From positions 1 through 39,168 of the forward strand of contig CABMCA010000116.1 of the NCBI GenBank assembly GCA_902384525.1: 39,168 nt of DNA, in the 5' to 3' direction. Source of the DNA: an uncultured archaeon (GTDB lineage Archaea > Halobacteriota > Methanosarcinia > Methanosarcinales > Methanoperedenaceae). The notes beneath the pieces were generated by a model. It was not told the DNA's origin. It made no database searches and saw nothing but the letters and a program-made list of their open reading frames with translations. Made by a program: the position numbers and the translations under genes. This document shows, one piece after another, positions 1 through 39,168 of this stretch (within the stretch, counting starts at the first letter, position 1; each line of letters starts with the position of its first letter).

Positions 1-31
1 TATATTTTTAAATGTAGAAGATATTGTAGCC

Positions 32-105
32 ATGGTCAGTAGCAGGTAATATCATTACATTAAAGAATAAATAAGTATTTATTGTGATGATATTACTTTG
101 ACCAT
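32..105. repeat. long interrupted palindrome (hairpin element)
   Basis: A nested inverted repeat runs through this stretch. The outer arms ATGGTCA (32-38) and TGACCAT (99-105) pair. The middle arms GTAATATCAT (46-55) and ATGATATTAC (87-96) are perfect 10-mers. The inner arms AATAAATA (66-73) and TATTTATT (76-83) close a 2-nt loop. It lies downstream of the minus-strand gene that ends at 134, so it could be that gene's terminator, a transcribed hairpin, or a small mobile remnant. No gene was seen in 1-133. Confidence 0.6.
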
Positions 106-133
106 AACTGAATTATGTAACTGTGCCTTTGGT

Positions 134-295
134 TTATCTGCGTTTATAAAATTCTGTTAATAAATCGTTGGTACAGCTGATTTGCGCTTTTGCCATTCCC
201 ACAGGGCAATCCGGTTGATGTTTGTCGCCACAATGTAAGCAACCTTTTTCGATAGCGTGTAGATAATCTATTTTAGATGTAAATAATTCGGTCAA
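134..295 (-). CDS. small Cys-rich protein, 53 aa, TTG start
   Basis: This short frame was read directly from the minus strand. It starts at TTG (293-295), preceded by a strong Shine-Dalgarno GAGGTGA. An in-frame GTG at 302-304 overlaps that SD and is less likely. The protein carries GCLHCGDKHQPDCPVG followed by one more Cys, giving four Cys plus His that could bind zinc or an Fe-S centre. It is mostly charged, with no membrane segment. It is divergent from the Cys-rich gene at 422. I do not recognise the family. The SD and Cys spacing argue that it is real. Confidence 0.6.
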   Translation of the reverse strand: MTELFTSKIDYLHAIEKGCLHCGDKHQPDCPVGMAKAQISCTNDLLTEFYKRR

Positions 296-421
296 ACTGT
301 TCACCTCTTTCTTATGATAACGCCTGTAAAAATAAATGTTCTGTTTTGCATGATTTTGGAATTATCGTAAAAAACCCGTAAAGTTTTAATATATCCTGTT
401 ATTATTAAGTTAAAATGGAAT

Positions 422-739
422 ATGGTTTCAGAATTAAAAATCAAGTGCGATGACGAATATTCATTATCTGCGATCAATACAAAGAATGAAGTGATCAATG
501 TTGTTGTTCGTAAATGCAATCATTGTAATGAAATAGTCCCGATAGTCGGAATATGTTCAGATTGCAACACAGAATACGAGCACAAAAATACAGTGGAGAA
601 CCCGGAAACAGGTTTTATCCATTTTATATATGAATGTTCAGGCTGTCCTCCGGCAAAAAGGAAAGCCCAGAAAATCATTAAAATAAATGATGGCAACAAC
701 AGACAATCAAGTGATGATTTGATAAAGAATTTCCTTTAA
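422..739 (+). CDS. hypothetical protein with three CxxC knuckles, 105 aa
   Basis: Three CxxC pairs (CNHC about residues 32-35, CSDC about 46-49, CSGC about 72-75) suggest a zinc-ribbon-like fold; the tail is basic and polar. There is no signal peptide. A TATA-like run (about 383-391) lies about 30 nt before the ATG and no good SD is visible, so the mRNA may be nearly leaderless. Its end overlaps the convergent mqnD gene by 4 nt. Function is unknown; a nucleic-acid or metal-binding role is only a guess from the Cys pattern. Confidence 0.6.
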   Translation: MVSELKIKCDDEYSLSAINTKNEVINVVVRKCNHCNEIVPIVGICSDCNTEYEHKNTVENPETGFIHFIYECSGCPPAKRKAQKIIKINDGNNRQSSDDLIKNFL

Positions 740-1560
740 TCAACAAAAATCGTTTTTTCAGAATGTGGTATCAGATTTAATCCCTCCGCTGTTTTCATCA
801 ATTTTTCAACTGCGGCGATACCATCCCCTAAATCCCTCGTATAATCATTTACATATAGCCTGATGTGCTGTTCAATCACCCTGTTATCAAGCTCCTGGGC
901 ATTCTTTTTGATATACTCCACTGTTTCTTCAGGATGCCCGAATGCATATTCCATACTCTGCCTGATGAGCCCATCAATTTTCGCGATCACGGTTGCACCC
1001 AGGTCTCTTCTTGCAAGAATTCCTCCAAGCGGGGTAGGTAAACCGGTTTCATTTTCCCACCATTCGCCCAGGTCCATTATCTTTACAAGACCATATTGTG
1101 GATAAGTAAAACGGCTCTCATGGATGATCAAGCCTGCATCCACAGTGCCAAAGCTAACGGCATTCATGATCCTGTCAAAAGGCATCTCAACAATATTTTT
1201 CGCACCAGGTGCAAACAACTGCAGTAGCAGATAAGCAGTTGTCATCTTTCCAGGAATGGCAATTTTTTTCGAACCAAGTTCCTGTTGATCTATTCTTTTC
1301 CTGGCTACTATCAGTGGCCCGCAACCTCGACCGAGTGCGCTTCCCGAATGCAGGAGACAATAATCGTCCCTTAAGAAACCAAATCCATGGAATGAGGCTT
1401 TTGTTACATCAAATTTTTTCTCCAAAGCCAGGAGGTTCAGGGTTTCCACATCTTTTAAAGTCTCCCTGAATACAAGATCGGAAGTTAGCTTGTTATGGGT
1501 CAGGGCATAGAAAATAAATGTGTCGTTGGGACATGGTGAATAACCTATAGAAATTTTCAT
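736..1560 (-). CDS. mqnD: 1,4-dihydroxy-6-naphthoate synthase MqnD
   Basis: MqnD converts cyclic dehypoxanthine futalosine to 1,4-dihydroxy-6-naphthoate in the futalosine route to menaquinone. The N-terminus MKISIGYSPCPNDTFIFYAL is the family hallmark (GYSPCPND), and the 274 aa length is typical of this periplasmic-binding-protein-like enzyme. The start ATG overlaps the stop of the upstream futalosine hydrolase gene (ATGA), so the two are translationally coupled. Most methanogens use methanophenazine rather than menaquinone; mqn genes beside C1 genes fit Methanoperedens-like archaea. Confidence 0.93.
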   Translation of the reverse strand: MKISIGYSPCPNDTFIFYALTHNKLTSDLVFRETLKDVETLNLLALEKKFDVTKASFHGFGFLRDDYCLLHSGSALGRGCGPLIVARKRIDQQELGSKKIAIPGKMTTAYLLLQLFAPGAKNIVEMPFDRIMNAVSFGTVDAGLIIHESRFTYPQYGLVKIMDLGEWWENETGLPTPLGGILARRDLGATVIAKIDGLIRQSMEYAFGHPEETVEYIKKNAQELDNRVIEQHIRLYVNDYTRDLGDGIAAVEKLMKTAEGLNLIPHSEKTIFVD

Positions 1561-2264
1561 TCCAGCCTCCTGACAAGTTCACTGACCGCCTTATTACAAT
1601 TCGATACCGCAAGAGGTATATTCCATTTTTTCATATCCCTGTCATCAATTAAATTACTTATTCCCCTGATCTCGATCACAGGAACTCCATACATGACACA
1701 AATATGGGCTACAGCCGCACCTTCCATGTTTTCACATAAGCCATTAAAACGCTTTTGCATGATATCACCGCTAATGCGTGTTCCGGAACACTGGGATACT
1801 GTTATGAAATGACCTGCATGCGTGTTCAATCCAATGTCTTTTGAAGTATTTATTGCAAGCTTCAATAACTTCCGGTCCATCAGGAAAGTATTGAAATATC
1901 CGGTCTCATTTTTCACAAGTGTAAAACCTGTGAAATCCATAGGTTTCCATCCCTCGCCGGTCATTACTCCTTCCTCCCCGTAATTCTCACTCTCTGCAAC
2001 CACAACATCCCCGATAGCTACATCCGACTACGCGCCAGCAATACCGAAAAGTAGCAGGAAATCTATTTCGTTGTTTTCAAGGACAAGGGTTGTAGAGTGC
2101 GCCGCATTCACCTTGCCTACGCCGCAATGGGAAAAAATAACATGATGTCTGTGTAAATAACCCTTCGTAATAACTCCCTGTTCTTCATAAGGCGAAGGTT
2201 TGATCTGGCACCTCAAACCTGCTGATTCTAAAGGAGTAGGTGCGATAAGCCCGATGTTTGCCAT
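1557..2264 (-). pseudogene. mqnB: futalosine hydrolase MqnB, interrupted by in-frame TAG
   Basis: The frame 2264 to 1557 encodes a full-length nucleosidase-family protein (about 235 residues) that cleaves hypoxanthine from futalosine. The N-part has GLIAPTPLES and FGIAGA; the C-part has a conserved-looking NMEGAAVAHIC (Glu-Gly motif of this family) and EIRGISNLIDDRD. A TAG at 2028-2030 splits it after GIAGA. The next codons read SDVAIGDVVVAESENYGEEG in the same frame, so this is a single nonsense codon and not a frameshift. Related enzymes usually have Tyr there, one base from TAG (TAC/TAT). It could be a recent nonsense mutation, a sequencing error, or amber readthrough. Confidence 0.85.
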
Positions 2265-2305
2265 ATAGAAGTCATATTTGTTTCATGGGATATAGCTTTT
2301 ATATT

Positions 2306-2360
2306 GAGGGAAGTTGCAACATGGAGGGTGGATGAAGAGGCGTTATTGTGCAACTTCCTC
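2306..2360. repeat. inverted repeat in the mqnB / HTH-ParA intergenic region
   Basis: GGAAGTTGCA (2309-2318) and TGCAACTTCC (2349-2358) are perfect arms. They extend to GAGG/CCTC with one unpaired G, around a 30-nt loop. It sits between divergent promoters and could be a regulatory hairpin or a small repeat element. Confidence 0.5.
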
Positions 2361-2458
2361 ACAATTATATAGTATGTTCATGCCAATATTTAAATTTTGT
2401 GCAAAAAAATAACATTTATATATACATTTCTTAATTGCTTTTCGCAACACATTGATTA

Positions 2459-2498
2459 GGTATATATATATGCTTGCACAGTATACTGTAATGTGCAA
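2459..2498 (+). promoter_or_regulatory. promoter and palindromic operator of the HTH-ParA genes
   Basis: A run of TATATATATA (2461-2470) serves as a TATA box. It is followed by a nested palindrome: TTGCACA (2474-2480) pairs with TGTGCAA (2492-2498), and ACAGTATACTGT (2478-2489) is a 12-bp perfect palindrome. The position, just downstream of TATA and 11 nt before the ATG, is right for repression by a dimeric HTH protein, plausibly the product of the next gene. Confidence 0.5.
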
Positions 2499-2509
2499 AG
2501 GTTGCTCAT

Positions 2510-2902
2510 ATGGAAACACACTCAAATGATAATATGAAGGTCTTTGAGAAAAGGCTTCAGTCACTCGAACGCAGGGTAGGAGAGATTGAATCGCGTCTTC
2601 ATCCGGTTGTAGAAGACCAGATTGCTTTATACCTCACAATTCCTGACAGTTTAAGAAAATCACTTTTTGCAGTATCAGAATTATCAAAAGCCACTGCGGA
2701 CGAAGTGTGTATTCGAACAGGCCGTCACAGGTCAATTGAGAACAAATATCTCAATGAACTTGTCAGGGCAGGCTGGCTAAAACGAGAGCGGGTCGGAAAA
2801 AAAGTATACTACTCATCACGAAAAAAGAAAGAAGAAGAGTCCCCTGAAGTGATTATATCAATAGATGAACTGGATAAGAAACTTGAAGAGATACTGGGTT
2901 AA
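2510..2902 (+). CDS. winged-helix DNA-binding protein with N-terminal coiled coil, 130 aa
   Basis: Residues about 8-35 form a charged heptad-like coiled coil (FEKRLQSLERRVGEIESRL). Residues about 45-105 look like a winged helix: SLRKSLFAVSELSKATADEV, a recognition-helix-like RHRSIENKYLNELVRAG and a wing WLKRERVGKKVYYS. The C-terminus is acidic and helical. It is followed 38 nt later by a ParA-type ATPase, so it may be the DNA-binding partner (a ParB-like adaptor) or a regulator of it. An upstream palindrome suggests autoregulation. The exact family was not identified. Confidence 0.75.
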   Translation: METHSNDNMKVFEKRLQSLERRVGEIESRLHPVVEDQIALYLTIPDSLRKSLFAVSELSKATADEVCIRTGRHRSIENKYLNELVRAGWLKRERVGKKVYYSSRKKKEEESPEVIISIDELDKKLEEILG

Positions 2903-2940
2903 GATATTATGCATAGAATTATTTATTTAAGGTGCAAGAA

Positions 2941-3681
2941 ATGTGGATAAGCTTTCATTCTTATAAGGGCGGGACAGGCAAGACGAATATATCAGGGAAC
3001 CTTGCCTGCTATCTCGTCAGCAAGGGTTATAAAGTCGGATTGGTAGACACTGATTTTTCAGGCCCGGGCATTCATGCACTTTTTAGCCTGAAGACCAAAA
3101 AGACATTAGTAGATTACGTCCAGAACAAGGCAGCACTTGAAGATATCGTACACAAGACAGGTGAAGGGGAACTTTATATTATCCCGTCATATGCAACTGA
3201 GGAAGATATTGTGAGCTTCTCAAAAGACCCTGCCCAGGCAAAAGAAAAACTTCAGGCGTTACTGCGGGATTTCCAGACCAGGTATAATCCCGACCATATC
3301 ATATTTGATTGCAGTCCCGGGCTTAACAGGTCAAGCCTCCTTATCATGGGTACGACAGAAATCAGCATTGTAGTATGTACACTGGATAAACAGGATATTC
3401 GGGGAACTTATGTTATTTCCGGTGTGGCCCAGCGTTTGAAATCCAGGCCACGGATCCTGTTCAACAAGCTTCCTAAAAATAAATATGAAGCCTCAAAAAA
3501 AACACTTGAAGAACTGAGCCGGAAATTAGGTCTTGAGCCTATCGGAGTTATCCTGTATGACGAAGCAATGGCAGGCGCCTGGTCAAGAAAGATCATGGTA
3601 CATGCTTATCCTAATTCGGAATACAGTAAACAGATCGCACAACTCTGGGAACGGATCAATCAATCAATTGGTTCCCCATAA
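2941..3681 (+). CDS. ParA/MinD-family P-loop ATPase
   Basis: The deviant Walker A motif KGGTGKTN (residues about 9-16) with signature Lys is diagnostic of ParA/MinD/SIMIBI ATPases. DTDFSGPGIH follows as the A' switch, and IIFDCSPGLNRSS is the Walker B region. At 246 aa it is a normal single-domain length. I chose ATG 2941 over GTG 2932 because AAGGTG (2929-2934) then becomes a properly spaced SD and the motif starts near the N-terminus, as in the family. Such proteins place cargo (chromosome, polar or chemosensory complexes) through ATP-driven dimer cycling on DNA or membrane. The cargo here is unknown. The 3' end overlaps the convergent gene by 22 nt. Confidence 0.88.
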   Translation: MWISFHSYKGGTGKTNISGNLACYLVSKGYKVGLVDTDFSGPGIHALFSLKTKKTLVDYVQNKAALEDIVHKTGEGELYIIPSYATEEDIVSFSKDPAQAKEKLQALLRDFQTRYNPDHIIFDCSPGLNRSSLLIMGTTEISIVVCTLDKQDIRGTYVISGVAQRLKSRPRILFNKLPKNKYEASKKTLEELSRKLGLEPIGVILYDEAMAGAWSRKIMVHAYPNSEYSKQIAQLWERINQSIGSP

Positions 3682-4403
3682 AGATGCGCTTTCTCCTCTA
3701 CTTCAAGCTCCAGTTTTTTCTTTTCTTCAGAGGTCAGGCTGAATAACTCCTGTAGATCTTTATCCGCATTAACGCTACCAAGGATAAGCTCACTGCCAGT
3801 AAAGCAAAACGGAATGCTCAATTCTTTGCTTCCCACCTGTGCATGAATTTCATTTTGTTCAACCCTGATGATAATATCGATAAGTCCAAGAAGTTCAGAT
3901 TCAACGCTTCCCGGTAATGCTTTATTTGCCAGCATTGTCATAAAACCACCTCCTTCGGTCCGTATTCTTGTATCAAGGTATTTCAGGGGACGCACAATAA
4001 CATCCAGACGATCAAGCAACGCCATCATGCCAATGTTGTCAAGCATAACCAGAGATGCAGGATATTTTTTCAGCAATTTAACTACTTCCATGATCATACA
4101 TGTGTAGTCCATGGGATTGCACCGGGAGGTCTGATGTGCAATTGTTTTGTCTCCGATGATAGTGGCATCAACAAACCATATATTCTCAATCGATCCTGCC
4201 AGAGGCAGCTCATAAGAGGAGAACTTGGAAATTATTGTATTTGGCGTGTCCCTCAGGCATATCCATATAACGTTTTTTTTCGCACTGGCCGTTTCATACA
4301 GTATATGGTACACAATACGCTCAGTGGGCGTCTCTGCAGATCCCATAAAAACACTGCTCCTGCCGTATAGGGCAGTTCTCAATTCAGCAGTAATATCCTT
4401 CAT
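3660..4403 (-). CDS. RecA/KaiC-like protein lacking a clear P-loop, 247 aa
   Basis: The overall pattern resembles archaeal RecA-superfamily proteins of the KaiC-like type: an early glycine-rich turn (SSVFMGSAETPTERI), a hydrophobic strand (NVIWICLRDTP), a Walker-B-like strand (ASLVMLDNIGMM), and TRIRTEGGGFMTMLANK. The usual Walker A GxxxxGK[ST] is missing at the N-terminus, so ATP hydrolysis is doubtful. It may be a regulatory or structural paralog. It faces ParA tail-to-tail with a 22-bp overlap. A link to the ParA system is inferred only from position. Confidence 0.6.
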   Translation of the reverse strand: MKDITAELRTALYGRSSVFMGSAETPTERIVYHILYETASAKKNVIWICLRDTPNTIISKFSSYELPLAGSIENIWFVDATIIGDKTIAHQTSRCNPMDYTCMIMEVVKLLKKYPASLVMLDNIGMMALLDRLDVIVRPLKYLDTRIRTEGGGFMTMLANKALPGSVESELLGLIDIIIRVEQNEIHAQVGSKELSIPFCFTGSELILGSVNADKDLQELFSLTSEEKKKLELEVEEKAHLYGEPID

Positions 4404-4432
4404 AATAAATCTGTTTTAGCACATGAATAGCA

Positions 4433-5197
4433 TTAAACATTACTATTCTTAAAATTCACCGTCATGCCATCCCGGGCAGCAATGACATCCACACCGGTTT
4501 TTTCTGATATGAGCTTTGCCTGGTGCTCCGGGGATGATTTCAATACCTGTAAACCGAAATGGGTCAATATGGCCTTTTTCGGTCTTATATTGCCGATCAA
4601 CTCTGCTGCCTCATCCATATTCAGGTGACGGATCCTTTTATCGGTCTTCATCCGCACAACATTAAGTATCAGGTAATCAACACCCTCATAAGCATTTACC
4701 AGTCCTGGAAAATATTCAGTATCGGGAATATATCCCAGGCGCCCGGATCTGAATGTGTAAATGACCCCATAAGTTTCCACAGGATGCATATTTTCGACAG
4801 GGAACTTCATTCTGATATCCTTAATAATTATTTCCATTCCTTTTTTAATCTCATTTATTTCAACAAACGGCCTCACATATTGGAGTATAACAGGGTCAGA
4901 ATTAAAGCAATCAGAAGGTGCGATCAAGCGCCCTCTTGGAGTAAATCCTCCACCCGTCATTGCTTCCGTTAGTACATTCACATCACATGAATGATCTATA
5001 TGCCTGTGGGATAAAATAATAGCATCAAGATCTCTTGGTTTAAGGCCAAGCTGATGCATCATTACAAGGGAACCGGGCCCCGGGTCATGGAGGATATTCA
5101 GATCATCAAGTTTTAACCAGAACCCGCCGCTTTTTCGCAACTGGTTAAGAACGACCATCCTTCCGCCACCAGTTCCAAGAAAGGTTACACTTGACAT
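4433..5197 (-). CDS. metallo-beta-lactamase-fold hydrolase
   Basis: The N-terminus MSSVTFLGTGGGRM and the motif SHRHIDHS (HxHxDH, about residues 61-68) give the MBL zinc site. Later HL and LTHFGLQV supply further metal ligands. The length of 254 aa and the motif layout resemble the RNase Z-like or PhnP-like branch (phosphodiesterase or hydrolase). The substrate cannot be told from sequence. It is transcribed alone on the minus strand, divergent from the MoeA gene with an 86-bp AT-rich spacer. Confidence 0.85.
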   Translation of the reverse strand: MSSVTFLGTGGGRMVVLNQLRKSGGFWLKLDDLNILHDPGPGSLVMMHQLGLKPRDLDAIILSHRHIDHSCDVNVLTEAMTGGGFTPRGRLIAPSDCFNSDPVILQYVRPFVEINEIKKGMEIIIKDIRMKFPVENMHPVETYGVIYTFRSGRLGYIPDTEYFPGLVNAYEGVDYLILNVVRMKTDKRIRHLNMDEAAELIGNIRPKKAILTHFGLQVLKSSPEHQAKLISEKTGVDVIAARDGMTVNFKNSNV

Positions 5198-5283
5198 ATA
5201 TTATTATAAATGTATAAGTTGTACAAAAAAATATCTGAATAGTTTTTCTAAAAATTCCGGAAAACGATTTAACCACAGGGTTC

Positions 5284-7200
5284 ATGATAATGCCTGTGAG
5301 AAAAGAATTCAGGAAACTTGTAACTCGTGACGAGGCAAGGCGGATCATCAACAGCCTTGATATTAAACCTCAGACATTCGAAGTGGATATAGAAGACGCT
5401 TCAGGATATATCCTTGCAATGGATGTTGTTTCGCAGGTGGATGTTCCTCCTTTTACCAGGGCATCGATGGATGGTTATGCAGTTTATGCGTCTGATACTT
5501 ATGCTGCGCGTGAGGATAGGCCGATCCGGCTTAAAATTATCGGATCCATCCCTGCAGGAATAGATCCCGGTATTTTTCTTCAAAAGGGAGAGGCTGCTGA
5601 GATCGCAACTGGTGCAGTAATGCCTGAAGGAGCTGATTCCGTTGTTATGGTTGAGTATACGCATTTTGATAAAGATATTTTTATCCACCGTCCTGTCTCC
5701 ATTAATGAAAATGTTATGCAGGCAGGCTCGGATATAATGGCCGGAGAGAGGGTTTTAAGAAAGGGAACCTGTCTTGGTGCACGGGAAATAGGTGTTCTTT
5801 GCGCGATCGGTAAACCGAAAATAAGCATCTTTGGGCTTACAGTGGGAATAATCTCAACCGGAAATGAACTGAAAGCACCAGGCTGCTCACTTAACGCAGG
5901 TGAGATCTATGACGTGAATTCTTTTTCACTTTCATGCGCGGTCAGTGAGTGCGGAGGCACTCCTATCCGTTACTTTAATGTAAGGGATGATGAGACAAAG
6001 ATCAAAAAAGCATTAAGTGAACTCTCAAAAAACTGTGATCTCATTATCACGTCAGGAAGCACGTCAGCCGGTTCTGGCGACATTATGTACAGGATAATTG
6101 AAGAAAACGGCGTGGTCCTTGCCCATGGGATCGATATAAAGCCTGGAAAACCTGCAATTATCGGGAAAATTTTTGGAAAACCTGTTTTTGGGCTTCCTGG
6201 ATATCCAGCCTCATCTCTTACGATTTTCAATGAATTTGTAGCGCCATTGATCAGGAAAATGACCGGAAAAACAAACATAAATAATAAAACACATGCCAGA
6301 GCGGCTATCAGGATACGTTCCGAGGGCAGAAGCCAGCTTCTTCCTGTGGGTCTTATAAGGGGTATCGCTTATCCTATCGAAAAAGGGTCGGGAGCTATTA
6401 CAACGCTTTCCGAGGCGGACGGTTTTATAGAGATCCCGCCGACAGTTGAGATCATAGAAGCAGGTGATGATGTTGAAGTTACATTGTACGGGGAACCTGA
6501 AAAACCGGATATATTCTTTGTTGGCAGCCATTGTCTTGGTCTTGATACGCTCGCAGACATAACCGGACTTAAAATGCGGATAATAAATGTGGGTTCATCT
6601 GGCGGAATAAGTGCGGTCAAAAACGGTATTGCCGATATAGCCGGAGTGCATCTCCTTGATGAATCCGGTGTCTATAACATCCCGTTTCTTGAAAGATCAG
6701 GGCTTTTTGATGTTGTTCTTGTAAAAGGATACCTGAGAGAACAGGGCTTGATAATACGAAAGGACAGCAAAATAAAAGAATTTGAGGATTTGATCAATAC
6801 AAGGTTCATTAACAGGAATACCGGTTCGGGAACAAGAGTTATGACCGATCTCAGGCTAAAGGAGGTCGCAAAACAGCGTGGAATATCTTTCGAAGAACTC
6901 GCTAATTCAATTAAAGGTTATCATACTGAAGCAAAAACCCATAGTGCGGTCGCTGCTGCGGTAAAGCTGGGTAAAGCGGATGTCGGCGTAGGAATTCGTA
7001 CAGTTGCAGAACTGAATGGTTTAAATTTCATAAAAATAGCTGATGAGGAATATGATTTTGTGATACCAAAAAGACTTATGGAAAATGATGAGATCAAGAA
7101 ATTCCTGAAAGCACTTAGATCACAAAACTTCAGGAAAAAGTTACCTTCGGGGCTCAGGGCATACGAAAGGACAGGAGAAGTAGTTCAAATTATTAAATAA
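5284..7200 (+). CDS. moeA: molybdopterin molybdenumtransferase MoeA fused to a PBP-like domain
   Basis: Residues 1 to about 400 are MoeA: SMDGYAV, EIATGAVMPEGADSVVMVEY, STGNEL, DIKPGKPA and GLPGYPASS. This enzyme inserts molybdate or tungstate into adenylylated molybdopterin. From about 415 to 638 a periplasmic-binding-protein-like domain follows (FFVGSHCLGLDTLADI, NRNTGSGTRVMTDLRL, GKADVGVGIRTVAE), a fusion common in archaea and thought to sense molybdate or a related ligand. An in-frame ATG at 5290 is an alternative start. Mo/W enzymes (formylmethanofuran dehydrogenase, nitrate reductase) would be the clients. Confidence 0.93.
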   Translation: MIMPVRKEFRKLVTRDEARRIINSLDIKPQTFEVDIEDASGYILAMDVVSQVDVPPFTRASMDGYAVYASDTYAAREDRPIRLKIIGSIPAGIDPGIFLQKGEAAEIATGAVMPEGADSVVMVEYTHFDKDIFIHRPVSINENVMQAGSDIMAGERVLRKGTCLGAREIGVLCAIGKPKISIFGLTVGIISTGNELKAPGCSLNAGEIYDVNSFSLSCAVSECGGTPIRYFNVRDDETKIKKALSELSKNCDLIITSGSTSAGSGDIMYRIIEENGVVLAHGIDIKPGKPAIIGKIFGKPVFGLPGYPASSLTIFNEFVAPLIRKMTGKTNINNKTHARAAIRIRSEGRSQLLPVGLIRGIAYPIEKGSGAITTLSEADGFIEIPPTVEIIEAGDDVEVTLYGEPEKPDIFFVGSHCLGLDTLADITGLKMRIINVGSSGGISAVKNGIADIAGVHLLDESGVYNIPFLERSGLFDVVLVKGYLREQGLIIRKDSKIKEFEDLINTRFINRNTGSGTRVMTDLRLKEVAKQRGISFEELANSIKGYHTEAKTHSAVAAAVKLGKADVGVGIRTVAELNGLNFIKIADEEYDFVIPKRLMENDEIKKFLKALRSQNFRKKLPSGLRAYERTGEVVQIIK

Positions 7201-7265
7201 CACAAATTATTTACAGAACGCAAACGTTATTAGTTTTAAAAGTCAACAATAGGTGGAGATTTTAT

Positions 7266-8291
7266 ATGTCCATAAAAAAAGTTCTTGTTTATTTCATTAT
7301 TGTACTATTGATGGCTTTTCCGGCATCAGCAGCAGATATAAGCCTTAACCGCTGGATCTTGAACATAACTGTGAATGAAGACGGCACTGTAGATGAGTTG
7401 ATACAGGTTGAAGTGGGAAATAGCGGCCTAACGTCCCTTGATGGTATTTCATTCATGGTCCCGGCATCGAAGATAGAAGTGATATACGATTTTGACCACA
7501 CTTTCAGCTCAAAAGGCCAGGTAGTAGAACAGCAAATTGTTGAAAATGGAATAAAACTGATCGTGAATTTCAATACGCCTATAAAAACCGGGGAAACATG
7601 GAACGGACGTATCGGTTTCAGGGCAGAGAATTTTGCCAGGAAAGTAGCCGGCGATTATTCAATTGAAATCCCCGTTGATATGCCGCAGGCAATAATATCC
7701 GGGAAAACTGCGGATATCGGGGCCTCCCAGGATGCAGATGTCAGAGGCCAGGTGTTCTTGCCAAAAGGAATTGAAGTAACATCAGTAACACCCAAACCAT
7801 TCAGGATACTTTTCCAGAACAGTCATATGGTTCCAACATGGACTTCAGAAAATCTGCATATGAAGGACACGATTATACTGAAAGGCTCATTTTCAGAGAT
7901 ATTGAAAAAAATAGCCGATATGGATGAACGGTCAAAGACATTATCCAAACGTATAAAAGAAGCAAAAACGAATGGTATAGATGTCACAGAATCTGAAGCA
8001 CACCTTAAGCAAGCTGAAGATTATAATACAAATAATGCAAATTCAGCCCTATCTTCGTTCTGGAAAAAAGATGATACATCTGCTCTTGAATTCATCGGAT
8101 ATGCCGAGAATGAATTGAATCTTTCTGAAAATAGTTTTGTTGCTTCAGGAAATACAGAAATTAAAGCAACAGGGAAGGCTACAGGAGAAACAGAAGAAAC
8201 TAACAAAACTCCTGGTTTTGGTGCAGTTAGCCTGATTCTTATGATCATGAGTTCTTTCATGATATTAAGGATGATCAGGTCTAAACTATAG
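7266..8291 (+). CDS. secreted PGF-CTERM surface protein, 341 aa
   Basis: A Sec signal peptide (residues 1 to about 22, ending PASAAD) is followed by a beta-rich extracellular region with NxT/NxS sites and a helical, coiled-coil-prone stretch (about 225-285). The C-terminus reads NKTPGFGAVSLILMIMSSFM then basic RSKL: a PGF motif, a hydrophobic segment and a basic tail. That is the archaeosortase (ArtA) recognition layout, so the mature protein is probably lipid-anchored on the outer face or S-layer. SD AGGTGGAG precedes the ATG. It ends with TAG. Function unknown. Confidence 0.8.
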   Translation: MSIKKVLVYFIIVLLMAFPASAADISLNRWILNITVNEDGTVDELIQVEVGNSGLTSLDGISFMVPASKIEVIYDFDHTFSSKGQVVEQQIVENGIKLIVNFNTPIKTGETWNGRIGFRAENFARKVAGDYSIEIPVDMPQAIISGKTADIGASQDADVRGQVFLPKGIEVTSVTPKPFRILFQNSHMVPTWTSENLHMKDTIILKGSFSEILKKIADMDERSKTLSKRIKEAKTNGIDVTESEAHLKQAEDYNTNNANSALSSFWKKDDTSALEFIGYAENELNLSENSFVASGNTEIKATGKATGETEETNKTPGFGAVSLILMIMSSFMILRMIRSKL

Positions 8292-8401
8292 CGTTTTTTA
8301 TTTTTATCAGTAATGTTTAAATACTTTCCTATGATAATGAGGTAGTAATTAAAAGTATGCCTATATGTGGTGGCATTGCTTTTTTTTTAAGGAGTTATAA
8401 A

Positions 8402-8611
8402 ATGGCAAAAATAATGCACGCACAAACAGTTCTTACAGAAGATGATATTGAAGCCCTTAAGCAAAAAACAGGGGAAACAAGCACCAAAGATGCAATTGCA
8501 AAAGCAGTTTCTCATTACCTTGAGTGTGAATATACAAAAGTAGAGGATATGTGGGCTAAGAAACTCGAAAAAGTAGTAAAAAGAAAGCAGAAAGAAGAAG
8601 AAGAAGAATAA
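8402..8611 (+). CDS. DUF5371-like small protein, 69 aa
   Basis: I chose ATG 8402 because AAGGAG (8389-8394) is a well-placed SD. The product reads HAQTVLTEDDIEALKQKTGE, then a helical TKDAIAKAVSHYLECEY and a strongly charged Lys/Glu tail. It resembles the small methanogen family DUF5371, perhaps with a ribbon-helix-helix-like DNA-binding character (short strand then two helices). A paralog lies at 10840. A TATA-like TTTAAATAC (8326-8334) is upstream. Family assignment is from memory and moderately sure. Confidence 0.72.
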   Translation: MAKIMHAQTVLTEDDIEALKQKTGETSTKDAIAKAVSHYLECEYTKVEDMWAKKLEKVVKRKQKEEEEE

Positions 8612-8618
8612 ATTCAGG

Positions 8619-9701
8619 TTACAGTCGCATCCGCCCTATTATAAAAAAATCAACATGCGAATCGACTGTACCAAAAACCATTTCTTTTCTCACGCTATTG
8701 GCCAGGCGCACTGCGCGTGAAAGTTGCTGCAGCGAAAAAACATGATCCTCTTCTATTGCATGGACAAGATAATCTGAATGGGGCAGTTTTATCTTATCAT
8801 CATTTTTCTCAATTTTCTCAATTTTTTCAATATTCTTATAGACCCGAAAGTGTGTTCCGAATTTGAATCCTGTCTTCGGAACGAGTCCCTCATTCCTTAA
8901 TTTTTCATACACAGAATATTTTACCATGAAATTTGATTCTATATCGGAAGCTGATTTTGAAAAACTATCAAAATCAAGCACTTCTTTATTTTTGTTCTCA
9001 ATGTCCAGTATCCCTTTTTTTAAAAGATAACATGATTCAATAAGCGATAATTGCAGATGACCTTCATCCATTGGTTTACCATAAAACCCATCTTTTTGAA
9101 GCGCCAGAGAAGCATCCGGGTTCCAGACCATCACCCTGTCTTCAAGCAGGATCGCAGTTGACAGCTTTTTACCCAATATTAATTTATAAGTGCCTTTCAG
9201 AGTGATTTTTTTCACCTCATAATATGTAATATCACTTTCTTCGTCAACTATAGCAAGAACCAGGCGTTTTTTAAGGTTCTCGACCGTCTCAAGATGAGTC
9301 CTTAATTGGGATAGTAATAGAGGTATCCTTTCTGAAGTTACAAAGATGAAAAATTCAGCCGGTGTTTTCCCGGGGTGTCCACCACGAGGATAAACACGAA
9401 AGCCAGTTACTCCTGGCTGGACATAATACCCGCGTTCCCTCATATCTTTATAAACGATATAAAATAATTCAAAATTTTTCAATAGTGAAGATGCTTTCAG
9501 GAAAAAGTCCTCAAAATCAATCTCTTTTCCTTCAAATTCAACCCTTATTTTTTCCATATAAATAAGAAAGGCGCTTTCGGTAAGAGAAACTTCGAGGTTG
9601 TCACCTTTAGGGCGCCCGTAATAACTCTTATTATGCAATTCTTCAATTGCATTTTTTTCAAGTAATACATTGTCGCCAGTTAATTTTCCTTTGAGTGTCA
9701 T
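8619..9701 (-). CDS. endA: tRNA-splicing endonuclease EndA (two-repeat type)
   Basis: At 360 aa the protein is about twice the single-unit size. It has two homologous halves, each starting with a GxxLxLS(L/T)ES-type segment (LEVSLTESAFLIYMEK in the N-half, LQLSLIESCYLLKKG in the C-half). The C-half holds the catalytic-looking residues: Tyr in KYSVYEKLRNEGL, His in GTHFRVYKN and Lys in SVRKEMVFG. The N-half reads RERGYYVQPGVTGFRVYPRG with changed residues. This is the homodimeric tandem-duplicated architecture of Archaeoglobus and Methanosarcina, which cuts bulge-helix-bulge introns. A suitable substrate, tRNA-Arg at 37264, is in this window. Confidence 0.92.
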   Translation of the reverse strand: MTLKGKLTGDNVLLEKNAIEELHNKSYYGRPKGDNLEVSLTESAFLIYMEKIRVEFEGKEIDFEDFFLKASSLLKNFELFYIVYKDMRERGYYVQPGVTGFRVYPRGGHPGKTPAEFFIFVTSERIPLLLSQLRTHLETVENLKKRLVLAIVDEESDITYYEVKKITLKGTYKLILGKKLSTAILLEDRVMVWNPDASLALQKDGFYGKPMDEGHLQLSLIESCYLLKKGILDIENKNKEVLDFDSFSKSASDIESNFMVKYSVYEKLRNEGLVPKTGFKFGTHFRVYKNIEKIEKIEKNDDKIKLPHSDYLVHAIEEDHVFSLQQLSRAVRLANSVRKEMVFGTVDSHVDFFIIGRMRL

Positions 9702-9745
9702 AATATTAATTAATGTTCTATTTATTCCGTTTATATTCTATTATT

Positions 9746-10102
9746 TCAATTCTCATCAAATTCCATTTGTCCGCCTATAGACAGATTGGACTTTTGGATT
9801 GTTCCTGCTTTCATTTCAAGAACATACTTGATGTCCTCCATTGCTTTATATCCAACCCAGGGTTTTAATCCGGAAAAGCCCATGACTTTTTTTTCGTTAT
9901 TCAGGAATATTACATCGATCGGGAAAAATACAAAGAGCATGTGAACATTGACCTCGGATGGTTTTTTTAAGATAAATATCATTGAATAATCCGGGGGGAT
10001 ACTTCCCCGGAACATCAACCCCAGTGCCTGTTTTGTCATTGTTCGTGCAAACTCGATGTTATTCGCTATCACTACACCATCATATTTTAATACGGGAAGC
10101 AT
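9746..10102 (-). CDS. DUF192 protein, 118 aa
   Basis: The core reads ARTMTKQALGLMFRGSIPPD, MLFVFFPIDVIFLNNEKKV and VLEMKAGTIQKSNLSIG, matching the DUF192 fold (small beta-barrel, often extracellular or membrane-linked; function unresolved). I chose ATG 10100-10102, because extension to 10225 would run into the divergent aIF1 gene and adds a poorly conserved-looking leader. No clear SD is present, so translation may be leaderless from the short divergent promoter. Confidence 0.8.
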   Translation of the reverse strand: MLPVLKYDGVVIANNIEFARTMTKQALGLMFRGSIPPDYSMIFILKKPSEVNVHMLFVFFPIDVIFLNNEKKVMGFSGLKPWVGYKAMEDIKYVLEMKAGTIQKSNLSIGGQMEFDEN

Positions 10103-10158
10103 CAAGTAGCTATATAACAATCTTGTGTAATATAAGAATGGAGGTATTAATCCAATAA

Positions 10159-10467
10159 ATGAGTTCAGAAATGTGTGCTGTATGCGGTTTGCCAAAAGAG
10201 CTTTGCATCTGCGAAGAAGTAGCAAAAGAACAACAGAGAATAGTAATTAAGGTAGATACACGCAAATATAAAAAAGAAGTAACTGTGATCGATGGTCTTA
10301 ATCCAAGCGAGATTAATTTGCAGGAATTAACATCTTATCTTAAATCAAAATTCGCATGCGGTGGTACTATAAAAGATAATGTTATCGAACTTCAGGGAAA
10401 TCACAAAAGCAGGATGAAAGAAGTTCTGATTAAGAAAGGATTTTTGCCGGAACAGATCAAAATATAA
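10159..10467 (+). CDS. translation initiation factor aIF1 (SUI1)
   Basis: This is a SUI1-domain protein of 102 aa. The N-terminal [15 protein letters not shown] is the archaeal zinc-binding extension. [35 protein letters not shown] and [14 protein letters not shown] are the SUI1 core. It acts at the P site of the 30S subunit to keep start-codon selection accurate. SD GGAGGT (10140-10145) is present. A candidate ncRNA follows downstream. Confidence 0.95.
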
Positions 10468-10520
10468 ATTATTCCTTGTGGGGTGGGTTTAAAAACAGAT
10501 CTCTTATTTGTATGTAAAAT

Positions 10521-10678
10521 CAGTTGGTGTTTGTTGGAATCAATAAAACCGCAGATAAGCGTACTATTAACACTTTCAGTCAATCTCAGCGATATTGCGC
10601 TGGGGCGACCCCAGGTGAGGCGCCGCCGATGGCGGAGTTTAAAATGATATGAACGGTTAAAGAATAAACACCAATCCA
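10521..10678 (+). ncRNA. candidate structured non-coding RNA (~155 nt)
   Basis: This GC-rich patch lies in AT-rich intergenic DNA. Nested stems are visible: TTGGTGTTT (10524-10532) with AAACACCAA (10666-10674); AACCG (10547-10551) with CGGTT (10654-10658); CTCAGCG (10585-10591) with CGCTGGG (10598-10604); CCGCC (10623-10627) with GGCGG (10631-10635). A TATA-like GTTTAAAAA with a purine/G-rich BRE-like lead (10483-10496) lies about 25-30 nt before the closing stem, and a T-rich tract follows it. No frame is plausible here. I could not match it to RNase P, SRP, C/D or H/ACA RNA. It could be a small regulatory RNA. Confidence 0.55.
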
Positions 10679-10795
10679 TAATCTTCTTATCATAATTTAT
10701 CTGCGTTCTTATTTTTAAATATTTAATTATTTATAATATTTTTTGAAATTATATTGTGGCCTTTTTGTGTGAAGTATCTTTTTATGTTTGTGAAC

Positions 10796-10814
10796 CATGA
10801 TACGTATTATCATG
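10796..10814. promoter_or_regulatory. palindrome upstream of the second DUF5371-like gene
   Basis: CATGATA (10796-10802) and TATCATG (10808-10814) are perfect arms around a 5-nt spacer. The site lies about 26 nt before the ATG at 10840, where a dimeric regulator could block transcription start. Confidence 0.4.
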
Positions 10815-10839
10815 ACATAAACTGACCGGGTTGAAAAAT

Positions 10840-11133
10840 ATGAAACTTATAACTGCCATTAAAATGATCGAAGAGCGCGAAAAACAAAAACGAAAGGCTG
10901 AAAAAGAGATGCGAAGAAATGGGATGCTTTTAAAAAATGATAGTAATAAAGAAAATCCAGACAGCTTATCAAGAGAAGGAAACGAACCAAAAAACCTGGT
11001 TCATGTACAATCTATTTTTCCCCAGGATGATATTATTGCGCTGAAAGTGAAAACAAGAGAAGCGCATGTAAGGGAAGCAATTTCAAAAGCAGTTTATTAT
11101 TATTTAAGATTTGGAAATGAAGATACAAGTTAA
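10840..11133 (+). CDS. DUF5371-like protein with extended N-terminus, 97 aa
   Basis: The C-terminal half (HVQSIFPQDDIIALKVKTRE, then VREAISKAVYYYLRF) aligns by eye with the protein at 8402 (HAQTVLTEDDIEALKQKTGE, TKDAIAKAVSHYLECEY), so the two are paralogs. This one adds about 45 basic, helical residues at the N-terminus and lacks the acidic tail. I chose ATG 10840; TTG 10831 is also in frame. No strong SD is visible. A perfect 9-bp hairpin follows its stop. Function unknown; a DNA-binding role is a guess. Confidence 0.65.
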   Translation: MKLITAIKMIEEREKQKRKAEKEMRRNGMLLKNDSNKENPDSLSREGNEPKNLVHVQSIFPQDDIIALKVKTREAHVREAISKAVYYYLRFGNEDTS

Positions 11134-11135
11134 AG

Positions 11136-11157
11136 CAGGAAGCAAAAATGCTTCCTG
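11136..11157. terminator. hairpin between convergent genes
   Basis: CAGGAAGCA (11136-11144) and TGCTTCCTG (11149-11157) form a perfect 9-bp stem with an AAAA loop, followed by T-rich DNA. It sits between the stop of the DUF5371-like gene (11133) and the stop of mtd (11207) and may serve both. Confidence 0.55.
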
Positions 11158-11206
11158 ACAGGATTGTTTTGATTATTTTTCACAACCTGCTGTAAAGAGG
11201 TTCACT

Positions 11207-12034
11207 TTACTGGGGTTTCTCCAGGAGTTTTGTCTTGGTCAACAATCTGCCATCTTTTGCATGGGGCTTCCTGAGCACTGAATCATTTGCTTTTTCCATT
11301 TCGCGGGCTTCATCAGCTAGTCTTGCTGCTGCGCGCATGGCTTCATGACCTGCTGCTGCTGCTGTAGCTATCTGATCTACCTCTTTTAAAACAAAGCATG
11401 CCGGGAAGTCGATCTCTGCGACCTTGGTGGCTATGTGCAGGGCTGCCAGGGCTTTTGCCTTAGCGTATGGGTTATTGAATCCTGCGCTCTCCACACATTT
11501 CTCAGGTTTTGCAAGGATCTTGGGGAGCACAAGTGGTTTTGTACCTGCTGCTACCTGGTCTATTACTTTGTCGATCTCGGTCTGGACCAGCCTTATTGCG
11601 CCGCATATAGTTAATACCTTTAAAGCATCAGTATTAAAGGTAGCCATCTCAACGCAGTCAAGGAATTCCCTTTTTGCGCCGATCAAAGGGTCAACCGGAA
11701 GGATCATGTATCCAAAGCCTGCCTGTTCCAGTTTTTCCCTGTCCTCTTTCTTTGTTGGGCCGTCGGATACCACTATCGTTGGTGTATCCTTCCAGACATC
11801 GCGTGCTGCCGTCGGGCCTGGCGCACTTGAGTTAGGACTTATCATAACAACAAAATTCGGCCCCCAATTCTTGAAGGATGCCGTTTCTGCCGCTTCATCC
11901 TTCCCCATCTTTGCACCGGTTCCGAATACACGGACTGCTATTCCCTCTCTCGCTGCTATCTCATCAAGTAATAAATCTATCACCTGTGAGGTTCCAAGAT
12001 TTCCAAGTTTAATAAAACCTACTTTTACGACCAT
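11207..12034 (-). CDS. mtd: F420-dependent methylene-H4MPT dehydrogenase Mtd
   Basis: Mtd interconverts methylene- and methenyl-tetrahydromethanopterin with coenzyme F420, a core step of methanogenesis or reverse methanogenesis. The start MVVKVGFIKLGNLGTSQVID, VFGTGAKMG, FVVMISPNSSAPGP and VVSDGPTKK are diagnostic, and 275 aa is full length. A TATA-like CTTATAAAT on the minus strand (about 12066-12074) and the SD GGTGTGATC precede the ATG. The gene is transcribed away from the HSR1-type regulator and shares its 138-bp promoter region. Confidence 0.97.
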   Translation of the reverse strand: MVVKVGFIKLGNLGTSQVIDLLLDEIAAREGIAVRVFGTGAKMGKDEAAETASFKNWGPNFVVMISPNSSAPGPTAARDVWKDTPTIVVSDGPTKKEDREKLEQAGFGYMILPVDPLIGAKREFLDCVEMATFNTDALKVLTICGAIRLVQTEIDKVIDQVAAGTKPLVLPKILAKPEKCVESAGFNNPYAKAKALAALHIATKVAEIDFPACFVLKEVDQIATAAAAGHEAMRAAARLADEAREMEKANDSVLRKPHAKDGRLLTKTKLLEKPQ

Positions 12035-12103
12035 ATTTGATCACACCGGAATTTCGCTGGGTTCATTTATAAGGTTTTTGAAATTGTTCTGGTATTGCGT
12101 TAA

Positions 12104-12155
12104 GCTTATATACTATACTCACTAACTTAAGGTTAGTAACCTCAAGTCACTAACT
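12104..12155. promoter_or_regulatory. HSR1-type heat-shock operator and promoter
   Basis: TATA CTTATATA (12104-12111) is followed by ACTAAC (12121-12126), a 5-nt spacer and GTTAGT (12132-12137). This contains CTAAC-N5-GTTAG, the palindrome reported for the HSR1 regulator of Archaeoglobus fulgidus. A second half-site TCACTAACT (12147-12155) repeats the one at 12119-12127, 28 nt downstream. The operator covers the expected transcription start of the regulator-hsp20-cdc48 genes. Confidence 0.8.
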
Positions 12156-12172
12156 CGGGGTGAAACATAAAC

Positions 12173-12805
12173 ATGGAATCAGCACAACTGTTAGACATAC
12201 TCGGAAACGAGAATCGAAGGAAGATCCTGCACCTCCTGGCAAGCCGCCCATGCTATATGAGCGAGATAGCAGAAAGGCTTGACGTGGGTGCAAAGGCAAT
12301 ACTCGGGCATCTTCTGCTCCTCGAGCAGGCAGGTCTGATAGAAGCCAACGTAGATGAACAACGGCGCAAATACTTTCATATTACAGATAACCTCCGTCTT
12401 GAAGTGTTTGTGTCGCCATATTCATTTGAGGTTGAAATTACCACTGCCGCCTTATCTGCACCAAAAGAGCATGCATCAGCAGACCAGCAAGTGATCATGA
12501 CCTTAAAATCGCTTTACGGCCAGATACAGGAGCTCATAGAAAAAAGACAGCAATTAATGCAGGAGTACCAGCAAATCCAGGGAAACATAACCGAGGCGAT
12601 GGGAAATTATATGGATGCCATCGAAAATACCGCAGAAGATAACATTGAGGCGGAAATACTCTATGCAATGCTAAAAGGCCCGACAAATGCGCGTATGTTG
12701 TCCATGCAGCTTGGAATTCCTGAGTATGTGATCGAGGAATATATTGTAAAAATGGAACGAAAAGAGATCCTTAAAAGAGACGAAAATAATTATATAATAA
12801 GCTAA
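12173..12805 (+). CDS. HSR1-like heat-shock transcriptional repressor (ArsR-type HTH)
   Basis: Residues about 5-75 are an ArsR-like winged helix: LLDILGNENRRKILHLLASR, CYMSEIAERLDVGAKAILGH, LLLLEQAGLIEANVDEQRRK. A central Gln/Glu-rich coiled coil (about 115-150) and a second small winged-helix-like C-terminal part (EILYAMLKGPTNARMLSMQL) follow. The order regulator, Hsp20 and Cdc48 matches the HSR1 operon of A. fulgidus in content, and the matching palindrome lies upstream. The likely role is to repress this operon at normal temperature and release it on heat or protein stress. Confidence 0.85.
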   Translation: MESAQLLDILGNENRRKILHLLASRPCYMSEIAERLDVGAKAILGHLLLLEQAGLIEANVDEQRRKYFHITDNLRLEVFVSPYSFEVEITTAALSAPKEHASADQQVIMTLKSLYGQIQELIEKRQQLMQEYQQIQGNITEAMGNYMDAIENTAEDNIEAEILYAMLKGPTNARMLSMQLGIPEYVIEEYIVKMERKEILKRDENNYIIS

Positions 12806-12845
12806 AGAATATAAAATATATACAAATTAAACAAGAGGTAAAAAT

Positions 12846-13340
12846 ATGGAAAGAGATTGGAGAAAGACTGATAAGGGATTTTTCAATGAATTTGAAAAAG
12901 AGATGGAGCAGATGAATGACCTTGTAAATCGCATGATGCAATCCATGGGAAAAGAGCCGCAAGTTTATGGTTTTAGCATGCAGGTCGGACCTGACGGCAT
13001 ACCGCATGTAGAGCGTTTCGGAAATGTATCGCCTGTTGGTAAAGACAGGGATGTCAGGGAGCCATTCACAAGCGCATTGATCAATGAAAAAAATAATGAA
13101 TTTAATATTACGGCAGAAATGCCAGGGATCAATAAAGAAGATATCGAACTCAATGCGACAGAAAAAGAAGTTATTATCAAAGCAGATAGCAATGCAAGGA
13201 AATATTATAAGTTCATAAAAACACCGGTACCTGTCGATCCGGACAGCGCTGCGGCAAAGTACAATAATGGTGTGCTTGAAGTAACATTCAAATTCAAAGA
13301 CAATTTGAAACCGGATGCAAAGTCGATAAAGATCGAATAA
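12846..13340 (+). CDS. hsp20: small heat-shock protein Hsp20
   Basis: At 164 aa it is an alpha-crystallin-domain chaperone that holds unfolding proteins. The N-terminal arm is Met-rich and helical (MEQMNDLVNRMMQSMG). The core has FNITAEMPGINKEDIELNAT and the closing strand NNGVLEVTFKFK. A short C-terminal DAKSIKIE holds the IxI-type tail that mediates oligomerisation. SD AAGAGGT is 5 nt before the ATG. It lies 40 nt after the regulator and 38 nt before cdc48, so one heat-shock operon is likely. Confidence 0.93.
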   Translation: MERDWRKTDKGFFNEFEKEMEQMNDLVNRMMQSMGKEPQVYGFSMQVGPDGIPHVERFGNVSPVGKDRDVREPFTSALINEKNNEFNITAEMPGINKEDIELNATEKEVIIKADSNARKYYKFIKTPVPVDPDSAAAKYNNGVLEVTFKFKDNLKPDAKSIKIE

Positions 13341-13378
13341 ACGGATGAAACATAATTGGAGATTAATAAAAGGCAAAT

Positions 13379-15562
13379 ATGGATAAGAAAGAAAAAACCG
13401 TAAATCTCAAGGTCATTGAAGCAAAATCCTACGATGCAGGACGCGGTATTGCAAGGATTGACCCTGAAGTGGCTTATGAACTGGGGTTGCAGACGGGCGA
13501 TGTCATCGGTATTGAGGGCACTAAGAGGACGGCTGCACTTGTATGGCCGGGCTATCCTGAGGACAGCAATTCGGGATTAATACGCATTGACGGGACAGTA
13601 CGAAGAAATGCAGGAGTTAGTATCGATGACAGGGTATATATCCGAAAAATTCATACTGCGCCTGCTGAAAAAATCCTGTTCTCACCCACGCAGCCATTAA
13701 AGATACAGGGTGGAGAGGCATATCTTGCCCATAACCTTGAGGGGCGCGTGATTACCCGCCATGATGTAGTTGAATTAAATATTATGGGCCGACGCGTTGA
13801 CATTGTGGTCGTGTCTATAAAACCAGTTTCTGACTCTGTGATTATCAGCGGAAATACAGTAATAGAGATCAGCGATAAGCCAGCTAAAGAGATGCCTTCT
13901 ATTCCCAGGGTCTCGTATGAAGATATTGGCGGGCTGGGAGATGAGGTAAGGAAAGTCAGGGAAATGATCGAACTTCCTTTGCGGCATCCTGAGCTCTTTG
14001 AACGCCTCGGAGTAGAAGCGCCAAAAGGAGTTCTCCTTCATGGTCCTCCTGGCACCGGGAAAACCATGCTTGCAAAAGCGCTTGCCTCGGAAACAAATGC
14101 AAATTTCCTTACTCTTTCCGGGCCTGAAATAATGAGTAAATTCTATGGTGAATCAGAAGAGAAACTGAGGGATATATTCCAGCAGGCTGAGGAGAATGCG
14201 CCAAGCATCATATTAATTGATGAGATAGACAGCATCGCTCCCAAGAGAGAGGAAGTCACAGGAGAAGTGGAGCGGCGTGTTGTAGCACAGTTGCTTGCTG
14301 TAATGGACGGACTTAAAGCCCGCGGAAAGGTAGTGGTAATTGGAGCTACGAACAGGCCCAATGCCCTTGACCCGGCACTTCGCCGCCCCGGAAGATTTGA
14401 CCGCGAGATCGAGATCGGAGTCCCGAACAGGAAAGCCCGTTTTGAGATAATGCAGATACATACCAGGGGAATGCCCATGGCTGATGATGTGAAACTTGAC
14501 AGGATCGCAGATCTGACGCATGGTTTTGTGGGCGCAGACCTTGCCGCCCTGACGCGCGAGGCTGCCATGAATGCTATCAGGCGCCTGCTTCCTGAACTTG
14601 ACCTTGAAGTACAGAGCATCCCCGCAGACATCCTTAACAGGTTGATCGTTACAGGAGAGGACTTTACAAATGCACTGCGGGAAATGACACCATCAGCGCT
14701 TCGTGAAGTATTCATTGAATCCCCGAATATCCACTGGAGCGATATTGGCGGGCTTCCTGATGCAAAACAGGAATTAAAGGAAGCTGTTGAATGGCCGATG
14801 AAATATCCGAATCTATTCAAGCAGACCGGGGCAAAACCGCCAAAAGGGATACTGCTTTATGGCCCGCCTGGAACGGGAAAGACCCTGCTTGCAAAAGCGG
14901 TTGCTACGGAAAGTGAGGCAAATTTCATAAGCGTGAAAGGACCGGAATTCATGAGCAAATGGGTCGGGGAAAGCGAAAAAGCCATCCGCGAAACATTCAG
15001 AAAAGCAAAGCAGGCAGCGCCCTGTATCGTTTTCTTTGATGAGATCGATTCAATTGCCCAGATACGAGGCTCGGGTTCGGATTCCCATGTGACTGAGAGA
15101 GTTATCAGCCAGATGCTTTCTGAGATAGACGGGCTTGAAGAGATGCACAGCATTACTGTAATTGCAGCGACCAACAGGCCGGATATCATTGATCCTGCAC
15201 TTCTTCGGCCTGGGAGGATCGACCGCCTGATCTACATAATGCCTCCTGACAGGGACTCAAGGTTTGAGATATTCAAAGTCCATACTGCCAGGACGCCGCT
15301 TGATGGCGATGTTGACCTTGAATCGCTTTCTGATGATACCGAAGGTTTCACCGGGGCTGACATTGCATCTGTATGCAATGAGGCTACGATACTGGCTATC
15401 AGGGAATATGTGGTTTCAGGAAAACAAACAGATGATGAGTCCATAAAGCAATTAAAAGTGGGCTATCATAATTTCAGGGATGCTATGGTAAAAGTGAAAC
15501 CGCATTCCAAGAAAGAAATGGAGAAATATACTAAGATATCTGAGAATTTCATATACCAGTGA
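13379..15562 (+). CDS. Cdc48/VAT-type AAA+ ATPase
   Basis: This 727-aa protein has the full p97/VAT layout: an N-domain (about 1-185) with double-psi barrel, D1 with Walker A GPPGTGKT (222-229), [12 protein letters not shown] and an arginine-finger region, and D2 with GPPGTGKT (495-502) and [13 protein letters not shown]. It unfolds proteins by pulling them through a hexameric pore and can feed the proteasome. Residues 1-12 are charged and less conserved. It is the last gene of the heat-shock operon; a hairpin terminator overlaps its stop codon. Confidence 0.97.
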
Positions 15563-15594
15563 AAAACTGGTATATGGAAATTCCTGTTTTTTTT
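15551..15594 (+). terminator. hairpin plus T-run after cdc48
   Basis: ATATACCAGT (15551-15560) and ACTGGTATAT (15566-15575) form a perfect 10-bp stem with a GAAAA loop that includes the cdc48 stop. Eight T residues follow (15587-15594). The layout looks like an intrinsic terminator of the heat-shock operon. Confidence 0.7.
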
Positions 15595-15646
15595 GTTTAT
15601 CGAAAGTTATTTTAGTAAAGCGAATAATTATTGTCGCTTGATTACA

Positions 15647-16312
15647 ATGAATGGAATTGATACAGAAAGGATCAAGAAAATTGCTCAAATAATCTCCGAA
15701 GTCTCCCGTCTGGATGAAACTGATATGTTCATTCTTCTGGAATTGCTCCAGGACAGCAAAATGACCAATGCCGAACTTGCAAAAATAATGAATTTCAAGG
15801 ACGGGAATTCAGTGGCGTATCATACGCGAACCATGCAGGAAGACGAAATGATCGACCGTTATACAATTGTTCCGAACTGGAAGCGTGTTGGACTGCCGAC
15901 CGAATTTATAATACTGGCAGAAGCGCAAAATGAGGAACAGCTGCTTGAGATTGAAAAAATACATTTGATCATGACTGATGAATATGCATCGAAGAAGGGG
16001 GATATTGCAGTAATTCCGACTATCTCAGGCTGTGTGATCCTGCAGAATGTTTATCACTGTTTTGGTGACAAGACAATGGCGATAATAGTCGGAAGGGCAA
16101 CATCTGATCAGGACGCTGCGGTTTATAGTAAGAATTATCTTGTCAAAAGATACCCGAATATAAAAGTAAGCCTGCTGATGAACAAATATAAAACAATAAG
16201 TGATTTCTTCATTGACAAAAATGCAATAAAAAAATTAAAAGAATTCTTCCAGATTGGTGAAGGAAACGATTCTACTGAGGTTTTGAAAGACTTGCATGAT
16301 TTGCCATTATAA
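15647..16312 (+). CDS. Lrp/AsnC-like HTH regulator, 221 aa
   Basis: I chose ATG 15647, since an upstream extension would run through the cdc48 terminator. Residues about 15-75 form an AsnC-type HTH (LDETDMFILLELLQDSKMTN, AELAKIMNFKDGNSVAYHTR, MIDRYTIVPNWKRVGLP). The C-terminal part (about 80-180) reads like a ligand- or dimer-forming alpha-beta domain but is longer than a standard RAM domain. No SD is seen, so translation may be leaderless. The gene converges on UbiA with a 3-nt gap. Target and effector are unknown. Confidence 0.75.
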   Translation: MNGIDTERIKKIAQIISEVSRLDETDMFILLELLQDSKMTNAELAKIMNFKDGNSVAYHTRTMQEDEMIDRYTIVPNWKRVGLPTEFIILAEAQNEEQLLEIEKIHLIMTDEYASKKGDIAVIPTISGCVILQNVYHCFGDKTMAIIVGRATSDQDAAVYSKNYLVKRYPNIKVSLLMNKYKTISDFFIDKNAIKKLKEFFQIGEGNDSTEVLKDLHDLPL

Positions 16313-16315
16313 TGA

Positions 16316-17137
16316 CTAAATAATCGAAGCAAACAACATACTAAAATTGGGAACTGTCAATGCCAATATCATCCAGTTTTTGAGTCGATGACCCTCAACA
16401 ACTGGATTCCCCATCAATATTCTTATGCAACCTGCAATGAGTATTAAATATATAATAGCAGTGAGAAAAGAATAATCGTATTTTATTAGCAGGTATAAAA
16501 GAGGGATGAGCGGCAATATCGCCAGAACGCTGCATGCTTTTGCCGCCCTGCGAATACCAAGCAACAGCGGCAATGAATTGATATCCCCTGCCACATCCTT
16601 AAAATCTTTCATGAATGTGAGGGAGAATACAAGTATGAATATGTAGGCGGCAACCATCATACTTTCTCTTCCAACATGAGAATATATGCTCCATATACCT
16701 ATTGATTCAAGAGCGAAACACAATCCCATATTTGCCATTGCCATGCCGGGTTTGTCCTTTAAACGGAACGAAGTATGCGAGTACATGATCCCTCCCACAA
16801 TAATTCCTGCGAGGAGACATGTAAACAGAATAAAGCTCAGGTTGAATGAAATAATAAGAGCCGCCGAAATTAACAAAATCATGTATCTCCATGCATTTTT
16901 TTCTGATATCTGACCTGATGCTATCGCACCCTTTGGCTTGCAGATTTTATCTATTTCAACATCGTAAATGTCGTTTATGATATCACATGCACCATGGATC
17001 ATAATTCCGGCAATGATCCCGATGGCTGCCCTGTAATCCCAGGTGCCAAGAACTGCACATGTTACTGCTACCACAGAAAGGTCAACGATACTGCTTTTCA
17101 ATTTAAGTATTGATATATATGGATTTTTCAAAAACAT
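16316..17137 (-). CDS. UbiA-family prenyltransferase
   Basis: This 273-aa integral membrane protein has about eight or nine hydrophobic helices and the two Asp-rich motifs of the UbiA family: NDIYDVEIDKICKPKGAIAS (first, residues about 54-73) and DFKDVAGD (second). It transfers a prenyl chain to an aromatic or glycerol acceptor. Candidate roles are menaquinone prenylation (MqnP/MenA-like, suggested by mqn genes 14 kb away) or archaeal lipid synthesis (DGGGP synthase). The sequence alone does not decide. A 20-bp palindrome lies 19 nt upstream of the start. Confidence 0.88.
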   Translation of the reverse strand: MFLKNPYISILKLKSSIVDLSVVAVTCAVLGTWDYRAAIGIIAGIMIHGACDIINDIYDVEIDKICKPKGAIASGQISEKNAWRYMILLISAALIISFNLSFILFTCLLAGIIVGGIMYSHTSFRLKDKPGMAMANMGLCFALESIGIWSIYSHVGRESMMVAAYIFILVFSLTFMKDFKDVAGDINSLPLLLGIRRAAKACSVLAILPLIPLLYLLIKYDYSFLTAIIYLILIAGCIRILMGNPVVEGHRLKNWMILALTVPNFSMLFASII

Positions 17138-17155
17138 TCTTAATTCCCCGTGTTT

Positions 17156-17175
17156 AGTTCATATAAATATGAACT
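17156..17175. promoter_or_regulatory. palindromic operator upstream of the UbiA gene
   Basis: AGTTCATAT (17156-17164) and ATATGAACT (17167-17175) are perfect 9-bp arms separated by AA. The site is 19-38 nt before the UbiA start codon on the minus strand, where a dimeric regulator would overlap the transcription start. Confidence 0.5.
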
Positions 17176-17303
17176 AGTTTTTGTAATTTAGCACCACAAT
17201 TATTTATTTAAACATTTTCTTTTTAGTTTTTAGTAATATTGATATAAAAAACGATATGTTTAAATATTATGCATGAAAATATACTGGTGTACGGAGAAAA
17301 TCT

Positions 17304-17525
17304 GTACATAAGAATGGGTCGGTAAAGTTGGCAGGTTGGGGAGATAAAGCTCTAACATCGGATTTTACAACCCATGAAAAACGTGGGGTTCAGCTATTCT
17401 ACGAGAGCAACTGAACCCCCGGATCGCCCGAAGGCATGGTAAGATTAGCTTTGAACTTATTTAAAGCCAGCGCCGTGCCTGATGAGGGCAGCAAAGAAAA
17501 GAAAATATAAAGGAGAAATAAAAAT
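17304..17525 (+). ncRNA. structured leader RNA, copy 1 (5' UTR of secreted protein)
   Basis: The 222-nt sequence recurs at 22126-22350 with about 93% identity. Stems seen: AACCCATG (17369-17376) with CGTGGGGTT (17382-17390, one bulged G), and GGGGTTCAG (17385-17393) with CTGAACCCC (17411-17419). These two compete for 17385-17390, as in a switch. GGCATGG (17433-17439) pairs with CCGTGCC (17473-17479) around an inner GCTTT/AAAGC hairpin. The element ends with the SD AAAGGAG just before the ATG at 17526. TATA-like TTTAAATATT lies at about 17259-17268. It could be a riboswitch, an attenuator or a stabilising leader. Confidence 0.6.
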
Positions 17526-18191
17526 ATGAAAAATAAAGGAATGCAATTAGGCGCGGTGCTTGCGGCGATGTTGCTGCTGGGTATGGTGTCTATACCGGCC
17601 GTAAGCGCCCAATCTGATGAAAAACAAGTAAAGCAAATAGACCCTTATACCTACGTGGTTGATAAGAAGGTGCCAGATAAAAAGAAGTTTTTGGATAAAA
17701 TCGAACCAATTATTGACCGAGAACACAATGTTTCATCATCAACTGGACAAGTAACCTCTCAAGATTTTGATACAAGTAAAAGCAATACATATTCTCAAAA
17801 TGTATTAGGGTCTAGCATTGAAGGACGAACTTATGCACATGGGGTACAACAGAGTGGTTGGCAGGCCACATATACAGGTGATGGATATACAAAGGGATAC
17901 TGGTGGGGTTCTAATCCATATTATGCGGACAGGATCACTCTAGGGTCACAAGTAGTGGTTCATGGTATAAGCGTAACTGTTAGCGTTCCACCTAGTATAG
18001 GATTCTCAGTAAGCGGTGACACTGCTACATACTCTGGATCATGGGATAATGAGTGGGCGGCTATTCATTACTACAACAACTTAGTAGGAACATCAAATTG
18101 GGCTCTTACAGGTTCTGACCAGTACGATAGTGAAACCTTCAGGTTTGGAAATACAGACTATACATTGTATACCCATGTAGCTCTTCCGTAA
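17526..18191 (+). CDS. secreted protein of unknown function, 221 aa
   Basis: A Sec signal peptide (residues 1 to about 29, cut near VSAQSDEK) precedes a Lys-rich segment (about 30-60) and a Gly/Ser/Tyr/Trp-rich beta domain (GWQATYTGDGYTKGYWWGSN, VVHGISVTVSVPPSIGFSVS). There is no C-terminal membrane anchor or sorting motif, so it is probably released or bound at the surface non-covalently. It is preceded by the repeated leader RNA whose 3' end supplies its SD. No known family was recognised. The beta-rich, aromatic tail suggests adhesion or an extracellular matrix role, which is speculation. Confidence 0.75.
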   Translation: MKNKGMQLGAVLAAMLLLGMVSIPAVSAQSDEKQVKQIDPYTYVVDKKVPDKKKFLDKIEPIIDREHNVSSSTGQVTSQDFDTSKSNTYSQNVLGSSIEGRTYAHGVQQSGWQATYTGDGYTKGYWWGSNPYYADRITLGSQVVVHGISVTVSVPPSIGFSVSGDTATYSGSWDNEWAAIHYYNNLVGTSNWALTGSDQYDSETFRFGNTDYTLYTHVALP

Positions 18192-18357
18192 CCCTCGGAA
18201 TCTACTTCCCATATAGATGGGCACTGTTCCATTTTCCAGTGATTTTTAAGACCAGATTGACACGGGCTAATGCAGAATTTAAGGCAGTAGATGCGTAAAT
18301 TAGTGAAATCTGCGTCCAAGATAATTACCGGGATAACTGGATTTTAGGATTGTGCCA

Positions 18358-18392
18358 TATAGATGTCTATATATATTATATAGATGTCTATA
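18358..18392 (+). promoter_or_regulatory. two tandem TATAGATGTCTATA palindromes
   Basis: The 14-bp palindromic site TATAGATGTCTATA occurs at 18358-18371 and again at 18379-18392. The centres are 21 bp apart, two helical turns, which is typical of cooperative binding by a dimeric regulator on one face of DNA. A partial copy (ATATAGATGG) occurs at about 18209-18218. The pair sits 16 nt before the gene at 18409, with SD GGGTGAT in between. Confidence 0.55.
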
Positions 18393-18408
18393 TTTTTAGG
18401 GTGATATA

Positions 18409-20226
18409 ATGAAGCAAATAATAATTCTATCCATAGTTTTAATAATCGTGTTTGTGATTTTTGGTTCACAATTCATAGAGAAAAATAAGACCTTGGGATA
18501 TGATAAAAACATATACAGTAAAAGCTTAAAAATTATCGAGAAATCTGAAGTTCCATCAGGGGGATATGTAGGCATTCCATTGAGAGAACCTACACTTTAT
18601 TCTACATATTACTTTTTAGAAATTTCAAAAATACTTGGTGTTAAGTATGAAAATAAAGAAAAAACCTTAGAGTGGTTGCATGATATGGAGAGACAAAACT
18701 TCCAAACACCTTCAAACGATAATATATACATACGCGATATTTACTTCGGAGTTTTTAGTCTCAAAAATCTCGATGAGTCTCCAAATAATCCAACTGAATT
18801 AAAAGAACAAATTGATAAATTTCAGTTGTCAGATGGTTCATATTGTTACTCTCTTAGTAAGGATGGGCTGAACTGTCAAGAGAATACTTCACAAATTTTG
18901 GCGACTTCATATGCACTCTCTATCTTAGATTCAATAGGATATGTACCTGATAATGTTTCGAAAACTAAGAACTGGTTAATATCTCAGTGGATTGAAGATA
19001 ACACATTTCAAGACTATAAATCATATCCATCAATTGAAAAAATCATTAGTTGTTTAAAGATATTCGGAGTTAATATTTCGGAACTGCCAAAATATGATGT
19101 ACGGAAAGCTTGGTTAATTGACCAAAATAATATAATTGAGTCTAAATTATTAGGTGATTCAGTAGATCTTTTTACCTTAAATTCATATTATTATTTATCT
19201 AATGAATTTAATATAACAGATCAGAATTTCAAAAGTGAACTTTATAAGTATCTAATTAACAAGCAACTTTTAGACGGCGGATACAACGCAATAAATGGTA
19301 ATTACTCAGAATCTAAAGGTACTTTTCTTGCTTTAACTATTTTAAAGGATTTTAATCTTCCTAGTGTTGAGCATGATTCAATTATAGATTTTGTTAAATT
19401 CCATAGAGCGTCTTCAGGAGGATTTTATCCTGAGTATCAGTCAATACCAAATATAGAGGATACATACTATGCACTTTCAGAACTGGAGATTTTCAATGTT
19501 AAACCACATTATATAGAGAATCTTACAGATTTTATAAAATATCAAGCAGCTTTAATTAATCAAAGTAATAACAAAAATAAATTACAGAATTTATTTTATA
19601 TAAATGAGATATCTAAGATGGTAAGTAATTCTAATTTAGATAATGATATCATTAATTACAATTTAAATATGTTTTTTCTAAACCAGAATTATTCAAAACA
19701 ATCCGACTTGAAAGATATAGAGAGCCTTTATTACGCAGTTAAACTTAGTAAAAATTATTCGCATAAAATTAATAAAACTGAAATATATAGTTACATAATG
19801 GAAATACAAAATTCTGACGGTAGTTTTGGTATAGAAAATCTCTCTAGAACAGATACGACATTTTACGCAATAAGTATCTTAGATGATCTCGGTATTAACT
19901 TAACAAATAAAAAAGAGATAATAAGATGGGTAAAAGAAGGCCAAAATGTTAACGGAGGGTTCGAGTTTAGAAATGGAAATTTCACTTCAAACTCTTCTGA
20001 TTTATATTCAACATATTTAAGTATCACTACTCTAACATTGTTGGATGAAAATCCTCAAGAAATCAGAGGCTTATGCAATTGGATACGAGAATTAGAACAT
20101 CCTGATGGAGGATTTGTTCTTAGTTTAGATGATTCTCAGAAAAAAAGTCCAAAGATAAAATATACTTATTGGGCTTTTAAAACTTTAAACTCTTTAGGAG
20201 GAAACGATAAATGCACATATATATAA
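18409..20226 (+). CDS. membrane-anchored alpha/alpha-toroid (PFTB-repeat) protein, 605 aa
   Basis: A signal anchor (residues 1 to about 20) leads an extracellular domain built of repeats like GGYNAINGNYSESKGTFLAL, GGFYPEYQSIPNIEDTYYAL, GSFGIENLSRTDTTFYAI and GGFEFRNGNFTSNSSDLYST. This is the prenyltransferase/squalene-oxidase (PFTB) repeat pattern that folds as an alpha-toroid. Clear catalytic signatures (DCTAE/DxDD of cyclases, zinc ligands of protein prenyltransferases) were not seen, so a binding or structural role is likely. The DNA is much more AT-rich than neighbouring core genes, suggesting acquisition. It overlaps the lipoprotein gene by 16 nt. Confidence 0.75.
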   Translation: MKQIIILSIVLIIVFVIFGSQFIEKNKTLGYDKNIYSKSLKIIEKSEVPSGGYVGIPLREPTLYSTYYFLEISKILGVKYENKEKTLEWLHDMERQNFQTPSNDNIYIRDIYFGVFSLKNLDESPNNPTELKEQIDKFQLSDGSYCYSLSKDGLNCQENTSQILATSYALSILDSIGYVPDNVSKTKNWLISQWIEDNTFQDYKSYPSIEKIISCLKIFGVNISELPKYDVRKAWLIDQNNIIESKLLGDSVDLFTLNSYYYLSNEFNITDQNFKSELYKYLINKQLLDGGYNAINGNYSESKGTFLALTILKDFNLPSVEHDSIIDFVKFHRASSGGFYPEYQSIPNIEDTYYALSELEIFNVKPHYIENLTDFIKYQAALINQSNNKNKLQNLFYINEISKMVSNSNLDNDIINYNLNMFFLNQNYSKQSDLKDIESLYYAVKLSKNYSHKINKTEIYSYIMEIQNSDGSFGIENLSRTDTTFYAISILDDLGINLTNKKEIIRWVKEGQNVNGGFEFRNGNFTSNSSDLYSTYLSITTLTLLDENPQEIRGLCNWIRELEHPDGGFVLSLDDSQKKSPKIKYTYWAFKTLNSLGGNDKCTYI

Positions 20227-20600
20227 AGACATATACAATTGTAATTTTACTATTGATTTTAGCTATTGGATGTATTCAAAAACCTACATCAGTCCCTCTT
20301 AATCTGACTATTTCAGAATATACTATTGCAGTTGGCGATAAAATAGTCGTCGAAGGGATGATATGGAATATGGGACCAAAAGAAGCGTTTAATATTAGTA
20401 TCTCCTTGGAAACTAAGGAGAAAAAAATTTTGGATAATGTTTATTTGCAGAGAATAAAAGCAGGTGAATCAACAAAATTTTTCTTGAATTCAACCTACAG
20501 CGGATACTCAAAGAGCGATTTAAAGCTGATTCTAAAAGTTATATGGAACGAAGAAAATGGACGAAACGAATTGGAGTACTTATTGAATAAAAACGATTGA
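20211..20600 (+). CDS. small lipoprotein with beta-sandwich (CARDB-like) domain, 129 aa
   Basis: The N-terminus has a hydrophobic signal and a lipobox (LAIGC, Cys at about 22), so lipid anchoring outside the membrane is expected. The rest (about 35-120) reads as an Ig-like beta-sandwich: LTISEYTIAVGDKIVVEGMI, NMGPKEAFNISISLETKE and a closing LKLILKVIWN strand, as in CARDB-type adhesion modules. SD AGGAGG (20197-20202) lies inside the upstream gene and the frames overlap, so it is co-translated with the toroid protein. It is a possible partner of that protein at the surface. Confidence 0.68.
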   Translation: MHIYIKTYTIVILLLILAIGCIQKPTSVPLNLTISEYTIAVGDKIVVEGMIWNMGPKEAFNISISLETKEKKILDNVYLQRIKAGESTKFFLNSTYSGYSKSDLKLILKVIWNEENGRNELEYLLNKND

Positions 20601-20754
20601 ATCAGAATAATTCCTGATAGTATAAAAACAACCAATATAGGAATTATAAATATTTGCATTGAAAATATTATGTTTTATATAAATATTGTTAGAATAGAAT
20701 ATTCGAAAATTATTGGTAATGGAATCGTAAAATCAAATATTAGGATGTGATAAA

Positions 20755-20976
20755 TTGATAAGCATAAGTGGAATAAGTTTGGGTCTCTTTATTCCTATTT
20801 TAGTTTTAGTGATAGTTTTTTGGCTCTGGATGCTGATAGATTGTCTAAAGAGGTCAGATGGGAAGTTCAAAATCGGAGGAAATAATGCCAAACTCATCTG
20901 GGTTATAGTTATAATTTTTACAGGGTTTATCGGGGCACTGATTTATTATATATTCATTAAAAGAAAAAATCATTAG
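20755..20976 (+). CDS. PLDc_N-like small membrane protein, 73 aa
   Basis: It starts at TTG 20755 behind SD GGATGTGAT. Two hydrophobic helices flank a short basic loop (FWLWMLIDCLKRSDGKF; WVIVIIFTGFIGALIYYIFI), a pattern typical of PLDc_N small membrane proteins found alone or before membrane enzymes. It ends with TAG and lies 11 nt before the subtilisin gene, with that gene's SD AGGAGG in the gap. It may help membrane insertion or act as a co-factor of its neighbours; the role is unknown. Confidence 0.65.
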   Translation: MISISGISLGLFIPILVLVIVFWLWMLIDCLKRSDGKFKIGGNNAKLIWVIVIIFTGFIGALIYYIFIKRKNH

Positions 20977-20987
20977 GAGGAAATTAA

Positions 20988-22097
20988 ATGAAAACAAGAG
21001 CAATACTCATTGCATCCATCCTCGTGGCATCACTGATACCAGCGATAGATGCAAAGCCCGTAATAATCGGATTCAATGAAACAATCGATCAAAACATAAT
21101 TAAACAGCACGGCATTACCAATTATACCCAATATAATATAATTAATGCTATTTTAGCCGATATTCCAGAAAGTGTATCTAAACAGTTAAAGAAAAACCCG
21201 ACAATAAAGTTCGTAGAAGAAGATGCACAGGTTCAGATAGCAGGAAAGCCAACTCAGCCTCCGCAACCCCCGCAGCAGATCACCTGGGGCATTGCAAGAG
21301 TAAAAGCACCAGAAACATGGAACAACACCACAGGATCAAATGTAAAGATTGCTGTGCTGGATACCGGCATAAGCAGTACTCATCCAGATTTGACAGTATC
21401 AGGAGGCATCAATCTTGCTGGAAAATCAAAAAATAACAAATGGAATGATGATAACGGTCATGGGACCCATGTCGCAGGAATCATAGCAGCCAGAAACAAC
21501 AGCATCGGCGTAGTTGGCGTTGCCCCAGATGCAGAGCTTTACGCTGTCAAGGTGCTTGATGCCTATGGAAACGGCTATATCTCAGATGTTATCGAGGGAA
21601 TTGACTGGGCAGTTCAGAACAATATGGATATAGTTTCCATGAGCCTTGGAACTGCGACTTATTCCCAGGCGCTCAATGATACTACTGCCAATGCTTATAA
21701 TGCTGGTATTCTTCTTGTTGCAGCCTCAGGTAACAGCGGAGATGGAAACCTCAGTACAAATGATGTCCATTATCCTGCAAAATTCGATTCTGTGATTGCG
21801 GTTTCTGCTATTGATTATAATAACATTGCGCCAGTTTGGAGCGCAGACGATGCCAAAATAGAACTGGCAGCGCCGGGTGTGAATATTTATTCCACATGGC
21901 TAAATGGCGGTTATGCGAATGCAAGCGGCACATCGATGGCGGCGCCGTTTGTGAGTGGTGTTGCAGCTTTGGTCAAAGGCAAGAATTTATCCATGACTCC
22001 ACAGGAAATTCGTGAGGCATTGGATTATAATGCGGTTGATCTGGGAGATGCTGGCAGGGATAGGATATATGGGTTTGGATTGGTGCAGGCAGATTGA
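20988..22097 (+). CDS. secreted subtilisin-family serine protease (S8)
   Basis: Signal peptide (1 to about 22), an I9-type inhibitor propeptide (about 25-85, ending KFVEEDAQVQI), a Pro/Gln linker, and then the S8 catalytic domain. The triad is complete: Asp125 in AVLDTGIS, His158 in GHGTHVAG and Ser316 in GTSMAAP, with oxyanion Asn249 in AASGNSG. At 369 aa it is a minimal subtilisin without C-terminal domains. It is likely an extracellular protease activated by autoprocessing. It belongs to the island bounded by the two leader-RNA copies; copy 2 starts 29 nt after its stop. Confidence 0.95.
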   Translation: MKTRAILIASILVASLIPAIDAKPVIIGFNETIDQNIIKQHGITNYTQYNIINAILADIPESVSKQLKKNPTIKFVEEDAQVQIAGKPTQPPQPPQQITWGIARVKAPETWNNTTGSNVKIAVLDTGISSTHPDLTVSGGINLAGKSKNNKWNDDNGHGTHVAGIIAARNNSIGVVGVAPDAELYAVKVLDAYGNGYISDVIEGIDWAVQNNMDIVSMSLGTATYSQALNDTTANAYNAGILLVAASGNSGDGNLSTNDVHYPAKFDSVIAVSAIDYNNIAPVWSADDAKIELAAPGVNIYSTWLNGGYANASGTSMAAPFVSGVAALVKGKNLSMTPQEIREALDYNAVDLGDAGRDRIYGFGLVQAD

Positions 22098-22125
22098 GAT
22101 ATACGAATCCAGAAGAACAAATCAT

Positions 22126-22350
22126 GTACATAAGAATGGGTCGGTAAAGTTGGCAGGTTGGGGAGATAAAAACTCTAATAACTGGATTTTATAGCCCATG
22201 AAAAAACGTGGGGTTCAGCCGTTCTGCGAGAGCAACTGAATCCCCGGATCGCCCGAAGGCATGGTAAGATTAGCTTTGAACTTATTTAAAGCCAGCGCCG
22301 CGCCTGATGAGGGTAGCAAAGAAAAGAAAATATAATGGAGAAATAAAAAT
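22126..22350 (+). ncRNA. structured leader RNA, copy 2 (orphaned)
   Basis: This 225-nt copy matches 17304-17525 with about 15 changes. Several keep pairing: C to T in the CTGAATCCCC arm turns G-C into G-U, and AACCC to AGCCC turns A-U into G-U. The small UA-UUC-UA loop stem becomes CG-UUC-UG. The SD-like TGGAG survives but the ATG position reads TAGAATGG, and only four codons follow before TAG. So no gene is attached: it is either a relic or a stand-alone 3' RNA of the protease transcript. It has no obvious TATA box of its own. Confidence 0.6.
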
Positions 22351-22370
22351 AGAATGGATTGGGTATAGGG

Positions 22371-22479
22371 GGTTCTGTCAAGTTGTCGGTTGTTACTATT
22401 ATAATATTAAGTAAATCATAGATAGTTGCCATCCTTAAAGTAGCGATTTCCTTCTAACAACCGAAGACTTGACAGAACC
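22371..22479. mobile_element. 109-bp MITE-like element with long terminal inverted repeats
   Basis: GGTTCTGTCAAGT (22371-22383) is mirrored by ACTTGACAGAACC (22467-22479), and TCGGTTGTTA (22386-22395) by TAACAACCGA (22455-22464), giving arms of about 25 bp with one 2-nt mismatch. No coding capacity. The ends resemble IS6-type tips (GGTTCTGT start). Flanks TATAGGGG and CATAGCGG are only 6/8 alike, so a target duplication is possible but not proven. It lies right behind leader copy 2. 22480-22674 shows no supported gene. Confidence 0.7.
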
Positions 22480-22674
22480 ATAGCGGAGAAATCAGCTATA
22501 GTAGTGGTAGTGCTGCATTTCATTATTTGAAAGCCCTTTCAATCTGTCTCTCTCGAAATATGCTTTTACTGTCTTTTCTTTTGGCATGGAAGTATTATCA
22601 GATTTTGTTGTCAGAAGTTTGGGGGAAAGTTGGGTTTTAAGCCTCCAATCTCTCCAAATATTTTTCCGACTTTA

Positions 22675-23172
22675 TCACTTCATCTCAAACTTCTCGAACC
22701 TCTCCTTCTTCGCCCTGCAAATAGGACATAGATCCGGCGCCTCTTCCCTCGCGCATAGATATCCACATACCTGGCACCTGTAAACCTCAACCATTTCTCC
22801 ACCTCCTGCTCCTTTCTGTTCTTTAATACCGGGATAACCTTTCACATAATATTCCTGGGGACGCCGCTCCGGGACAACCCCATGCGGCTTTCTGGCTGCG
22901 ATCCATTCATCATTCACATACAATGTGCACAGGCAGCTTCCATACTCTGCGATATCCGCATCCCGGTAATTGCACGGGCAGATGATATCCATATCATCGG
23001 CAAGAACTCCGCTTGCGATGCGGCAGGGGCACGACGGATAGCCGTAGCGATGTTCATTATCCCACAAACCCTGCAGGATATCATCAAGTTCATCCTTATT
23101 AGGATTGAACTTGTAACCCTCCTCATCTGCAATTTTTTTCATTCCTGAAAACATTTCTTCAACTGTTATCAT
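22675..23172 (-). CDS. ferredoxin:thioredoxin/disulfide reductase catalytic subunit fused to rubredoxin
   Basis: Residues about 1-115 carry the FTR catalytic-chain cysteines as CPC, CPC and CLC (SCPCRIASG, IICPCNYRD, GSCLCTLYV), the [4Fe-4S] plus redox-disulfide site. Residues about 128-160 add a rubredoxin-like domain with YRCQVCGYLC and LCPICRAKKE. This FTR-rubredoxin fusion resembles the ferredoxin-disulfide reductase described in Methanosarcina. It would pass electrons from ferredoxin to a thiol partner. The start overlaps the stop of the glutaredoxin-like gene (ATGA), which supports that protein as partner. Confidence 0.92.
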   Translation of the reverse strand: MITVEEMFSGMKKIADEEGYKFNPNKDELDDILQGLWDNEHRYGYPSCPCRIASGVLADDMDIICPCNYRDADIAEYGSCLCTLYVNDEWIAARKPHGVVPERRPQEYYVKGYPGIKEQKGAGGGEMVEVYRCQVCGYLCAREEAPDLCPICRAKKERFEKFEMK

Positions 23173-23426
23173 AAGCCCAGTGCCTCTCTTATTTTATCCT
23201 CATGGAAACCTATGATTACATTATCACCAATTATTATAGTTGGGAATCTCAAATCCGGACTTATTTTCATCATTTCTGAAAGTATATCCTCTTTTTCCTT
23301 TCCGTTTAACTTATCTACATCCACATAGTCATATTCGATCCCGTTCTCCTTCAAGAACCGTTTTGTTGCGCGACAATGAACGCATGTGCTCAGTGTATAT
23401 AGTTTTGGTTTAATTCTTTTCTTCAT
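23169..23426 (-). CDS. glutaredoxin/NrdH-like thiol protein, 85 aa
   Basis: A thioredoxin-fold protein with the redox motif CVHC (YTLSTCVHCRATKRFL), a cis-Pro in RFPTIIIGDNVIIGF and a Gly-Phe turn. It begins with a basic MKKRIKPK. Sitting between PorB (4-nt overlap) and FTR (4-nt overlap), it is the natural disulfide substrate of FTR: pyruvate or other 2-oxoacid to ferredoxin to FTR to this protein and then its targets. The target is not shown by the sequence. Confidence 0.92.
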   Translation of the reverse strand: MKKRIKPKLYTLSTCVHCRATKRFLKENGIEYDYVDVDKLNGKEKEDILSEMMKISPDLRFPTIIIGDNVIIGFHEDKIREALGL

Positions 23427-24385
23427 GGTCCGTGCATCTCCCTGTGTTCTTCCGTAACTGCATGATGTTCATCAGGTGGCGCGATTTCACAAACATCCGG
23501 CGATCCTTTTTCCTTATAATGCAGATTCCATTTTTTGCAAACCCACATCTGGAGAGTATTTATATCTTCTTCGCTCATGTGCCTGAACCGTCCCTGCATC
23601 ATCAGGTAATCCTTTACTGATTTCATTTTTCCTGGTTTATAGGTGATCCTTTTCTCGCCATTTTCCACTTCATACAGCGTCCACATTCCGCTTTCCACAG
23701 CCCTTTTTGTGACCTCAACGGTTCTTGCCGGGTCCATTTTCCAGCCCGGGATACAGGGAGTGAACATATGAAGGAAACGGAAACCTCTGATATTTTTTGC
23801 CTTCTCCACTTTTCTTATGAAATCAAGTGGCTGCCCGATGGAAAGAGTAGCATAATACGGAATTTCATGCGCTACAACGATATCACCGAGATTTTTCTTA
23901 AACCTCCTGTTTCCCTGGATATGCTTCCCTACAGGCGTAGTCGTGGTCCATGCGCCAAAAGGCGTCCCACCGCTTCGCTGTATACCTGTATTCATATATG
24001 CCTCATTATCAAGGCAGATATAAAGAACATCATCATTACGTTCCGCAGCACCCGACATGCTCTGCAAACCGATATCATACGTCCCGCCATCTCCTGCAAA
24101 TCCGGCCACAGTTACTTTTTTCCCTTTCTTTTCAAAAGCCGCCTGCATTCCGGTCAGGCAGGCTCCGGTATTTTCAAAAGCTGTATGGAAAAACGGCACT
24201 TTCCACGCTCCATATGGGAATGTTGTGCCAAACACCACACCGCAGCTTGCAGGGACATATACGGCAGTATCTTTTCCGAGAACACGTATCGCATTCCTTA
24301 TCGACATGGCAACACCACATCCCGGGCATGCAGTATGTCCTGCCGTAAAAAGATTCTCATCCGGAAGTTCCTTTATTGTGATCAT
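23423..24385 (-). CDS. porB: 2-oxoacid (pyruvate):ferredoxin oxidoreductase beta subunit
   Basis: The beta chain binds thiamine diphosphate: GHTACPGCGVAMSIR near the start, then GFAGDGGTYDIGLQSMSGAA (GDG...N-type site) and CLDNEAYMNTG. Together with alpha and gamma-delta chains it oxidises a 2-oxoacid with CoA to acyl-CoA, CO2 and reduced ferredoxin, or runs in reverse. Closest by eye to pyruvate enzymes (Por). 320 aa is normal, with a C-terminal Glu/His-rich tail (about 300-320) that looks extra. It overlaps porA by 4 nt. Confidence 0.92.
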   Translation of the reverse strand: MITIKELPDENLFTAGHTACPGCGVAMSIRNAIRVLGKDTAVYVPASCGVVFGTTFPYGAWKVPFFHTAFENTGACLTGMQAAFEKKGKKVTVAGFAGDGGTYDIGLQSMSGAAERNDDVLYICLDNEAYMNTGIQRSGGTPFGAWTTTTPVGKHIQGNRRFKKNLGDIVVAHEIPYYATLSIGQPLDFIRKVEKAKNIRGFRFLHMFTPCIPGWKMDPARTVEVTKRAVESGMWTLYEVENGEKRITYKPGKMKSVKDYLMMQGRFRHMSEEDINTLQMWVCKKWNLHYKEKGSPDVCEIAPPDEHHAVTEEHREMHGP

Positions 24386-25560
24386 ACAGTTTCACCCCGC
24401 GTATCATGCCAATTTATCTCATTAACTTTTTCACCTTTTGCTGCCTTGCGTGTCAACTCGAACATCTTCATTATCTGCTCCTCTGTCACATCGCGGCCTC
24501 CTAATCCTGCAAGATGATCGATAACAGGTATTGTCATTCCAAAAAGGGCCGAACGCACCTCATTATATACCTGCCCTCCCCCGTGATAGGATATCGAGCG
24601 GTCAAAAACACCAAGGGCACTTAATTTTGATTTTGATACTGCTTTTTTTAATTCCAGGGAAGGGAATGGCCTGAAAAATCGAAGTTTTATTAAACCCACC
24701 TTTTCTCCTTTTTGCCTCAATTCATCCACAACCTCACGGGATGTACTTGTGACAGTTCCCATAGTGATCAGAGCGATATCGGCATCATCCATCCGATAAG
24801 TATCAATCAGGCCCCCATAATCCCGTCCGAATCTTTTTGCGAATTCGCTGTTTATTTCCTGGATTACTTCTTTTGAGGATTCAACTGCTCCTGCAGTTTG
24901 TCTTCGCAATTCCATAATATATTCAGCAGGCATGAAAGTTCCGATCATCGCGGGTCTATCCGGGTCAAGGATGATATCAGGCTCATAAGGTGGCAGGAAT
25001 GAATCAATTTCCTCCTGCTGCGGGACATCAACCGGCTCAACAGTATGCGTAAGTACAAAACCATCAAGACAGGGCATCACAGGAAGGAGAACCCGCTTAT
25101 CTTCAGCGATCCTGAAAGACTGGATCACCATATCCAGAGCTTCCTGGTTATCTTCCACATAAAGCTGCAACCATCCGGAATCCCGCGCACCCATGGAATC
25201 ATTGTATTCGCACCATATCCCCGGAGGCCCACCAAGTGTACGGCTGGCATTTGGCATCACAATGGGAAGCCGAAGAGGTGCTGTAGCATAGAGCATCTCA
25301 TGCATGAATGCAAGTCCCTGGGAAGAAGTCGCAGTAAATACCCGTGCACCCGCAGCAGATGCTGCTGCTGCTGCGCTCATTACGCTGTGCTCGGATTCCA
25401 TGGTGAGGAACTTTGCATCAAGTTCCCCGTCATTGACAAAATCCGCGATATGTTCTATAATCAGAGTTTGCGGAGTTATCGGGAAAGCCGGTACTACCTC
25501 CACGCGGCAAAGTTTTGCACCGATCGCAACAGCATGGTCAGCGGTTATTAGGTTCTTCAT
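24382..25560 (-). CDS. porA: 2-oxoacid (pyruvate):ferredoxin oxidoreductase alpha subunit
   Basis: The alpha chain begins [20 protein letters not shown] and holds [56 protein letters not shown] and [13 protein letters not shown], typical of Por alpha. At 392 aa it is full length. Translational coupling to both neighbours (4-nt overlaps) indicates a strict complex. Substrate class (pyruvate over other oxoacids) is judged from overall motif look and is not certain. Confidence 0.93.
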
Positions 25561-26456
25561 ACGCGAGCCCTCACCATTTTTATAGCATCAACAGGGCATT
25601 CGTTGGCGCATACGCCGCATCCTTTGCAATAATCGTAATTGGTCATGAGGTCCCCCTTGTTGGATATCCTGTGGATCGTGCCTTCAGGACAATAAAACCA
25701 GCATAAAAGGCACATAACGCATTTTTCCCTGTCCCTCAACGGACGATACGTAGCCCAGCCCGATACTTTATTCTCGATAAAACTTCCAGGACCGATAAGA
25801 CCTGCATTAGTTTTACCTTCAATAAGAGATCCACCCACTGGCATTTCCTGATATGTGGGCAGCCATTGTTTTCTTGCTTCAAGCTTTTTTATACCTCTGC
25901 TTTTCCCAATAATTGTCTTTTCATACGCAGTCCGTGCAGCAAGCGCATTTCTTTCACCTGTTTTTTCTCCAAGCTTTTCACCGAATTTTCTCTTGATCGA
26001 TTCTTCTAAGGATTCTATCTTTACAACCCCTGTCGCTTTTGCAAATGCCCCCAGGATTGCAGTATTGGTGATCGGGGCTTTCAGGATTTCAAGCGCTATG
26101 GATATTGCATCGACAGTCGCTGTATCGATGATCTTACCCAGATCTATATCTTCCGGTCTTTCCTTTGAGTTAATAACCGCAATACCTTCCGGTTTCAAAC
26201 CTGATACAACATCAATTGTGTCAAGAAGCGAATCATCAAGAACGACCGCGCAGTCGGGATTATACACCTGCGTTTTACTGAATATTTTTTTTGAATCGAT
26301 ACGCGTGAAGGCAAGCACAGGAGCGCCGCGCCGTTCAGCCCCGAAAAAAGGAAATGCTACTGCATAATTTCCTTCATTGACCGCAGCCTCTGCAAGGGTC
26401 TGGGCAGCCATGACCGCCCCCTGGCCGCCACGGCCATGAAACCTTACTTCGTACAT
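25557..26456 (-). CDS. 2-oxoacid:ferredoxin oxidoreductase gamma-delta fusion subunit
   Basis: Residues 1 to about 180 are the gamma domain ([36 protein letters not shown], CoA-binding type). Residues about 215-299 are the delta domain with two [4Fe-4S] clusters ([17 protein letters not shown] and [17 protein letters not shown]). In many archaea these are separate genes (porG, porD); here they are one chain. The delta clusters wire the ThDP site to ferredoxin. It is the first Por gene in transcription order, 6 nt after the DUF2180 gene. Confidence 0.92.
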
Positions 26457-26462
26457 GACTTT

Positions 26463-26693
26463 TTATTCACAGGAGCCGGGTAAAAGTATATTCCCGCAAT
26501 CACTGCAGACAAATCTTGGGAGACCTTTTTTCAGTATCCTGACAGGCGCCGGATATCCTCCCTCCCATATCGGAAGGTCAATCCTGTGTGCATGTCCCAT
26601 ACAGAGCCCTTTTCCGCACATGATGCATATGGCAATGGATTCTTCCACAGTTCCACTTTCTGCGCATTGATAACATCTCAACATAGTGATCAC
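26463..26693 (-). CDS. DUF2180-like small zinc-type protein, 76 aa (copy B)
   Basis: Cys/His pattern CYQC, CIMCGKGLCMGHAH and CSDC looks like a treble-clef or B-box-like zinc module. It is a paralog of the next protein (26690-26902): both share a C..C, C..CG.G.CM.HA layout with W-GxYP in the middle (IWEGGYPAPVR here, VWKGDYPVRLE there). It overlaps its paralog by 4 nt and is 6 nt from the Por genes. The family (DUF2180) is known from methanogens but has no assigned function. Confidence 0.78.
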   Translation of the reverse strand: MITMLRCYQCAESGTVEESIAICIMCGKGLCMGHAHRIDLPIWEGGYPAPVRILKKGLPRFVCSDCGNILLPGSCE

Positions 26694-26902
26694 CAGTTCT
26701 CCTTAAGGGCTTCATGGCAGGGCGGACACATTACTCGTTTCATTTTCTCGATATCCTTTTCAAGCCTTACAGGATAATCACCTTTCCAGACAGGCGTTTC
26801 TTCATATATCGCATGTTCCATGCAAACGCCCATACCGCACACTATACAGGCCGCCACTGCGTCTGTATCTTTCCCCATTTTAGCACAAACATAACATTTC
26901 AT
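26690..26902 (-). CDS. DUF2180-like small zinc-type protein, 70 aa (copy A)
   Basis: It carries CYVCAKMG, CIVCGMGVCMEHA and CPPC, eight Cys/His-type ligands in 70 residues, enough for two zinc sites. Upstream is McrC (6-nt gap), downstream is its diverged paralog. The tandem may form a heterodimer. A role in handling redox or cofactor traffic between McrC and Por is inference from position only. Confidence 0.78.
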   Translation of the reverse strand: MKCYVCAKMGKDTDAVAACIVCGMGVCMEHAIYEETPVWKGDYPVRLEKDIEKMKRVMCPPCHEALKENW

Positions 26903-26908
26903 ACTAAT

Positions 26909-27592
26909 TCACTCTTCCTCACTTGCCATCAGTCCTTCTTTTATTAATAGATCGCTTCTTACCGCATGGGTTGATTCTATTTTCTGGCCAAGTATCTGCC
27001 GGATCTCTTTTGCCAGTTCATTTAGCTTTATTCGTGAACAGGTTTCTCCTCTCGTTATTCCACTGACGATCGCGGCTATGGTTCCTTCTGTTTCTGGATT
27101 TTTGGGTTTTACAAGTTTTGTTTTAATACCTGCTTTTGCAAAATCCTCAAAGTCAATAGGATATTCACAGGCTACTACTGCAGGGATATTTATATATTTC
27201 AATATCTTTTTTGTTTTTGAGATTATATGGGAATTTACATTTCCCATATTGAGCAATACAATTTTGTGCCTTGCTATCTGTTCTATCTCTTTTGCTGTCA
27301 AACCGAAATTTGCTCCGTAGCCTCTTGAAACATTAGAAGATCCGGTTTCATCCATTGGGACACCCGCGCCAGCCTCAAGCACAAGGACGCTTACTTGTAT
27401 ACTTTCCCGCCTGAGTCCCTGCGTTATTTCACATACCGGTTTTGTGATATGCCTGCGGCCAGGAGACATGGCAATAGCTACCACATCAGGTCTTGCTGCT
27501 TCAGACAGGGTGCCTCTCTGGGCAAGACCGCCACCCCGGCCAAGGCCCATTGTCTCCCTGCAATCTACTAATTGTGTTTCTCTTCCGAACAT
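26909..27592 (-). CDS. mcrC: McrC-like protein (MCR activation/operon protein C)
   Basis: The diagnostic motifs are GRETQLVDCRETMGLGRGGG (N-term), RPDVVAIAMSPGRRHITKPV, EITQGLR, VLVLEAGAGVP and GLTAKEIEQIARHKIVLLNM. McrC is a component of the complex that reductively activates methyl-coenzyme M reductase (Ni(I) F430). At 227 aa it is full length. It usually lies in the mcrBDCGA operon; here it stands inside a redox-stress operon with no mcr subunits in the window, so it may be a second copy specialised for re-activation after oxidative damage. Confidence 0.92.
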   Translation of the reverse strand: MFGRETQLVDCRETMGLGRGGGLAQRGTLSEAARPDVVAIAMSPGRRHITKPVCEITQGLRRESIQVSVLVLEAGAGVPMDETGSSNVSRGYGANFGLTAKEIEQIARHKIVLLNMGNVNSHIISKTKKILKYINIPAVVACEYPIDFEDFAKAGIKTKLVKPKNPETEGTIAAIVSGITRGETCSRIKLNELAKEIRQILGQKIESTHAVRSDLLIKEGLMASEEE

Positions 27593-27594
27593 GA

Positions 27595-28014
27595 TTATTT
27601 TTTTATCTTAAGTATGGTTTCCCATGTATTTGCATGGTCTTCTTCATCTGAGAGTATTTCCTCAAGCATAAGTCTTGTTGTAGGGTCATCTTCCTCTATG
27701 GCAAGTTTGATATGTTCCTTATATTGCTCTATAGCATGATTCTCCTTTGCCAGGTCATCCTGTACCATTTTCTTTAAGTCTCCGCCCTCAGCTATTGGCT
27801 CGGGTTTCTTTGATGGCGTTCCCCCAAGATATACAATCCTCTCACCGAGCTTTTCAGCATGTTTCATCTCACTTATTGCAAGTGATTTGAATATTTCAAG
27901 TATAGCAGGACTTTCCATTCCCTCTCCCTCATAATGATGCTTCATATACTGTATGATAGCGCTCAATTCTTCTTCTCTGTCCTTGTTCAATGCATCTATT
28001 ATTTTCTGGCTCAT
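27595..28014 (-). CDS. ferritin-like di-iron protein (bacterioferritin/Dps-like)
   Basis: A four-helix bundle with di-iron ligands: EEELSAIIQYMKHHY (Glu, first helix), AISEMKHAEKLGERI (ExxH), LAKENHAIEQYKEHI and SDEEDHANTWETIL (ExxH). At 139 aa it is smaller than bacterioferritin (about 155) and no heme Met is evident, which points to a Dps-like or DPSL-type peroxide/iron detoxifier. It is two nt upstream of McrC and so co-translated with it. It is likely to remove free iron and peroxide. Confidence 0.85.
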   Translation of the reverse strand: MSQKIIDALNKDREEELSAIIQYMKHHYEGEGMESPAILEIFKSLAISEMKHAEKLGERIVYLGGTPSKKPEPIAEGGDLKKMVQDDLAKENHAIEQYKEHIKLAIEEDDPTTRLMLEEILSDEEDHANTWETILKIKK

Positions 28015-28079
28015 ATTTTCCTCCCGTTTGATCTTATATCATTGATAAATCAATGAATATTAATATATTTCAATCTTAT

Positions 28080-28478
28080 TTACTGCCTTTTTCTTCCAGG
28101 CATACAGCCATGACCGCTGCCGTATCCTTCCGTTCCCTCTATAAGTTTCAGGGCTCGCCTGCACGCTGCTACGCCGGGTGCGCCTGAAGTAATGAAAATT
28201 ACACTCATGGTTTCCATTATTTCTTCTTTTGTGGCGCCGTGATTGAGTGCGCTCCTTAACTGGGATTCGCAGCAGGGTTCGCATCTCTGGGCTGCCATGA
28301 CAGCAAGCGACATCAATACTTTGACCTTTGCAGAAAGGGCGCCATCCTCCTGGATCTGGTCATCGCATTCCTTATAATGCTCAAATAGCTTGGGATTCAT
28401 TTCCCCCATCATGTTCATTATTTCAGGAGTAAATCCCATTTTACCTTCTATGCTATCTATTACTTTCTTAGGTTCCAT
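28080..28478 (-). CDS. AhpD/carboxymuconolactone decarboxylase-like protein, 132 aa
   Basis: The AhpD-like core has a reactive cysteine pair within [20 protein letters not shown] (CxxC) followed by [20 protein letters not shown], as in alkylhydroperoxidase-type proteins. The reaction would be reduction of organic peroxides or disulfides using thiols. A basic, Cys/His-containing tail ([13 protein letters not shown]) is unusual. Part of the same minus-strand run, 65 nt upstream of the ferritin-like gene. Confidence 0.82.
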
Positions 28479-28516
28479 ATTTTTCTCCCATAGTATATCT
28501 TTGTTTAAGAGTTTAT

Positions 28517-28897
28517 TTAATCCTTTGCCTGCAATTTTGAAAGGATTTTTTTTATTTCTTCCTTATGTCTCGTTTCATCTTTCATTGATTTTTCAAAAAA
28601 TTGGAAAGCTGCATCATTTCCTTCAGCAAATGCCACTTCCGATGCATGTGATTTATCTTTTTCCGCCTGTACCTCTCCTGCGAGCATATTCAGAAGATTT
28701 GTCTTTGTGTCCTTGATCATTCCCAGGAGAGCTGCAAACTTGGCGGCATGAGATGCCTCATCCATTGCGATATTAAAGAGATAAGCTGCAATCTCGTTTT
28801 GTCCTTCCTCCTCTGCTTTTTTTGACATGGCAATATATAATGCTATATCATTTGATTCCGAATCAAAGGTTTTTTCCATTATTTCGATTGTTTGCAT
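28517..28897 (-). CDS. rubrerythrin-like ferritin-fold protein (no rubredoxin domain)
   Basis: The product from ATG 28897 (126 aa) has two DExxH di-iron motifs ([10 protein letters not shown] and [10 protein letters not shown]) within a four-helix bundle, like the N-terminal domain of rubrerythrin. The C-terminal rubredoxin module is absent; the FTR-rubredoxin fusion in the same operon might supply that electron route. I chose this start because SD GGTAGGTG lies just before it; an upstream ATG at 28918 is possible but the SD would be lost. A peroxide scavenging role is expected. Confidence 0.82.
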
Positions 28898-28904
28898 TTT
28901 ACAC

Positions 28905-29297
28905 CTACCGGAGATCAATAATTTTCTTTAAACCTTCTTCTGCTTCTATTGCGAGTTTACTTAGTTTATCATACCCGGAGAGTGAGCTTGCAGTGCTTAA
29001 TGCAACAGTTGGCTTATAGAGTGAAACTTTAGTTTTTCCTTTGTCGGAATAAACGATTATCTTGCAAGGAAGGATCAGGCCAGCCTGCTTATTTATGGAA
29101 AGTCCCTGATATGCAAGACCCGGATTGCATACATCCAGAATAATGTAATCATCATATTCAATTTTTAATTTTTCTGCAAGGATCTTTTTGACATCAATAA
29201 CGCTCAATACTCCCCATTTGTTAGCTTTGAGGTCTTCTGAAAGCTTTTCTACTGCGGATTTCACACTAAGTTTTGATTCTTTTGTGTAATCGATCAT
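28905..29297 (-). CDS. DUF302 protein, 130 aa
   Basis: The fold signature is VEKLSEDLKANKWGVLSVID, CNPGLAYQGLSINKQAGLIL, PCKIIVYSDKGKTKVSLYKP, matching DUF302 (TTHA1732-like; often near redox or heavy-metal genes; function unknown). It is the first gene of the long redox operon. Upstream on the minus strand are a TATA-like TTTATTATAC (about 29333-29343) and SD-like GGATGGAGTAGGAAG. Its stop is TAG, 7 nt from the rubrerythrin-like start. Confidence 0.85.
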   Translation of the reverse strand: MIDYTKESKLSVKSAVEKLSEDLKANKWGVLSVIDVKKILAEKLKIEYDDYIILDVCNPGLAYQGLSINKQAGLILPCKIIVYSDKGKTKVSLYKPTVALSTASSLSGYDKLSKLAIEAEEGLKKIIDLR

Positions 29298-29353
29298 AAC
29301 TTCCTACTCCATCCTCTTAATTTGTCTTTCAAGTATAATAAAAGATTGGATTG

Positions 29354-31801
29354 TCAAATTGATTCAACCTTCGCATCTGCCCATCTATCAACAAAAAGAT
29401 ACTTGAGCATATCGATTATCAGGAAGTTTGAACCGGTTTTCAACTCGATGGTCACTAAATTATCTTCATGACTAAATAATACTGAATCCAGGATCTTTTT
29501 TTTCCTGTCCTTGACTGCGACCTCAAAATAGACCATCCCTTTATGTTTCTTAATATCAAAACCAAGTCCGTTTAAAAGCAGGTATTCCTGCAAACGATTC
29601 TGGAAACTGTACTTTGAAGGGTCATTCCATAGTGATACTATCCTGAAATTATTCCCTATTTCTTTCCCGTCGAAAAATGAGATATCCAATAGTGATGATT
29701 TGATACCTTCTTCCTTGAGACGCTCAATGAATATTTCTTGACTTCCCGAAAATTCAAAGTCGTAAAGGAATCGGCCGAAAAGGAAACCATATCCTTTGGA
29801 AGCTTGCATATTCTGCACCTGCCTGCATAAAAGATAGTCCTTTACAAGAGCAGGTATTTGTTCAAGAACAGATTTCCCGATAAATGCGCATTTTGCTTCC
29901 GGGGTCAGGTATCGCCCGGATTCTTTTAAGGTAACTGCTGCCTGCACGATCTTTGGCCTTTTCTTTTTCTCTACGGTATTTTTGAGTCTTTCGAGATCTT
30001 TCTGTAAAACCACAGGAACCGATAAAAGTTTTTGTTCTTCACATCCCCCACATCCGACACAGCCACCTTTTCCTTCAAGGCAATATCCATTGTCTGTAAA
30101 ATTCATGGATTCGATATACATTTTATAAAGAAATGACTTGGCAGGAGTGCCTTTCAAGCTTTCAAAAGGAAAAACATAATTCATGTCTTTATCTTCGGAT
30201 ATTCTATTTCCTGATGCTGACCTTAAGTCAGAGATGAGGTGAGCTTTGTCACCGGCCATATGTTCACCGTCAAAGTATCCGCCTTTTTTGGCAAATCCGG
30301 AAATGACCCCAAAACATTCAAAACCTGCAAGAACAATATGCTGCGATATCAGGAATTCCTCTATATCCTGTGCCATCCTGAACTCAAAATTATTGGTTTC
30401 ACAATCCCTCTTAATATCCCCTTTTACTTTTTTTATGCTTTCAGGGTCTTTTATGGTCCGGCTGAATTGCAGGGGTGTAAATGGAAGGTTTGAAAGAAGC
30501 CCGAAACTCATAATTGTCCTGCATCCTGGTGATAATTTCATTTTTAAATTTTTAAGCTTCATTATGAAAGCTTTGAATTCCCGGCAGTCATTTTCATTTT
30601 CAAGACCGGTAATTATGAAAAATAATTTTATTTGCCTTGGTTTTCTTGAATAGACGTGTTCAAGCGATATGAGAAGTTCTTTTTCAGACAAACTCTTATG
30701 CAAAAAACGTCTCATCCTGTCGTTTATCCCTTCCACCCCAAACGTGAAAGTCCTTTTCCCGGAAAGTATCTCAAGATCAAGAAGTTCAGGGTGCATTGCG
30801 ATGATATCTGCCCGCTGGCTCTTGAAATTCACAAATTTTGTAATTTCATTAAGGCCAGCGATTATTTTTGAGATTCCTGTATGAAGATTGAAATTAAAAC
30901 TCAGAAAATCAAACTCGGTCGGAGCATGTTTTATTTTTACTTCAAACGCTTTAGAAAGGATGTCCCCGGGTTCATATTCCCTGAATGGTTTTCTTGTATG
31001 CCCTTCAAAACAGAATGAACAGAAGCATGGGCACCCCTGCGTTATCTGGAGTTTTACCGTATTCTCGATATCGGTATTCAATATCGGGTACTCAGTGATA
31101 ATATACGAAGCCTGCGGCATTTTAGGGGGAGCAATACTAATGCTATCAGGGATCGGAAGCCTGATATCAAATAATCCTTTTACTTCGGTTTCAAGGAGAT
31201 GCAGTACCAGCTTCTTTGGTTTTTCTTTGCTGTCATTAACGATATAAGCGATTTTTCCGACAGATCCTTCTCCTTCCCCGAAAAATAGCGCATCAATATA
31301 AGAATCACCCTCCGGCGATATAGCACATTGTGCCATAAGTGCATTTGAGCCACCCATAATTACGATGGGGCGAAGCGTTTGTCTTTCTGATTTCAGGGCC
31401 GCAATTCCAGTATTTGAAAAGAGATATGGCAAATTAAATAATTCCAGGGTGAAAGAGTTGGATATCAGAACAAGGTCAAAATCATTTATTGGATGGAGAG
31501 ATTGGATGCCCAGAAAAAATGGTATTTTGTTATCATTAAAAAACCGGATATTCTTTGGATCGGGAAAAAATGCATAATCAATATATGCCAGAGGTAGATC
31601 TCTTCGTATTTCCTGGAAAAGAAAATGATGCGTTATGGATTCCCTGATATTTTGAAGAGGAGAGAGACGAACGATCAATACCCGCAGCTGGGCATTCTCA
31701 AATCCTGGATTATTGAATGTGGGATTTGCGCGGGGAAAAAAGATGCGATATCCCTCGATCTTATAAAAATTCTTTAATATAATTTCGGAATGATCAATCA
31801 T
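29354..31801 (-). CDS. large radical SAM protein with N-terminal B12-binding-like region, 815 aa
   Basis: The radical SAM cluster motif CxxxCxxC is at C257, C261, C264 (QGCPCFCSFCFEG). The N-terminal about 50-230 has a B12-binding-like alternating alpha-beta region (LVLISNSFTLELF, PIVIMGGSN, DALFFGEGEGSV), as in B12-binding radical SAM proteins. A later segment (CLEGKGGCVGCGGCEEQ, C574, C581, C584, C587) may bind an extra Fe-S cluster. The C-terminal about 200 residues are of unknown fold. Reaction unknown; methyl transfer or methylthiolation-type chemistry is typical of such enzymes. It lies directly upstream of the redox operon, with that operon's promoter in between. Confidence 0.78.
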   Translation of the reverse strand: MIDHSEIILKNFYKIEGYRIFFPRANPTFNNPGFENAQLRVLIVRLSPLQNIRESITHHFLFQEIRRDLPLAYIDYAFFPDPKNIRFFNDNKIPFFLGIQSLHPINDFDLVLISNSFTLELFNLPYLFSNTGIAALKSERQTLRPIVIMGGSNALMAQCAISPEGDSYIDALFFGEGEGSVGKIAYIVNDSKEKPKKLVLHLLETEVKGLFDIRLPIPDSISIAPPKMPQASYIITEYPILNTDIENTVKLQITQGCPCFCSFCFEGHTRKPFREYEPGDILSKAFEVKIKHAPTEFDFLSFNFNLHTGISKIIAGLNEITKFVNFKSQRADIIAMHPELLDLEILSGKRTFTFGVEGINDRMRRFLHKSLSEKELLISLEHVYSRKPRQIKLFFIITGLENENDCREFKAFIMKLKNLKMKLSPGCRTIMSFGLLSNLPFTPLQFSRTIKDPESIKKVKGDIKRDCETNNFEFRMAQDIEEFLISQHIVLAGFECFGVISGFAKKGGYFDGEHMAGDKAHLISDLRSASGNRISEDKDMNYVFPFESLKGTPAKSFLYKMYIESMNFTDNGYCLEGKGGCVGCGGCEEQKLLSVPVVLQKDLERLKNTVEKKKRPKIVQAAVTLKESGRYLTPEAKCAFIGKSVLEQIPALVKDYLLCRQVQNMQASKGYGFLFGRFLYDFEFSGSQEIFIERLKEEGIKSSLLDISFFDGKEIGNNFRIVSLWNDPSKYSFQNRLQEYLLLNGLGFDIKKHKGMVYFEVAVKDRKKKILDSVLFSHEDNLVTIELKTGSNFLIIDMLKYLFVDRWADAKVESI

Positions 31802-32114
31802 ATCTGCTGCTAATTCTCTGTGCCCGAATTTAAACCCTATTAGCCTTAATGAACATAATGCCTTTTACAGAATAATGGTTTTTACAAAAATATCATACTA
31901 TTTAATAAAAATGTCATCATGGTATTATTAATTCAAAGAGTAAGATTTATTAATGGGTTTTTTCATAATAGTATCCAGTGAAGTATTTGGTTCGAGAAAT
32001 AATTTTCTTAAAAAATAACCCAGCTGGATTTTATATAACTTATTTTTAATAATATTTACTAAAAGATGCTAAAATATTTATGACAATTTTTAATAATAAA
32101 GAGGAGGATGAATC
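31802..32114. other. AT-rich divergent intergenic region, no gene seen
   Basis: About 310 nt between the radical SAM gene (minus) and the Cys4 small protein (plus). It holds several TATA-like runs, such as AAAATATTTAT (about 32073-32083) placed about 30 nt before the plus-strand SD GAGGAGGATGA. No convincing ORF, tRNA or strong hairpin was seen. Confidence 0.5.
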
Positions 32115-32261
32115 TTGAAGTATTGTGTTGATTGCAGACACTTCTCAACAAAAGTAAAAGGAAGCAACAGGGAGCAATACGATGGTTCCTGCACCAGGAT
32201 GAAAAAAAATGTGTATGAGACAAATCTTGGATGCAAAGAATTCAATGAAGAACGCGTTTAG
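32115..32261 (+). CDS. small Cys4 (zinc-type) protein, 48 aa, TTG start
   Basis: Read directly from sequence: TTG 32115 behind a near-perfect SD GAGGAGGATGA (32101-32111). The product starts LKYCVDCRHFSTKVKG, with two more Cys in GSCTRMKKNV and NLGCKEF, i.e. C-x2-C, C and C, a one-zinc knuckle layout. It ends with TAG six nt before the start of the permease, so both are likely one transcript. Family unknown, but the SD strength and Cys spacing make it a real gene. Confidence 0.7.
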   Translation: MKYCVDCRHFSTKVKGSNREQYDGSCTRMKKNVYETNLGCKEFNEERV

Positions 32262-32267
32262 GAATAA

Positions 32268-33557
32268 TTGAACCAGCTTCTGGCTATTGGTGTTTTTTTA
32301 TTTACGTATGCACTGATAGTCTTTAAGCCAGAAAAGATAAATGAAGCCCATGCGGCTTTAATTGGCGCGATACTTGCTGTAATATTCCTTCTCAAACCTC
32401 ATCAGGTACTTGAAGCTCTTGGTATTTCGACACAGGAAATGCCAGTGCCTCTTGTTACAACATGGAATGTAGTCATAATTCTTATAACTTTAATGATAAT
32501 CTCAAGTCTTCTTGATGATTATGGGTTCTTTGCATACTGCGCAAGGAGTGCGATACATGCATCAGGGAACAGCGGACACAGGTTATTTTTATATACCTAT
32601 CTTGTGGTCTCATCAATAGCTATTTTTGCCGGGAATGATGTTGTCATCCTGACTACAACTCCTATTATCCTGATTTTTTGTAAAAATGCCGGGATAAATC
32701 CCAAACCATATATGTATGCATCTTTTTTTGCTGCAAATACGTTTTCAATACCGCTTTATATCGGAAATCTTACAAATATCCTGATAGGGGATAGTTTCGG
32801 GCTTGATTATTTCGGATTTACCAGATATATGTTCCTTCCTACGATCACAGCAGCTGTTGTAAATTATCATTTACTGAAACATATCTTCAGGAAACAGATA
32901 CCTCTTAGTTTTAACTTAAATGATGATTTTGAAGTAATCATAAAAAATAAACCTATTGTAACCCTGGGACTTGCAGTATTGCTTGGCGTCATCATTTTTG
33001 GAGGTATAGCAAATTATTATAAAGTGCCAATATCCTTTGTGACATTAAGCGGGGCTTTGATCCTGTTGATTTCCGAGAGAAGAATTGCACATCGGCTAAA
33101 CAGGATATCATGGAATGTTGTGATCTTTGTTATCGGGCTTTTCATCGTAGTAAAGAGCCTGGATGCAAGCGGAGTAAATAGCAAAATAGGTGAAATGGTT
33201 TTTACAGGATTGAGCGATAATATTTTCATCGCAACTTATTCCATGTCGCTTTTGTCTGCTTTAATGTGCAATCTTGTAAATAATATTCCCATGACAGCCA
33301 TGATGCTTTCAATAATCCAGCAGGCAAATCTATCCCCATCAATGAATACAGCAATGGGTTATTCGCTTGTTATCGGTTCAAATCTTGGAGCCAATTTTAC
33401 CACATTCGGGGCGCTTGCCGGGATACTCTGGCTTGAAAGCGCGCGCAGGTATGGATGGAATACTACAATGACTGATCTTCTTAAGATCGGATTATTCGTT
33501 ACTCCTATTGCTATACTGGGAGCAAGTATAGTGCTTGCGGTAGAACTATCGTTTTAA
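32268..33557 (+). CDS. ArsB/NhaD-superfamily ion permease, 429 aa
   Basis: About 11-12 hydrophobic segments run the full length. The two half-repeats carry related motifs (GNDVVILTTTPIILIFCKN and NLVNNIPMTAMMLSI), typical of the ion transporter superfamily (ArsB, NhaD, SLC13/DASS). Candidate substrates are arsenite, a cation with protons, or an organic acid; no ArsA or ArsR gene adjoins it. Starts at TTG 32268 (AGGA 5 nt upstream). Coupled to the Cys4 protein. Confidence 0.85.
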   Translation: MNQLLAIGVFLFTYALIVFKPEKINEAHAALIGAILAVIFLLKPHQVLEALGISTQEMPVPLVTTWNVVIILITLMIISSLLDDYGFFAYCARSAIHASGNSGHRLFLYTYLVVSSIAIFAGNDVVILTTTPIILIFCKNAGINPKPYMYASFFAANTFSIPLYIGNLTNILIGDSFGLDYFGFTRYMFLPTITAAVVNYHLLKHIFRKQIPLSFNLNDDFEVIIKNKPIVTLGLAVLLGVIIFGGIANYYKVPISFVTLSGALILLISERRIAHRLNRISWNVVIFVIGLFIVVKSLDASGVNSKIGEMVFTGLSDNIFIATYSMSLLSALMCNLVNNIPMTAMMLSIIQQANLSPSMNTAMGYSLVIGSNLGANFTTFGALAGILWLESARRYGWNTTMTDLLKIGLFVTPIAILGASIVLAVELSF

Positions 33558-33610
33558 AATATTTCCGGCCCGGACACTCTTTAATTTCGTGAATCGGTAT
33601 ATTCTATTTA

Positions 33611-33670
33611 TGGATAACAGTAGATATTCTGGATAACAGTAGATATATATCTGTTTGAGTAGTACTCAAA
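33611..33670 (+). promoter_or_regulatory. 19-nt tandem repeat, TATA box and palindrome upstream of LX operon
   Basis: TGGATAACAGTAGATAT occurs at 33611-33627 and 33630-33646 (period 19). GATATATATC (33642-33651) serves as a TATA box. TTTGAGTA (33654-33661), G, TACTCAAA (33663-33670) is a perfect 8-bp-arm palindrome at the expected transcription start, followed by SD CAGGTGAT at 33679. Such a layout suggests control of the ribosomal LX-prefoldin-FtsY genes. Confidence 0.55.
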
Positions 33671-33689
33671 CCCCAGTTCAGGTGATATT

Positions 33690-33869
33690 ATGAATTTTAT
33701 AGTCAAAGGAAATTTCAAAGCAGGACAAAAATGGGAACAATTTACAAAAAAGATAACAACATTAAACAAGAGTCTGGCATTAGAAAAGACTTTTTCCCTT
33801 CTTGGAAGCGAGCACAGGTTAAGACGCAGTTTAATTAAGATAAATTCAGTAGACGAGGCTAAAGAATGA
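33690..33869 (+). CDS. rpl18a: 50S ribosomal protein LX (eL20/L18a), 59 aa
   Basis: The short ribosomal protein LX begins MNFIVKGNFKAGQKWEQFTK and has LLGSEHRLRRSLIKI, matching the archaeal L18Ae/LX family, which lies next to prefoldin alpha and ftsY in many archaea. SD CAGGTGAT is about 4 nt before the ATG. Its TGA overlaps the ATG of pfdA (ATGA). Confidence 0.93.
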   Translation: MNFIVKGNFKAGQKWEQFTKKITTLNKSLALEKTFSLLGSEHRLRRSLIKINSVDEAKE

Positions 33870-34321
33870 GTGGTGTATTGAACCAGCAGCAATTAGCAGA
33901 ATTATCAGAAAAGCACCAGGTCTACCAGTACCAGGCGGAATCCATTGCACAGCAGATAAACATGGTTAAATTGACCATCAAGGATGTAGAGACCGCATTA
34001 ATCACAATTACCGCTTTAAAAGACGAACCATCGGGGATAGAAACACTTGTGCCCATCGGTTTTGGTTCTTTCGTCAAGGCGAACCTGGTAAATACGGATA
34101 CTATTGTTGTTGGAATTGGAGCGGGAGTGAGCGTTGAGAAAAAAATAGACGATGCCAGATCATTCCTTGAAAAAAGGAAAGATGAACTTACAAAATATTA
34201 TGATCAGCTGAACACTACAATAGCAAAGATTGGCCAGGAACTTCAAAATATCGAGAAAATAGTTCAAAAGCACCAGCAATCCCAACAACAGCAGCAACAG
34301 CAGCCCATGCGCGCCGAATAA
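33866..34321 (+). CDS. pfdA: prefoldin alpha subunit
   Basis: A 151-aa coiled-coil/beta-hairpin/coiled-coil protein: LNQQQLAELSEKHQVYQYQA leads the first helix, the central LVPIGFGSFVKANLVNTDTI and VVGIGAGVSVEKKIDDAR make the beta-hairpins, and the second helix follows. It ends in a poly-Gln tail (SQQQQQQQP). The alpha2-beta4 hexamer captures unfolded proteins for the thermosome. The neighbouring LX and ftsY support the call. ATGA overlap with LX. Confidence 0.95.
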   Translation: MSGVLNQQQLAELSEKHQVYQYQAESIAQQINMVKLTIKDVETALITITALKDEPSGIETLVPIGFGSFVKANLVNTDTIVVGIGAGVSVEKKIDDARSFLEKRKDELTKYYDQLNTTIAKIGQELQNIEKIVQKHQQSQQQQQQQPMRAE

Positions 34322-34327
34322 TTTCAT

Positions 34328-35452
34328 ATGTTTGAAAAACTCAAAGAGAAACTTGGCGGTTTTAAGAAAGCACTTGGCACAGTTATAGATACAAAAGAAA
34401 AAGAAGCTATAAAAACAGAACCCGCAAAGGTCGAATCTGTAAAGGTTGAAACCGTTAAGGCCGGGATTAAAACTGACCCTAGTACCCAGGTCACAGGTTC
34501 ACAGGTCGGGGAGGTCGGAGAGATCAGGAAAACTCCAGAACCCGCCCCGCCGAAAGCTCCTGAAAAATTCGGCATATTCGATAAAATCAAAGCAGCGGTC
34601 TTTGAACAGGAATTCATAATAGAAGAAAGCAGCGTAAAAGACATTCTCTGGGAGCTTGAGATGGCGCTTCTTGAGAGTGATGTGGCGCTTCCTGTTGCTG
34701 AAAAAATAGTTGAATCAATAAAATCAGAGCTTGTTGGAACAAGGAGAAAAATCGGCTCTGATACAGGTAAGATCGTCGAAGACGCGCTTAAAAAAGCCAT
34801 TATTAAAGTTATTTCAGTAGATTATTTTGATTTTGATGAGTTCATCAAGAAAGCCAATAAACCGGTAAGCATTGTTTTTGTTGGTGTAAATGGAACAGGC
34901 AAGACCACGACTGTTGCAAAAATGGCGGAACGCTTTAAATCGCAGAATTATTCTGTCGTTATCGCTGCGGGCGATACATTCCGCGCCGGCGCAATTGAGC
35001 AGATAGACAGGCATGCAGAAGCTCTCGGGATAAAGATCATCAAGCACCAGGAAGGCTCTGACCCCGCAGCAATAATATATGATGCTATACAGTTCGCAAA
35101 AGCAAAGCATAAAGACATAGTGCTTGCAGATACGGCTGGAAGGATGCATATCAACATCAATCTTATGGACCAGTTAAAAAAGATATGCAGGGTCAACAAT
35201 CCTGATCTTATTATTTTCGTGGATGAGGCTATAGCAGGTAACGATGCTGTTGAACGGGCAAAGCTATTCAACAGCGCTGTGCCATTTAGCGGCAGCATAC
35301 TGACAAAAGCGGATGCAGATTCAAAAGGCGGCGCAGCGATATCAATATCATACACTACCGGGAAGCCAATACTTTTCCTTGGAGTTGGGCAAACCTATAA
35401 AGATCTTGTCAAATTCGAGCCTCGATGGTTGATCGCACGGTTGTTTGAATAA
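34328..35452 (+). CDS. ftsY: signal recognition particle receptor FtsY
   Basis: An acidic/Lys-rich A-domain (about 1-95, with KTEPAKVESVKVETVKAG) is followed by the N domain and GTPase G domain: G1 GVNGTGKTT (about 186-194), GDTFRAGAIEQI, DTAGRMHININLMDQL and TKADADSKGGA. It receives SRP-ribosome-nascent-chain complexes at the membrane. 374 aa is normal for archaea. It is co-directional with pfdA (6-nt gap) and pantoate kinase (1-nt gap). Confidence 0.97.
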   Translation: MFEKLKEKLGGFKKALGTVIDTKEKEAIKTEPAKVESVKVETVKAGIKTDPSTQVTGSQVGEVGEIRKTPEPAPPKAPEKFGIFDKIKAAVFEQEFIIEESSVKDILWELEMALLESDVALPVAEKIVESIKSELVGTRRKIGSDTGKIVEDALKKAIIKVISVDYFDFDEFIKKANKPVSIVFVGVNGTGKTTTVAKMAERFKSQNYSVVIAAGDTFRAGAIEQIDRHAEALGIKIIKHQEGSDPAAIIYDAIQFAKAKHKDIVLADTAGRMHININLMDQLKKICRVNNPDLIIFVDEAIAGNDAVERAKLFNSAVPFSGSILTKADADSKGGAAISISYTTGKPILFLGVGQTYKDLVKFEPRWLIARLFE

Positions 35453-35453
35453 A

Positions 35454-36299
35454 ATGCAAAACAAAATCGGTAAAGCTTTCGCCCCTGCCCATATATCAGG
35501 TATTTTCATAATCGACATTAAAAAAGACCCATCACTTTCAGGTTCAATGGGCTGCGGAATATGCCTTGAGGACGGCGCTGTGACAGAAGTGCGCCCATCA
35601 AAGGAAACAATAATCAGGATCAATGGGACTGTTATGAAAGCTCCCACGACATTATCGGCAATAGGACTCCTGACCCCTGAACCTGTGTTCGTAGATACAA
35701 AACTTGGCATACCCATCGGCGCAGGGTTTGGTGCAAGCGGAGCCGGGGCATTGAGCGCAGCACTTTCGCTAAATGAAGCGCTTTCCCTGGATTTGACCTT
35801 TAAAAAAGTAGCAGGAGCCGCTCATTGTGCCGAAGTGACGAACATGACAGGGCTTGGAGATGTCACAGGAATGACCTTTGGCGGCATGGTTATAAGGAAA
35901 AAAGCAGGCGCGCCTTTTCGTGGGATTATTGATAAGATCCCATCCCGGAATACAAAAATATCCTGGATAGGGTTCAATGAAATATCAACAAGATCAATCT
36001 TATCCGATGAACTGAAAAAGAAGACCATAAACAGGGCCGGAAAATCAAGGCTCAAAGAACTCTTTAAAAAACCCACGATTGAAAATTTCATGATACAATC
36101 CGCAGCATTCGCAAAAGATATTGAACTCATGAGCACCAGGGTAAAAGATGCCATCGAAGCTGTAAAAGCCGCAGGTGGTCTTGCAAGCCAGGCAATGCTT
36201 GGGGATACTGTTTTTGCAATAAACGATAACGGTGCACTTATGGAGTTCGGGGAAGTCCATGAAAGCAGAATAAGTAATGCCGGAGCACACCTGATATGA
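35454..36299 (+). CDS. pantoate kinase (GHMP family)
   Basis: The GHMP kinase motif PIGAGFGASGAGALSAALSL is present, with FAPAHISGIFIIDIKKDP and GLGDVTGMTFGGMVIRKKAG. In archaea pantoate is phosphorylated first (pantoate kinase) and then condensed with beta-alanine by phosphopantothenate synthetase, the next gene here, to make 4'-phosphopantothenate for CoA. ATG 35454 follows the ftsY stop directly; the in-frame TTG 35445 lies within ftsY. The stop overlaps the next start. Confidence 0.92.
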   Translation: MQNKIGKAFAPAHISGIFIIDIKKDPSLSGSMGCGICLEDGAVTEVRPSKETIIRINGTVMKAPTTLSAIGLLTPEPVFVDTKLGIPIGAGFGASGAGALSAALSLNEALSLDLTFKKVAGAAHCAEVTNMTGLGDVTGMTFGGMVIRKKAGAPFRGIIDKIPSRNTKISWIGFNEISTRSILSDELKKKTINRAGKSRLKELFKKPTIENFMIQSAAFAKDIELMSTRVKDAIEAVKAAGGLASQAMLGDTVFAINDNGALMEFGEVHESRISNAGAHLI

Positions 36300-37054
36300 T
36301 ACCGAAAAGCCATCCCCGATATGAGTCTCTAATGACGCGTGAGTTAATAGTTGAAGGGGTCAGGAAAGGTATTACAAGTACCCAGGGTTTGATAGCACAG
36401 GGGCGGGGGGAGGCATTTGATTATTTGATAGGTGAGAAAACCACAGAAAGCGCTTTGCATGCTGAAAAGGTGGCAGCAGCAAAGTTACTTCTTGAGCGAA
36501 AACCTGTAATATCGGTGAATGGAAATGCCGCAGCCCTTGTCGGTTCTGAACTCATAAGGTTAAGCGAACTTGTAAATGCGCCTCTTGAAGTTAATTTATT
36601 TCACAGGACAGAAGAAAGGGTAAATAAAATCATGGGGCATCTTCGATCCCTCGGAGCAAAAAATCTGGTTACAAAGAACGATGCCCTGATCCCCGGACTT
36701 GAACATGACCGCGCAAAAGTGGGTAGCTCTGGCATCTTCGTAGCTGATGTCGTTCTTGTACCTCTTGAGGATGGCGACAGGTGCAAAGCACTTGTAGATA
36801 TGGGAAAAACCGTAATTGCCATTGACCTCAATCCGCTTTCAAGGACTGCGCAATGTGCAACGATAACTATTGTGGATAATATAATCCGCGCTATACCCAA
36901 TATTTCAAAATTTGCAGAAGAATTGAAAGAATTGGAACAGGAAGAACTTTTAGAGATAATTTGGGAATATGATAATAAAGAGACACTGTCTTTTGCTATT
37001 GAAGAAATAAACAAGAATCTGGTGGAGTATCTCCCACCGCAAAGTCGGCTTTGA
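36296..37054 (+). CDS. 4-phosphopantoate--beta-alanine ligase (phosphopantothenate synthetase)
   Basis: DUF137-type enzyme: MIPKSHPRYESLMTRELIVE at the start, LIAQGRGEAFDYLIGEKTTE, VISVNGNAAALVG, NLFHRTEERV and DLNPLSRTAQCA. It joins phosphopantoate to beta-alanine with ATP. 252 aa is typical. The 4-nt overlap with pantoate kinase shows strict coupling of the two archaeal CoA steps. Confidence 0.95.
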   Translation: MIPKSHPRYESLMTRELIVEGVRKGITSTQGLIAQGRGEAFDYLIGEKTTESALHAEKVAAAKLLLERKPVISVNGNAAALVGSELIRLSELVNAPLEVNLFHRTEERVNKIMGHLRSLGAKNLVTKNDALIPGLEHDRAKVGSSGIFVADVVLVPLEDGDRCKALVDMGKTVIAIDLNPLSRTAQCATITIVDNIIRAIPNISKFAEELKELEQEELLEIIWEYDNKETLSFAIEEINKNLVEYLPPQSRL

Positions 37055-37070
37055 GCCTCGGTTTTGAAAA

Positions 37071-37137
37071 ACCACAGAGGGCACAGAGTACACAGAGAAA
37101 AACGGCAAATCTCTGTGCTCTCTGTGTACTCTGTGGT
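37071..37137. repeat. CACAGAG-type inverted tandem repeat
   Basis: Three 9-mers of form nnCACAGAG (37071-37097: ACCACAGAG, GGCACAGAG, TACACAGAG) face three inverse copies (37111-37137, ending CTCTGTGGT) across a 13-nt spacer, a foldable REP-like unit. Its position downstream of the CoA operon suggests a terminal or intergenic repeat. Confidence 0.55.
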
Positions 37138-37193
37138 CAATATCTTATCTGAATTCATTCAATCAAGATAAATTGAAAAGTCTCATCGCGAAA

Positions 37194-37234
37194 ACCACAA
37201 AGATTTTGCTGCTACGCTTTGCGTCCTTTGCGGT
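37194..37234. repeat. degenerate second inverted repeat (ACCACAAAG / CTTTGCGGT)
   Basis: ACCACAAAGATTTTGC and the inverse GCTTTGCGTCCTTTGCGGT form an imperfect inverted pair of the same general style as the CACAGAG unit just upstream. Probably another intergenic repeat. Confidence 0.35.
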
Positions 37235-37263
37235 GTTTAAGATTCAGAATGCAGGATATAAAA

Positions 37264-37353
37264 CGGGCGCGGAGGGATTCGAACCCCCGACCTACAGCTA
37301 GCTCCAATATTATTTAGGAGGCTGCCGCCCTATCCAGACTAGGCCACGCGCCC
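37264..37353 (-). tRNA. tRNA-Arg(CCU) with 15-nt bulge-helix-bulge intron
   Basis: The minus strand folds as a cloverleaf: acceptor GGGCGCG/CGCGCCC, D stem GCCT/GGGC, anticodon stem GCAGC/GCTGT, T arm GGGGG-TTCGAAT-CCCTC, discriminator G; no CCA is encoded. The anticodon CCT is at 37316-37318. The intron at 37300-37314 (AATAATATTGGAGCT) sits after base 37. Its GGAG pairs with CTCC of the anticodon loop between two 3-nt bulges (TAA and CTA), the BHB cut site of EndA. The mature RNA is 75 nt. A TATA-like TATATTAAATA lies about 35-45 nt upstream on the minus strand. Confidence 0.92.
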
Positions 37354-37436
37354 TTGGGGTTTTTACTAAATGTCAGTGGTTTGTATTTAATATATCGTAT
37401 CTTTCGGACAAAAAAGGGATTATTTGGAACACGAAG

Positions 37437-37562
37437 TTAATAATAAGTCACTTCAACCACATATTTTTCAGCAAGTGCCAGTATCTTTGCGGTCAATTCA
37501 TCCTTATCATGCCTGAATTGCTGTTTTCCCTCCATTATTTCCTCGGAAACCTCTCTTCCCAC
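37437..37562 (-). CDS. candidate small protein downstream of DUF2117, 31-41 aa
   Basis: After the TGA of the DUF2117 gene the same frame stays open: VGREVSEEIMEGKQQFRHDK then DELTAKILALAEKYVVEVTY. Start could be GTG 37562 or, better supported by SD GAGG at proper spacing, ATG 37535. It is charged and helical at the end. It may be a real coupled small gene, or the remnant of a longer protein. Low certainty. Confidence 0.4.
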   Translation of the reverse strand: MGREVSEEIMEGKQQFRHDKDELTAKILALAEKYVVEVTYY

Positions 37563-37574
37563 AATATCATCAAA

Positions 37575-38546
37575 TCATGGCCGGACGCGGATGATTATTG
37601 ACCCCTCAGGAACCACTGTATTCTCAAGCACATTATCCATATCCCCGTCAATAATTCCGATAACAGGAATACCAAGACGCGCCAGTATATCCGAAGCTAT
37701 TGTTGTAGTGTCATCCCCTACTGTTATGACAAGCCCTGCATCCTGTACAAGTTCAAAGGTTGATTCAGCAGCATGATCAATTATTGCTATTTTATTGTTC
37801 GATTTTTTTGAATTAATATCTCTTATCCTGGGTTTTGGTCTTGTTCTCCTGATCCCGCCAGTTTTTACCTTTGCTGTGAAAAGATCGATAATGTGATTTT
37901 CAAGTTTTTCAAGACCATGCGGTTTTACTTTTATACCTTTGAGCCTTATGATCTTTCCATCCCTGCATACAATTTCAACATCAGGATTTGTAGTCTCACC
38001 GATCACAATACCATCGAGGCGAATGTTTTCACCAATGAACGCGCCTCCTATGCTGCGGATGACAAACTCCCTATCGATCCGGATATGAGAGGGTTCAGGT
38101 ATTCCCAGCTCCACAGGCAGGTCATAATTTCCATCATATTTTGCGAGGAAGTTCCTGACAAATTCAGCGCATCTTTTCGCAGGTGGATAGTAGTAGATTA
38201 TCCTGCCATTATTATCCGGCCTCTCGATATGTACAAATGGCAGTGAGTTATCAAGTTTAGATGCTACGATCCTGCCAAAATAGCGACCTGTATCCAGGGT
38301 TTTTCCATGGTTAAGGAGTATTGCGAGGTCAATATCATTTTTCATCGCAATTATAGTTTCACTGGGCGTGAGCCCCCCGGAAATGTCAATAACGTTTTCA
38401 AGACCGGCATCCAGAACTGCTGTCCTTCCCATAGTCCCTCCAAGTCTTGCGGTTACGTCATGCTCTTTTTTGAATATGTCGATTATCTTCTCCGCAGAAC
38501 CTACATCAACTATCTCAGGCCCGTGAAGAATGATCCCTATACGCAT
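37575..38546 (-). CDS. DUF2117 family protein, 323 aa
   Basis: The start MRIGIILHGPEIVDVGSAEK, RLGGTMGRTAVLDAGLENVI and the C-terminal AIIDHAAESTFELVQDAGLV with ITVGDDTTTIASDILARLG match the archaeal DUF2117 family, whose role is unknown. I chose ATG 38546 because it sits at the conserved N-terminus; the longer ATG at 38591 adds 15 poorly conserved residues. No SD; the upstream TTAAATATTTATTCC (TATA-like) suggests a leaderless mRNA. Divergent from the small membrane protein at 38609. Confidence 0.85.
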   Translation of the reverse strand: MRIGIILHGPEIVDVGSAEKIIDIFKKEHDVTARLGGTMGRTAVLDAGLENVIDISGGLTPSETIIAMKNDIDLAILLNHGKTLDTGRYFGRIVASKLDNSLPFVHIERPDNNGRIIYYYPPAKRCAEFVRNFLAKYDGNYDLPVELGIPEPSHIRIDREFVIRSIGGAFIGENIRLDGIVIGETTNPDVEIVCRDGKIIRLKGIKVKPHGLEKLENHIIDLFTAKVKTGGIRRTRPKPRIRDINSKKSNNKIAIIDHAAESTFELVQDAGLVITVGDDTTTIASDILARLGIPVIGIIDGDMDNVLENTVVPEGSIIIRVRP

Positions 38547-38608
38547 GCTATCGGTTAATTGGATGTATCGGAATAAATATTTAAGTATCAAAAATAATAA
38601 AGCTATTT

Positions 38609-38761
38609 ATGCAACTCAAGAATATTGTCCTTGTCATCATTGCGATCATTCTTGCCATAATTGTAATTAAGATTTTGTGGTGGATTACTGCGATTATTTT
38701 ACAACTCGTTATATTTTTAATCGTTGTGTATATAATTTATATATTATTAAAAAAATTATAA
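38609..38761 (+). CDS. very hydrophobic small membrane protein, 50 aa
   Basis: Frame MQLKNIVLVIIAIILAIIVI with two helices separated by KILWWITAIILQL, ending YIIYILLKKL (positive tail). It is a bare two-pass membrane peptide. It is divergent from DUF2117, sharing a 62-bp promoter region. No family recognised; hydrophobicity and the clean frame are the only evidence. Confidence 0.5.
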   Translation: MQLKNIVLVIIAIILAIIVIKILWWITAIILQLVIFLIVVYIIYILLKKL

Positions 38762-38795
38762 CATACTTTAAACCATTCTTTTTTATAGAATAATA

Positions 38796-38990
38796 TTAAT
38801 CCAAATTATCAGAGCGCTTGTTAAGGATTTGATGAACAATAAAAATTACGGCCCAGAAAATTAAAGCACCTATTAGCGCACCTTGCCAGTCCAGGACTTT
38901 ATCGTGTAAAAGATATTTTAGAATAATGAATGTGACAAAATATGTTAATGATGCCGCAGAAGCTGTGAAATAGGGGTTCGTTTTTTCCAT
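38796..38990 (-). CDS. small membrane protein, 64 aa
   Basis: Two hydrophobic segments (AASLTYFVTFIILKYLL and GALIGALIFWAVIFIVHQIL) linked by DKVLDWQ and closed by a charged tail (NKRSDNLD). It looks like a small two-pass membrane protein of unknown function. The preceding DNA is AT-rich. Confidence 0.55.
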   Translation of the reverse strand: MEKTNPYFTASAASLTYFVTFIILKYLLHDKVLDWQGALIGALIFWAVIFIVHQILNKRSDNLD

Positions 38991-39114
38991 CAGGTAAATT
39001 AATTAATTTATTATGACAAATATCTTTGCTTTTTGTTTAGTGTTAGTGTCCACTGACCTCATGGGGTAACTTTTTAATAAGTGAAGATTAATTGAATATT
39101 AAAAATAATTAATT

Positions 39115-39168
39115 ATGACCGTGAATGCATATCGTTGGGAGGATGTTCATCGCTATTTCCCACAGCAA
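39115..39168 (+). CDS. 5' end of a gene that runs off the window
   Basis: ATG 39115 opens MTVNAYRWEDVHRYFPQQ and stays open to the end. An AT-rich stretch with TTTTTAATAA and TAATTAATTA precedes it. Too short to identify. Confidence 0.4.
   Translation, partial: MTVNAYRWEDVHRYFPQQ

Follow-up and report, generated by a model that had tools for sequence, protein, structure and literature searches.

A repeated element in a Methanoperedenaceae contig and a putative order-wide family of 5′-leader RNAs of archaeal secretory genes

The window analyzed here is a stretch of 39,168 nucleotides from an uncultured archaeon of the family Methanoperedenaceae (order Methanosarcinales; contig CABMCA010000116.1 of assembly GCA_902384525.1). 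It contains two noncoding copies of a leader element (positions 17303–17526 and 22125–22351), and no further copy was found in the 2.9-Mb genome. Alignment confirmed the identity of about 93% noted in the initial annotation (93%). The similarity of the copies starts approximately 35 nt past the TATA-like box that precedes copy 1, and it stops at the copy 1 start codon. Compared with dinucleotide shuffles, both copies have the better fold (z = −5.35 for copy 1 and z = −2.79 for copy 2), in line with their earlier description as foldable. The features of the locus are as follows.

17259–17269, + strand: TATA-like box of copy 1 (TTTAAATATTA), read from the sequence
17303–17525, + strand: leader copy 1, complete and functional-looking (alignment, fold, covariance-model match)
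17314–17375, + strand: P0, additional 5′ hairpin seen in Methanoperedens leaders (predicted fold of copy 1)
17382–17421, + strand: P1 hairpin GUGGGGUUCAG...GAGAGCAA.CUGAACCCC (covariation, 120 aligned copies)
17426–17440, + strand: 5′ strand of P2, GCCC-GA-AGGCAUGGU (near-invariant AGGCA, 120 copies)
17448–17467, + strand: P3 apical hairpin GCUUU...AAAGC (six of seven pairs changed on both sides)
17469–17483, + strand: switch strand (15 nt), the complement of signal-peptide codons 17546–17560 (fold with coding sequence)
17472–17489, + strand: 3′ strand of P2, GCCGUGCCU-GAUGA-GGGC (predicted fold of copy 1)
17512–17515, + strand: Shine-Dalgarno (SD) sequence GGAG of copy 1 (sequence)
17526–18191, + strand: ORF of a 221-aa secreted protein with the signal peptide MKNKGMQLGAVLAAMLLLGMVSIPAVSA (ORF translation)
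17546–17560, + strand: signal-peptide codons AUUAGGCGCGGUGCU, with which 17469–17483 may pair instead (fold with coding sequence)
20988–22097, + strand: subtilase gene (Peptidase_S8, secreted product) preceding copy 2 (ORF and Pfam)
22125–22351, + strand: leader copy 2, orphan (alignment, fold, covariance-model match)

Copy 1 has the layout TATA-like box, P0, P1/P2/P3 core, purine-rich linker with GGAG, and start codon, and its transcript start is predicted near 17290–17300. With a fold that includes no more than the first 25 nt of the coding sequence, the GGAG is unpaired with a probability of 0.987. The gene behind GGAG and ATG encodes the 221-aa secreted protein, which had no Pfam match. 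Copy 2 begins 28 nt past the stop codon of the subtilase gene, which has no leader of its own, and ends 20 bp before a miniature inverted-repeat element (MITE). It has kept the purine-rich GGAG end and lost the start codon (AATATGAAA changed to AATAGAATGG); neither a TATA-like box at the expected place nor a long ORF downstream was found. Copy 2 is a duplicate whose gene was lost. Both assignments of the initial annotation, copy 1 ending in the SD of a secreted protein and copy 2 with an SD-like end that had lost its ORF, are thus in line with the sequence.

A search of 60 relatives at the DNA level gave matches in 20 genomes, and the 40 matching regions were extended by an iterated profile search to ~58 copies. 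The initial annotation had proposed a covariance-model search of archaeal genomes, and this was carried out with two models. The first had 65 matches in 20 of the 34 genomes of the family, all in the genus Methanoperedens, to which the window belongs. Across the order it matched 89 of 186 genomes, and in one family (f5) a single genome had as many as ten copies. The second, refined model was built from 120 aligned copies and detected the leader in 27 further genomes, which belong to six other families of the phylum. Among the closest relatives, the named records with the leader include Methanoperedens BLZ2 and M. nitroreducens. A 5,751,492-bp genome inside the order (G148) had 12 matches, and most of those inspected stand before ORFs with signal peptides. 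All these counts refer to the sampled set of genomes, in which many copies are related by duplication, and the E-values of the covariance models are rough (short calibration). Approximately one third of the Methanoperedens genomes had no leader match, and hence the leader is not essential there. The predicted leader core is old, as it is found throughout the order and beyond.

The position of the leader relative to genes is fixed, with a median of 31 nt from the end of the core to the start codon. Signal peptides were called by a crude rule in 102 of 110 downstream ORFs and, by the same rule, in 8 of 46 and 7 of 43 background ORFs (~17%). The mature parts of 105 downstream proteins fell into 57 unrelated clusters. 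Most leader-borne proteins had no Pfam match; the Pfam names that were obtained are mostly those of extracellular peptidases (M12B reprolysin-like, matrixin, C39-like, subtilase), besides beta-helix, Ig-like, and DUF proteins. Outside the order, where the matches are weak (36–53 bits), 24 of the 28 inspected loci stand before an ORF with a signal peptide; this number excludes two inspected loci of G148, which belong inside the order. This feature was absent from model building, which argues that the weak matches are real. TATA-like boxes cluster between −100 and −140 relative to the core for Methanoperedens and between −20 and −60 for other genera. The element thus occupies a fixed place ahead of a defined set of genes, within their 5′ leaders, and its initial description as an unrecognised structured leader that goes with secreted proteins was right.

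The initial annotation had also considered the element to be mobile. Two near-identical copies in one island and the MITE next to copy 2 would fit a mobile element, a MITE or a relic of one, that stands upstream of genes by chance. However, terminal inverted repeats are lacking, the genome has just the two copies instead of dispersed ones, no exact match to the leader pattern occurred in viral contigs, and both the structure and the place relative to start codons are conserved across the order. We therefore consider this explanation extremely improbable, and the proposed mobility is not supported for an element with such an old core. The leader is neither an insertion sequence nor a protein-coding relic, and it appears to spread by duplication together with the 5′ end of its gene.

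The core shared by the homologs consists of P1, P2, and P3. P1 is formed by GUGGGGUUCAG and CUGAACCCC; it has an inner stem, and its loop (...AAGAGCAA...) is conserved. P2 is a long-range stem (AGGCA/UGCCU), usually lengthened by CCC/GGG across an internal loop of the GA/GA, GA/GAUGA, or A·C type. A hairpin like P0, which is known from folding alone, was present in 25 of the 54 listed Methanoperedens copies. A first MAFFT alignment analyzed with RNAalifold retrieved three pairs only, because two 3′ subtypes were misaligned; this was mended by trimming at GCCU and refinement with covariance models. In the resulting alignment of 120 copies, which had been fitted to the structure, 89.6% of the pair cells were standard, both-side changes occurred in 23 of 28 pairs, and 247 cells showed double changes, versus 77 ± 11 in column shuffles and ≤54 in slid controls. 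Since the alignment had been fitted in this way, a second test ranked all 4669 column pairs by corrected mutual information after dereplication at 85%. The structure pairs accounted for 10 of the top 28, with 0.2 expected. AGGCA/UGCCU hardly varies, and covariation therefore neither supports nor contradicts this stem itself. The homologs thus covary, with compensatory base changes for one fold as in a structured cis-regulatory leader RNA, in agreement with the base-pair-preserving differences pointed out initially between the window copies.

In most members of the family, an anti-SD sequence directly continues the UGCCU of P2. Among 62 copies, the energy of anti-SD:SD pairing was −9.48 kcal/mol for cognate and −7.69 kcal/mol for non-cognate combinations (0 of 5000 permutations), and the result was the same for 69 dereplicated copies (−9.86 versus −8.51 ± 0.19 kcal/mol; 0 of 10,000 permutations). 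Matched variants include CCUUUUG/CAAAAGG, CUCCUAG/CUAGGAG, CUCCUG/CAGGAG, and CCUCUUG/CAAGAGG as well as ACUCCUAAGGG/CUUUUAGGAGU in G148, and the helix extends beyond the SD core. As UGCCU is used by both helices, P2 and occlusion of the SD are mutually exclusive. In constrained folds of the order-wide set, the two states were a median of 3.6 kcal/mol apart, and the SD was paired to 31% in one state and to 95% in the other. For the family as a whole, an alternative pairing that masks the SD is thus found in the main subtype, and most members very likely encode a translational switch. The predicted P2 is more stable than the SD pairing in most copies, so that the SD-paired state may be a minor one without a partner.

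Mutually exclusive stems had already been suggested for copy 1, and this part of the initial annotation agrees with the covarying anti-SD:SD pairing, whereas the stems themselves are different ones. The alternative stem proposed at that time, 17385–17390 with AACCCATG (AACCCATG × GGGGTT), had a pairing probability of <0.0001 and a cost of +15.4 kcal/mol, and the 5′ domain that contains its upstream arm is poorly conserved; it was rejected.

We estimate a probability of roughly 75% that the repeat is the Methanoperedens member of a widespread archaeal 5′-leader RNA, which would control the translation of secreted proteins by alternative pairing. The comparison of homologs places the conserved fold of P1, P2, and P3 directly upstream of the start codon of genes with signal peptides. 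According to the covariation, the 3′ strand of P2 (UGCCU and the next few bases) can in most members pair either with AGGCA, so that P2 is formed and the SD is free, or with the SD, which is then hidden. In the SD-paired state, the freed 5′ strand can form a local hairpin (GCC-CRNA-GGC). We provisionally label the presumed states as ON (P2 formed) and OFF (SD paired), and a ligand, a protein, an antisense RNA, or a physical condition acting on P1/P2 may tip the balance.

Could the leader do without a dedicated signal? As an RNA thermometer or a purely structural stability element it would act through melting or mRNA lifetime. The weak stem over the SD is thermometer-like and a 5′-terminal hairpin can protect an mRNA, but the strict sequence conservation of P2 and P3 and the covarying two-state design exceed the needs of a thermometer, which makes this explanation quite unlikely. 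A metabolite-binding riboswitch would be a special case of the alternative-pairing leader that differs in the trigger only. The P1 apical loop and the AGGCA/UGCCU junction would then be the ligand pocket, and anti-SD:SD the expression platform. The conserved core with a switching platform beside the SD is consistent with this, and a single shared signal is suggested by the fact that one leader serves more than 50 secreted genes that are unrelated. However, no Rfam riboswitch class matches, the downstream genes have a common destination and not a common pathway, and its double pairing duty also explains why AGGCA/UGCCU is invariant. We thus regard a metabolite as a possible trigger, although on balance an unlikely one.

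The window copies belong to a Methanoperedens subtype with GCCU-GA or GAUGA-GGGC and without the anti-SD bases. SD sequestration was rejected for this subtype, as cognate equalled non-cognate pairing and no helix of 7 or more was present; an alternative pairing that masks the SD is thus not found in the window's own subtype. In both window copies, GCCU-GAUGA-GGGC together with GCCC-GA-AGGC has the exact layout of a kink-turn, i.e., C stem, 3-nt bulge, tandem G·A, and NC stem (in copy 1, 17472–17489 with 17426–17435). This kink-turn/GAUGA form occurs in 14 of the 54 listed Methanoperedens copies, window copies included, and the rest of the family has other internal loops (GA/GA, A·C) in its place.

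When copy 1 was folded with 35 nt of coding sequence, a 15-bp pairing of the switch strand with the signal-peptide codons appeared, and with the codons included the codon-paired state was favoured (−76.0 versus −69.2 kcal/mol). The mean energy of this codon duplex in 25 copies of the subtype was −27.1 kcal/mol, versus −20.8 kcal/mol for synonymous recodings, with p ≤ 0.05 for 14 of the 25. The other subtype showed little codon-duplex signal in the same test. Codons of the AGGCGCG type were found in 20 of 29 members of the window subtype versus 0 of 17 members of the other Methanoperedens subtype (Fisher's exact test, which ignores descent; p = 1.9 × 10⁻⁶). Within the window subtype, cognate codon pairing was not clearly above non-cognate pairing (373 of 5000 permutations), and therefore we treat the codon pairing as suggestive only. 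The data suggest that the window copies may pair the switch strand with signal-peptide codons instead of the SD, which would fold the SD and the AUG into a loop. The copies are not independent, and the pairing could be co-inherited through gene duplication. As read from the bases, the two window copies, one of them intact and the other an orphan, represent a derived subtype of Methanoperedens in which SD switching is lost.

Comparison of the window and several dozen homologous loci with Rfam 15 gave no sense-strand match above the gathering threshold, in accordance with the initial statement that the motif is not a known RNA class. Weak matches near the leader (twister-P3, porB) were judged to be due to chance. 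The only overlap with an Rfam family was on the opposite strand, where RF02792 (sRNA162) is antisense to the core over 53–54 nt at three Methanosarcina-type loci, whose leader-borne member probably starts with UUG. The sense strand of the leader was not found to encode an sRNA of this type. In Methanosarcina mazei, sRNA162 overlaps the MM2442 5′ leader with its first 65 nt and binds it there; this leader is transcribed from a mapped start, it was treated as a single case, and no ribosome-binding site was found before the annotated start codon (PMC3510493). By coordinates, the mapped start lies ~11 nt before the leader core. Experiments have thus already touched one member of the family, the MM2442 leader, as an individual target of an antisense RNA. 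A trans action of sRNA162 on other leaders of the same genome showed no clear excess over shuffled leaders except for the cis target.

These observations bear on the possibility that the leader is bound by a protein or an RNA rather than being a small-molecule switch; examples would be a secretion factor, L7Ae on the kink-turn, and antisense RNAs like sRNA162. Archaeal L7Ae controls the 5′ leader of its own mRNA (PMC5539422, PMC6298567), which together with the exact kink-turn layout of the window copies and the in vitro binding of sRNA162 to one member (PMC3510493) speaks for such a partner. On the other hand, most listed Methanoperedens copies have GA/GA or A·C in place of the kink-turn, and sRNA162 pairs strongly with its own cis leader only (−114 versus approximately −30 kcal/mol for others). 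A partner of this kind is conceivable, but we would not expect it.

On comparative grounds, this leader RNA of secretory genes is real, order-wide, and uncatalogued. To our knowledge, very few classes of cis-regulatory RNA are known from archaea. The leader would control what methanogens and anaerobic methanotrophs export, such as extracellular peptidases and surface-type proteins, and through the family the coordinately regulated secretome of uncultured Methanoperedens could be catalogued. It also gives context to the sRNA162/MM2442 pair, whose role had stayed open. More speculatively, methanogenic and methanotrophic Halobacteriota might possess an RNA-level secretome regulon, in which a common cue, perhaps a second messenger or the status of secretion, is sensed by a single class of leaders that switches the translation of dozens of exported proteins unrelated to each other. 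The pairing partner in Methanoperedens would have moved from the SD to the signal-peptide codons, directly coupling signal-peptide translation and leader folding. We deem this extended scenario rather unlikely as a whole. The open-access literature on Methanosarcina, Methanoperedens, and archaeal riboswitches contained no description of the leader family that we could find, and one may exist elsewhere.

Among known systems, the sRNA162/MM2442 pair includes a member of the family, as the MM2442-type leader at three loci belongs to it, whereas RF02792 describes the antisense sRNA and not the leader family. The archaeal L7Ae autoregulatory leaders (PMC5539422, PMC6298567) likewise have a kink-turn layout in a 5′ leader near the start codon, but in our family the kink-turn is not conserved, the genes are secretory, and the fold is otherwise unrelated to theirs. 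Translational riboswitches whose platforms sequester the SD share the 5′ leader, the folded core, and the mutually exclusive SD pairing; the family differs from them in being archaeal, in having no Rfam class, and in preceding dozens of unrelated secretory genes instead of the genes of one pathway. Bacterial c-di-GMP riboswitches precede genes for adhesins and surface proteins. Although the leader family is archaeal and has no match in Rfam, it resembles these riboswitches in that one RNA class stands over a regulon of surface and secreted proteins.

Secreted-protein genes preceded by the folded 5'-leader RNA family form tandem arrays with one leader copy per gene at several homologous loci from other genomes (L078, L060, L174-L179 and L186). 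These arrays, which comprise up to five genes in about 11 kb, occur in both Methanoperedens and Methanosarcina-type genomes. Transposase-derived signals adjoin leader arrays at the following positions:

L177, 3382-3481, PYLIS_5, pyrrolysine insertion element of transposase
L174, 14577-14676, PYLIS_5, pyrrolysine insertion element of transposase

Amplification of the leader-gene islands may be driven by transposons.

The leader is absent from both of the following genes, which lie between the two leader copies of the window:

18409-20226, 605-aa protein carrying a hydrophobic segment at its N-terminus and repeats of the alpha-alpha toroid (Prenyltrans) type
20211-20600, small lipoprotein-like ORF overlapping the end of the 605-aa protein's ORF

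Leader copy 2 is followed by a putative mobile element:

22371-22479, MITE-like element of 109 bp with 25-bp terminal inverted repeats (GGTTCTGTCAAGTTGTCGGTTGTTA)

Its insertion may have caused the gene loss behind leader copy 2, and other copies in the same genome share 99%, 88% and 82% identity with it.

Elsewhere in the window, Rfam predicts a tRNA:

37264-37353, minus strand, tRNA of 90 nt (54 bits)

Unlike Rfam, ARAGORN reported no tRNA at this position; the match possibly represents a tRNA that is interrupted by an intron or whose variable arm is long.

The antisense RNA sRNA162 (RF02792) was located on the strand opposite a leader-family copy at all three of these loci:

L258, 3406-3640, sRNA162 antisense to leader
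L184, 1690-1924, sRNA162 antisense to leader
L199, 3050-3283, sRNA162 antisense to leader

In L258, the frame of the gene resembling Methanosarcina mazei MM2442 is broken. For MM2442-type genes, the true start may lie upstream of the annotated one, at a UUG preceded by an SD and opening a signal peptide, an arrangement which is clear in L199.
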